Position numbers and translations under genes: made by a program
The notes under the pieces: model-generated
What the model saw: the letters and a program-made list of their open reading frames with translations, nothing else
The model's database searches: none
Told to the model about the DNA's origin: nothing
Part shown: in pieces, positions 1 through 64,000 of the stretch
How positions within the stretch are numbered: the stretch's first letter is position 1
Layout of the letters: every line of letters starts with the position of its first letter
DNA from: Phialocephala subalpina
Taxonomy: Eukaryota > Ascomycota > Leotiomycetes > Helotiales > Mollisiaceae
Direction: 5' to 3'
Length of the DNA: 64,000 bases
Assembly: GCA_900073065.1 (NCBI GenBank)
Contig: FJOG01000031.1
Location: forward strand, 281,329 to 345,328

Positions 1-576
1 ACTTATCATCTGGCCCTCCAAATTTATGCATTTCTACCAGAGGGAGATTGGGTTTCTCTTTCCGAAGAAACTGCTGCGCTGTGTAATCCGTATGCCACGC
101 ACTGTTACCGTTGTTGGGCTCATCCTTGAGCATCCACGGGCCATTTGAACCAAGTTCCCAGATTGCAGAATTTTTACGGAGGTACATGACTTTCAAGCGT
201 GAAGTATATCCTCCAGAATCGAGCTCCTGCTGAGTGGTCCAGCCGCAATTATGACACAGTGGCTTGGGATTTCCCCTTGCCTCTGAGATCTCTATCGAAG
301 TAAACGGAATTGCACCTGGGTATAGTTTACGTTCGCCAACCCGCATCGAATGCACCTCGTGAACGAGGTCGGAACCATCTACTCCAGGATGGTCTATAAC
401 ATTATATATTAGCGCTAAACCATTCTATATCGATACTCTAACTTACAAGTATTGTCAAATTCTATCTTGTCTCTCATAACTCTTCTAGGGAGTTTGGTTC
501 TCTCTACCTCGACTTCGGGCTTGACGTCGGAGCTGGAGCCCACGTGGCCGCATTTGCTACAAATCGTTTCTGACAT
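1..576 (-). CDS. Partial zinc-ribbon / aminoglycoside-phosphotransferase-like kinase protein
   Basis: Two exons are visible on the minus strand: 576-447, then an intron 446-394 (GTAAGT donor, TATAG acceptor), then 393-1, open to the window edge, so the 3' end is missing. The splice keeps the frame (exon 1 is 43 codons plus one base). The N-terminus holds a CSKCGH knuckle, and exon 2 holds CHNCGW, together resembling a zinc ribbon. After that comes a stretch with YLRKNSAIWELG, WMLKDEPN and LPLVEMHKFGGP, which is the style of the N-lobe of fungal APH/choline-kinase-like proteins. The start was set at the first ATG before CSKCGH; a longer in-frame ORF extends to 696 but looks like leader. The kinase assignment is a family impression from a partial sequence; substrate unknown. 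Confidence 0.5.
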
Positions 577-1148
577 ATTGAGTATTGGGGTGAATGTGCA
601 GTAAAGGATATTCGAGGAGAGGGACGCAGCTTTTATCTGTTTCACGAACTTCAAAGAGACAAAGATAGAGGAACCGCGAATACGGACTATGGACAAATGC
701 GGCAGGGAACAAAGGAACCTTAGAAATAATCTTTAAAATATAAGCTTTGTTCACGTCCGCTTGCGCTCGCCTTCAACCGGTCAATAGCCACGCAAGTTCT
801 TGGGCGGCCCGAGGTAGTTGCAACGGCAGTTTGCCTTAGCTCGTCCAGTTGAAGGCCTTATTTATGAATGTCTCTCAAATTCTGGGCACAAAGAAGCTTT
901 GAGAGTGGAACAAAGTGGTAGCTGATAATTGAGCCACCATTCGCAAGAAAGATCAAAGAGAGGAATATATATCTTCTTTTATCATAACGACTGCAAATGG
1001 CCTTGCCGACTCCCTTTATCCGCAAACGTGTACAAAATTGCCTCCTCTGATTTAGGCACTCTGTACCAGCTTTACCCCTCGCAATCTTAAATAAACAACT
1101 TTCACGGACAGTATATATGCATGAACAAAGTCATTATTTATTCTCACC
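577..1148. other. Intergenic, presumed divergent promoters
   Basis: No convincing ORF. The stretch separates two divergently oriented genes. A TATATA-like tract lies about 35 bases before the ATG at 1149. Nothing else recognised. Confidence 0.4.
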
Positions 1149-1466
1149 ATGCCACCAAAAGCCGCTGCACCTGCACCCGCGGGAACTCGACGCTCCGCAA
1201 GAATTGCAGCCCGACTTGTTGTCACCTACGAGGGTCAGACTGCTCCCGAGAAGATCCCAGAAGGGAAAAGGAGATTGATAGCTGCGAATCTTAAAGCTGC
1301 AAAAAAGGGGAAGGCTGCTGTGAAGTCGAAGGTATTGGTTATGGATTCCGATGAGTCTGAGCCTGAGATTCGAGACTCGGATGAGTCGGAGGAGTCCGAC
1401 GACGACTCACTAGATATGTCATTACCGCGAAAACTGATGGCGGGAGATAGAAGGAATAGAGGATAG
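1149..1466 (+). CDS. Small basic-to-acidic hypothetical protein
   Basis: A 105-residue ORF. The N-terminus is Ala/Pro/Lys-rich with an RRSARIAAR motif common in fungal chromatin-associated proteins. The middle is lysine-rich, and the C-terminal third is an acidic serine run (DSDESE, EESDDDS). It stops at TAG 1464. The same reading frame reopens after 1512 as another Glu/Lys-rich run to a TAA near 1576, so the gene may once have been longer or may carry a cryptic 84-bp intron (weak GTCATT donor at 1418, TTCAG acceptor at 1501). Function unknown; nuclear location is inferred only from composition. Confidence 0.4.
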   Translation: MPPKAAAPAPAGTRRSARIAARLVVTYEGQTAPEKIPEGKRRLIAANLKAAKKGKAAVKSKVLVMDSDESEPEIRDSDESEESDDDSLDMSLPRKLMAGDRRNRG

Positions 1467-2393
1467 ATGTGAGGTCGAGTCCTGGTCTGAGGAATATTCA
1501 GATTCCGACAGGAGGAGGAAGATGAGGAGGAGAAGGTAATTGAAGAGGATGGAGAGGAGAAAGAAGTCCAAGCTTAAGAAGGAGGAGAAAGTTGGGAAGA
1601 GTGTTTGAAGTGTGTCAGAGACGTGAATGTGGCGTTATAACTGTATTTGCTTTCAATTTGTTCCTATTGTTTTGGTTTCTTTGGATGATTTTCGCCAACG
1701 TCTTCATCTAGAAGGAGAGTTCCTAATGGCGACTATTTCATATTGTTTCTGCGTATCGTACATTGTCCTGGGAGACCGAACGAAAGTCCGTTTCAACGTG
1801 AAGTCCGCTTTAGCAGCCGACGCCGTGCTAATATTCAGGTCTCGGCAGGTGCTTCGTATGGCATAGAAGTACAGGCGAGCCGTTCCAATTGGACAAACTT
1901 TACTTCCTCAAATGACGTCTATGATCTCTTTCTTGCTATTTTCTGATTCGCCCTCGTCACTGCAGTTTGGCTGCATATCATATCAGGCACCTGTTGCTGA
2001 AGAAGATATACGTAGAAGCACCAGTGGCCGGACCGAGGGCTGAGCGGCTCGCTTGCGGAAAGGGGGCGATGCGATTGGCTACTCGTACATTTTTCAATAA
2101 TCGAAGCCCCTGTCTAGCTCCTCAGGAACAGGTGCTTATGCAATTCCAAGCTGATATTGTTCCATAAGCTTTCAAATTGGAAATAGCTTCCATTTCTTGG
2201 TTGCGAAAGTACGCGCAGGAGAGCGTGCTGTGCTCGCACTTCGCACTTCGCATTTAACGTAAGTGATGATGATGATACTGACCGTGGTATCTTGAAATGT
2301 AGGATATAAGGAGGTCTTTCATTGCTGCAATGGAGTTTCTCATCCTCATTAACTCCATCTCACAACAATTCACTCTCACATCTTTCTTCCACA
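1467..2393 (+). other. Intergenic, upstream of carboxylesterase
   Basis: Holds the purine-rich continuation described for the preceding gene, then short ORFs of 60-80 codons without family features. Immediately before the esterase there is a TATA-like TAGGATATAAGG near 2300. No gene called. Confidence 0.35.
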
Positions 2394-4339
2394 ATGCTCT
2401 GTAATGCCTTTCTGTCCGCAATTATCTTGGCCGTGGCCTCCTTTGGAGCACCGACATCCGGCTCATCTCAGCAACTTCCAATAGTAGACATTGGATACGA
2501 TGTGCATCGAGCATCTTTGAATGTAAGGTTCTTGAGTGTTGAGCGAGATAGCATACTGACGAACCTCAGGCTTCCGGATCCTACTACAACTTCACCAACA
2601 TCCGGTATGCACAACCACCAACAGGCAATCTGCGCTTTTCCCCGCCTCTCCCTCCAATTGGCATCAACAAGACTGTCAACGATGGTGGGAGTGTTCCCAT
2701 CATGTGTGCTCAAGCGGGCCCAGGTATGAACACCTCCTTGACGGGTTTGACGCCCTACTAACTTCAAAAGCCTGGGAAGCAACGGCGTTCAGAATTCTCG
2801 GTGGCGCCAATGCAAGTCAGTTTTCACCAAACCCGCCTCCATTGAATTTGAGCAGTCTCCCAACAGCTATGCCTGGAGAAGTTGAGGATTGTCTTTTCCT
2901 TGATGTCATGGTGCCTACCTCAATCTTTGACAAGAAAGAAGTGAAACCAGGAGGTGAGCTTTCAGCGAGTGACAAGGCAAATTCGATAATGATTGACGAG
3001 AGTATAGCACCTGTCATGGTTTGGATTTTTGGAGGAGGCTTTGTGAGTGGCAGCAAGACTCACAGCGGCAACCCTGCTGGTATCCTCGAGCGTGCCCAAG
3101 AGAACAACGGCGAAGGTGTAATCTTTGTTGCTCTGAACTATCGACTCGGCATATTGGTTCGTCTCTCTCATCTTTGACCTAATCTTTATGTCTGACTCAG
3201 TGCAGGGCTGGCTCTCAGGGTCCACCTATCAACAAAACGCAACATCTAACCTTGGGCTGCACGACCAAGCACTCGCTCTCAAATGGATCCAGAACAACAT
3301 CCACCTCTTCGGCGGCGATCCCGGTCGTGTAACCGTCTTCGGCGAGTCCGCTGGTGGTAGTAGTATCCTGGCTCAGCTCACAGCATACGGAGGCACCAAA
3401 TCAGCTCCGTTCAAGAGAGCCATCATGCAAAGTCCTGCCTACTTTCCTGTCGCCACGAATTTTCAACAAGAAGATACCTTCAATGATGTCCTCTCCATAT
3501 CCTCGCTTGTCGCCGCCAGGAACATTTCTACGACGCAAGAACTGAGAGAACTGAGTGAAGCCCAGCTGTATGAGATTAATGCTGCGTTTGTGAATCAATT
3601 TCCCTATGGAGACTTCGTACTCTTTCCTACTGTTGATGGAGAGTTCAATACCAAGCTGCCAGAGGAGCTTCTAGCTCATGGGCAATTTGACCGTAGTGTT
3701 GAGGTCATGGTGGGGGCCAACGGCAACGAAGGGGCGTTCTTCTTCAACCGGTTCTTGAAGAATGAGTCAGACTTTGAGGCCCAGGTCTCGCTCCTCCTTC
3801 CTGGCGCGAGAAAGCAAGATGTCAAATACATCACGCAAACTCTGTACCCGCCGGTATATGACGGCAGTTTCGGATATAAGACGATGGCGGAGAGAATTGC
3901 GCTGTGGACAAGTGATCTGACCGTTGATTGCAAGGCAATCTTAGCCAACCAAGCATACAACAACAGCTATTGTAAGTCTCACTCATCGCACTCGTCCCAT
4001 GCGCATCATTGATGCTAATAATGAGTAGCATATATCTTCGTTGGCCCACCTGGCTACCACACTCAAGACGTTGCCTACACGTTCTATAATAATGGCGAGG
4101 AGATAGATAATTTCCGTGTGCCTGTCAACGCGACACTTGCAAAGGTCATGCAGGAATACTTCATCAACTTTGCGACAACGGGAAAGCCGAATGCAAATGA
4201 GAAGGGTGCTCCATTCTTCCAACCCTATGGATCTGGTACAGAGATGCAGATTCTCGGACTGGAAGGAATTGAGACCCAAGTTGTAGATCCAAAGAAGATT
4301 GAGAGATGTGATTGGTGGCAGAAGGCACTGTTTTACTGA
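2394..4339 (+). CDS. Secreted type-B carboxylesterase/lipase
   Basis: Five exons: 2394-2522, 2570-2723, 2771-3156, 3206-3971, 4029-4339, giving 581 residues. Introns are 47-57 bp with GT-AG ends, and each join keeps the frame. The N-terminus is a typical signal peptide (hydrophobic residues about 4-18). Family marks in order are an [12 protein letters not shown] block, EDCLFLDV, a GGGF oxyanion loop, [23 protein letters not shown] with nucleophile Ser about 271, NGNEGAF with acid Glu about 398, and GYHTQD with His about 489. The full triad is present, so it is probably an active secreted ester hydrolase. Substrate cannot be read. The downstream ABC exporter is on the opposite strand and converges with it. 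Confidence 0.85.
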
Positions 4340-5991
4340 GAGTTGACTGGAGTGTGGGATATGGAGCTAAGAAGGATACAGAAGGTTCAAGTATGAATCG
4401 TTTCTTTTCACAGTTATAGTAGTTATTTAGACCATGCTTTGGAGTTTAATGGAAGAGATCATAGGCGGCAGCAATTGAATGCCTTCTTAAAGAGTGAAAG
4501 TGGATTCACGTGATCAGGGACGGCTTTTCCCGGGGTCACCACCTCTTTATAACTTGCTTGATTTAGGCCGAGGAGACTTAATTGCCTGAGAATGGAGACT
4601 TGATCCTGGAGATAATAATCATTCATGCGAGACTTTAGTAAAGAATACTCAACCTCTCTCCTTCGCGAGTTGGTAACTTGGTACGAATTCCGGTAATGTA
4701 GGGCTGAACCCAGGGTGCGTATTATGTTCCGAGACTCTGATTGACGAGTGACCAAGACATCAAGATAATCGACCGTTCTGTGAAGGTAATCGACTTGATA
4801 GAGGCAATTTTCATTGGCTAGAAAGGTGAAAACCTGGCGACCCTTGTCGTGACCTCGTACCGGGGCGGGAAGCTGTCAGGTCCGAACCCGGATGAATCAA
4901 AAGTCATCTTAGGGTGACCTTTGCAACTGCAGGCTTCCTTTTGAAGAAGTTGAGTAGTCTAGGCGTCTTGCTAACAAGTTGCCCGTCCATAATCCCATAT
5001 ACGTAGCTATTCACAAGTATTAGCTCATATAGCCGGATACGGGTATTATACTTTAAACGCAATCACTTCGAGGTGCAGTCTTTCAAACAGATGTAATCGC
5101 AATTGTAGTACTCTCTCGACGCAATTTTCAATGCCTACCGCGCTTTCTGCGGGGAGTCTAGCTCTGCAGAAGATGGTCTGCAGATCCGCAGCGCCTGTAG
5201 AGCCGATACCAAACCTAAAAATAGTAAATCCACATGTGCCTTATTCATGCTTCAAGTCAAACTGGTCCGAATTGCAGTATAGTAAACTTCGAAACCGACC
5301 TCCTTGAAAACACTCTCTTGTAAAAAGTCGGCCCCACCCTTTTAGCCAGCCCCTGCAGCAGCTTTGCCGTTTTCAGCATGGTGAAGTGCAAGGGTGATGT
5401 TCCGATGTATCTCTAGTCACGTCATTGTCAGTCAACATCCTTCCCTTACCTTCCTCGTTCAAAACCTTATTACTATTTCTTGCCAACTACCTTACCAGAT
5501 TATCGGCTTATAAGATCTTTAACCAGTGGTTATTTCTTCTTTTATTATGGCCGAAGAGCCTATCCTCAACCGTGATACAGCTTTAAGCCTTATACGTCAG
5601 CTAGGGAATCCATTTGTAGTGGAAGATTTGCAACATTCGTGGAGCGACAACCGTTTCCCACTATTTGAAATCCCATTTTAGAATATGGGACTGCTATTCA
5701 GGAAGTCAACCAGACAACGAGGATCGCATGAAATCGATAGCATCGCGCCAACGCCTCGATACTTGAGAATCTCGAAAGAACTCCTTGGCTACCCACATTA
5801 ATCACAAAATATAGGAGCCAACAGCTTACATTTCGTTCCAAACGTCTCCAGTAGCTATTCAAGAACTGGCGAACCGGAGAGCAAAACGAAGAGGTCCTCA
5901 GAGCCTTACCGTTTCAGATCGCAAGGTGACATTCTGGACGCTGAGTTGAAATTTTTATATTCAGGGGAAGTAAAGGTACAAGCTCAGCGTT
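4340..5991. other. Intergenic between convergent genes
   Basis: About 1.65 kb lying 3' of both neighbouring genes. It contains one copy of a dispersed repeat (4407-4640) and a 44-codon ORF at 5547-5681 (plus) with no recognisable family. A frame open from 5811 runs into the end of the ABC gene and is discussed among rejected items. No gene supported. Confidence 0.4.
4407..4640 (+). repeat. Dispersed repeat, copy A
   Basis: Aligns by eye, in the same orientation and with interspersed mismatches, to 49532-49755. Shared blocks include AGCAATTGAATG, GATTCACGTGATC, ACGGCTTTTCC and CATAACTTGCT/TATAACTTGCT, in the same order and spacing. No coding potential and no termini recognised. Probably an old mobile-element fragment. 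Confidence 0.6.
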
Positions 5992-8900
5992 TCATCGATC
6001 TAGCGCTTGCGATTGGCACTGTTTGACAAGTCAGTTGAGTTCACTTGATTGAGAGACCGCATATTGCAACAAGCAAGAGAAAACTCACCATCTGATAATA
6101 AACACCCCTCTCCCTCAGCAACGCATGATGATCCCCCTTCTCCAACACCCTCCCATTCCCCATCACAAAAATAACATCCGCATTCTGCACAGTAGCCAAC
6201 CGATGCGCCACAACAACCATCGTCCTGCCCTTCCTCCCCGCCTTCTCAAAAGCCTTCTGCACCAACTTTTCACTCTCGCTATCGAGACTCGACGTCGCTT
6301 CATCGAGAAGCAGTATCTTCGGATCACGGATCAACGCTCGTGCAATAGCAACCCGCTGTTTCTGGCCACCGGAGAGATTAATGCCTTTTGTGCCAACGTC
6401 GGTGTTATAACTGTCTGGTAACGACATAATGAAATCATGGATCTCGGCCTCGCGGCATGCCTCATACAACGCCTCTTGAGTAGTTGCTTCAGCTACACCG
6501 AGTAGGATGTTCTCTCTAATCGTTCCTTGATATAAAGTCGGCTCTTGCGCGACAAGGGAGATGGCTTTGCGGTATTCTTTCTCGTCGATATCTGCGATGT
6601 TGGTGCCGTTGCAGAGTATCTTTCCTTTTTGAGGTTCGTAGAATTTCTCGAGGAGGGAAACCACACTGGTTTTGCCGCACCCGGATGGACCGACCAAGGC
6701 AGCGAATTGTCCTTTCTCAATCTTTAGGTAAATATCAGTATTTGAAGAGAATTTCAGTTTGGGATGGCTCACGGTCAAATTGAGACCAGTGAAGATCGGA
6801 ACATCTCGTGTGGGGTATTTGAACCATAGGTCGCGGAACTCTATCTTGACACCTCCTTCTGCATCTTGGAGCTCTGAAGTTGCCTTGTCTTTTGGCTTTG
6901 TGGGAATTCTGAAGCTGAGGATTCGATTCGCTGCTTGTGCGGCTTGTGCAAAATCTGCAGTGAGGTGGAGGTGAGCCGATGAGAACGATTCTGTTGGTGG
7001 TAGACAAAGTGGCAAAGCAGTTGACTTACTTGGTCCAAAGCTTAAAAATGCCCCAGCACTCTCAGAACCATTGATGACAGCGATGTAAACCACAAAAAAG
7101 GCTGCAGCACTGTACTCTCGCGAAGCGAGTAATTTACCACCGTAATAGAATGTCAGAGCCATACACAACAAATTTACACTATCACTTAAAGCGAAAATCA
7201 TGCTGGAGAACCTCGCCTTCTTAAAAGCTTTATCCAGGTGGCCTTGCAATAAGACATCATAGCGAGCAGTGATCATGCCTTCTAGCGTCAATGATGTGAC
7301 CGTGCGAAAGGCTCCAATGGCTTCAGCAGAAAACTATGGAAGGTTAACAGCTGCTTGTATAACTTGAACATCTTGCTTAGACAACTTACTTTGGAGCTTT
7401 CGGCGAAAACCTCCTGGTTAATCTTCTCAAATTCCACTTCAAACCGGTAGCGAAAGAAGGCTCCGACCATAATAATCGGGAGTGCAACAAACACAGCGAC
7501 CAACGTAAGCTTCCAGCCAAAGACAAACGCAATTATGATACAGCCTATCAGACTGAAAATAGACTGAAAGACCATCGCCATGTTGACGCCGAGAAGCTGC
7601 TGCAGCTGCGTCGGGTCATTCGCCACTCGGCCGGTCAGTGTTCCGCTGGAATTGTCCTCTGCGTCGAAGAACGCGATCGGTTTGGCTAAGATGCTCTCAA
7701 AGTACTGCTGGCGATACGTGCAAGAAACATTGACGGAGACCTGGTTAGACGACCATCCTTCCCAGTAGTAGGCAAATGCAAGGCAAATTGCTAGGACGAC
7801 AAACATTAATGACCAGTGTGCAGTCGCGTTGATAAGCGCTTGGCCGATCAGCTCCACGACGGTTATTAACTGGGCAAAGAGGTAGGCTTGAACTGGGAAG
7901 GCAGCTAAGTCTTCATGTCAGTATATAGCGCATGATCTTGGGAAGTCGAGAGACTCACCGCCAGCTCCCATACATGTTACCACTAATAAAACGTACCTAG
8001 AGATCAAGGCTTCCAATTAGTGCTGCTGAGAGCATCGGAGTTGGAATGGGGAAAATGTTCCTTGAGTTATCAACTCTTAAAGCATGTGAAGAAAGTGAGA
8101 GCTCCCGGTAGATTTGAAGTGGGAAATCGTGTTATTAACTTACCATTGCCATTGACTACGTTGTTCATACATGAGAAGACCAAAACTTCCAAAGAATGAT
8201 TTGGGCTTATACGGCTCTTCGACTTCCATATCGTTCGCGTTTCCACTCCCCTCGCTCTGTACTCGCGCCAAAGGGTTTGAGCTTTGGATTCTGTCTGCAT
8301 CCTCTTCCGGGAATGGCTCGTCCATGGACAACTGCTGGGCATTCACCAGAGCCCAATAAACACCATCGGGGTTTGAGAGTAAACTCTCGTGGGCCCCTTC
8401 CTCGATGACCTTGCCCTTCTGCAAGACCACAATTTTATCCGCTTTCTTGATGGTTGACAAGCGGTGAGCAATGGTGATTGTTGTTCGGCCCTCACTGACC
8501 TTGTCCAAGGCGGCTTGTACGAGTCTCTCTCCACGCACATCAATGGAACTCGTTGCCTCATCCAGAATCAAAATCTTCGGCCGCTTGATTATGCTTCTGG
8601 CAATAGCCAGTCGCTGGCGCTGGCCTCCAGAAAGTTTGATGCCGGCATCACCAACGTGAGTCTGATAGCGCTGTGGAAGTTTGGCTATGAACTCATCCGC
8701 AAATGCCTCCCTGCAGGCTTCTTCAACGAGACCTTTCTTGATTTCAGCACTTTCGTTCTCCCACTGAGAGCCAACTAAGCCGTATTCCACGTTCCTGTAT
8801 ATCGTGTCGTTGAAAATAAACGGCTCTTGTTGAACGAGACCAATTTGCGATCTCCACCATTTCAGGTCGACTGAGTCGATATTCTTATCGCCAACGAAGA

Positions 8901-10647
8901 TCGAGCCACTCAAAGCAATTGGAGGTTCAGGAGCCTCTTGATTTTCTTCTGCGGCGTCTTGAGGATCTTTTGACTTGCTGTCCTGCTTGTCATTCTTTCC
9001 CATACGACTTGCCGGAAGCACAACTCGATTTTCATCACTCAGTTCATACCAGCGCTCAAGAAGCCCCACAATTGTGCTCTTTCCCGAACCGGAAGCACCA
9101 ACGATGGCAGTTATCTTTCCTGGTTCAAAACTGACATTGAGATCGTCGAGGACTTTCACATGAGGTCGGCTCGGATATGCGAAGGTGACAGATGCAAGTC
9201 GGAGTTCGTCATGGGCTGAGACGTCAGGTTCTTTGAGCCCTACCGTAGATGGTTTAGGGGCATCAACTGTACGTATGCAAGTTACCAGTCGCTCATTTGG
9301 GCTGTGTGAAGAGAGTCACCGCGCTTCTAATGGTCACTTACTAATTACAAAGAAGTCACCAGCAGCGCTTGCGGCTTTAGAAGCAGCTGCTATGGGAGAA
9401 GCCGTCTGCCCAGCTGAGAAGGCAAGCATCATTACAGATGTAAGAACAATGACAATCGTCCCTACACTGTCAATATGATGTTCACGGTACAGTTTGAAGC
9501 CGAACCAGAAGCACAGAGCCATTGTGGAGTACACAGCGAAGTAAGGAGGCACGTATTGGAGTCCCAAGAATGGCGAAATCTTCAAACCGCGACGTCTCGA
9601 CTCTTCGATCCATCCCGCGTATCTCCTAGCGATTCGTCCTTCGGCTCCACAGGCTACAATCATTCGGATGGATCCGAGGACCTCTCCGGCAATCGAGGAT
9701 GCCTTTGCGTCGGCATGCTCAACTTCCTTGTTCATCCTGAGGATCACCGGTATTACAACTCCGTAGGAGAGGCATATAAATGGCACGATCGATAACGTGG
9801 CTAGCGTAAGAGCCCATGAGAATCTGAAAGCGACAACAATTGCTGCGATAGAGAGGGAGATAAACTGGATGAGGATCCCTAGCCTAGACAATTGAGGGAT
9901 CAGCATTTCCCTTCCAACATGTCTGAAATAAGAGGTCATAAGCGGTCAGGCTAGGAGGAATATTGAGCAAACGGAGTACAGCCTGTACAGGAGCGGAAAC
10001 AATGATTCGGGCGAGAAGACAATAATCCAATATCCTTACCTATCCGATATCCCGACTTGAAGCACGTTAGCCGTGCTAGTTATCGTATTTGATGCCTGAC
10101 CGCTGGGGAGGGTGTCCAGAACCTGAACCGGCAAGCTGAAGAGAGCCTTTAAATATGCGGACCGAAGCTTGGCAGACATGCGAAGACCTGCTATGCGGAA
10201 GATGAGCATGCTGATATAGCTCAACACCCATCTTCCGATGAAGAGATACACAATGTATAGCGTCTGCTGGCTCAAGATGTGAAGGAACTGCGCTTTCGTG
10301 GTTGTACTGCCAGGCGTGAAGTAGGCACTGAAATGGGTTGCGAGATGGCCGAAGACGATGTTCATGAGAGGGAGAGTACAGCCCGTGGCTATCTCGGCGA
10401 AGAATGCGATGCCCAGCAGTATTCTGTCCGTCAAAGTTGAGTAAGTGAAGATCCGCATGTAGTCAGACCAGGTAGTCTTATTCTCCGCTTTGCTCGAATA
10501 GTCGACTTTCTGTTCATCTGGGTCTTCGATTTTTGACAGGCTGTGATCTGCTTGCGAAGGAGAAATATCCACTGTGGTAATCTCTCGATTGTGTGAACCT
10601 CCCTCTGCTTCTGGAAGAGGAACGGCGGCTTCCTGCCCGGGATCCAT
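5992..10647 (-). CDS. ABCB-type (MDR/Pmd1-like) full ABC exporter
   Basis: Nine exons on the minus strand: 10647-10040, 9922-9342, 9266-8144, 7996-7959, 7910-7390, 7333-7030, 6954-6773, 6721-6089, 6018-5992. They join in frame to 1338 residues, normal for a full ABCB transporter. Layout is TMD1-NBD1-TMD2-NBD2. NBD1 has Walker A GASGSGKST (about 453-461), signature LSGGQRQR and Walker B ILILDEATSS. NBD2 has GPSGCGKTS, LSGGQKQR and ILLLDEATSS. The short last exon supplies the usual family C-terminus CQSQALDR. The 51-bp intron 6722-6772 is stop-free and in frame, so it could be mistaken for coding. Likely a plasma-membrane drug or metabolite exporter; the substrate cannot be inferred. It is 20 kb from the RiPP-like cluster with a retroelement between. 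Confidence 0.88.
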
Positions 10648-11289
10648 GATTTGCAGGAATGTAAACGCAAAATCAAAGGCAATCCGATTCCGTGGATGGT
10701 GCTTGGGTTGCAGTCGATGTTGTGGTTGATGGACGAAGGATCGAAGTCGTTTACGGCAAGAAATACACTCCTTTGATCCCTTTCACCTTTTCATTGTTCG
10801 AATTATGCCAAGATATATTGGAAGGGTTGGTGTATAACAGGTGTCGAAAGGAAGAACCAATAATCAAGGTCCAGGAAGACATGGGGAAGTCGGGAGATAA
10901 AAAGTGGAGTTGAGAAAAGAGCCAATAGTCGAGGTTTGTGGCTCTTTGAGCATCGGCATGTCCTGCCGAAGCGACGATTGAACAATCAGAGATGGCGAGA
11001 TAGCCTCGGTTTGTCGTGTGCCTGAACAAAGAAGATTGAAGGATACGCGTATTGTATGAGTGAGTAAGACGGAGGAATGGTGAACCGGTTAGGCAGGCAA
11101 CGCCTAAACGCGGCTGGGGCGGCTGGCTACCATCAGCCTTGCAAGAACCATACTATTTCTCTGGGCTCGGCTCTCGCAAGCTTCTGTCAGCCAGCCAGAA
11201 CTTCTCCTTGTGTAACCCTCTTTAAAGAAGTTCTAACCGAGTTACTTAGGCAACTACAATAAGTTCTTTGTCATTGGTAGAATGGTGGT
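10648..11289. other. Upstream region of ABC exporter
   Basis: Normal base composition, no ORF with family features. Presumed promoter and 5' leader of the exporter; it passes abruptly into AT-only DNA near 11290. Confidence 0.35.
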
Positions 11290-12238
11290 GGGATATTCAA
11301 AACTTGAAATGGGATATTATAGAAAGGCAATAAACGAGCGCCCAACTATAAGTCACTTTGTCTCAACCAATAAGTTGGATTAATTCGATAATCGTCGCGT
11401 AGAGTAATCAACTATATATAGAATAAGTTTATAAATAAAGTGGGCAAAGATATTTAATTATTTTTAGAGAATGAAAAGTTCTTTATATATTAAAAAGTAT
11501 ATAATTAGTATAAACTCTCAAAATTATTTAATATAAATAAATATTTTTGAGAAATTCATATAATTTTATTATAATATTAATTTGAAGAAAAAAATAAAAA
11601 AAATAAAAAGAATTAAAATTATTAAATATTAAAATAATTAATAAATATTAATAAAAAAAATTATTTAAAAAATTATTAAATATATTAAAATTAAAAGAAT
11701 TTTTTTAATATAATAATAAATTATAAAACTTTATATAAAAATTAATTTTTTAAATAAAAAAATATTTAAAAGAAATTAATTTCGAAATTTATTATAATAT
11801 AATTCGAATTTTTTTAATTTAATATATAAAGAATTAATTTAATAAATTTTATATTAAAATTTAAATTATTTCGATTAAAAATATAAAAATTTGAAATATT
11901 TTTATAATTTGGAATATAATATTAATTCCTTTGGATTTAATAATTATTATATTGAATATAATATATATAAATTAATTTTCATTTTCGAGTTTTATAAGAA
12001 TTATATTTTGCTTTTTTTATTCTTTTTTAATATTCTTATTATTTAATTATTTAATTTAATTATAATTAAAATTTTTAATAATATAATTAATTTGAAATTC
12101 GAATTTTTATTTTTTAGTTTTATTTAATATTTATAATAATAATTAATATAAAAGAATAATAAATAAATATTTAATTATTAATTATTTTATTATAATTAAT
12201 AAATTAAATTAAATTGATAATTATTATATAAAATATTT
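11290..12238. repeat. AT-rich, RIP-degraded block
   Basis: From about 11450 onward the sequence is nearly pure A/T. Remaining C and G sit mostly in TCGA-like CpG contexts, while CA and TG dinucleotides are almost absent, as expected after CpA-to-TpA mutation. No gene readable. It is the host sequence into which the copia element inserted. Confidence 0.75.
12234..12238. repeat. Target-site duplication of copia element (TATTT)
   Basis: The five bases TATTT directly before the left LTR recur as 18669-18673 directly after the right LTR. This fits a 5-bp retroviral-type duplication and fixes the element's ends. AT-rich surroundings make a chance match possible but the position is exact. Confidence 0.7.
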
Positions 12239-12448
12239 TGTTAATATTACTAGGGATATTTAATCACATGTGAATAAATCAGAAACGTAATACAATAAGA
12301 CCGTGCTATTATATTCCGTTGAATTATAAATGATTAAAAGTAAAAGCGCAAAATTAAAGAGTTATATCCTTTAATTTTGCGCGTTCTTACGCTAGTCTTA
12401 GTGTAGCCTAGCGTCGCACGTAATCACGTGCTTACTCTTATATCCACA
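12239..12448 (-). repeat. Left (3') LTR of copia element
   Basis: Plus strand begins TGTTAATATTAC and ends ATCCACA. It matches 18461-18668 along its full length with scattered transition differences. In the element's own orientation it runs TG...CA. Confidence 0.85.
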
Positions 12449-15400
12449 TTAGCACTTCTTTCTTTATAGTAAAAACTAAGGCTAGTTTTTTAGAGAAATA
12501 AACGCAATTATCCTCTATTTTTACCGTATACTATTGATACGTAAGATTTGTTGATATTCTAGTAATTACTTAAAATATTAAGCTAAAAGAGGGGGAAATC
12601 CCCTATTTCTAGCCTTATCGGTTAAGTAGTTATAACTCCAAAACACAACGCGTAAATCACTTTTCTACTTTTCTCTATTTCTCTCTCTACTTCTCTCCGC
12701 TCTACTCCACTACTCCATTATCCTTTCCTCTTTTAACCCATCCTTCCATTCTCACCGTAAGGCAATTAATATCCAAGAACTTCTCCAGAGCCTTATTAAG
12801 TATTAACTTCGTTATAATATCGACTATATTATCTTACCCATTAATCCACCGAATCTCTTGCAACTCTTTACGCTCATACGATTAACGTAGAGCCATAATA
12901 TCGATCATTAGACGCTTCTCTTTAGTAGTGCTTAGCTTGACTAAGCACTCGTACAAAAAATAAGAGTCGGTATATACGATAATAAGAATAGTGGGAAATC
13001 CAAATTGTTCCGTGATCATATTAATAGTAGTACCAATAGTAATAGCCATGTCTACTCCTCTTACTATACTATATATCTCAGAGGTTAATACGCTCCTAAT
13101 TACGCGTTTACTCTTTATCGAGCTCTAATGGATAAAATTACCTTTAAATTCGAATTCTTTACCGTCCAATCGAATCGATTTATTCGTAAAAACGATTCCA
13201 TATCCAATTTAAAAGCTAAAATCTTTATTGTTTACGAATAATCTATCGACGAAAACGAATAATTTAACTACAAATAATTAAAGAAAGATATACGTAATAC
13301 TTCTATTCATATTATCGATTTGCTATTTAAATCTTTTATTAAGAGTAGCGACTTCGTCCTTAGTCGGGTCTTAGTACTAAGCAGCAACGGATAAATCAAA
13401 GACCGCCTCCGATTGGCAAATAATAGTAATGTATACTCCTCTAATGCGCTATTCTCTATAGTCGGCCTAAAAATTAGCAAATTTAATATTAACCAACTTA
13501 AGCTTCTTGCCTTACTCCTTCTATCTTAACTCGATCGTACTTCCGTATTGGGACAAAATATATCCATTGAAGATTAATAGCGTATTCGGTATTAAAGCTT
13601 CCTTGAGTTTAACCAAAAATTTAACCTTCTTAAGCTCGTCTTCCTCAAGGGCAAAGAATGATCCGTTTGCCAAAATGAGAGTATTATTTGTTTACATGCC
13701 AACAACGCCGAACACGTCCTTCGTAATTATAATTAAAAAGCAAGGGTCGTATATCGATATAATTATAAACAGCTTCTCCTTATAGTACTTATAATACGTA
13801 GCCTACCAATGGGTTCCGACTTCCGCAATACTATATAATGGCTTTAAGATGACCATGACAATATCGGGTGGATATAAATGACGTGTCTCCTTTGGTAATC
13901 GTACTAATATAAATCGTTAGAAGTTTATCGCAAATTGAGTGTAGGCTTAAGTAATATCTCGAAATTATAATCCGATCTTCTTACTTAGAAGTTGAATTAA
14001 AGTAAGCGCCAATACTATAATAACTCGCTGATTAACTCGTTAAATTATCGGAGATTATATAAAAATCATTTGCTTTCCTTTATCGTTATAGCCTTGAATT
14101 ACGAGTTTTAATTTCTCGTATAGACTATTCGTAACTTTGCTTTTAATTTCGTTAACTAGTCTCGAATTAAAGATACGAACTCTAATATGCTTAATATAAT
14201 CGAACTTCGTAAAATTAAATACTCCTTCGGTAATAAGACTATTTATTTTTTTCTTTTGAGAAACTTTAAATAGATATCCGAGAGTAGTAATTATATTTTT
14301 TCGACGTAATTTTAAAGTTAACTCCATATTAGACTTCTTTTTACTTATTATGAAAACTATAAATAATATGCCTCCTTTTTTAATAGTAGCCGTAAATACG
14401 TTATTAAAGTCCTCGCTATCTTTATCTTCAGCGTAATACTATTAGACTTTATTTCGTGATCCTTTAAATTTATCGCGATTACGGCGCTGGATTGTTTTGT
14501 TTTACTCGATCGGCTCTTTATAGTTTAAATTTTCCCTATTTAAATCGTTCGACAAAAAAACTCGAGAAGTCGAATCGTCGAAAATTAACTACTTATTATC
14601 GTCTTTATAGTATAGTTTAACTATTATTGATCGGAAGTTTATCGGTCCGTAGAGTATATCGATAATGCAAATCTCATTGTTCGTATCCAATAATTTGTAT
14701 AAACCACTCTATCCTCCCTTCTCGCGCCAAACGCGTACGTTAAACATAATTAATAGTCTTAAAGTAATCGTAGTATTCGGCCCATTTCTTATAATTAGCG
14801 CGTCCGCAATTTGTCGTTTAATGTAAAGGCGTCGAACTTCTTTAATAATTGCGCGGATTACTTCAACTCTCTTAATAACTAATAGTAATAATGCATTTTC
14901 ATTAATTATTCTAAAATAAGCCCTAAAAACTAATAAAGTTGGTATAAATCCATTAAATCCGACTAAATCGTTAACGGCCTTAACTATTATCTACAAAACC
15001 ATATCCTTTTTAATTTGTTTACGAATTAACTCGTCGCGAATAATCTCGTAAATTCGTCGTAATAAAGTATAATATCTCTCCACTTTTCCTACGCTATTAT
15101 AAACTTTAATAGGGATTTTTTTAATCTCGATTACTATGGATTTAACGTGTTATCGGAACTCTATTAATGAAAAGTTCTTTTTAGCGTCGTGTACAATATA
15201 ATTAAATGGTTTTTGATATGTATTAATTTAGTATATACGTAGAGTATTTTATACTTTTCTCGCAAACATGTCCTTAAGAAATCGGGTTACTTGAAATGCC
15301 GTAGACGAGTTTACTACCTATAAGACTAACTTACCGTCCAAGTATAAAACGTCGATAATAATTAAGTAGTTAAATTCGTGGTTATTTTGTAAAGTAAACT

Positions 15401-18400
15401 TAAATTTTCCCGGAGATTTACTATGCATTTGGCAATAGTGGCAATACTTAGTGAAGTACTTAATATACTTGGCGTTTACCTTATAATTAGCGCGCTAAAA
15501 GACTCTTAATAATCGTCGAATTAATAGATAACCAAAACGTCGATATAATTGGCGTAATTCAACTTTAATGAGATGACTCCAAACTATACTTTGTTCGTAC
15601 TAATGTAATAATATCTACGAGTGGCCCTATTTACGTACGACCGGAATAATCTTATTTCCTTAAATCAAAATATTCTCTAAGTTATCGAGCCTTATACCCA
15701 TTTTATCTATGTTTTAAATGCAAAATAAAAAAGGCGTATTTATAAGGATAATATAAAAGATAATAACTTTTAGTAGAATATCGACTCGAATTATTCTTTG
15801 AAATATAATAGTGCCTTTACTAAATTTGATCTTATAAGCGCTAGTTATAATAATATTTAACTATACGCTAACGTCGATCTTTCGCAGAGCCATGAATTGT
15901 GATTAGTCAGCAGTTGATACTCCAACGACTCTACTATCGGGCATAATTCCTTAGAAAACTTCTAATGAGTATCGATCCTCGAACGTAAAAACTAAATATT
16001 AATCCGACTCGAGTACTAATTATTAGAACAGCGTTAAAGTATAGAAAATATCCTCTCTCGTAATTATATAGCGGACAAATTAATTATTAAGGATAGCAAT
16101 AGTTTGCGTACCATTAATTTCTCTAAGTTCCGTAACGTAATTATTATATCCATCCTCCATTTCCATATTCATAAGTAGTTAGTCTAACTCTATTTGTCTC
16201 TCATCTTCCAAACCCTTTACACCCTCACATTAAGTAAAAAAACTCTAATAATACGCAAGTATAATATCGTAATCCACTTTGTACTGAGATCATTATCGAA
16301 ATCGATCGTAGGCTTAACGTCGCTCTTCTATCGAGTGTTTTATTAACTAGTACCCCGGCTTATTACAAATGTAGCACTTCTTTTAATATAAAGCCGAACC
16401 TCTTTAATATCCACGTCTTTCTCGATATCCACCGCGAGAGCCTCCTCTACCTCGTTATCCTCCTCTGCCTTATCCTCCTCTGTCTCTGCCACTTCGTCTA
16501 TATATTCGGTCAGTCTATAGTTGCTCCGAGTCGTCGTCGTTACCGCTCTCTTAGTATTTACTAGTATTATCCAAGTTATATTGTTGTATCTCTCGTAAGC
16601 GTATCGCAATACCAACTGCCGATCGTAGCTCGGCGTAAACACCCTCGAACGTAATAGTAGGCTTATAAAGTACTAAATTGCACTCCTCAACTCCGCGGCA
16701 AGCGCTAATAACTTAATCTCGGAGATTATACTCCTTCTAATACTCGCCGAATAAGCCCATTTAAATCTTTTGGAGTTCATCAAAGAGTATTTAAAAACAC
16801 TCCAACTTAGTCTTTAACGAGTTACTTTCAACGATTCGTAGTAACGTAGTCTCTCTCTACATCGATATATACAATTATCGATTCTTTTTAGTCTCGAAGT
16901 ATTTTCGAATTATATTTATCATTAGTTCGAAGCCGAGATTTCTTCTTACAATATAGTTATAATAGTAAATACTCGCGCGGCTCTTTAATATAATAAAAAA
17001 CGCCTTATTAAATTAGTCCTCTAGTAATCCGACTTTATTATAATAATTATAAAAAACTTATAATTTACTATCGAGGAAATCGTATAACTCTCCATCGTAT
17101 CTCTTATCCTCGAAGTAAACCTTCATCAAATCTATAATCAACTTAATCGTCGAACTCGATCGGCCCGATTATTGATCCGAGTAAAAGTTTTCGTGTAAGA
17201 GATTACCGATTAGTAGGACATTATTTATTCTACTTTACTAGGGTTATATTTAATCCTATTACTATCTCTCTTAAAATTGAATATTCGTACCCGTTAATGT
17301 TTCGATAGTAGTAAATATAATTAGGTCTTTAATAATTGAGTTCGTCGCGTCTTATTTAGTGGTTGCTTATTATTCTAATTATTGTTAAAGTGTCTACTAT
17401 AATACAAATAGTTGATTTAAAGTAATTAAAAGCAACGGTTAATTTTATCGTAAGTAAAAACTACCGCGATTTCTCAATTAATCGTTAATCTCTTACGTAG
17501 TCCACTCATAGAATTCCTCTAAATTAATAACTCGAACAAAATTCTCAATAATCAACGCCCCATCTCTTAGTACCTAGTATCTATATATACGCAGGAAATT
17601 GCGCAAACGACGAATGAGATCAAGGTCGACCAAACGAAAGATCTCCATTATCCATCCTATAAAATCTTCCTTAAAAGCTTCCTATAGGTTATAGTCTATA
17701 TATCCTTCTCTCTTATAGATATTAAAACGACGCATAATAAATCCGTTAATAGTCTCCTCGTTTTAATCGTCTTCATTCGTAGAATTAAATCGTTTTCCCT
17801 ATTTGTCCTTATCGTAAAGGAAATCCTTCTTCGATACGTCCGCCATCTTAAAATATAATTTAATATTAATTAAAAAGAGGTTTAATTGTGATTCGATTAA
17901 ATATTATTACATTTAATATTAAATAACGAAAGTTGCGCAAAGTGTCTTATCGTAAGCGCAAAGTATCTAATCGTAAATACTTTATCGAAAAAACTATCGA
18001 AAGTCATTTATCGAGGGTAAACTATCGAAAATCGTACTCGAAATCTTATCGGAGATATAATCGTAAATATAAATTATTGCTATTCGAGTAGAAATTTGCG
18101 CTTTTTTAGTTAATAGAGACGAGAACTCAATTAAGAGGTTGCCGCTTCGAGGCTGTAAAATGGTGTCGTTCTTAACGTTGATTTTAAGTAGCGCTCTAAA
18201 CTGCTTATCCCAAGTCTTCGTAAACGTTCGTTGTTCTACGTAATAAACGCAAACTTAATTAAATAGCACAAAGTTGAGACTCCTCTCGCGCTTCCTTTTC
18301 AAGTCCTTTAATAATCGCAACGTTTTTAGCACGTTCTTTTAAAAAGCCTCCAAAATCGTATTAATTATCCTGAGCGCGTAACTACTTCTTTTGCGTCGCA

Positions 18401-18460
18401 ATTAACCTTTTTTAATATAAACCTAATTACTCCGTAATTAATTAAACAACCACTAATCAA

Positions 18461-18668
18461 TATTAATATTACCAAGGATACTTAATCACATACGAGTAAA
18501 TTAGAAACGTAATACAATAAAACTATACTATTATATTCCGTTGAATTATAGATGATCAGAAGTAAAAGCGCAAAATTAGAGAGTTATATCCTCCAACTTT
18601 GCGCGTTCCCACGCTAGTCCTAGTGCAGCCTAGCGTCGCACGTGATCACGTGCTTACTCTTATACCCA
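18461..18668 (-). repeat. Right (5') LTR of copia element
   Basis: Partner of 12239-12448. It carries an intact 16-bp palindrome GCACGTGATCACGTGC, changed by one transition in the left copy. Its plus-strand start TA in place of TG is itself a RIP-type change. Confidence 0.85.
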
Positions 18669-18670
18669 CA

Positions 18671-18795
18671 TATTTTAATTTTATTTTTGGATTAAATAAA
18701 ATTTAATATAATTTATATTTCGTAAATATATTTTATTTTATTTTTGGATTAAATAAAGTTTAATATAATTTATATTTCGTAAATAGATTTTATTT
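18671..18795. repeat. Two-copy tandem repeat, 59-bp period
   Basis: The block around ATTTTTGGATTAAATAAA recurs 59 bases later with very few differences, in AT-rich flank directly after the copia target duplication and shortly before the assembly gap. Confidence 0.6.
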
Positions 18796-18861
18796 TATAA
18801 ATTTTATCGAAAGTAATTATTTTAATAAAATTATTTTCCTTTTATTTAATAATATATTTTT

Positions 18862-19490
18862 NNNNNNNNNNNNNNNNNNNNNNNNNNNNNNNNNNNNNNN
18901 NNNNNNNNNNNNNNNNNNNNNNNNNNNNNNNNNNNNNNNNNNNNNNNNNNNNNNNNNNNNNNNNNNNNNNNNNNNNNNNNNNNNNNNNNNNNNNNNNNNN
19001 NNNNNNNNNNNNNNNNNNNNNNNNNNNNNNNNNNNNNNNNNNNNNNNNNNNNNNNNNNNNNNNNNNNNNNNNNNNNNNNNNNNNNNNNNNNNNNNNNNNN
19101 NNNNNNNNNNNNNNNNNNNNNNNNNNNNNNNNNNNNNNNNNNNNNNNNNNNNNNNNNNNNNNNNNNNNNNNNNNNNNNNNNNNNNNNNNNNNNNNNNNNN
19201 NNNNNNNNNNNNNNNNNNNNNNNNNNNNNNNNNNNNNNNNNNNNNNNNNNNNNNNNNNNNNNNNNNNNNNNNNNNNNNNNNNNNNNNNNNNNNNNNNNNN
19301 NNNNNNNNNNNNNNNNNNNNNNNNNNNNNNNNNNNNNNNNNNNNNNNNNNNNNNNNNNNNNNNNNNNNNNNNNNNNNNNNNNNNNNNNNNNNNNNNNNNN
19401 NNNNNNNNNNNNNNNNNNNNNNNNNNNNNNNNNNNNNNNNNNNNNNNNNNNNNNNNNNNNNNNNNNNNNNNNNNNNNNNNNNNNNNNNNN
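18862..19490. other. Assembly gap (629 N)
   Basis: Run of N. AT-rich repeats on both sides suggest a repeat-induced scaffold gap whose true size may differ. Confidence 0.99.
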
Positions 19491-21340
19491 TAAAATTTAA
19501 AATATTATTATTTTGGTTTTTCGTTTCAATTTAAAATCAATTTCGTTTATAAGAATATAATTCTTCGAATTATATTTTTATATTCAAAATATAAACGAAT
19601 TACCAAAGGTATTAATTATTTCTTTATTTAATATTTTATTATAATTATTTATATTAAAATTATAATTATATTTCTAATTATAATTTTAAATATAAATATT
19701 AAGAAAATTATATAATTCCAAAATATATAATAAAATTAATTAAATATAATTAATATTTTTATTTTTTAAATAATTTAAATTAATAGAAATTATATAATTA
19801 ATTAATTTTTATAAATATTAAAATTAAAAAATTATTAGAAATTATACAAAAATATATTTATATTAAAAAGTTAAAAGTATTTATAAAATCAAAAATAAAT
19901 CCTTATAATATAAAAATTATTCTTAAGAATAAAATTAATTTAATATATATAATATAAATTTTAATTTTTAATTTTTAAAATCGAAATTCGAAATAATTTT
20001 TAATTTCTTATTTATTCGAACTTTTTTTTGCTTTAATTATATAATTTTCAATAAATAAAAATTTGAATCCTTTTTTATTTTATATTATATTAAATGAAAA
20101 AATTTAATTTTTTTATAAAAAATAAATCCTTTTTATATATTAAAAAATATATAATTAATATAAATAAATTCTTTAAAAAATTTATATAATTTTATTATAT
20201 TAATCTTTTCATATTTTAAATTCGATTTAAATTATAAAAAAAAGAAAAATTAATTATATATTATAGTGGGGCGATTTATTCTACTTCAAAAATCCTTATT
20301 TGTAATAGTAATTTCGGAGGTTTGTACTAGCCACGTGCCCTCCAGTATATAAGGAGCTTTCCGCTCTCTGAGAAACAATAATAACCTTCTTGCCACTCCA
20401 TTTTGTTGGCCCTACTACGTATGACGAATAACTATGAGAGCGAAGTCAAGTATTTGCCATTGCTTATGAGTTTACTACAATCATGCAAGATTGGGTAGTT
20501 TTCCTCTAAGAGAGCCATTGCCTTTTCACAATATAAATATATATAAATATATTTTTAATTTTATTTTTAAGAATATTTTTTATTCGTAAAATTTTTCCCT
20601 TTTATATAAATTTTTTAACTTTATAATATAAAAGTTTTTTTTATATAATCGAGTAAATTTTAATTCGATTTAATTTGCTTATTTATAAGAATATTAAAAT
20701 TATCGCTTATATAAATCAATTAATTACGTAATTATTATTAATTCAAATTATTTAAAAAGTATATATATAAATAATATTTATTTAATTCCATTATATATTT
20801 CGGAATTATATAATTTGCTTAATATTTATATTTAAAATTATAAATAGAAATATAATTTTAATTTTAATAGAAATAATTATAATAGAATATCGAATTAAAA
20901 AGCAATTAACGCCTTTGATAATTTATTTTTTAATTTCTTTAATATTTATTTTAAAAATTATAATTAATTCTTAAAATAAATTTTATTAAATAATAATTTT
21001 CTTTTATTTATTATTCGATAAAATTTACCAAATTATTTCTTTTATAATTTAAAAAAAATTAAAAAGAAATTATAAAATATAAATTATATTAAAAATATTA
21101 TTTTTCAATTATAATTTTATTCAAAAATATTTATTTTTCTTTTTAAAATTTAATAATAAACTTTCTTTTAATTTCTTTTTATTATTAATAATTAATAAAA
21201 ATTATATTTTATAATAAAAATTTGGAATTTATTATAAATAATATTTTAATATTATTAAATAAATATTCTTATAAAAATAAATCAAATTTATTTATATATT
21301 ATAATAACCAAAGAAAATAATATTAATAATCGATTTAACG
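19491..21340. repeat. AT-rich, RIP-degraded block
   Basis: Nearly pure A/T with residual CpG, as before the copia element. It is interrupted at 20271-20524 by an island of ordinary composition. No gene readable. Confidence 0.75.
20271..20524. other. Normal-composition island in AT-rich DNA, possible solo LTR
   Basis: About 250 bp with ordinary base mix. It includes a TATATAAGG box at about 20355 followed by a non-coding segment with no ORF. Size and a TATA box fit a solo LTR, but no matching partner or clear TG...CA ends with target duplication were found. Confidence 0.25.
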
Positions 21341-21439
21341 CAATGTAATATAACTCGAGTTTACTTACAATTTATAATAGCCAAAGAAAGTAGCGAGCTA
21401 TTGAATCGATAGAGAGATCTGCCCATCTCAGGCTTGGGT

Positions 21440-22053
21440 ATACTTACGGGCGTATACCAGTAGTTCATCTCTAAGGTTTCTACGAACAACATTTTGATGC
21501 CCGTTTCGAAGCCGCCTTCAATTGCTCAGGCTAATGGTGTGCCACGACCAATGTCTCTAGCTTCAATGTCAGCTGCGTTCTTCAACAGAAGTGACATTAC
21601 TGCCCTTTGTCCATTCCGCGCCACCCAGTGTAACGCCGTCGCTCTTATCTTGTCCTGGTCGTTGATGTTGGCCTTCTCGAGCAGCACTTTCGCTACCACC
21701 CTATGACCTATCTCCGCGGCGTACAACAGTGGCGTCCGACCGAAACTATCTTGCGCCTCGATGTCGACTTTGCCCACCTCGAGTAGTAGCTTGACAACTG
21801 CCTCATCGCCCTTCTCCGCAGCGGAGAACAGTAGCTTCTTACTAATGTCGTCCTTTGAATTAACTTGGGTTTTTTTCTTGAGCAGTAGCTCGAACACCTT
21901 CTTATCTTCATTACAAGCGGCATAAGATAATGGCGTCCCTCCAATCTTATCTTCCGAGTTCACTCTGGCCCCCGCCTTAATGAGCAGCTCGACGACGGCC
22001 ACGTTCCCATCCCAAACAGCATACGTTAATGGCGTCCGACCATATTTATCCAC
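21440..22053 (-). pseudogene. Broken ankyrin-repeat gene fragment
   Basis: The minus-strand frame encodes about five consecutive ankyrin repeats (GRTPLTYAVWDGN, GGTPLSYAACNED, GRTPLLYAAEIGH, ATALHWVARNGQ and others). The frame ends at TGA 21526-21528, where LA-stop-AIEGGF suggests a former Trp codon, then stays open to about 21440. Upstream, the expected preceding residues (KVNS) are in another frame, so the 5' end is frameshifted and lost. In fungi such runs often close STAND/NLR-like proteins, but no NACHT or NB-ARC part is visible, so the parent protein is unknown. Confidence 0.75.
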
Positions 22054-22738
22054 GAGTTAACTTTGGCTTTCTTCCTCCCCAGCTTTACATTGAACATATT
22101 TCTGGTAGCGGGACTCTTAGCAGCTCTGCCGACAGCAAACTTGCCAGCACTGCCAGAACTAGCCCTGCATCGGAATCCGCTCATCCAACGGAACCCCAAC
22201 TCTGCCTACAATACAATAGGATGGGAATCGATTGAAAGTCTGCCTTCCGAAAGAGTCTCTAAAATACCTTGCCCGACAGGTTTGTGGACGACAGGTTTTT
22301 GTGGTGGGGATTACTGTAACCTTACAACGAGGCTTCAGAGGAATTTTAAGAAGGGGTCGCGCACTTTTTCTTTCGCTGCGCCCACCTAGATTTCAACATA
22401 TTAACAGACATTAATTCTCTCAATTCGCAGCCTCTGAGCAACATAATGCACACCTGGCGGTAAAGAACTTGGCATTCTAGAGACCGAGGCCCCCTTTTTT
22501 GCAGCAGAAGTCCGCCCTCAAGTCGCGGACTCTGCACCAGCGCAGCAACAATTTCATACTCCCAGTACCCGTGGCGCAGCGGTAATAACGTCTAGATAGA
22601 GAGATCTTATTTCCTTTTGTGTTATGGAGGTTTCGTTGGCAAGCAAAACAAGAAGTTGCAAACTACAGAGGAGAACCAGAGGAGAACCCAAAGGAGGGAA
22701 GATTACAACTTATTATAACAATAGTTGCAAACCGCATA
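22054..22738. other. Gene-free stretch with short direct repeats
   Basis: Contains a doubled AGAGGAGAACC unit near 22670, and AGTTGCAAAC twice about 70 bp apart. TGGCGCAGCGG at 22572 matches a tRNA A-box consensus, but no B box or cloverleaf follows. No gene called. Confidence 0.3.
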
Positions 22739-23473
22739 CTAAAAATCGCTAAAGTTCTGATAAGACTCTAGCGTCTCGTTTAACACAGCAATGAGGTCAT
22801 TAAAAGCCATGTCGCTACTACTCTTAAAAAGGTTAATAAACTCGCCACAGTCGAGCAATTAAAACATATTAGCGCATATAGCTTTAATAATAATATTTTT
22901 TAGCTTGTCTTTATTCCTAATAATATTCTCATAAATAATCTTAGTGCTCTTTGCAAAAGTATCGTTATTCTACCGATTTTTGATAATATCTTTATACTTG
23001 CATGTAACTAGATTCTTAAGCGATAGTATATCGTACTTATCGCCGAGAATGTAAACCTTTGCGTTCGTAACAAGAGGTCCCCGTATAACATCGAGGGGGA
23101 GGGAAGTTGGGATAGAAGCGTTACTTGGTTAAGTCTTTGCATCTACGGATCTAGATGTGACGAGGGGAGGTTAATCTATTATTATATCCTTAAAGTCGAC
23201 CTTATCGATACCACGATCCTTATTATAGCGAGTTTTATATAGAAAGTCGATTATCTTAGCAATTATAGATGGGTTGTCTTCTTTAAGATTGATTTTCCCG
23301 TCCGCAGCTTCTTAGATAGAGTCAACTTGCGTTTATATCCCGGACGTTGGGGCTAGAAGACCTTCTAATCGCCGTTTATTATCGCGGCGAGCGGCTCGGA
23401 CTAGAAGCAAACGATGGCGCGGTGAACTTTGAAAACTCTGCCCCCTGCATTCGATCCTCAAATCCGAGTACAT
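22739..23473 (-). pseudogene. RIP-degraded BTB/POZ-domain gene
   Basis: Read on the minus strand, the pieces fall in the order of a fungal BTB protein: MYSDLRIECRGQSF, then after a +1 shift KVHRAIVC and SEPLAA, then INLKEDNPSIIAKIIDFLY, then VYILGDKYDILSLKNL, and a helical tail to TAG at 22739. Stops occur where Trp or Gln would be expected. Two frameshifts, or one plus a lost intron, separate the parts. The pattern of a YSDL start, VHRAIVC, EDNP.II..IDFLY and a KYDI turn is diagnostic of fungal BTB domains. It is clearly dead. Such proteins usually act as adaptors or of unknown role. Confidence 0.7.
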
Positions 23474-24203
23474 TTCTGATCGATATAGCCTAAGTAGAGG
23501 TCAGTAATAAGTCTATCTCCCCCACATTAACCACTAACATTTCGTGGGCAGGTCATCCCTTTGCCGTGGTCCTTGCCACTTCCTCAGTAACAAAGTTTGG
23601 AAAGTCACGGATAATGGGAGATGGGTGGAACGGTCGATTGTGGTGGTCTTCTTTAGCTATCATCAACCTCACTCCCAGATAATCACTAGTTTAACACTAC
23701 GTTAACTGGTTACCATAATGCAACAGCTAGTCATGGGGCGAAGGAATTGTCGATTTTGTGGTCCATAATTTGATCCAACCGATGCAGGCATTCGATGGTA
23801 GTAATGGTGCTTTTTAATTATAAAAACCTTCATTTTAGAACATTTCCCATCCAGTACTATGTTTAAGCAACGCACATGCCTCGTTTTATGCTTTGTCAAT
23901 TACTAGCCTAATTTAACGAGGTGTGATATCTTTGAGAGAGAGAGTCACGCTAGTCAAAACAGAGATGAATGTTTTATTGCTATCTTTTAGTGTGCTCCCT
24001 TTTGAGCCGGCTTTGCAATAGCACCATGTATACTAACTAATGAGTTGAAGCAGTTACCTTATTGAATCTAGTGCCAATCCTATATTGTATTAATACTTAT
24101 CATATCGGTCTCCCACGAATAGCATCCGAGCTCTCCCTTCTAGAACATCTAATGCTCTGGCCCTCCGCGGTATACTAATAAGTCTCTTTGTTCTAGCTGT
24201 CAA
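23474..24203. other. Gene-free stretch
   Basis: No ORF with family features. Might contain remnants of the missing 5' part of the MFS pseudogene that follows, but none could be read. Confidence 0.3.
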
Positions 24204-25649
24204 ATGACTTTTTCAGGACTAAATACGAGCAGCTTGACGAGCAGTACCTGCCTGCTCCTTGCAAGCTCCATCGCAGATATTATTGGCGCCAGGCGCATCA
24301 ATCTGGCAGGCTGCTTGCTTACCGGAGGCTTTATCATAACATGCGGTCTTGCTCGGACGGGTATTGAGTTTATTATGTTTCGTGCGATGCAGGGCATTGC
24401 TCTTTTACTCTGTCTGCCCACATCTATTGCTATTGTTGCAAATGTGGCTCCCAGTGGCCGGAAACGTAACATTGGCTTCTCGTATCTGGGCTTCGTCCAG
24501 CCGATCGGCTTTTCCCTAGGCCTAGTACTCGAAGGTATCATCCTAGACACAATGGGCTGGCGTTTCTTATACTACCTGAGTGGCGGTCTCTCTCTGGCTC
24601 TCTTCACAATCAGTTTATGGGCTTTGCCGCGCGATGCTGTGATCGATGGATCTGGGCTCGCTAAACTCAAAAGGGAGATCGACTGGGTTGGGGCATTAAT
24701 GGCATCGACATGCCTGGCGCTCTTCTCTTACATCCTTGCGTTAGTCTCTCTATGTTTCATTATATACCCAAGTCGCCTTATTGTACTCACCATTATGCAG
24801 GACACTAACGGGTGCCATATCTAATATCCGCCAACCTGCAAATATTGCCCTACTACTACTCAGTATTATTATCATCCCAGCTTTCATATTTTTGGAAGCT
24901 CGCCGTGGACGCTTGAACCTCCCAGCCATTATCCCAGACTCGCTATAGAAAAATACAGCCTTTAAGAGCGTTTGCCTCACAGTCCTGTTCTCGAATGCTG
25001 TCGCGAACTCAATGGAAGTCTTCTGTTCGCTCTTATATGTCCCACTCCCATTCGCCTCTCTTCCCCTGAAACCTTCAAATTATAACAACTACCCTATAGC
25101 TTCCAAGGAGTCCAACACACATCTGCCATTAGAGCATCTTTGCGCATTTTGCCCTCTCTATTGGTCGGTTTTCTCATTCAACTTACTACCGGCCTCTTTA
25201 TCTACCGCACAAGCCCATACCACCTCGTTCTACTCGCTCTTCTCCTCAGCGCCGGCTCCCCACTCCTCATGGCGCTCATCTCAGCATATTGGCCTTACTG
25301 GTACGCAACCTTCCCAGCGCAGCTCCTCTCGCTGCTGTCTTGCGACATTCTATTCACCATTGGTCTATTGGCTGTATCGGAGGGATTTCTAGTGCCCACG
25401 CAAGCGCTTGCCGGTGCCGTGTTCAGTACCGTCGCGCAGTTTGGAATAAGTCTTGGACTGACGTTACTAGCGGTGGTTGCTGCTTCGGTGACAAAGAGCG
25501 AAAGAGATCAAGGGAAAGGAAGAGAGGAGGAGCTGTTAGATGGATATCGAGCTAGCTTCTGGACGGTATTCGTGTCGATGGCACTTGCGTGCTTAATAGG
25601 GGCCTTTGGGCTGAGGCGGATAGGGAAAGTCGGAGTGAAAAGAGACTAA
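24204..25649 (+). pseudogene. Broken MFS multidrug-type transporter (DHA2-like)
   Basis: Frame 24204-24739 encodes membrane helices of a 14-TM drug-proton antiporter (SIADIIGARR, FRAMQGIA, GWRFLYYLSGG). A GTTAGT...GCAG intron at 24740-24800 joins to TLTGAISNIRQPANIALLLL. At 24946-24948 a TAG sits where family members have Trp before KN.AF, the commonest RIP change. Further on, the reading moves by frame between LLYVPLP and the segment QHTSAIRASLRILPSLLVGF, which then runs intact to 25649. The first helices are also missing. Three defects make it a pseudogene, although the last 170 codons look undamaged. Confidence 0.75.
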
Positions 25650-26801
25650 TCAGCCTCAAAGACCGACAATGAACCAAGCGCACTGTCGGAGCATTTGCTC
25701 GTTATGCTGATCTGTAAATTAGTTTAAGGAATGATTCAGACTATAATGCTGGAGACAGAGAAGACTGCCAAGAGCGTAAAGCTTTGGAAGGGGACGGACG
25801 AAGAAAATGATAAGATACAAAATCTAAGGTCGAGACCTGTAAGGCCGAATTTGTATCCCAGTTTTACTACAGTGCTTAAGATTAAACAAAAGATGGTCGT
25901 TTGAAGGCACAAACGAAACGACCGGCCTTGATCTTGCAATGATTATAGTCAAAGCAGTACAGTACTATTCTGGCTGTTCGAATTCTACATGATTTCACGA
26001 ACCTATGTACAGTAAATCTTTGGCTACAAGGCAGTCGAAGTATAATTGAATTATGCTACATTGGACCGGCTAACAATACAACCCACTGCGACACGTGCTA
26101 GCGCTTAGCCTCTAACGAAGACATTACCCACCCAATAAAATGTGTCATCAAAGTACCTATTTCTACATCCCCTAGTACATCTCTTCTCTCTCTCTCCACT
26201 GATCCATCCTCACCAATATCATGTACTATACCTCAATGTAAATTGACTGCGGTGTAAAAGTTGATCATGATCACAGAGATGGGCTACAACACGACTTTTT
26301 GGTGGATGCGGAGGTATATATATAGCATTTTCTGTTTTCAATTGGAAATATCTTGAAAAGATAAGCGCGAAGCTTGCCAAATCCCTGTGAGACGTGCTAT
26401 CATCCAACGAGTCTTAGTTAATTGCTTGCTACTACTTATGATTTTCGCTCAAGGTCTGTATGCGAATGGTCTTTGGCGAAGATTTTCTCGTTCTCGAGTA
26501 CTCTCATCGAAGCTCTGTCAGGCACTACTCTCACAGCACGCTTTTAATTGCACTTCTTGTTCTATGGCTAATAACATCAATGTTTCCTCACGAGCGGTCT
26601 TCATGCATAGTTCTTTCCTCGACTAAATAGGACGAGAAGCCCAAAGGCTTGCCGCTTGCACAAAAGTCAGAAGAGGTAACGAAATATCAAGCAGACGTTA
26701 TGAACGGCACCGCTGTGAAGATACTCAATCTTGATGTAATTATGAGATATACGCAGATGGCAATGGCGGTATACTTCATCATAACAAGATAACCTTATAT
26801 G
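25650..26801. other. Intergenic between MFS pseudogene and Zn2Cys6 gene
   Basis: Both neighbours end here (convergent). Short ORFs at 25736-26626 show no family features. A TC-rich microsatellite-like tract lies near 26185. Confidence 0.35.
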
Positions 26802-29007
26802 TCATAACAAGATGACTTCATATCCAAGACTATTCATGGCCGACGTCCAATCCGGGTCTGCAGTTTCACCACTATCGGCGAGCCTCCAACACTCCTTCAA
26901 AACATCGACAACCTTCCCGATACGACGAACCGCATCCGTCTCCTCTGCACTCGCCTTCCCCGCCAGGACCATGAGAAACTCACGGTCTTCTCCCTCAGCC
27001 AAGCACCCTGCCAGGCACAGAGGCCACGTGAGGTAATTCAGCGCCTGTGCAGAGGGCAGTTTGCGGAACAAGTCAACCGTGGCGCGGACCCGATTAGATA
27101 CGTCGGGCACCCATCTGTGTGCCCCTGCAACGACAATGTGCAGATACACAAGCGCAGCGCTGGCAAATATGTCGATTACGTGCCGCAGTAGGTGTGTAGG
27201 GTATTGGGCCACCGTGCCCGTGGCCTCGTCCTGGATTCCCGCCGGCAGGAGGTTCGGGAAGCGGTCCGAAGTGGCCTCTCCCGACATGCTGGCTCTCTCG
27301 CACTCCTCAAGCCGAGTCTCGATAGCGGTTGCGCGTTTGACTAGGTCGACGACACTCAGACGGCCGGCCTCGGCCAGCTTCTTCTTCCACGCGTCGAGCG
27401 CGGCAATCTGGGAGATACTAGCGATGACGAGGTCTTGCCAGTGGTGGTAGCAGCACTCACTGCCTGTGCTTGCCGATGAAGGAACAGTGGTCGCAGGCCA
27501 CTCGAGGCTGAGTAGAGACGGCGCCGTCCGCAGCGAGCAACTTAACATAGCATCACACCAACGGAGAGACACGGCGATGAAACGCAGCGCTGCCGAGTCG
27601 ACCGCCCGCACATCTGAATGGCACACTTTCCCCAGGCCAGCGAGCAGTTTGAAGGCCGCACTCATGTGCACCCTACAGGCTTTTGACTGCCCTCGCAGTG
27701 TCTACTATACCAGTCAGTTACCTTATCATATCTTGGCCTTTCTTGGCATGTTTGAAGAGGCGTTGCTGTAAGCGTTCCGCTTGGAATGGCTAAGCGACTC
27801 GAGACGAAGGAGGGAAACCCAAACTCACCTCTAAGAATATAAGCTGAAGAGTTGAGAAGCAGCAATCAAGTGCACTGGTAAAAGCGTCCCTGCCAGCAAA
27901 TGCAATAGCAGCTGGGAGGTTTTTGCGCAGCTCTAGAAGCGCAAGCTCATGATAGCAAGACCCGTCTATTCTTGGGAGACAAATGGTAAGCAGATTGCTC
28001 TCAGCGACACGTCGAATTTCCACGCACCTTGACCTAGCCCATACGAGCTCAGGCTGAGCGTGGCCCAGTACGATGCCCTGGTACGTGTGATCAGCACGTA
28101 CTGCCATGCACGATCTGCTGCCCTGGGCCCGCAGAAGGGTAACTGCAGCGTTTGCATGTTATCCAAGTAGTGGAGCAGCAGGCCAGCTTCCTCGAGCGTC
28201 GGCGGCGCGATGCAGTTGCTCCTGCAGGACGATCCCGATCCCGACATGGAGGATGACGAAGCAGAGGCAGAGGGCGAAGATGAAGACATCCGAGAGCGTG
28301 AGCGGGATTGAGAGGGAGAGAGGGAGAGAGAGAGAGATTCCGTCTCCAGATGTGGGGACATGGGCATGGGATGGAACGACTGTAATTCTAGTTGCAGCTC
28401 ATCGGTTGGCGAGGTCGACAGCGGACCGAACAGCTGCTGCAGTTCCCGTTCCGATGGATAGGCATCCTGTCCGAGTCCCTGATCTTGATGGATAGCCAAC
28501 AACGAGTGTGAATGCGCTTCCATCTGCCAGGCTCCGAACGCCTCTTCCCCCGCGGTCAGCTCCGAGATTGTTAAGTCCGGAATACCCTGACTCTGGTACG
28601 TCGCCATCGTGGCCTCCACTGACCAGTCAGACTCGAGAGATGCGTTCTCCTGTGTGGATAATGATGGATTTGCTGGTCGTGATATTGACTGCTCGGAGCT
28701 CTTGGATGTCCCCGAGAGGCTCTTCCTGTCTCGGACTGCTTGCTTCGTCTGCTCCGCCCGCATCTTCTCCTGGTAACCGCCGTCCATCCAGAACGGCCGT
28801 TGTGCATATCCATCGCACGTTAACTGCAATTTGCTACACCTATTATGACAGGCGAAGTTAGTTAATTATGATTATCCACTTCTGGATCCGAGAATGAAGG
28901 TGCAATTGGCGTACATACCTCAGACATACGGGCTTGGTCTCATCGCATTTCTTACGACGAAGCCTGCAAGTCCAACAGCCCGTCGAACTCCGATTTTTGG
29001 TTGCCAT
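26802..29007 (-). CDS. Zn2Cys6 transcription factor with fungal TF (DUF3468-type) domain
   Basis: Four exons on minus: 29007-28919, 28839-28028, 27965-27829, 27686-26802, joining in frame to 640 residues. The binuclear zinc cluster is split by intron 1 and reads [18 protein letters not shown] then [10 protein letters not shown], giving all six cysteines. A low-complexity Ser/Arg/Ala/Gly stretch follows (around 28230-28340). The C-terminal part has [24 protein letters not shown] and LQLIFLE, typical of the fungal-specific domain of this regulator class. An in-frame ATG at 29055 would add 16 residues. It is the nearest regulator to the RiPP-like cluster, about 2.4 kb away with a transposon relic between. 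A regulatory link is only a positional inference. Confidence 0.82.
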
Positions 29008-29575
29008 TGCTGCAGACCATGGCACGGAAAGCGTACATGCATGTTCAACCTGCAAACGAGGCCGGCGGTGTTATATATATAAATCTCAATCGCGACTACC
29101 GAGATCTCGCGAGCAACATATGCAATTCGGAGCAAAATTCACCGATAGGAACGAAATGATGCAGGAAGGATAAGCTTAGCTTATTCGAGGCGCGTTCAGC
29201 TGAACGCGCCGTCCAGACACATCATTTAGTGAGACCTACGCCGCACCCGTGCCGTTACGAGACTCCCCCCCGCGCTCGACTATACGAAGTATTGGATCTG
29301 GCTCCTCCAAGTCCCGCCGGAGGCAGAAATAAGCTTTCTCCTCCAATCTCATCGGCCCCGCCAGCCTTTCCCGTCAGCCCCCCGCCACACAAGCTTTGAG
29401 TTTCTTCGGATTACCATAACTTTAATTAATTCTCCTCTCCGGAATCATTGAATCGCATGCATGTTTTAACCAATTCGCCAGGGGTTGGGTTGCAGGGATT
29501 CATGAACACCAAAAATAAGCGAGACGCACGAATCGTGAGAATCACGAAAATAACACCACCAACACCACCACTAAT
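29008..29575. other. Upstream region of the Zn2Cys6 gene
   Basis: Contains a perfect 22-bp palindrome (29189-29210) about 180 bp before the ATG, and a C7 run near 29265. No ORF supported. Confidence 0.4.
29189..29210. promoter_or_regulatory. Perfect 22-bp palindrome upstream of Zn2Cys6 gene
   Basis: Half-site GGCGCGTTCAG followed directly by its exact reverse complement. The position in the presumed promoter suggests a dimeric protein binding site, possibly autoregulatory. It could equally be a transposon footprint. Confidence 0.35.
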
Positions 29576-30620
29576 ATGGCACCCAAAACAGATCCGCAGG
29601 CCCTACAACTCCTCTCAAGACGAAAACCGATCAAGTTGTTTATACCACGCCGCGCAGGTCCCGCTTTTTCGATAGGTAGGACTCACGAGAGCCCGGAACG
29701 AGTTGACGTCGGTTTTGCGAAGTCCACGAGCCCGATCTTGCAACTGCCTCCCGATGGCTCCGGTACGAGATCAGACGTACGAAGCTCAAATTGGACACTA
29801 CCATTAGGCTACAAGAAACGCTCTCTTCCGGCCAGGCTTAAGGCGTGTACAAAGGGAGGCCAGCGCTACAAAATGGCATATGTGAGGGGGAAGCTTTCCT
29901 CTCAAAATCGCAAGCTATAGACGACATATAGCGAGGCGCATCGGCACAAGGCAAGTAATAGTCTCTGGCAAAATATCGACGCTACCGACGAAGCACATAT
30001 CGGTTCCTCTTCTCAAAGCCAAGGTATATCCTCAGTGCGCAGGGAACGCGTACGGATACGGAGAATATACAAGAACGAGGGAGACAAAACAGGTGTGAAA
30101 TTACATATTGCGGCTTGAGTGAACTGGTGCGAGAAGGCAGAGAAAGTGGCCTTCTATCACGACGAGGAGGAGTATACACAACGGCCTAGACGTCCTCCTA
30201 AGCCTAGGAGAATGATGTACGAGATAGACGAGGAGTTTCAAGCCCGGAGACGGGAGTGGGAAGCGTCCCTGCTGCACGAGCAAGTTCTCAAGCCAGAGGG
30301 CAATGCAATGATGGAAAAGTACTATATAGAGCGTCTCTTGCCAGTGTATATTGACGCAGTTCAAAAGCACGTCTCAGGGACACTCGGCCGTGCATACTGT
30401 GGTACTTCAAGAGGAAAATGACCGTAGCCACGGTAATGGCCCACGACCCTTGCAAAGTTAAAAGATGATAATTGGATCGATTCTTTAATCCGCCCACTAA
30501 AATCGCCAGATTTTAATCCAATCGAGGGGGTTGGAATATCCTAAAGCTACGAGTATGTAAAAGGACGCTTAAGGAGCTCCAGGCGATCTTGTAGGAGTAA
30601 GATTACGATGGAAGAGATTC
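29576..30620 (+). mobile_element. Tc1/mariner-type transposon relic (broken transposase)
   Basis: The plus strand encodes pieces of a fungal Tc1-like transposase in order: KLSSQNRKL, a stop, then SEAHRHKASNSLWQNID and DEAHIGSSSQS, then GVKLHIAA-stop-VNWCEKAEKVAFYHDEE, then the conserved linker up to LPVYIDAVQK (30119-30370). Next, in another frame, come LQEENDRSHGN and IRPLKSPDFNPIEG, the hallmark second and third DDE blocks, ending near 30600. Several stops and at least two frameshifts kill it. Terminal repeats were not identified with confidence. It separates the regulator gene from the RiPP-like cluster. Confidence 0.75.
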
Positions 30621-30749
30621 GCGCGTGTGATATTCAGCACGTGATATCACGTTTTCTTTGTCAGCTAGTTCGAAGCTCCTTCCATAAGAGGACTTCTCAC
30701 GTAGATTTAGAAGAAAACTCCGTTTACACCCTTCAAAATCACACGCGCG
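30620..30749. repeat. 130-bp unit with 12-bp terminal inverted repeats
   Basis: CGCGCGTGTGAT at 30620-30631 is matched by its exact reverse complement at 30738-30749. The interior includes the palindrome GTGATATCAC. It may be a small hairpin element or one end of the neighbouring Tc1 relic; no target duplication seen. Confidence 0.4.
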
Positions 30750-31448
30750 TCTCTTAGGGACATGCCGGAACGATGTGAGAAGCTAATCAAATGAGGTGGA
30801 GGGCCAATTAAGAGCAATTCGCGGTAATTGTGAAGATATAAAGCATGTGAATATACAACTTAAACGGTTTCTCGTATATTTTTAGTTTGCATGAATTATT
30901 ATAACCCCCTAGTGATTCGTACTGTAGTTTTCTCCAGTCCGGTCATTCCACGAACCATACAAGCAGCTACCGATCAAGCCAATAAGCTTACTAGCTCTCA
31001 CGTAAACACCTTCTCTGGTTAATACTGCTTCCTTAGCTACCGCGTGCAACGCTGTATCCTCTTCTCTGCATAGCGAGCTCCCTTTGAAGCCTTAGCTGTT
31101 CCGCGCTCCCCGGAGTCCGAGCGCCGCGGGTAAAAAAGGGCCTTCTTGGTCTCTTAGCGCGCGCCGCCAAGCGGGGACCCCATTGCGGCTCGCGCCGCTA
31201 AATTCCACGATCTCTCCTTCCTGCTTCCTTGTTGATTTCCCCATACACAATTATTGCTCTTCGCCTGCTACAACAAGTCTTCATAATGATGCGTCTCCCT
31301 TGGAAAACGTGTGTCCCTGTAAGTTTCTGTTTCCTGTCCCATCTTGGCATCTCCCACCACTGCAGACGGTCTCTGCATTCACACACTGTTGCTACACGGC
31401 GAACAGTAAAGCTGCAAACTGCCCCAGCTTCGCCCATCGTCCTTGAAA
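30750..31448. other. Upstream region of UstY-like gene
   Basis: No gene. From about 31090 to 31200 it is GC-rich. A possible 5'-leader intron (GTAAGT at about 31320, CTGCAG near 31366) precedes the start codon at 31449. Confidence 0.35.
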
Positions 31449-32261
31449 ATGGCCAGAGATTCCATCACCCTAAGCAAAGAAGACGACGGCACAACAGACA
31501 CCCTGCTCTACCGCCGCGAATACGCACCACCGAAATGGTTGGCCCGCCATAGCAGTACTTTCTGGCCATGGAAAAACAAAGAAATCGAGTACTCCGCAAC
31601 AAGCACCAACAGCTCCGACGACGAGCTATCTCTCGACCCCAGAACGCCCCCCAACAGATCTTGGCGGTCCCAGAAAACGTTCCGAGTCGCAGCCACAGTC
31701 CTGAGCATCCTGTGTCTCGCAGCCTATGTCCTCGCCACGGCACCAATGCTGCTATCTGCTGCACTCGCCCATCGTCGATTCACATGTGGCTCCACACTCG
31801 ACGAAGCCCTCGCTCGCGGCTGCACCTTCGATCCCATGACCGTCCAATGGCTCCCTCCCCAATGTTCGCGTGCCGGCCTCGACGAGTTCCTCGTCGCACA
31901 TGGAACCCATACTCCCTACCGAAAACGCTCCGAGTCTTCCTACCCGGATCAGATTGCCAACGAGTCGACTTGGCGCTATTACACGGACGAAACCCAGGCC
32001 GTGGAGTACGTTGATGGGCTGCAGGCTGCGCCGGTTGGCCATTATATGTATTACACCACTCGAGGCGAACACCTCGCACACTGTACCTACATCCTGATCC
32101 GGGGTGCAGAGGCTCGTGCTGCGGGCGAGCGTCTCGATCTCTTGAGTGGGGATTTGGAGCACACGAGGCATTGTGCGCTCTTCTTGTTCGAGTACGCGAG
32201 ACAGGACCCGCATTTCGACACGGTGAACACGCCGGGTGATGTTATGCTGGGGGCTTGCTGA
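31449..32261 (+). CDS. Divergent UstY-like membrane protein with two HxxHC motifs
   Basis: Single exon, 270 residues. A soluble basic/acidic N-terminus of about 75 residues is followed by one strong transmembrane helix (about 80-106) and an extracytoplasmic domain. That domain has a Cys pattern (CGST...RGCTFD...PPQC) and two HxxHC motifs, HLAHC at 208-212 and HTRHC at 238-242. Paired HxxHC motifs after one membrane helix are the signature of UstYa-family (DUF3328) proteins, which oxidise or cyclise fungal ribosomal peptides. The N-terminal Cys module differs from classical UstYa, so this is a divergent relative. ATG at 31449 was chosen over a TTG two codons upstream. Its neighbours are a reductase, a repeat precursor and a classical UstYa gene. 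Enzyme activity is inferred. Confidence 0.65.
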   Translation: MARDSITLSKEDDGTTDTLLYRREYAPPKWLARHSSTFWPWKNKEIEYSATSTNSSDDELSLDPRTPPNRSWRSQKTFRVAATVLSILCLAAYVLATAPMLLSAALAHRRFTCGSTLDEALARGCTFDPMTVQWLPPQCSRAGLDEFLVAHGTHTPYRKRSESSYPDQIANESTWRYYTDETQAVEYVDGLQAAPVGHYMYYTTRGEHLAHCTYILIRGAEARAAGERLDLLSGDLEHTRHCALFLFEYARQDPHFDTVNTPGDVMLGAC

Positions 32262-32642
32262 AGGTTGGGGTACTGAGAAGAGCTGCTAGCTTGGTTTCAG
32301 AGAGTGTGGGGAGTCATGAATTGGGAGACATCTTGTATTTCGTTTTGAGTACTTCGTTGAATCCAATTGAAGATTTTCCTCAACTTTTTAAACTCTGTGG
32401 ATGTATTTAGCATTGTGAAAAGCGATTACAAGAGAATATAACCGACTCTCTTACTGAAAGTTTGTTCAAATTCTTTTCGTATTCTGTCAGCTTCTCTTTC
32501 ATTATTCTGAATCGACTCGAGTATAGTTCTTTGAAACTATTTGAATCCACATTTCATTTTCATACAACTCAATCACGCAAACGGGCTGGAAATCATCAAC
32601 TGTGACGTCGGTAGATTGTTTTCTCCCTTTTCCTATGTTCTG
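32262..32642. other. Intergenic between convergent genes
   Basis: 3' regions of the UstY-like gene and the reductase. Nothing else seen. Confidence 0.4.
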
Positions 32643-33913
32643 TCACTCTACATACTTCACAACCAACTTCCTCGCCGACACTTTCCCAGCCTGTAGATCC
32701 TTCACGCCCTGCAAAATCCCATCCAGCCCACCCGGTCGTACTTCATGCGGGTGCGGTCTCAGCCTGCCCTCATCCAACAAGCGTGCAATGTAGCGGTAGA
32801 AGGTGTATGCAAAGTCCGCATCCGCCGCGGCTCGCTCCTCGCTGATCCAATCGTGCTTGGACCCATACGCGCTCGAGACCAGAGTAAAAGTCAATTCGAC
32901 TCCCACCGGCGGGGTCCACGCCTTCGGCCCCGGGATGTCCAGCGCGGGTTCCCAATCCAACACCTCTCCCCAGTCCAGCATGTTGAGCTGTCCGCCAGGA
33001 GCAAGTACACCGCCGGCCGCGACCCAGCTGTCCCGCCCGCCCACACAGTCCAGCGCGTGAAGGAGCTTCTTCCCGCCCAATGCAGCGGTGATCTCGGCTT
33101 GGATGTGCTCGGCATCGCCCGCGCGGTGGTCGATGATGTGAGTAGCCGCGTCCAAGGCCTTAACGAAGTCGATCCCCGCGCCGGCAACGGTGATAATGGG
33201 GCTCAGACCGCTCAACTTCGCGAGCTGCAGTGCGAACCCACCCACGGCAGTGGCGCCGCCGTAGATCAGAACGGGAAGGTCCTTGACGCCAGGGGTGGAC
33301 GTGTCAGGTGCGGGGAGGCGCAACGCCTGGAACAGAGCGATCGCCGCTGTCATGCTGGCCAGTGGCAGCGTGGCGCCCTCCTCGAAAGACACGGCGGGTG
33401 GCAAGAGGAAGGTCGTTGATGCAGGCGCGAGAGCGTACGCTGCGTAGCCTCCGGATGGCTCGCCCAGACGGTGGAATCCTGCCACACGATCCCCGGGCTT
33501 GTATTCGAAAACATCAGACCCCACTGCCTCGATGATGCCAGCAAGGTCGTCTCCAGCATTGAGAGCCTCACTCTCGTTGCAATCCTCGGTATACTGAAAG
33601 GCAAGGTTAGCATGGCTCCCTTCGATTGTCCATGTAGAAAGACAAATGAGGAGCTAAAAAATGTAAACGAAGCTACCTTCCAGTCTTTGGGATTCAATCC
33701 AGCTGCAAAGACTTTGATCAAGACTTCTTTAGGTCCTGGTTTCCTGAGCACGTAATCTTAGCGATAGATAGATGGAAACGCTTCGTTTTGGCCAAAATTT
33801 CAAACCTCAAACAAATGTATCTTAGAAGGAAGGGAAACATTCACGCACGGGATTTCGACTGTTTGCCGGCGGGCAGTCCATTCCGGAACTCCGTAGATGA
33901 CAAGTTCCTCCAT
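32643..33913 (-). CDS. MDR-family zinc-type dehydrogenase / enoyl reductase-like protein
   Basis: Three exons on minus: 33913-33849, 33743-33677, 33593-32643, joining in frame to 360 residues. An in-frame ATG at 33925 would add four. The GroES-like N-terminus reads EVLIKVFAAGLNPKDWK and AGDDLAGIIEAVG. A Rossmann segment YGGATAVGGFALQLAKL follows, then DCVGG and a C-terminal PGGLDGILQGVKDLQAGKVS. The catalytic zinc ligands of alcohol dehydrogenases are not evident, so it fits the quinone-oxidoreductase / trans-acting enoyl-reductase branch, common in fungal metabolite clusters. It converges on the UstY-like gene (382 bp apart) and is on the same strand as the repeat precursor. A reductive tailoring role is inferred. 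Confidence 0.8.
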
Positions 33914-33925
33914 CTTTCCATCCAT

Positions 33926-35411
33926 CCTAGATAGGTGGCTTCTAATGTCCGTACGTACGAGGGTCCCGAAGGTGAAAGTTGCTGAAAATGCGCAACGCCC
34001 TGGATTATTTTTCGATAGGATTAGATCGTGCTTTACGTTTCAATGCCTCTGAAGATGGTGTTAACGAGTTCGGTTCATGATGAGCAGAAATAGGCCAGCC
34101 TTAAATATATAAGAGGTCCGTTAGCGTGCGCACGTGAGACGCACGTGGCTTTCTATCATGTGAGCATACGATACAACTTTCCCCCTTTTCAATCGAGTTG
34201 TTATGATATAGATGACAATCATGTAATAGCTTTGAGGACACACTAAAAATTCTTCTTGGCAATTTCTTTATGGCGCAGTAGTTGCGGAAAAATCTCACAG
34301 CTTCTCGACGTGTGGGACTCGTTGTTGCCGGAAAGTCTGTTCTATCTGTCGAAACTTGCTTTGAACAGAGTCAAAATAGGGGCTGAACAATAGTTCTCGT
34401 TTATTTAACATCACAGACCCTTCATATTACGCATTAAAGGTATACAATATAAGTAGGCTTTCGCCGCGCGAGTACATTTACACCAGACTTCCCTTTCTCG
34501 TAATTCAACTTTCAATAACCAAAATTTCAGTATAAATTGATACTTACAGTAGCTATAGTGTAAAGATTGGTCGGTGCAAGAAGAGAGTATGGTCGGTGTA
34601 TGCAAGTTTGTAGGTGATAAAGGTAAAGAGGATATATGTAAAGGTAGAGCGTTGCTACATATAGTTCAGAGGTTAATTAATATATTGGCTTTAGACTACC
34701 AGAGATCAATCTAAGAGGAGCTTACAATGATGTATGTTCTCGGTCAAATAGCTGTGAAGCTTAGATTATCGAGATGATTCATCGTTGTAGGAGGTCAATA
34801 TGATGTGGCATGTGAAGGTGAAGTAGAATGTGAAGCCTGTTTGTAAATTGAAGGGGTATTTACCTTTCTCACCCCATCTCGTCACTTCTAAGTACTTTCT
34901 ACCAACCGGAGGAGGAAAGCCCAGGTGTCTCTTAAGACGCAGGAATTGGAAGGACTTGCTCTACTTCACAACATGTATCTCTTTCGTAAAGCCCAAGATT
35001 CTAGATAGACCAGTCATCATTTCCAGCTAGCTTTGGACTGCATCCATCTATTTATCATTCCAATACACACGAAAAGGTTCGAACATTTTCTAAAAGGCAA
35101 GAAATTCGATGGCAATGTGATACAAGCTGGAAAGGAGAAAATTCATTCATTCGCGTAACTATCAATCTCTATCTCGATATAGAGTCTCAGACAACACTCG
35201 GCGACTTCTAGAAAATTGGGAAACAGGAAAGGGAAAAGACAACCAAGTTTTTCGTTATTCCAATTCGTAACCAGACCTCGAATCCCCAAGCAAGCAGACA
35301 ATTTCAATTGAACCCTTCTCCCCCGGCCCGATGTCCGACCTCGACCTTAGTCGCACAGCAATCGGATGAGGAATTGAATGTTCATTGCAAAACCCGACCT
35401 CCATAAGCCAC
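33926..35411. other. Intergenic between reductase and precursor gene
   Basis: About 1.5 kb with only short ORFs lacking family features. Presumably contains the reductase promoter (right of 33925) and the 3' region of the precursor. No relic recognised. Confidence 0.35.
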
Positions 35412-36429
35412 CTACTCGTTGTCGACAGACGTGGTCTGATCATCGTTAGTAAGCAAATCGGGAAAGGTTGGGAGACTGTGCATTCGGGATGCACTCTGAA
35501 AGCACAGGTGAACTTACAAACATGCCCTTGAGGTCCTCTCCGCGAGCCTCAACGTCCATAGAGGTGCTGAACATGCCCTTCAAATCCTCGCCACGCTTCT
35601 CGGCGTCATGAGAAGTGGTGAACATGCCCTTAAGATCCTCTCCGCGCTTCTCGGCATCGTGGGAGGTAGTGAACATGCCTTTAAGGTCTTCACCACGTGC
35701 CTCTATATCGACAGAAGTGGAAAACATGCCCTTCAAATCCTCTCCGCGCTTCTCGGCATCGTGGGAGGTGGTGAACATGCCTTTGAGGTCTTCACCACGT
35801 GCCTCCACGTCGACAGAAGTGGAAAACATGCCCTTCAAATCCTCACCACGCTTCTCAGCATCATGAGAGGTAGTAAACATGCCTTTGAGATCCTCTCCGC
35901 GTTTCTCGGCGTCATGAGAAGTAGTGAACATGCCCTTGAGGTCTTCTCCGCGCTTCTCAGCATCGTGAGAGGTAGTAAACATGCCCTTGAGATCCTCCCC
36001 ACGCCTCGCAACATCAACGGAGGTGCTAAACATGCCCTTGAGATCCTCTCCGCGTTTCTCGGCATCATGAGAAGTGGTGAACATGCCCTTGAGGTCTTCT
36101 CCGCGCTTCTCAGCATCATGAGAAGTGCTAAACATGCCCTTCAAATCCTCACCACGTTTCTCAGCATCGTGAGAGGTGCTGAACATGCCCTTGAGATCCT
36201 CGCCACGCTTCTCGGCGTCATGAGAAGTAGTGAACATGCCCTTGAGGTCTTCTCCGCGCTTCTCAGCATCGTGAGAGGTAGTAAACATGCCCTTGAGATC
36301 CTCCCCACGCCTCGCAACATCAACGGAGGTACTGAACATGCCCTTGAGATCCTCTCCGGGAACAGGGGCTGCGAGGCTGCCAGTGCCAAAGATGGCAACG
36401 GCAATGAGGGTCAAGCGCATGGTGTGCAT
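35412..36429 (-). CDS. Secreted Kex2-processed repeat precursor, candidate RiPP (dikaritin-like) precursor
   Basis: Two exons on minus: 36429-35518 and 35435-35412, split by an 82-bp intron (GTAAGT...GATCAG), giving 311 residues. The first 20 or so residues form a clear signal peptide, and AAPVP follows. Then come 17 tandem repeats of 17 residues: invariant GEDLKGMF, then S/T-T-S, then H, V or M, then D, then a basic end. Eleven repeats end KR, two RR and three AR; the last is cut short as TTSVDNE after the intron. KR and RR are Kex2 sites, so secretion would release many 15-mers. Codons vary between repeats while GEDLKGMF does not, so the protein sequence is under selection. The layout matches dikaritin precursors. 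No repeat contains Tyr. A Rep1-like structural repeat protein is the main alternative. Confidence 0.8.
35518..36357 (-). repeat. 51-bp coding tandem repeat array (16 full units plus part of a 17th)
   Basis: The DNA periodicity of 51 bp corresponds exactly to the 17-residue protein repeat. Units differ at third positions (for example CTC, TTG or CTT for Leu; GAC or GAT for Asp). This is a coding minisatellite, not a CRISPR array. Confidence 0.95.
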
Positions 36430-37236
36430 TTTGAGATGAGTCGAGGACTTGTAATTCCGTGAAAGGGAAGTGAGTTGGTGAAGAGGCGATGTAAAGACGA
36501 GGTAGATGTGAAGACTTGAGTATTCGACTGTTGTTCGATGTGAGCTTGAGTGAAGTATTGGTAAAGGGGGAATTAGAGAGGTCTTATATCTTGGGAGAAT
36601 TGAGCATAATTGAGTGATCACAGTGAACTTTGAGGCGTACCGCTCTTACCAGGAGTTACATCTTGCAACCGCCTGCACTAAACCTCGTTACTCCCATGGC
36701 GCCTGAGCAAGCTCGACGATGTGATCGTACGCATTCGAATGATTCCTCTCGTGATAGTGTGTGTGGATCACTTGCTGTCCCCAAACGGACATTTGGCGAA
36801 GCGCGAAATTGACGACGCGACGCCAGATCTCCACGAAGGCGCCGCCGGGTTGACGTGAAATAATCGCGAGAGGAAATGAAGCCGCGGATTATGAGTACAG
36901 TATAGCAGCGCGGCACGTGCCTGAGTTCGCCGCTGAGAGCCTGAGGCGCCGCGCCGCCGAGAACTTCGGTAAATCGACCAATCAAACGAAGCAACGCCGA
37001 CTGTCTGCTGCATGCTTGCTAGTGACATCGAGAGCACCGCGCGGTTGAGGGCAGGACGAAACGCATGTCCGTCTCGAAGGCCACTCATGGAAAAATCCGA
37101 CCATGAATTTTTGGAGTGTTCTTCTTTCACCTCCTCCATGGGCCCCCCATCCTTTCTTGCTGCATCTTACATCCACATTGGCCTCTCCTGTCCTTTACTC
37201 AATTACAAACCAGTCTCAAAAACGACGACATCGAAC
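36430..37236. promoter_or_regulatory. Shared divergent promoter region, precursor / UstYa
   Basis: 807 bp between the start codons of the precursor (minus) and the UstYa gene (plus), which would allow co-regulation. The middle, about 36800-36970, is GC-rich with several CGG triplets that Zn2Cys6 factors could recognise. No defined operator was proven. Confidence 0.5.
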
Positions 37237-38230
37237 ATGTTTAAGAGCTACTTGTTCAGCAAAGAGCATCAATACATGCCTGTTTCTGTACAGAGCGACG
37301 GACAATGCCAGTTGCCTATGAGCAATGACAACAAGGCCATTCGACGACGAGCCTTCGTCTATGCCTTGCTTGTTCTGGAGGCACTGCATTTGATTCTTTT
37401 TCTTGCTGTGTACGCTGGCATGCACGTCTTCTCGGACATCCACTTGAGCCATGAGCTGGATACCTGTACGTTGATTCTCCCTCCAACGACTTCTTGGAGA
37501 CGCTGAATTGACCGATGACTTCAACGTTGGTAGACTTTGCTCTTTCCGAGTTCAACACGGTCAAGACATTCTATGGCGACTGGGCTTTGATGAACCGCAG
37601 CGCTGAGTCCGATGCTCTTTTCGAGCAAATCCAAAAGTGTATGTACGGCAAGGCTATAGCCAGCCATGCTTTGTCCAAATTCCGAAGCGCAATCAGCTAA
37701 TTGACGTATTTCCTTCTTCTTCAGCGGACGGGGTTGTTGCCATAGACACCGAATGGGCCCTTCTTCATGGCTATGCGCCCTCTGTAGCACATCCCCAGGA
37801 CACTACCAAGAGCATCTATCAGATCGACATGTTTCACTCGATGCATTGCGTGGTAAGAGACCTTTTCCGCCATCCAAGAAATTGGGAATCTCATCCCGCA
37901 CTATCCATGAATACCCGAAAATTAGGACACTGCTAACTCGTCGGTGCAATCGCACCGTACTAGTACCGCCTTCGTAACAAATTGACCTCTTCTCTATCGC
38001 TGCATGATTGGCCACGCAATGACGAGCACACGCTCCATTGCCTCGATTACCTTCGGGAGCAGCTGATGTGCAATTCAGATCTCACGCTTGAAGGCACCGA
38101 CGACCTTCTCCACTTCAACAAAAACAGCGGTCACGTGTGCCGCAATAGCGATGCAGTAACAGGCTGGGCTGCTGAGCATCACTGGGACGGCCATCGGCAA
38201 TTCCTTATTGATACAGAGGGGTATCAGTAG
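37237..38230 (+). CDS. UstYa-family (DUF3328) oxidative cyclase-like protein
   Basis: Four exons: 37237-37465, 37534-37638, 37725-37852, 37964-38230, joining in frame to 242 residues, the usual size of the family. A short cytosolic N-terminus is followed by one transmembrane helix (about 40-62), then an ectodomain. The two diagnostic motifs are HSMHC (149-153, in DMFHSMHC) and HTLHC (176-180, in DEHTLHCLDYLRE), and a conserved LMC.....TL block follows. In ustiloxin, cyclochlorotine and victorin systems such proteins catalyse oxidative modification or cyclisation of the peptide in the secretory pathway. It is divergent from the repeat precursor 0.8 kb away, which strongly suggests that precursor is its substrate. 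Confidence 0.88.
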
Positions 38231-39027
38231 CCAAGTTTGATTCCTGACATCAAGTTATAATAATCTACGACATGGGAACCGACTTTTTGGCAACATGGCT
38301 GAAGTTATGCTTAGGATATAAGTCATTGTTGTCAGGCACTTCACGTATCTTTTGAAGAGAGAACCGAAGATTTGGGCAATTTGGACTTTTAGCAATAGTT
38401 TGGATTCTAACGAAAACAATGCCGTCAAAAGAAAGAATACCCTTCCGAGCCCACAACCAATTTCCATTTTACTGCCTCGAAAGTTTAGTTCGGTTTCATC
38501 TTGAAAACAAACAAATAACAGAAATAGAGATGGGTCTATTTTGAAAACTGAACAACAATAACTGTAGCTTTTTTGAACTTTGAAATTTAAATCCAACAAT
38601 GTAAACAAATTCAACATAATTGCAACGAACACAAGTACTTATTTTCTCTTCCCTGTCGTTTTTGGTCTAACTGCGGCGGTGTTTGACGAAAGCGCCGAAC
38701 ATGGCGTCGTGCCTTCAGACCAATCACAAACGATCCCGCCGGCGTGCCGCATAGAAACACGGCGGGAAGATCCTTTCTAAATGGACGTACTTCCAAGTGA
38801 TCAATTCGCCCACACTTGAACAGCGGGATTATGGCCATATATTCTCTCTCAACACTCTCTATCTTACTTCCTTTCTTACGTTTTTTGCGTGGCCTCTCGG
38901 TCATCAGCCTTTGTTAGTAGAAGACGTACTAAATCCGATTCGTTGCCTACGACTTCCACCATTGCTTCACAAATCGGGACCCGGAAATTCATGCTTATCA
39001 AAAGCGGACGAGTAGTCACCTGACAAT
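38231..39027. other. Intergenic between UstYa and transporter genes
   Basis: No gene supported; ORFs on both strands lack features. Presumably the UstYa 3' end and transporter promoter. Confidence 0.35.
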
Positions 39028-40977
39028 ATGGATCTTGACGGAGACATGGATGACGGCCTCGACCTGATTTGGGGGGAGCCTGAGCCAAAGATCGAGTCGC
39101 CCGAATCCTTAACTCTTCCGACGAGGAGTGTTGGATTCCTGCTTCTCTTGACGGCTGGTCTTGGTGGGCAAGTCTTCAAAAACATCGCTATTCTTATGAA
39201 TTGAAAATTTGATCAAGGATTGGACTAACTTGAAGGACAGATTGCAAAGCATCTTTGCCTTGATATTCTCGAACGGCTCCGTGAGTATTTCCCCTCTCTT
39301 CTGCCCCCGAGTGCGGAAATTTCACTGCTGACTGGCAGAGAAAGGCACACTTGAGCAGTCTCGGCTTGAGTAAGCCTGTCCTCGCACTAGTCTGGATGGC
39401 CGGCCCAGTTGCAGGTATGACACTGCAGCCATACTTCGGGATCTGCAGTGATCAGTGCCGCTCGCCCTGGGGCCGACGGCGGCCTTTCATTGCATGTGGA
39501 ACGCTGGTGGCCGTGGTGTCTTTAATTGGCCTGGCTTCGGCCGAGAAGTTATCACAGGTGCTCGTCCACCTTTGGGCCAGTGATAGCTCCCACGCAGAAG
39601 CAGCAGCAGGCTCGCTGGCAGCAGGAGTAGCCGTCGTCTTTTTCGTGGTGCTCAATGTCGCTGTACAGCCAATACAAGGCGGAGTACGAGCGCTTCTCGC
39701 TGACATTTGCCCACGAGCCCAGCAGCCGGCAGTTAATGCCGTGGCGGGAATCGTTGTCAGTGCCTCGAATATTTTCAGCTACGCTCTGGGCTTCGCCGAT
39801 TTACCACGCCTAGGACCCCTCCGCGCACTTGGAGGCAACTCACAGTTTTCCATCCTTTGTGTTGTTACGTCGGCAACGCTCGTGGTCTCCATAGCCCTGA
39901 CATGCTTAACTGTTCGGGAGAGGAATCCGATGCTGGATGAGGATGTGCTCCAAAAGCAGCTTGGCGCCGAGGAGGACTCAGGGGACACTGTGTACGCCAC
40001 AACGTTGTACCTCTGCACCAGCTTTCCACGCCTGCCCCAGCAAGTGCAGCAGGTGTGCAAGGTTCAGTTCTTCTCCTGGATGGGCTGGTTTCCGTTCCTG
40101 TTTTATATGACGACATATATCGGCGATAGGTGTAAGCAAAGCAATTTCTTACAACTGCACTGCAGTCCACACCCCGTAGCCGTGACGTCTGGATAATTCG
40201 CATGGCTGACCAGAAAACGCAGACAAATCTAGCATGGCTACTGCGTCAGGTCGGCCATCTCAAACCGACCAAGAGGTACAGGCCAGGTCCACGAGAATCG
40301 GCTCCTTCGGGCTGCTGCTCTTCGCGCTGGTGGCACTGGTGGCCGGTGCCATTCTTCCTCTCGCCCACAAACACGCCAGCTGTCGAGATAGCCGAATAGT
40401 GGTTCCTTCAGGTATAAATGTCACCATCCGCCGGTTCGGAAGCATCCGATGCCTGTGGATCATGTCACACGTTCTATTTGCCTGTTGCATGTTAGCCACC
40501 TTCTTTATATCGTCGCTCCAAGGTGTCTGCATCCTTGTTGGCCTCAGTGGCATCAGCTGGGCCATAACCATCTGGGCACCTTACGCCATAATCAGCACCC
40601 ATGTCTCGCACGACGGCGACGACGGTGGTACGTATTTGCACTGTTCCGAGCCCCTGGTACTTCACTACAGTGAGTCCGAAGAGGAGGATGATCAACAATT
40701 CCAACGTCGATACGGAGAAAAGGGTGATGGTAACGATGAAACCTGTGAACGCCGGCCGGGAATCGCGTTTGGCCTACATAATGCGGCAATTGCAGGACCG
40801 CAGATCGTAGCCGCTGCCGCTTGCAGTCTCATCTTCTGGATGCTGGAAGGGTCATCGCAAGACGGAATAGGCTGGGCGCTGCGAGCTGGAGGTCTGGCTG
40901 CACTTGGGGCAGCTGTTCTGGCAAGGGGGATTAGGGAGGAGGATTCTGGGCTTGGGCCAGGAAGGGGGAGCGGCTGA
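39028..40977 (+). CDS. Sucrose-transporter-like permease (GPH/SUT type)
   Basis: Four exons, about 39028-39171, 39236-39280, 39339-40131 and 40223-40977. The first intron is uncertain: the GTCTTC donor is weak and the acceptor could lie five bases later, though only the given one keeps frame. Marks include LLLLTAGLGGQ, SNGS, LSSLGLSK.VLALVWMAGPVAG and the family signature SDQC....GRRRPFI, then many hydrophobic helices. An acidic cytosolic loop (SESEEEDD, about 40670-40700) lies between late helices, and FGLHNAAIAGPQ precedes the last ones. This fits fungal proton-coupled sucrose or alpha-glucoside permeases. It neighbours the UstYa gene on the same strand, so it might be a cluster member used for export or simply the flanking gene. 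Confidence 0.72.
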
Positions 40978-41671
40978 GCTTGACGATCCTTAAGTGCTGC
41001 AATTATCTGAATCAATCCTCGATTTGTTTCGGTTCCATGACTCTCGATCGTGTAATTGCGTTGGAACTGCGTGATATCAGATTATAATGGACCACAAAGA
41101 GTACACATAGCTCACTATTTCCGGTCGAGGAAGAGGCCGCAATGCTGAGACTCGTCCGTATCGCAAGATGTGCGCTTATGGTATCCTCGTCCCAAATTGC
41201 CTGTGATTCTGCTATTGCTTCCAATATCAGTCAAGAGTCTTTGTTATGCGATCTTCCGCTAGCAATGTATCTCTACTAGTTTGTACTTCCGTATCATCCC
41301 ACGTTGTATGTCCGCGTCAGTGGTTGTCGGAATTGAATAGGCTCCCAACCTGACTAAGCTTCTCCTGATTGGTCAACGAGTAAGCTGGAGATTGCCTCGA
41401 GACATACCACAGCCGCATTTGTGTTGGAACTTGCAGTTTTCAAGAGATGGTGTTTAGAGTACCACTAAGGCTGACGTACCGCAGCAAGAAATTCAAAATG
41501 ATCGCGCGCAGGAACAAATAGTCGAATAATATTCAAAGCATTTAATCGCTACTATCGATTTGGATTCTAGGAACTAAATCTTATTCCCAGTAATATACTC
41601 AAACTCAAACTGTCACCTTAAAGCGGTCTTATTTCTTTTCCCTATAAATAAACGCAAACCAAATAACATTA
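40978..41671. other. Intergenic
   Basis: The missing 5' half of the following HET gene would be expected here but no HET motif could be read on the plus strand. Nothing else recognised. Confidence 0.35.
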
Positions 41672-42814
41672 ATGACCCCGGTCACTCAAATGCTTGGGCA
41701 GCTTATTGAGACTCTTACACCAGAAGTTGAGAAAATTCGCCTTCCTTTGTGCCATTTGCTAATTATGTTTGGTAAGAGTGAGGCCACACATCCAAGGGAT
41801 CGACTCTTCGCCTTCCTTGGATTGGCTGCGGATGGCGATGCGCTTTCTCTCCGGCCAAGTTACGATGAGCCTGTTGAGTCCGTTTTCTTGAGATATGCAA
41901 GGTACTTCATTGAGACCGGAGATGGAATTAGGCTGCTGTATCAATCTTCTGGAATTTTGAACAAAGAAATTTCAATCCCGTCTTGGGTGCCTGATTGTAA
42001 GTGTTGGATGAGAAATTTCCTGACTTTCTCTGACTCTTTCATGTTTCTCTCCCGATACACTGCCCCAAAGCTCCCGCAACAATCTCCATCGAGTAATTGC
42101 TAACTCTCCCGTTACCTAGGGACACAATCGGAGAAAAGGCCACTTAATCAGATCGCTACCCATGGCCTTTTTTACAAAGCTGCAGCAAATACATCACCCC
42201 AGATTCGATGCGCAAATGACGAGAAAGAAATTGTCATTTCCAGAGTTCATGTCGATATCGTTTCAAAAACTGCAATATACAGCCCGGGAGACCCATTCGA
42301 TTCCGATGACTGGTTCCTTAACTTGCAAAACATTTTTACAGAAGTTGATAGCTTTATCCTCAATCGAGAGTCGTACGTGACAGGGGAGCCATTGTTCGAC
42401 GTACTGTGGAAGACTCTGATCGGCAACGCCTCAGCAGACACGTCTTTCGCCGCTCCAGAAGAATATGGTCAGCAATACCATGTCTGCAGGAAGATCGTCG
42501 AGGACATTAAGCAGGAAGGACTATTCCCACGCTTAGAAGATACGAACAGCTATTTCAAACGTCTGTTCTCGATGATAGACATGTACAAGTTGTGCGAGAC
42601 GAGGACGGGATTAGTTGGTATGGTTCCTCTTGATACTGTGGTCGGAGATTCAGTATATATCTTTGCTGGAAGCGGATTGCCGTTCATCCTACGACCAAAT
42701 GCAGAACTACAAAATAAGTACGAAGTCGTTGGAGGGTGTTATATTCACGGAGTAATGAACGGAGAGCTGGTTGGGTCTGACAAATGGAGAGAGGAGGACG
42801 TCACTTTACTGTAG
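41672..42814 (+). pseudogene. 5'-truncated HET-domain gene (C-terminal half)
   Basis: Two exons, 41672-41996 and 42120-42814, joined by a GTAAGT...CTAG intron that restores the conserved Trp of the VPDW motif; about 340 residues. It begins just before the second half of a HET protein: ATHPRDRLFAFLGLA, LRPSYDEPVESVFLRYA and IPSWVPDW. It continues through a normal C-terminus with TRTGLVGMVPLDTVVGDSVYIFAGSGLPFILRP. The N-terminal HET core (the part with WID..CINQ) is absent upstream. The remaining ORF has no stops, so truncation may be recent or it may be expressed as a short protein. Confidence 0.7.
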
Positions 42815-42840
42815 AACAAAATACTGCATGACGTTCGCTG

Positions 42841-43167
42841 CATTTTCCCATTCCTTTCCAACGTAAAGATTGCGTGATGAACTATTGACTCTCTTTGAGG
42901 GCCAGAAGTAGCAGAAGTAGTAATAAAAGGAGCAGAAGGAGGAGTTAGTTGTCTGGAGTCGGGGATATCTGGATCCCTTATATCTAGTCCAAGAGGATCA
43001 AACTCATCCTCATTATCAGAGTAAAAGCCAGGCCCTTCTTCCTCATTACTGGTATCCCATGCATTTTAGACATCTCTTGCTCCAAAATAGAGTCTAAGAT
43101 CCCCTAGCTTCTCATCATAATAATCAATCGAATCGCCGTCACTTAAATCATCAAATAGACTAGCCAT
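42841..43167 (-). pseudogene. Acidic ORF remnant with one stop, family unknown
   Basis: Minus-strand frame starting MASLFDDLSDGDSIDYYDEK, running about 34 codons to a TAA. In the same frame it then continues as NAWDTSNEEEGPGFYSDNED and a Ser/Thr/Pro tail to about 42841. The TAA lies in the context of a former CAA (Gln), a RIP-type change. The acidic disordered composition resembles N-termini of some fungal transposases, but I do not recognise the family. Confidence 0.4.
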
Positions 43168-44109
43168 AATAGCGTTATGGAGAGTTGTAGAGAGGATTAG
43201 AGTATAGAATGGATACAAAAGAGGGGGAGTCCTAAAAACACTGAAAATGACCCCGCTGTAGAGCCCCATAAATTCAGGCTCTCACAGCCTATAATTCAGG
43301 CAATACCCACCGAAATGGTGCCAGCGCACTGACAGCCCAACAATAGGGAATTTCCTAATTAGGAAGCCTCCGAGCACCCCTGGGAGGTTACAGAGCTTAT
43401 AGTGGGCCCTACAGGGTATATGCCCTGTAGACCCAGACTTTTGACCGCGTTCTCCGTACCACAGGCATGTGTGTTTAAGCTTGATGGCGGCGGAATAATC
43501 ACCCAACCTGTTTCTGCGGGGAACTTACCTGCGTGCACCCCGCCCCGCCTATCCGGCGCTATCAGGGTTACTTTGAACTATGTGTATATATAGTAGTAAT
43601 TATTAACTCTCTTACTTAAACTGAAGATGAAATTAAGAGCCTAAGTAGTAGTGTTTTTTTAAGAGATAGAATGCACCGAATATACATATATATATATATA
43701 TATTAGATTTATTATAAAGTATATTTTATAAAATATTAAGTATTTAATAAATCCCCAATTAATTATAAAGTAATTATACAGCACATTTTGAATCTCTCAT
43801 TAGTTCCATTGCTCTTAGAGTTCAGATTAGTACATGAAGAATAGACTGCAATATAGATCGTTCACCAATTAGGATAAATTCCAAGTCGCTAATTCTTTCC
43901 TTATCGAGGATAATCAGGAATGATCTTGCAGGCCCTCCCTGCAAATCCGCTAACAGTAATCCACTGCCTGCGGTGCTTACCTGTATCTAGGCACCTAGGT
44001 ATATAAAGGAGACGGAAATCCACTGATGGCAAAAGATGGGCTACGGACGGATTCTTAGTTACGATAATTAAAATTCTCTTCGGCGCGACGGCTGCGATTT
44101 GACTGCAAC
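43168..44109. other. Intergenic, mixed repeats
   Basis: Includes a hairpin-prone CTACAGGG...CCCTGTAG pair near 43408-43430, a TA dinucleotide microsatellite at about 43683-43705 and a short AT-rich patch to 43770. A TATATAAAGG box near 44000 lies about 110 bp before the next start codon. Confidence 0.45.
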
Positions 44110-45753
44110 ATGAAGCTCGCGCTGCTGTCCATCCTCGCGTGGGCGATAGGCGCTGTGCTTGGCCACGGAGAGCAGCACCCGCGATCCAATAACGATAATG
44201 TCACAGTCCAAACTTCCACTGGCGCCTACACGGGCTTCATTGATCCCACGTATCCACGAACACGCCAATTCCTTTCCATCCCGTTCGCCGAGCCGCCCGT
44301 GCTAGGACGCCGCTGGCTGCCTCCACAGAAGCTGTCGCCATCGAACCGGCATTCGTATTCTACAAGGTTCCCGCCGTCATGTCCGCAGTTCGTGACGGCC
44401 GTAGAATCACTCTGGAACCTGAACCTGACCCACGGAAACCTTATCTATAACGGTAATCAGAACGATACGTCTGGGATGGTAGGCGAGGCGACGTCTGAGG
44501 ACTGCCTATACCTCGCCATCTGGGCTCCCACGACCCCTCCGCCTGTACCGCTGCCGGTACTCCTGTTCCTGACCGGTGGGGGCCTTATTATCGGCGGCGT
44601 TGATATCCCGTGGCAGGTGCCTGTATCATGGGTTGAGCGTTCACAGTCGCATATCGTCATCACGATCAACTACCGCCTAGGCATCTTCGGTTTCCCTAAC
44701 GCGCGCGGGTTGGTAAGCAACGATAGTAATAGTACCCAGAATCTCGGCATCCTCGATATGCGGATGGCCCTCGAGTGGGTACGAGATAATATTGCAGCCT
44801 TTGGTGGGGATCCCACGCGCATCACACTATGGGGGCAGTCCGCGGGGGCCGTCGCAGCAGATATCCTCGCCTTTGCTTACCCCGAGGAGCCGATTTCCCA
44901 GGCTATCTTCCTGGAGTCCGGGACCGTGTTCAGTGCCGTGAACAGCGTCAAGCGCCGGGACGCGACGCATTCCAACTTCACCTACGTTGCAAACGCAATG
45001 GGCTGCAATGTCAGCGTCTACGGCTACAGCGATGACAGCGGCGCGGCGGAACTCGACTGCATGCGTCACGTGCCTTTTGCCCAGCTGGTCAACTTCATTG
45101 GCGGCGAGTTTGTCGATGCAGGCACGACTCCCCTTCTTGCCTTTGGCCTCATTCCAGACGATCGAGTCTACTTCTTCAACTACACGGCCCGGGCCGAAGC
45201 GGGCCAGATCGCGCGCGTGCCGACGCTTATCTCGGCCACAGCCAACGAGTTCTCGTCGCTGGTTCCTTGGCCAGTAGATAACCTGACTGCTGGTCCGGAC
45301 CAGGCTGCTGTCACGGCAGAGGACGTGGCGGTTGGAGTATGTCCGGTCTTGAATGCTACCGCGTATCGGAACCGGCTGGGGACAGATGTGCCTGTCTTTC
45401 GGATTCTCTATGCTGGCACGTATCCCAACTTGAATTATTACAAGTGGCTCGGTGCATACCATGCGAGTGACCTGCCTATCATGTTCGGTACGTATCACCT
45501 CCTGGACCTCATCGCCCCAACTACCAGCTTTGAAATCGAGGTCAGCCAGTCGATGCAGGACCATGTTCTCGCCTTTGCTACGGATCCGTATAACGGTCCG
45601 CAGAAGTTGGGTTGGCAGCCGATGGTCGTCACTGATCCGAATGGGGGAGATCTCCTCCGTTTCGGCGCGGATGGGAATGTGTTTGATCATATTAATGGGA
45701 CCGAAGTAGACGGAGCATGTGCGGGAATTGTAGAATATAATCCATTCCCATGA
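44110..45753 (+). CDS. Secreted type-B carboxylesterase, intronless
   Basis: Single exon, 547 residues, with an N-terminal signal peptide (about 1-18). Family order is IPFAEPP.LGRRWLPP, EDCLYLAIWAP, LFLTGGG in the oxyanion-loop position, NYRLGIFGFP, NLGILDMRMALEWVRDNIAAFGGDP and WGQSAGA with nucleophile Ser 244. ATANEFSS holds the candidate acidic residue, and YHASDLPIMFG holds the catalytic His. It differs from the esterase at 2394 in being intronless and GC-rich at third positions. It sits between AT-rich patches, so it stands out in composition; that may mark a separate origin or selection against RIP. Substrate unknown. Confidence 0.85.
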   Translation: MKLALLSILAWAIGAVLGHGEQHPRSNNDNVTVQTSTGAYTGFIDPTYPRTRQFLSIPFAEPPVLGRRWLPPQKLSPSNRHSYSTRFPPSCPQFVTAVESLWNLNLTHGNLIYNGNQNDTSGMVGEATSEDCLYLAIWAPTTPPPVPLPVLLFLTGGGLIIGGVDIPWQVPVSWVERSQSHIVITINYRLGIFGFPNARGLVSNDSNSTQNLGILDMRMALEWVRDNIAAFGGDPTRITLWGQSAGAVAADILAFAYPEEPISQAIFLESGTVFSAVNSVKRRDATHSNFTYVANAMGCNVSVYGYSDDSGAAELDCMRHVPFAQLVNFIGGEFVDAGTTPLLAFGLIPDDRVYFFNYTARAEAGQIARVPTLISATANEFSSLVPWPVDNLTAGPDQAAVTAEDVAVGVCPVLNATAYRNRLGTDVPVFRILYAGTYPNLNYYKWLGAYHASDLPIMFGTYHLLDLIAPTTSFEIEVSQSMQDHVLAFATDPYNGPQKLGWQPMVVTDPNGGDLLRFGADGNVFDHINGTEVDGACAGIVEYNPFP

Positions 45754-45759
45754 GAAGGT

Positions 45760-46270
45760 CTATTTAATATACAAGGTGATTATAACGAAAAATCAAATAT
45801 ATTCTTAATATAATGATATTTGTAATATTTTAATAGAAAATAAAATTTATTTAATCTTTTTTTTAAAAAAAAATCTTTAAAAATAAAAATCTTTAAAAAT
45901 TTAATATATTAAAATTAATAGAAAAAAATTTAATTAATAATTTATTTATAATACAAATTATTATATTAAAATTAAAATATATAAATTATATTATTTTTTT
46001 ATAAAAAATGAAAAAATGAAAAAAAATGAAAATTTAATAAAATATAAAATAATTTTAATTTCGAAATTAATTTCTTTTCCTAATAAATAAAATTATTCTT
46101 ATTTATATATTATTACTTTTTATTTTGAAATTTTTTTTTAATCGAATTAATATTTAAATATAAAAAATATTAAAATAAATTTTATTCTTGGATAAAGAAA
46201 ATCAATTATATTTATTATATAAAAGTAAATTATAAACTTATAAGCTAGTAACTATATATAGTTTACAAGT
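45760..46270. repeat. AT-rich, RIP-like block
   Basis: Nearly pure A/T beginning a few bases after the esterase stop codon. No gene readable. Confidence 0.7.
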
Positions 46271-46482
46271 AATATATAGCCTGAATAAATGAATGAAGTT
46301 TATTCTGCCCAACTAAGCCTAAATGGCACTAGTCTATAGATCACATGAATCGCTTCTTCGTATATATGCTTTTTGTTTTTACCTCGAGCTTTCAATTGAA
46401 AAGTGCATCTGCGAACATGGGAAATTGAACACGGAACTCATGCAGCTTGAGAATACAGTATTATCAAGCATAATATGATGGG

Positions 46483-47373
46483 ATGGCAATGCTTACGCAT
46501 GAGCAGACCGCCGAAATTATGGCACAAACCACAGGACCAGTTCTGTCCACCACAGCGCCTGACCAGGCACACTTCTACGCCAAGCTTGATGGACCTCGTT
46601 CTTTCAGACTATTAAAATTCAAGGAAGGAGTTTTCATTGGCAAAGATCCAGTGGCTCTCAGTTTTATGCTGAAACAACATGACATCGATGACTGCCCACC
46701 CTATCTGGCCGTGTCGTATGTATTATGGGGCAGGCCATATTGCGAGCTCGATGCAAACAGAGATGCAGACGAGCCAATCGTATTCGACTGGTACATCAAG
46801 ATCAATGGAGGCAATTTCTTGATCTTGGGAAACATTTGGTCCGCACTTACACACGCACGTCTTCATGGTAATGGGAAGTACATCTGGCTCGACGTATGCT
46901 GCATCAACCAGTCTAATCTAGCTGAGCGCGAGGCTCAGGTGCTACTCATGGGCTCGGTTTACGAAAACGGTGCGGAGGTCGTTGGGTTCCTTAGACCTTT
47001 ACATCCAGACCTTGACTCCTTCTACTGGCTTCTCATGGACGTCATCTAGAAGCTCAGTAAATTGATAGTGGAAGACGAACGTCTCCTCGAAGAACGATCT
47101 CTGTGGACGATCCGTGACATGCTCAACATCGACAAGGGGTTCTTTGAAGCAAGCTTGGTTGGTACAGTCCGCTTCTACTACTTTTGTCGGTGGTTCCAGC
47201 GTGCTTGGGTAAAGCAAGAAGTGGTGCTTGCGCAGAGCCTCCGTCTCGTCTGTGGCAAGGCCAAGCTACCGTTCGAGAGGCTGAGCCTCGCTGCGATCTT
47301 CTTTGCGAGGTCTGAATGGTTATTAGACCTCTTCGCATACAAGCACCACTATCTCTTATATATTAAGTTTTAA
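46483..47373 (+). pseudogene. Broken HET-domain gene (N-terminal half)
   Basis: Frame opens at ATG 46483 with FRLLKF, PPYLAVSYVLWG, INGGNFLILGNIWSAL, IWLDVCCINQSNLAEREAQVLLMG and VVGFL, the core of a HET domain. A TAG at 47047 interrupts. The very same frame continues with VEDERLLEERSLW, WFQRAWVKQEVVLAQSLRLVCG and FERLSL, the second HET block, until AT-rich sequence ends it near 47373. It therefore has one nonsense mutation plus a 3' truncation. HET proteins trigger incompatibility cell death in fungi; this copy is most likely inactive. Confidence 0.8.
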
Positions 47374-47788
47374 AGAATTATATTAATTTTTAATAAAGTT
47401 ATTAAAGGTAAAAATCGCTATTTTTGGTGTAAATAGTAGCGGAACTTAAGGGATAGCCGAGGTTTAGGGGGGGCCACCTTACTATGTGAAGCTAATTAGA
47501 GGTACAAAATGCAATGCTAAACCCAGCACTTTCTTACAAATGTTCGTATTTAGCCTTCTTTGCCCTTCGTTTTTCTCAAGAGAGGCTGACAAATTCATTC
47601 ACATTAATAATCGCAATTACAAAGCGAGTCAGATTGCGTGAGGGGTAACAATGGCGACATTCTCCTGGTTCATGGCGCACCACCACGAAGCTAGCTCAAT
47701 AGCACCAAGAAGATTAATCTGACCTTTTTCTTTCTGCTTCTTCGAATAACATTGAACTACTCTTTATACCAATATATCTGTAAACAAT
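47374..47788. other. Intergenic with insertion-like boundary
   Basis: AT-rich start that cuts the HET gene, then normal sequence with a G7 run at 47468 leading to the SDR promoter. No gene. Confidence 0.35.
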
Positions 47789-48664
47789 ATGGTGGTATCC
47801 GACAAATTCTACGCTATCGTTGCCGGGGTCGGCCCTGGAACGGGGAGATCAGTAGCTATCCGCTTCTCAGAAGCGTATCCGGTTGTTCTAATTGCTCGCT
47901 CCCCGGAAAACTACAACGATGTCGTTGCCGAGATCAATAGGGGTGGCAGGAAAGCTATCGGCATTACTGCCGATGCCACGGATGAGTCTGCTCTTAAATC
48001 GGCGTTCGAAACGATCAAGAAGGAGCTCCCCGACTTAAAGCTGGCCGCGGCGATCTATAACGTTCGACCAAACTCACGACCAAGCCGTAAACCATTCTTG
48101 GAGCTGACTCTAGAGGACCTAGATATCAGTTTGAAGGGTAACATGTATGTCCCAATTAACGTAATGCAAATTTAATTGTGCTGGTGCGTATCTGACGAAA
48201 GTTCTCTGCTCTAGTCATGGCCTCTTCTACTTTGGTCAAAGGGTAGTGCCTCTACTGCTTGAATCGGTGGAGAGTTCTCCTCAACCGCCGACTCTGATAG
48301 TAACGGGGGCAACCGCATCTATCAGAGGGTCAAAATTATGGTCCGTTATCGCAGCAGGCAAATCTGGACAGCGCATCTTGACGCAGTCTTTAGCAAGAGA
48401 ATTCGGCCCGCAAGGAGTTCACGTAGCTCATGCCATCATCGATGGTGGCATTGATGTACCTGACGCGACATATTATCCTCGCAACGACGGAACTCCAGAG
48501 GGCAAAATCAGTCCTTATGCTGTAAGCGAACTCAGCTATCTGTTATTGACATTGAAATGTTAACTTGTTGCAAGATTGCCGAGAGTTACTGGTTCCTACA
48601 TACGCAACACAAATCAGCTTTCACCCAGGAAATAGATCTGAGGCCTCACGTCGAGAAGTTCTAG
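47789..48664 (+). CDS. Short-chain dehydrogenase/reductase (atypical active site)
   Basis: Three exons, 47789-48144, 48215-48521 and 48575-48664, joining in frame to 250 residues, standard SDR length. The N-terminal dinucleotide-binding stretch is AIVAGVGPGTGRSVAIRF with PVVLIAR after it. Further marks are ADATDE, VTGATASIRG at the catalytic Ser position and AAGKSGQRILTQSLAREFGPQGVHVAH, in which the usual Tyr of YxxxK is not evident. The end reads IAESYWFLHTQ...IDLRPHVEKF. This matches a known fungal SDR group with a modified active site, so catalysis is uncertain. Neighbours give no pathway hint. Confidence 0.78.
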
Positions 48665-49531
48665 GTGACCATGTACCTAATGATTATCAAGGTACTTGCC
48701 GATGGATGATAAGCTTCTACTCCTCAAAATTTGAGTCTCTGCACAAGAACGGAGGTTCACATGATAGCAGAGGAGAGATTTTGAGGAGGAGGTTGATCTT
48801 GTTTCGTATTTAGTCATGAATGAAAGAGGCTTACGCACTTACATGCAGTCCTCCAAACGTGTGCTCAAATTGAAATATTTTCAGTTCTTAAATCTTACGC
48901 GTTTGGGTACAATTGCTTTCGCCCAGTGAGACGGACAGAAATCTACCACTCTTTGAATGTGGCTTGTTATTGGACAAGCTATCTATCCAGCTCGATTTGG
49001 ATAACATTCCACCACACCGAGGCATATATGGCTACGAAAGTGATATCGAACTAATGGGCACGGAGTGCACCAATACCATACTCAGTAGGATTAGGATATA
49101 AGGTCCCCCCCCAATTCTCGACCATTTTTTATAATATTTCTAATTCTATAGAAAATTAATATAAATATATAAAACTTAAAATATAAACTTTTTATACATA
49201 AATAAATAAAAATAAAAAATAAAACATTATTTAAATTATATAATCAAGGCTTAAAATTAATTATATACAATTTTATAATTTTATAATTTTATAAAAAATT
49301 TTTAAATATTAATAAAAAAAATTCAAAAAATTAATACTAATTACTTTATAATAATATAATTCCAAATATATGAAATATAAGGATTTCTATTAATATTTCA
49401 TTTAATTCAATTAAAAGAATTAATATTTTAAAAAATTAATAATTTAAAATTATATTTTATTATAATAAATTAATAAAATAAATAAAGAAAATAATATCAT
49501 TGTAATATATTCCAATATATATCACTTTTTT
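48665..49531. repeat. Intergenic passing into AT-rich block
   Basis: To about 49105 normal sequence without a supported gene, ending in a C8 run. From 49115 to 49530 nearly pure A/T of the RIP type. Confidence 0.5.
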
Positions 49532-49755
49532 TTTCGCAGTAAAAGTAGCTATTAAGACCATATTTTAATTTTAATGAAACGGATCATGGACAGTAGCAAT
49601 TGAATGTCTCGTGAAGTAAGGGTAGATTCACGTGATCGCGAACGGCTTTTCCTGGGTCATCACTTCTTCATAACTTGCTCGATCCATGCTACGAAGATTT
49701 TATTGACTGGAAAGGAGCAGGCAATCCTCGATAAAAGTGCTATTCAAGAGACATT
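49532..49755 (+). repeat. Dispersed repeat, copy B
   Basis: Same-orientation partner of 4407-4640, sharing ordered blocks such as AGCAATTGAATG, GATTCACGTGATC and CGGCTTTTCC. It borders an AT-rich block. Confidence 0.6.
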
Positions 49756-50224
49756 TGGGAGTAGGATACCTGCATCAGTCTTTATTTCTTGATTCGAACC
49801 AGATCTAGTAGTTGATTTCTAGTCATCCTCAAGCTGAAAATGAATCATTCACGCCCTGGCTACCTTCTTCTGTTCTTTGATGAATGTATATATATTCGTG
49901 AATTAATAAACCGATGTCTAGGCTTGAGTAGCTGTTCATTTCATAGACAGTATGTGATTCAGCCTCATAACTTCAGATGTCTATAAAAGACAAGGGTATT
50001 TACTTCTTCGATCTTGCTTCCTACTTCTTCATACACACATCTTCAGACTATCCGACTATCCCACAGGTCATCCAATAAGCAACCTCTCAACATTAGGCGG
50101 AGCATACCAAAACTCGAGCAGCAATTAGAAAGTTACTTCAACAGACCGGATACTTCCAGAGAACTCACAAAGTCTGAGACTTTCACCTTAATCAAATAAT
50201 CTAAAGACAAAACCCAAGGTCACC
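49756..50224. other. Upstream region of small C2H2 gene
   Basis: No ORF with features. TATAAAAGAC near 49981 is a plausible TATA box for the gene at 50225. Confidence 0.4.
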
Positions 50225-50512
50225 ATGCCACCCGGAGTTGACCCCAATGATCCAGATCAACATCCAACAACAGAGACCATGTACTGTTACATTTGCCAAC
50301 AAAATGGGCTCGGAAACCAGCGGTATCCAAAGCGATACGACAACGAGGAACTCATAAGGCACTACAATCTTTGTCACCCAAGAGCCATGGACATGTGGTA
50401 CGGCCGTGGCAGATACAAATGTCCTGTTTGTAGAACAGAGACTCTGTCTGTGTCAGCAATGGAGAGGCATATGGCTACTGCTCATCAAGTTTATTGCTAC
50501 CCATCCAGTTAA
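50225..50512 (+). CDS. Small two-finger C2H2-like protein
   Basis: Single exon, 95 residues. Two Cys-pair/His-pair modules: CYIC at about 20-23 with RHYNLCH downstream, and CPVC at about 70-73 followed by METHIONINE-rich spacing and RHMATAH. They are spaced as long-loop zinc fingers. It is nearly all zinc-binding domain, with no signal peptide. A paralogue lies 1 kb downstream at 51258. Function unknown; a nucleic-acid or protein-binding role would be the default guess. A TATA-like box about 240 bp upstream supports expression. Confidence 0.6.
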   Translation: MPPGVDPNDPDQHPTTETMYCYICQQNGLGNQRYPKRYDNEELIRHYNLCHPRAMDMWYGRGRYKCPVCRTETLSVSAMERHMATAHQVYCYPSS

Positions 50513-51257
50513 GTTGCAATCACGACTTGGTCCAAGAGCAGTCATAAATTTTGGGAACTTGGGGGAAGCAGGTGGAAATAAAGCCATTTTGCATGTTCCT
50601 GTATGCCTAATGTTATTTTCCTGAGCTGGTCTCAGCACATCGAAGTGTATTTGGTAAGCGAAGAGGGGATGAGGAGCACTTGTCTCCGAGAACACCTTGG
50701 TTTGGGCTATATTGAGTTGATCTCGGTATCTGCCTAAGTTACACATACAAACAATGTATTGCTTTAAAAATCACAAGTTTGATTATCAACAGTAGTGACT
50801 TGAATAATTTAGAATGACCTTTGTTGAAGACTTACTCATTTGACGCTTCCATGCCGAGTAATGATTTGGTAGCTCATAATATTCACAATTAGAGCTAAAT
50901 GGACTGTGATTCAGAGGTAAGATATCCTGTTCGAGTCACAAAACTAATACATAAGTTCTACGATCGATGTTCATGGGCAAGTGATTGTCCTTCTCCTAAG
51001 CACATATTATTCACATCGTTTACTACGAACGACTATAAAAGGCTTTGCTCAGTCAAACCTTTTCTTCTTTCTGCATAAACACAACAGCAGGACACAACTT
51101 CAATACAGACACACTACTCAAGCAAGCAAGTATCGGAGCTAAACAAAACAAAGGCCCACCAGACCCCTAACAGCACGCCATAATCGATCGATATTACTCG
51201 AAATAGCTCTTAGGCAAGAGACCCTAGAGTCCAAACATCAACAAAAAAAACTTCATC
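50513..51257. other. Intergenic between the two C2H2-like genes
   Basis: No gene supported. TATAAAAGG near 51036 precedes the second gene at a distance similar to that of the first gene's box. Confidence 0.4.
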
Positions 51258-51492
51258 ATGCTCTGCTACGTCTGCGAAGCCAACAGGGTAAAAAAACACC
51301 CCAACTGAAGAGCCCAAAGAGTTCTTTACCAACGATGACCTCACAAAACACTTGACGGACAACCACAAAGAATTGTGGCAGAAAAATTGGAGGTGCACAA
51401 TCTGCGAAATAGCTTTCAATACTGAACCATTGTGGCTTCAGCATGTTCGTGCGGTACACGATTACTACTACGGTCGTACGAAGCCCACATGA
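51258..51492 (+). pseudogene. Frameshifted paralogue of the small C2H2-like gene
   Basis: ATG then MLCYVCEANRVKK; after an A7 run the frame must shift by one base to continue TEEPKEFFTNDDLTKHLTDNH, WRCTICEIAF and LQHVRAVHDYYYGRTKPT, ending at TGA 51490. Cys/His spacing and the NDDL..H....H and C..C...H.....VH patterns mirror the gene at 50225. The defect is in a homopolymer, so it might be a sequencing error and the gene might be intact. Confidence 0.6.
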
Positions 51493-52187
51493 GGAAGCAA
51501 TGTGAGGGGAATCAATTTAGATACGGACCAAAATTATTTCCGAGAACTCCGCCTGATTCTTGATATTAAGCTGGTCTACGCATTGCGTTGAACTCTTTAC
51601 ATATTGAAGCGATAAGTATGCTTTGTCCTATGGAAACCGCTGATCTGGTTTCAGCTTTGCATTGATCTTTGTACAGTACATGTTGAAGCGATGAGTTAGT
51701 TCTATGCTTTGGAAATCATTGATTCTCTAATATGGCGACGTGACATTGTGACCAGCTCTTGCTCCTGTGACTCTAAGGTGCAGAAAAGCAACGTAGGTGT
51801 CAAATAGAGGTATCTTGAGAGTGATGAATTGATTGATTGAGACTTATTTTACAGTGCGGCGCCCTCCTTTTATGATGTACCTGCTGACTTTTGTTTCAAG
51901 AGTGGAGCATTGAGCCCCTGGTTTTCAACAGTAGGCGCTTGGCTGAGTTGAAGCCGTTCCGATGAAACGTGACTCATATAGACACCTATCTACCAAAAGT
52001 AAATAGTCTCCTCTTAAAATCTATAATCAAGGGAAGGATGGGAAGCAAGACATCCGTACCGGTATTCATGCTGAGGCTGCTCAGCATCTTCATTCAGCAG
52101 AAAAGGGGCAGACGTATTCGAAAGTGGGTATGGAAGACGGGGTAACGAACAGAACAACTCGTCAGCTGTATTGGAATAGCGTAAGAG
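51493..52187. other. Intergenic
   Basis: No gene or repeat recognised. Confidence 0.35.
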
Positions 52188-53412
52188 CTAGGTGAAAAGA
52201 AGGTTCATCAAGCCACCAAGACTGTCGAAAGAAAACTCATACTTGTCCTGATTCTCACAAATACTAAGCACCTTGAAGTCATCGCTCTTGACGATTAACT
52301 GAACAGCAGTCTGATAGTACACCTCAGCAGTTGGCTTTCTGTAATCGGGTCGAAGCTCGGTGATTGCGGGGGCTACCACGTTCATAAAAGCATATACTTT
52401 ATCTTTGTCCTCCTTTGCTTTTTGGCGACGATTGCCCACCAACACGCTCCCAAGTTGGTCCTGAAGACTTACACTCATCCTGAAAGCGGCAAATGGGCCC
52501 GCTGTCTAGAAAAACTTTTGCCTCTGGTGGCACCTCTGATTCTTCTAGGGCATCGAAGAAGCGTGGAAGTATACAGGAGAGATGATTGCCGCTAAGTTCA
52601 GAAGAGCCACACATCAAAGTCCACCACGCACGGCAGCACGAGACTTCCTGTACTATCCAAGCTCGAGACCACCAAGGCCGTCCGAAAATGTCTAAGGGGA
52701 CCTCTCAAGTTGACAGGTTGATGTGCATAGGCTTCGAGTTTTCCACAACAGCTTGCCATCCCTCCTGGTCATCGCCCAACGGAGGCCCTTCGCTCATGTA
52801 CTTCTCCAGGAAACGGAAAGCTTGTTCACTCTGTACCGTGGGATCCCCTAGCCAGGCAATGGCTCATTTCGAATTATGGTAGATGACATGCATTTTCGAA
52901 ACCATGAAGTTCCTCTCTATGACATTTTGTTAATTGATGCAAATATCGTCCACCCAGAGGCATCTGGTTTCCGACGTGTGGCGCAAGTAGCGTAGAGCAG
53001 CCCATAGATTACTGGTGATGGAGAAGCGCTGGCCGTTAACTGATATGTATCTTCGATGAGACTCGTCTCCCCGAGTATAAGACAATGCTTCATAGACGGG
53101 ATTGTCAACCAAGCGCACTACGTGGAGAACGCATTCGATATCATCGAGCCGCGAATTCGCTGGCGGAAGATGCAAGACGCGGGTTGATAGATGGGCATCA
53201 AGCAGCTGGAAAGTTTCACGGGTAAGGTCCAAATCTTTCTTATTCCCAAGCGAGATCATAGGCGTGAAGTACGATCCACCTCCAGTTGCGATTAGCTGCT
53301 CATCGTAGGTCATGACGGGAGCTATCTCTTTGGGTATTCGGAGGTCATCCTTGTAAACCAGGCTTGTTCTCTCAGGGACACCGCTGCTAGTTGAACTGGA
53401 AGCTTGTGACAT
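52188..53412 (-). pseudogene. Broken HET-domain gene with several stops
   Basis: Minus frame from ATG 53412: YEALSYTRGDE, ISVNGQRFSITSNLWAALRYLR and CLWVDDICIN, then a TAA. The same frame continues QNVIERNF, a TGA, AIAWLGDPTVQSEQAFRFLEKYM, another TGA, then RPWWSRAWIVQEVSCC and LMCGSSELSG. After a further shift it reads DKDKVYAFMNVV and ELRPDYRKPTAEVYYQTAV to about 52188. All HET blocks are present in order. The stops replace the Gln and Trp expected by the family, so RIP or drift has killed it. Confidence 0.78.
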
Positions 53413-54159
53413 TGTCCCTTCTGCTGCCAGATCCGGACAGACTACGATATCGTAGTATAGCTCTCAGAGCTCACGCGGGACCGTGCTCATAAGCTCGGGT
53501 TGAGTCATTCTGCCACAAATATAGTCAGTGTTGTGAAGTCTGAGACAGACTCTTCTGTGCGAGTGTTGCCGTATCGTCGCGTCCGTGAAGCGGGGATGAG
53601 CATGAAACTCTTAAGAATAGAAGTCTTTAGTATTTAATATTTTATATATTAAATTTACTTCGTATTATTTCTTATTAATAGTTTAATCGATCATTAAATA
53701 CTATTTATAGACTTGTTTATATACCAAATGCTTTAAAGATAAAGCTTTATATCCTTTTTACTTATTCCTCCCTGGAAGATAAATTATCTTAGACCTCTCG
53801 GTATCATCTTACAAGTTCTATCAGTAGGAGCATCGTCGCTAGTCATGTATGCAAACTTCCAGATATAGCTCCAGGATTATAACGGTTTAACATCCGGAGT
53901 TTAACATCCAGAAAACGCAGCTGGTGGCATGAATATTCTTTTGCCTGCAAATTAGTTGACTTCATGCACGAGAATATTGAAACAGATCTAACAGAATTGG
54001 ACGATGGCATCAGTAGCATCCGCAGGGGTTATCATCCCGGAAATAAGAGCTGCGCAACCTCTTCCATTGAATAGACCCTATATGAATAGTAAAGCGAGAA
54101 GCCTGCCCATGTAGAGGAAATCCATCACCCACACGGTCCCCCTAACAGCCATGCTAGTC

Positions 54160-54288
54160 TCAAGGCAGAATCTTCGCCCGCTTCATCCTCTCGAAGGCCA
54201 ACAAACGACCTTGTCGGTCAAATCTGCCTTGGATTGGGTTCAAGTACCAGAAGTCAGCTTGGCCAGCAAGCTTGAGTCTGAATAATAG
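54160..54288 (-). pseudogene. Possible C-terminal coding remnant, family unknown
   Basis: Minus frame reads FRLKLAGQADFWYLNPIQG then RFDRQGRLLAFERMK and stops at TGA 54160. It is preceded by TTATTCAG, which could be an intron acceptor. Composition looks protein-like but no upstream exon or family could be recognised. Confidence 0.25.
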
Positions 54289-55282
54289 ACTAAATCATGC
54301 AGATCGTGGGCAGAGATAATACGACAACCCGATAAAGTTGTGTGGAGGAGTTTATAGAAGTGCATTTGATATCTTCCTTCGTCTATGCTCTACGGATTTT
54401 AGTGCTGCTTTTATGCTCCCAAGTGGACAGTTCCGTGACTAAGAGGTCTATTTCCAAGTTTAGGGTACCAAAGCATGACAGCTGAACACAGTATTTGGCC
54501 TTTGAGCCGGTGCCTCAATCGCCACTTAGATGAAGGAATCTATGGGCTATTGTCGCCTAACCAGGGGCATAGATGATGCAGCCACTACCTTTAGAGGGAG
54601 GTAGTGCCTCGGTAGTTTATTCTAGGAGCGAAAGCTGAAGAAGTGTGCATACATGGCTCTAGGGAGTTCAAGAGTTGGTGGCAGATGGGTCAGTCGGCTG
54701 CTTTCTTCAGCCCCAAAACTCTCAAGTGATGAGTTGTAGAGCAGTACTGTTATTTGTTCATTCGCCCCGGAAGTCGTTTCGATTCTAAGACCATAGTACC
54801 AAAAATGGTAATCGAACCCATAGATTATTTATGAATCTCCATGAATTTAAAGATAATAACTAAATATGAATTTAAGGTTTGCGAGCAATAAGTTTAAGTC
54901 TCGAATTATAATTTTTTATAATTTAGGCATTATATTTAATATATTATAATACCTAATAAAATATATCGAATATAGCCTAATATTTTAAGTAAATATAATA
55001 GAGTGCTAGAAAAGTAAAGAGGCTAAGTGGCCTTAGCTTGCTCAAATGGCGTACGATTTCCTTATGGTCCTTACTATAAGTTCAAAGTGCGAGCGTATTT
55101 TTCTTCTTTTATTGCGAAATTGATAACGTTAGATAGTTTTAGATTGATAGGAGAGTTATTATGGCATTAGGAATGTCTTAAGAACTAGTAGAAAAGAGGT
55201 GCAATTCAAATAGAATCCGTCTATAGTACTGTACTTTTAGACTTTTCATAATAAAATATATCCTCAATTTTTATACTTCTTT

Positions 55283-55372
55283 GTCAGTCAATTGATCGGC
55301 TCGTTAGTTAAGTCAATCAGTGAACCAAAAACCGGTAAGTCAGTCGGTTCTATTATTTGCTTAATTGACTGA
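55283..55372. repeat. Short inverted repeat in GTCA-rich tract
   Basis: GTCAGTCAATT at 55283-55293 faces AATTGACTGAC at 55362-55372, with several more GTCAGTC units between. It lies just past the 3' end of the sugar transporter. Possibly a tiny MITE or simple-sequence expansion. Confidence 0.4.
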
Positions 55373-55404
55373 CTGACTTACTGGCCACTCTGCCTGTTAT
55401 ATAT

Positions 55405-57148
55405 TTAAGCCCCTTCTATGTGAATTCCTGCAGCCGCCTTCTCTTTCTTAGCCGTTCCTTCAGGATCGTCCAAAGCAAGCTGGTCGCCAAAAACCATGTC
55501 CATCTGCTCCAGAGTCTTGCCCTTCGTCTCTGGAAAGAAGAAAAAGTAGCAAAGAGCTGCGCACATATTAAATACAAAGTACGCGTAGAAGTACTTGTAG
55601 CCGACTTGTTGAAATGCAAGAGGCGATACTTGCGCGATGATCAAGTTGAGGGACCAATTCACGACCGCTGATATCGAATTACCCCTCGCTCGAATCTCGA
55701 CTGGGAAAATCTCGGCAGGATAGACCCAGGAGATGATCCCGGTCATGATAAATGCGAGGCTGAAGACGAAGTTCATCGAAACAACAGCCCTAAGCGCAGT
55801 CGGGTTACTTGCCGGCTCTCCAGGTTTGTAATGCTCATCGAGGACGGTGGCAACGAGTAGAGAAAATCCGCATCCAAGTGCTGAAACTATCAAAGGGATA
55901 CGACGACCAATTTTGTCCAGGACATAAAGTCCTATTGTGCAATAGATGATGGAGAGCGATCCCGAAATGCCCGTGATCTTCAAGGACGTTGTCGTATCAA
56001 TATTGAGGCTCTGATATATCCGGGGTCCATAATAGTTGATGACCTATTCATTAAGCGTCAGTGGGTTTGGGTATGAGACTTCGGAGAGGAGCATACATTG
56101 ACCCCAGATAACTGGCCGAAAGCCTGAATGCCACACCCCAGAAGCAGTCTCTTCCGCCATGATGGACGTCTGACAAGGCCCTTCCATGATTTTATAGCCA
56201 GGGTTTTCTCTGCAACGATGACATCACGAATCTCTTGAAACTCAAGATCAAGGAACTCCTGATTGCTGCCATTTCCGTGCAATTTCTCAAGGACGGTTCG
56301 TGCTTCGTCAAATCTATCTTTCTCCATGAGCCAGCGGGGGCTTTCCTCGATAAAGAAGATACCGGCAGCAAGCAGAAGCCCAGGAACCAACTGGAAAGCT
56401 AATGGGAATCGCCCTACAGAATTGAGAGATTGGTTAGCTAGAAGGTACATTCGCCACCTAGAATCACAAGACTTTGTGGCTTACATTGGAATGAACTGGT
56501 AACGAAGGTACACCCATATCCCAACCACTGGGCAACCAGAAAGCCCCAACTCAGCATCCACTGCAACAGACCGCTCAACATTCCACGATGCCTGGCTTCA
56601 GAGATCTCTGACTGTAGTTAAATTTTGTCAGTAACTTGGAAGCGTTATAATTTCAGTATTACTCACGCAGTACATGGGTACAACGGCAGAGAGTAGTCCA
56701 ACAGCTATTCCAGCGATGAGTCTTCCAGCAATAAGCATTGCGATTGTAGCAGAACCAGCCTGAAGAGCACAGCCGAGGATAGAGATGAGTGAGCCGATGA
56801 AGACTGTCTTTCTCTGTGATAATATTTAGCCCTTCCAAGCACATCCAGAAGCGAGATTGGGGCGAAACAAACCCGTCCGAACTTGTCAGCCAGCCATGAT
56901 ATGGAGAGAGCACCTAGAATGGCTCCACCTTGGAACCCGGAAACAATACCACCAGCCTCAGAACTGGTTGGTGAGCTGAAGTACGTAACGAAATTCGGCT
57001 GCACAATGGTTGACGAGATGATGCCACTGTCATAGCCAAAGAGGAAACCTGCATCAAGTTAGGATTCGTCTTCACACAGCCTACAAGACAGCAGCGTACC
57101 TCCAATTGACAGGAACACGGCTGAGAAGCCAGTAAGGAGTCGACCCAT
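55405..57148 (-). CDS. Sugar-porter-family MFS transporter, probably frameshifted
   Basis: Exons on minus: 57148-57100, 57048-56873, 56813-56667, 56611-56486, 56413-56097, 56043-55405, with introns of 51-72 bp. Family marks are GFLFGYDSGIIS, DKFGRRKTV, AGRLIAGIAVGLLSAVVPMYCSEI, ESPRWL, GQLSGVN with INYYGPRIYQ, DKIGRR, GIISWVYPAEIFPVEIRARG and the terminal PETKGKTLEQMD. In exon 4 the conserved WLGYG reads one base short (TTGGATATGGG), and the following VTSSFQ-W join needs the missing base. So the gene is either frameshifted or the assembly has an error. It is divergent from an intracellular GH1 glucosidase, suggesting uptake of cellobiose or other beta-glucosides. A 250-bp tandem duplication covers its 5' end. 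Confidence 0.75.
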
Positions 57149-57520
57149 AGCGATAAGGAAGTTTCGGGTTTCTTTTCTGCGTTCCTATATTTCTTGAGAA
57201 TGGAGAATGAACTTGGATCAACATAAGGGGGAAGTTGTCCATATTTACGTCCTAACCTGCGGTGAGAAAAATGCCACTGTCATAGCCAAAGAGGAAACCT
57301 GCATCAAGTTAGGATTCGTCTTCACACAGCCTACAAGACAGCAGCGTACCTCCAATTGACAGGAACACGGCTGAGAAGCCAGTAAGGAGTCGACCCATAG
57401 CGATAAGGAAGTTTCGGGTTTCTTTTCTGCGTTCCTATATTTCTTGAGAATGGAGAATGAACTTGGATCAACATAAGGGGGAAGTTGTCCATATTTACGT
57501 CCTAACCTGCGGTGAGAAAA
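57021..57520. repeat. Perfect 250-bp tandem duplication over the transporter 5' end
   Basis: 57021-57270 and 57271-57520 are identical on reading, each starting ATGCCACTGTCATAGCC and ending GGTGAGAAAA. The unit holds the start of exon 2, intron 1, exon 1 with the start codon, and leader. Only the copy nearer the gene is continuous with exon 2. The outer copy is a spare 5' end inside the shared promoter. Confidence 0.9.
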
Positions 57521-57820
57521 GGTAAAACGCCGATGAAGGCCCGACCCAAGCCCGCCCAGGCCCGACGCGTTTCCAGAAATGGACGCAGCCGGGAACTTCC
57601 CTTTTGGGCAAGACTGCGATATTCCTTGTTGATCGTGATCTTGAGCTAGAGAAGAGAAGGAAGTTAAAGATTTGACGCGTATATGATATCTCGCATTGCG
57701 TAGAAAGTACAACCGTGGGAGCATTTATAGACCTCAGAATCACTTCCAGCTATCCACAGCCTCAGAAAGCCAGCATTTTTGCCATTGTGCCTCCCAGGAT
57801 CAACCCACGTCACGTCTGCC
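57149..57820. promoter_or_regulatory. Shared divergent promoter, sugar transporter / GH1
   Basis: 672 bp between the two start codons, of which about 370 bp is duplicated sequence. The pair is positioned for co-induction. No specific operator identified. Confidence 0.45.
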
Positions 57821-59554
<1,734 letters not shown>

Positions 59555-60171
59555 TTTGGCGGTCTTGGGACCAGCCCAGGCCGCGACCCTTCCTCTTATC
59601 AATATAGATATCCATATTATGTAGCAAGTCTATTTAAAAGCAGCAAGCCAATTATTAAAAGATAGTCGAAGAAGTTGTGAATTTCGTGATTCCCTGAAAA
59701 GGTCGGATTCTACATTCACATCTATTGGTAGCTGCAGCGCACGTCTTTGCCTTTATTGCACTGACATAGCTTTTTTGATAACTAGTCCTAATATGTATCT
59801 TGCTGTCACAGTCCGAAGGTGTTGACAGTAATATATGATAGAGATGTTGGTCAAAAGTGCGCTGGAATACATTGGTCTGAGCTCTGTAAGGTTTACTATA
59901 GCGCCAGCACGCTATTGGCCAAGTGTGCTTGGTAACGCTACCTGTCGCTCTGGGTGTTCCTCGGAGCCATTTTCGGCGAGTGCCGCGGGACAGCTCAGCA
60001 AAGTTTAACCAGTCCGAGACACTGTCAGCTGCCCCACCCCCGCGCACAAACAAACCCCAGATTCCCCCATATTGATCAGGGACCTTTTAAATTTGATCCG
60101 AGATCATCGCCTTGTCATCCCGATACCTTGTAAGATTGCATGACTTCACAGCCGGCCAAAAGCTCCTCACG
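59555..60171. other. Intergenic
   Basis: GH1 3' region and upstream region of the Zn2Cys6 gene. No other feature recognised. Confidence 0.4.
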
Positions 60172-62465
60172 ATGTCGGAGATTCCCAAATTATCGAAGCG
60201 ACGCTTGGACACTGTGGGAAATGGCGATGGTGACCGCCAACCGAAGCCGATCGAGTTCATCATGAGTACGGATGATAATCGCGAAGCTCGAGTAAGGAGA
60301 AGAGCTCTCAATGCATGTCGGACCTGCCGCGAACAGAAAACAAGGCAGGTCGATCAAGTCACTTTCCATTCACAGTAACTTGCTAATTTTCACCACGGAT
60401 GCGATGAAAAGAGGCCAATCTGTACCGCTTGCAGCCTGAATAATTCAGATTGTTCTTACGAAGATGGACGACAACCGGATCCACGACTCGACAATATTAT
60501 GGCTGCACTAGTACGCATCGAAAGCGAAGGTTCAACAGTTAAGGACACTCTCCAGCGGGTACAAGAAGATGTAAAGAAGTTACGAACCCAAGCAATGACA
60601 CACCCTGACTTTACCGGCAATCGGCCTGTCCCAGCTACATCTCCAACACTCCATGGTGCGACTTCTACCGCTTCCGTCCATTGGCCTTCTCCTGCATCCA
60701 GAGATATAACCCGGTTGGTTGAGGATGACATACAACCAGATGTCTCTCACCTACCTGCATACCACACCACGCAGGCCCTAAAGCTTCTAGAATGGCCAGT
60801 GCTTGCGAGCCTTTTGCCCACAGGGCCAGGGACAAACTACCATATTCTGCGTTCAGAATTAGACGCCATGCCTCGTGATAGAGTGAATCATAACGTCGAA
60901 GATAGCATTGAGGTTCGGAATTCAGACTCGAGGGAGAGGAGGAAAGCGTTAATTCAGTCTTATCTTCAACGAGTTCATATATGGTTTCCTGTTCTTCACC
61001 AAGACCTACTCTGGGCTCTCTTTTATACAAGAGATGCAGGGAACGACAAGATATCTTCTTCGTCTCGGTGTATTTTAAGCCTGGCCTACGCATTGGCGGC
61101 AGAAGCCGAAGCAATGGAATCAAGCGACCCCGGAAAAGCAGATCACCTTCACGCCACAGGTGCCCGCTACTTCTATGTAGCGGTAAGCGCCATTCCTAGC
61201 TTGGTAATGGATACGTCCCTTGAATCAGCCCAGGCTTTGATTTTAGCATCGTACGGCTTCCATATACTAGCTGAAAGCCTTTGACTCTTTGCTAATTGCA
61301 GCCTCAGGCTGTACAAAATCATCACTGCTAAGCTCTTCGAAGCATATCGGTTAATCATATTTGCCTGGGTTAATCTGCAAGGAATCTTGATTTGGTAAAT
61401 CAAATAATGCCGTACCTATTATGGCCAAGCTGACTCTACCCTGCTATTTGCAGTACAAGCGATGATACAGAATACACACGAGAGTTAATACGACGAGCTT
61501 ACTGGACGATTTTCATAATCGATAGCGAAATACGAGCAGAAGTAGATCTTGCGCCGATTGATATCAGCCTCATGGGTATTTCAATACAATATCCGACTGG
61601 CTCGGCTTTCGAGGAGAGCGACTACGAGGACAACTTAGAAGAGACATATTTGTGGTATTTCACATCTGCAAATATTGCCATGAGAAAGCTCTTGAACAGT
61701 CTGCATGCAACATTGTTCGCTCAAGGTATAGTTGAAGCAATGCGACAATATTTTGGTACCGTGGATATTAACAATAAGCACAGATCCACTCAAGGCGTCA
61801 ATGAAGCCCCAAATGCTCCTAAATATAGCCGGAGAACTCGAACGGCAGCTCGAGGCTTGGCGAGAAAGCCTCCCTGAAATCCTTCAGTTCCAGCCCGATT
61901 GTGTATTTCCCTTCCGGCCACCTTACGAAATCTCAACCCAAGATCGATACCTGAAACTCTTCCGGACCAAGCTTCAATTCAAGTACGTTGTCTGCCGGAT
62001 CGTGATCAACAGGCTCTTCCTGTTTCACGTCACTAATACCGATATGCAACTCACGGATTGGAGTTCTAATTTGGACGTGCGGGAAGAGTTCTTGCGCCGC
62101 GCATCTTTATGCGTGAAGGATGAGCTAATACTCACCCCTGCCTATAGGCAGGACACAAGGAGATACCTTACAATCATGAATCCTTTAAGCTTTTCCATTC
62201 CCGGGTAAGAAGCAAGTTTCTTTTACATCCAAATCATCCGGGCCTTGAAAATTTCCTAACACAATGTTGAAGCTCCCTCAGTCATGTCGTCACAATGCTT
62301 GTAGCCTTTACGCAGCCCACACTCCTGCGTCTTGATAGAGAGGAGATGGAGTCATCTATCCAGTTGACTCTAGACTTTTTGAGAAGTCTTTCTACACGAG
62401 TAGACATGGCAGCACAAATCTTAGAGATATTATTGCGCTTGGTTACGAATACTTCGTTACTGTAG
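60172..62465 (+). CDS. Zn2Cys6 transcription factor with irregular splicing, possibly decaying
   Basis: Readable exons are 60172-60344, 60399-61283, about 61453-61725, 61784-62204 and 62282-62465. The zinc cluster is NACRTCREQKTR joined to CDEKRPICTACSLNNSDC, all six Cys present. The join needs a GC donor (AG/GCAGGT) and an acceptor reading GG instead of AG. A coiled-coil-like region and linker follow, then a fungal-specific domain: RVHIWFPVLHQD, ILSLAYALAAEAEA, RRAYWTIFIIDSEIRAEVD, ERQLEAWRESLPEILQF. Between 61284 (TGA) and about 61453 the expected WHLIG-like block is not readable. The gene may therefore be damaged. It adjoins the GH1/transporter pair, so a role in their control is possible but not shown. 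Confidence 0.6.
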
Positions 62466-62950
62466 GTCCACCTCTTGCTAGATGGAGGCCTAAATCAAAA
62501 ACAAGAAAACCAGTTAATCACGGCGTGGCTCGAATGTACCGGTTTGCGCTTCGTAACTCCTTTACCTAGACGAGACATTAGTCAGGGCGCCCTTCGCGAC
62601 AGGAAGTGTACCTAACCGCGAGGCCGCTGGTATTTTGGCCAAAATACCGGGCGGTGAGCCATTCTGCCCACACGAGATTAATGTGGGTCCTCAAACAGGG
62701 GTCTAAAATACCGCCTCCAAAATACCAGGGCACAGCGAGACCTTCATTTCCCCCTTTCCCATAGCCATTGATACGCTTAAGACCCTCTGATCCTTCCGTA
62801 GGCTTCCTGTGCAGCTTTATGCAAGATCTTAGTGCGATGTGAGCGGTGTTGCGTGAGAAAACCTTTACTTTAAGTTACTTTAAGCTGTCGTCCCTGATTT
62901 TTTAGGGTTACGCTTAGTTATCTCAGTTGCAACCCGCAGCCACAGTAGTT
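62466..62950. other. Intergenic with repeated AAAATACC motifs
   Basis: Contains a 20-bp palindrome and further copies of the same 8-mer (listed separately). No gene. Confidence 0.4.
62629..62728. repeat. Palindrome and direct copies of CCAAAATACC motif
   Basis: GGTATTTTGG is followed at once by its reverse complement CCAAAATACC (62629-62648). AAAATACC recurs twice more near 62704 and 62718. Such clustered sites can be transposase or dimeric regulator binding sites, or a transposon end. Confidence 0.5.
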
Positions 62951-63591
62951 ATGGTTGACTGGCTGGTCCACTACCCAGTACACCATGTCTTGATATGCAA
63001 GTTCCATGGCTATACGATATGAAACCTAGCTAGCCATCTAGCCGATAAGCATAACGACATTGATCGCAAGCGTCGAAAGGCGATTATCTCTGAATACACC
63101 CTGGGCTAGAGCTTCGGCGGCCGCCGAATACTGAATACCGCCATGGGCCAGCGAACCTACTCCTAACCATCGACGGCCTGCCTGTCCACGAAGGCCTCGC
63201 CAGCGACGATTGTGAATTCCTGTCCACCGGCGAGAAAAGGCTCCGGGTTCATTGCAAGGAAGAACATGGCTGGGCTACGAACACGGTAGACCCAGTACAT
63301 TGGTCGAAGGTCAAGCTGCAGACCTCCTTTACTGGCCCTAATGCTGCTATTCACTATTTTTGTGTGACTGCTCCTAGGGCTGAATCAGGCGCAGAAGATG
63401 TGGCAGACCAAAGAGGCCGGTCGAAATGCCAACTGATTGAGGACATCAAAGAGTAGTGGGCGCACGAGAGGAGTTAGCAAGAGGAGATGCAAAAAGTCTT
63501 AATTAATAAGGCGGACGAGCACAAAACCACCAATTGGTTGAAGCGCGCAACGTGGATTGCCCATTTCAAGGAGAGAGATCTTGGCGAGTAA
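62951..63591 (+). pseudogene. OrsD-like (DUF3505) domain gene relic
   Basis: From ATG 62951 the frame gives HHVLICKFHGYTI, a stop, LASHLADKHNDI and KRRKAIISEYTLG, another stop. After a frameshift it reads IDGLPVHEGLASDDCEFLS, EKRLRVHCKEEHGW, VHWSKVKLQTSFTGPNAAIHYFCV and, past two more stops, EHKTTNWLKRATWIAHF. The sequence of LIC..HGY, HL..KH, L.C..C.F, R.HC...H.W and W.KV.LQTFF-like elements is that of the zinc-knuckle OrsD-like domain, which is named from the orsellinic acid cluster but widespread in fungal repeat-rich regions. It is clearly inactive. Confidence 0.65.
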
Positions 63592-63593
63592 TA

Positions 63594-64000
63594 TAAAGTA
63601 TAATATATATAATATTTGAAATATGCTTTATTTCGTATATATTTTAATTATTTTTAGTATAAATATATTTGAATATATTAAAATTCGAAAAAATATAATT
63701 ATTATATTATATAATATAAAAAGGTTATAAACGAGTATTTAATTATAAATAGAATTAATTAGAATATAAATTGCCTAAAGAATTAAAAATACAAAATACT
63801 AAATCTCTTAATATATCCAAGATAAAATTACGTATAATATTAATTCCAATCCAAAATAATAATATTAATAATTAATAATCAAATTAATCAAATTATTCGA
63901 TTATAAATATATATAAAAATATATAATTTTTAAATTAAAATTAATAAAATTAATATTTATTTTAATATTAAAATAAATAATTATATTTTAATATTTTAAA
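63594..64000. repeat. AT-rich, RIP-like block to window edge
   Basis: Nearly pure A/T with a few CpG-context C. No gene readable. Confidence 0.7.

Follow-up and report, generated by a model that had tools for sequence, protein, structure and literature searches.

The locus described here, which lies in a 64,000-nucleotide stretch of Phialocephala subalpina DNA (the window), is likely, as judged from its sequence, to be a compact biosynthetic cluster whose product is a dikaritin-like ribosomal peptide (RiPP). It is on contig C71 of a genome of 68.1 Mb and 119 contigs, which was the genome analysed throughout. From left to right, the order is a Zn2Cys6 regulator, a divergent UstY-like protein (working name U1), an MDR reductase, the repeat precursor, a canonical UstYa/DUF3328 protein (U2) and a permease (Table 1). 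A preliminary description of the window had named five elements (precursor, UstYa, UstY-like gene, MDR reductase and permease), and all five were found. The divergent arrangement that it gave for precursor and UstYa was also borne out, as the two are transcribed away from each other with 807 bases between their start codons. Its reading of the locus as a dikaritin-like RiPP cluster is supported: PF11807 matches U2 strongly, and both the anatomy of the precursor and its adjacency to U2 fit. The splice models are our own predictions from the sequence.

Table 1. Features of the cluster, with positions in the window.
Feature	Position	Strand	Basis
Zn2Cys6 / Fungal_trans_2 transcription factor, candidate regulator, just outside cluster	26802..29007	-	PF11951
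U1, divergent UstY-like, 270 aa, one exon	31449..32261	+	N-terminal TM helix (low-confidence model), HLAHC, HTRHC
MDR (zinc-type alcohol dehydrogenase-like) reductase, 3 exons, 360 aa	32643..33913	-	PF00107, PF08240
Precursor exon 2 (TTSVDNE-stop, completing unit 17)	35412..35435	-	splice model
Precursor exon 1 (signal peptide, 16 full units, GEDLKGMF of unit 17)	35518..36429	-	tandem array, codon comparison
Shared intergenic region, precursor/UstYa start codons	36430..37236	.	divergent pair
U2, UstYa/DUF3328 oxidase, 242 aa	37237..38230	+	PF11807 E=2.7e-19
U2 exons (four)	37237-37465, 37534-37638, 37725-37852, 37964-38230	+	predicted splice model
MFS-type permease, several exons, approximate model	about 39028..40977	+	MFS_2, PUCC

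The precursor is 311 residues long. It starts with what by eye is a typical signal sequence (MHTMRLTLIAVAIFGTGSLA), followed by APVP and then by 17 units of 17 residues, the last of them shorter, with the sequence GEDLKGMF(T/S)TS(H/V/M)D... The intron that separates off the short second exon carries GTAAGT, TACTAAC and AG, and the repeat continues across the predicted splice: the spliced end reads GEDLKGMFTTSVDNE-stop, with the final seven residues of unit 17 encoded by the second exon. The array scored up to 1024 in TRF and is therefore not due to chance. The terminal residues are KR in eleven units, RR in two and EAR, which is not dibasic, in three; the last unit ends in DNE-stop. Thus, where 17 dibasic-terminated repeats had been claimed, the number of units and the signal peptide (by eye) stand, but the dibasic ends are found in 13 of the 17. 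The three EAR junctions are not Kex2 sites, and we counted them against the cluster reading.

The first eight residues of the unit, GEDLKGMF, are identical in all 17 units, as are Thr10, Ser11 and Asp13. Over 16 units, pN/pS was 0.028 in GEDLKGMF compared to 0.27 in the other nine codons, values that are descriptive because the units are related by duplication and possibly by gene conversion. Silent sites were well diverged in both parts (pS of 0.71 and 0.63, respectively), while pN was 0.020 in GEDLKGMF and 0.168 in the other nine codons. As no residue of the octapeptide differs, its small pN arises from pathway averaging between the CTC/CTT and TTG leucine codons. The GEDLKGMF octapeptide is under protein-level constraint, and no other part of the unit is as good a candidate for the core, alone or together with a recognition sequence. 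No unit contains Tyr or Trp.

No homologue of the precursor was found at E≤0.1 among the 7998 candidates sharing most words with it that were scored. The search covered proteins of 0.55–1.75 times the query length (about 171–544 residues), and shorter precursors may exist in relatives. Three Pfam models (DUF5832, Nuc_N and DUF1843) matched the precursor over their cut-offs; no single stretch passes, and we took these matches to be sums over the repeats. The strings GEDLKGMF, DLKGMF and LKGMFTTS were not found in the main texts of the papers searched; surveys of Kex2-processed repeat proteins (KEPs) place their tables in supplements, and the unit may nevertheless have been reported.

U2 had been described as a classical UstYa with HSMHC and HTLHC motifs. 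It has both, and the PF11807 profile matched it with 70.3 bits, against a cut-off of 25. The HxxHC motifs, the REQLMC region that follows them and a C-terminal CR motif are conserved among its relatives, and 15 of the 16 homologues found with U2 carry the PF11807 label. A sequence search of the PDB with the U2 family gave no match at E≤1, and a structure search of the PDB with the model of a U2 homologue, a poor model, returned nothing at E≤0.001, a result to which we give no weight.

The gene with HLAHC and HTRHC motifs that had been called divergent UstY-like is also present. The preliminary description had proposed checking both proteins with UstYa profiles; U2 gave the strong match described above, whereas U1 had no Pfam match at E≤1, PF11807 included. 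The reading would have been refuted by a miss in both proteins, and this check therefore leaves it standing. Is U1 then a UstY-kind enzyme at all? A search with its sequence recovered ten proteins, U1 itself included, and three single-protein searches combined gave at least 16 U1-like genes at 14 loci of the genome, a lower bound. We aligned U1 with seven of these paralogues and with six outside relatives. All 14 members agree in ten columns, of which six are the His and Cys residues of both HxxHC motifs; the remaining four are Cys113, Gly114, Ala120 and Cys139. This invariance argues against the alternative that U1 is a membrane protein unrelated to UstY enzymes, in which the two HxxHC motifs arose by convergence or have a structural role, an explanation that we consider unlikely. 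Consistent with that alternative, 12 of the 14 family members scanned, U1 among them, had no match to PF11807 at E≤1. However, the best-scoring paralogue, on contig C67 (33% identity), matches PF11807 at E=1.3e-4 (22.3 bits, profile positions 11–175), under the 25-bit cut-off; one outside relative matches at 0.44, also under the cut-off.

Comparison of the U1 and U2 families by hhalign was weak (probability 2%, E=0.023), which again leaves room for an unrelated U1, yet HxxHC...HxxHC aligns motif on motif. The AlphaFold models of U1 and of the U2 homologue are both poor (mean pLDDT 41.5 and 52.7, respectively); that of U1 has a predicted N-terminal transmembrane helix and places the HxxHC motifs on predicted helices, at low confidence. 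Because of the invariant motif residues, the sub-threshold PF11807 match of the C67 paralogue and the motif alignment by hhalign, we call U1 UstY-like, and it is probably homologous to UstY proteins. No relatives of either family were found in viral contigs.

The genomic company of the U1-like genes also speaks against an unrelated U1. Of the 14 U1-like loci, six have a PF11807 match within 10 kb, compared to 0.14 expected at random (binomial P about 3e-9; doubling the share of the genome that counts as near such matches gives about 2e-7). The cluster locus is one of the six, and without it the proportion is 5 of 13. Two further loci, on contigs C99 and C58, have a tyrosinase match at a distance of 1.4 and 2.7 kb, respectively, against an expectation of 0.07 within 5 kb (P about 0.002, unadjusted for having been noticed afterwards). 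In comparison, none of the 33 PF11807 loci lies within 10 kb of a tyrosinase match. At the remaining 6 of the 14, no PF11807 or tyrosinase match occurs within 10 kb, which would agree with an unrelated protein. A more far-reaching reading, possible but less likely than not, places U1 in a clade of its own within the UstY copper-oxidase superfamily, one that Pfam does not see and that acts together with a canonical UstYa or, elsewhere, with tyrosinases. Perhaps it would then be an obligate partner that shares a dimeric copper site, or that delivers copper or electrons. We did not find a description of a divergent U1 family near UstYa genes in the portions of the literature covered, and such a family may be what a specialist might not expect.

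Repeat precursors were also found elsewhere in the genome. We examined 13 stretches, among them the window, which were selected for their U1-like or PF11807 genes and form a small, non-random sample. Nine contain PF11807 (9 of the 33 PF11807 loci) and four do not, one of these being more than half unreadable and given less weight. Precursors with dibasic junctions between repeats were present in 4 of the 9 stretches with PF11807, the cluster locus included, and in 0 of the 4 without. Besides the one described here, these are a precursor with EAINWIKR-type units on contig C20 and two on contig C112, with ATLYKTNKR-type units (near 1,343 kb) and LEYNDNNAVEKR-type units (near 1,415 kb). All three have a likely signal exon upstream, as judged by eye. 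On C20, and on C112 near 1,415 kb, the precursor, PF11807 matches and two U1-like genes lie within about 8 kb.

No precursor was accepted in the stretches on C67, C46, C44, C58, C99 and C116 by a permissive scan and a signal-plus-KR scan (the latter took in C58, C99, C67, C46 and C44), and none was found on C112 near 1,100 kb or C99 near 117 kb, both with PF11807. Three candidates were dropped by eye, having no units separated by dibasic sites: a Cys-rich repeat protein on C46 and a weak ORF on C44, both from the permissive scan, and a multi-helix membrane ORF on C58 from the signal-plus-KR scan.

The pairing of U1 and U2 probably extends to another fungus. The best named matches of U1 and U2 are both from Oculimacula yallundae (VTL71DRAFT_6837, 58%, and VTL71DRAFT_6840, 63%), and both are listed with a contig of 1,678,963 bases. 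The tag numbers imply two genes between them, as there are here (the MDR reductase and the precursor), and on the strength of these tags the pair is probably syntenic in Oculimacula. Together with the intron-bearing genes of the window, these matches point to an ascomycete, probably of the Helotiales. A second U2 relative in Oculimacula, VTL71DRAFT_13161, is on another contig. Other U2 relatives occur in Stromatinia, Rhynchosporium, Coleophoma, Mollisia, Tricladium and Xylogone, and relatives of U1 in Pestalotiopsis and Neopestalotiopsis.

How does the locus compare with known systems? The dikaritins (ustiloxin, phomopsin and asperipin-2a) have, as here, a signal-peptide precursor with repeats and Kex2 sites, and a DUF3328/UstYa gene nearby. 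The features of this class that can be tested in the sequence are all found (a UstYa with two HxxHC motifs, a signal-peptide precursor with Kex2 repeats, and proximity of the two genes), and so the cluster would be a new member of the dikaritin-like class. In contrast to the dikaritins, its unit lacks Tyr, and neither tyrosinase (PF00264) nor S41 peptidase (PF03572) has a match on contig C71, out of 53 and 9 matches, respectively, in the whole genome. Thus, the accessory enzymes of the ustiloxin/phomopsin type are missing, and the marks of that subtype, Tyr in the core and a tyrosinase in the cluster, are absent, points that count against the dikaritin-like reading. Tyr is present in 65.6% of DUF3328-linked KEPs in the survey by Umemura (PMC7329392), so about a third of these are without it. 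Victorin of Cochliobolus victoriae, treated together with the dikaritins in PMC9233826, has a ring made without Tyr, in which the side chain of a C-terminal Phe is joined to an internal Leu. The unit described here also has Leu and Phe, a likeness that we take as a lead only.

Alternatively, the repeat protein could give a plain linear secreted peptide (a signal, pheromone-like or effector-like), with the UstY genes acting elsewhere. This is quite unlikely in our view. KEPs at large have the same precursor architecture, and PMC7329392 gives a DUF3328 gene near 1758 of 7878 fungal KEP genes (22%), with the count peaking at the next gene, so that 78% have no such neighbour; among mating-factor KEPs one is present in three cases only. 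These proportions, together with the lack of Tyr and Trp in the unit and of a tyrosinase match on the contig, speak for a linear peptide. However, the precursor described here, unlike most KEPs, does have a DUF3328 neighbour, the PF11807 gene that it adjoins divergently. The probable synteny of the UstY pair in Oculimacula and the similar groupings on C20 and C112 also argue against a linear product.

The two remaining enzyme and transport genes of the cluster agree with what had been claimed for them. PF00107 and PF08240 are over cut-off on 32646–33653, confirming the MDR reductase. The permease frame at 39285–40193 has MFS_2 and PUCC over cut-off, as would be expected for a permease, with MFS_1 under; the frame at 40210–40974 had no Pfam match. 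In the regulator, PF11951 matches 26805–27701 (E=4.3e-27) and a Zn2Cys6 cysteine pattern can be seen by eye, while the frame at 27969–28865 had no Pfam match. From its position only, this gene is a candidate regulator of the cluster. CGG-N(0-12)-CCG pairs numbered 3 upstream of U1 (shuffle mean 2.1), 2 upstream of the permease (0.8), 0 upstream of the MDR gene (0.85) and 0 between precursor and UstYa (2.7), and from these counts we claim no regulator site common to the cluster promoters.

AT-rich stretches occur in the window at about 11–21 kb and within the 45–50 kb region, and they raise the idea that the cluster sits on an island of genes flanked by such blocks and, although intact, is silent in this strain or has begun to decay. 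We regard this as very unlikely: frames are open and splice sites plausible in the precursor, U1, U2 and MDR genes, and the precursor units show constraint among themselves.

If the locus is a dikaritin-like cluster, the precursor would enter the secretory pathway, and U2, and probably U1, would serve as copper oxidases in the lumen of the organelle, with the GEDLKGMF block as their substrate. Oxidation may hydroxylate or cross-link C–H positions; since the unit has no Tyr or Trp, the candidate sites are Leu, Lys, Met and Phe. Kex2 would cut after KR or RR, and trimming by a carboxypeptidase would yield peptides of about 15 residues. Their positions suggest that the MDR enzyme may take part by reducing an oxidised intermediate, and the MFS protein by exporting the product. 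The roles given for DUF3328 proteins in PMC10880069 and PMC12435403 are cyclisation, chlorination, hydroxylation and the formation of dehydro-residues. In PMC12435403, HxxHC(x)nHxxHC forms a binuclear copper centre at the dimer interface, and the enzymes are hypothesised to receive electrons or Cu(I) from an accessory protein. Of the proteins described here, U2 resembles the CctR-type copper hydroxylases of that source in both its PF11807 match and its motif, and U1 in the motif only, being below Pfam detection. The CctR substrate is a non-ribosomal cyclic peptide, unlike the one proposed here.

What would these findings mean for the family? With this cluster, the dikaritin-like class gains a Tyr-free, strongly constrained peptide unit, and U1 would represent an oxidase-like family that searches with Pfam models would miss. 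If U1 is indeed a separate clade that works with UstYa, a second oxidase would have gone unnoticed in many fungal peptide clusters, and the U1/U2 pair here would have a Tyr-free core as its substrate. Should the U1 family prove to be catalytic, or to be a partner of UstYa, a defined gene pair and substrate would make it possible to test how DUF3328 enzymes are supplied with electrons or Cu(I).

Repeat precursors, built as at the window cluster from repeated units with dibasic junctions, were also found on two other contigs of the genome, C112 and C20 (table). The LEYNDNNAVEKR-unit precursor on C112, which is apparently divided among several short exons, adjoins matches to PF11807 (the Pfam UstYa family) and two U1-like genes, that is, relatives of the divergent UstY-like gene U1 with paired HxxHC motifs and no Pfam match. 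PF11807 matches also lie close to the ATLYKTNKR-unit precursor, and no U1-like gene is among those listed at that locus. The C20 precursor, whose units are likely preceded by an upstream signal exon, adjoins one PF11807 gene and two U1-like genes.

U1-like genes were also seen near tyrosinase matches on C99 and C58, with no PF11807 match within 10 kb of either gene.

Features in the window and on other contigs of the genome
Feature	Examined stretch	Position	Strand	Distance to tyrosinase match
Repeat precursor, LEYNDNNAVEKR units	L033 6844-7113	C112 about 1,414.8-1,415.1 kb	-	
Repeat precursor, ATLYKTNKR units	L032 425-772	C112 about 1,343.4 kb	+	
Repeat precursor, EAINWIKR-type units	L024 5628-5849	C20 about 99.6-99.8 kb	-	
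U1-like gene	L039	C99 59.1-61.4 kb		1.4 kb
U1-like gene	L037	C58 51.8-55.6 kb		2.7 kb
HET-domain frame	window	46474-47046		
HET-domain frame	window	52933-53463		

Within the window, positions 57021-57520 comprise two tandem copies of a 250-base unit (100% identity), reflecting either a recent duplication or an assembly artefact. AT-rich blocks, lying at about 11-21 kb and inside the 45-50 kb interval, flank the gene island and resemble RIP-affected compartments.
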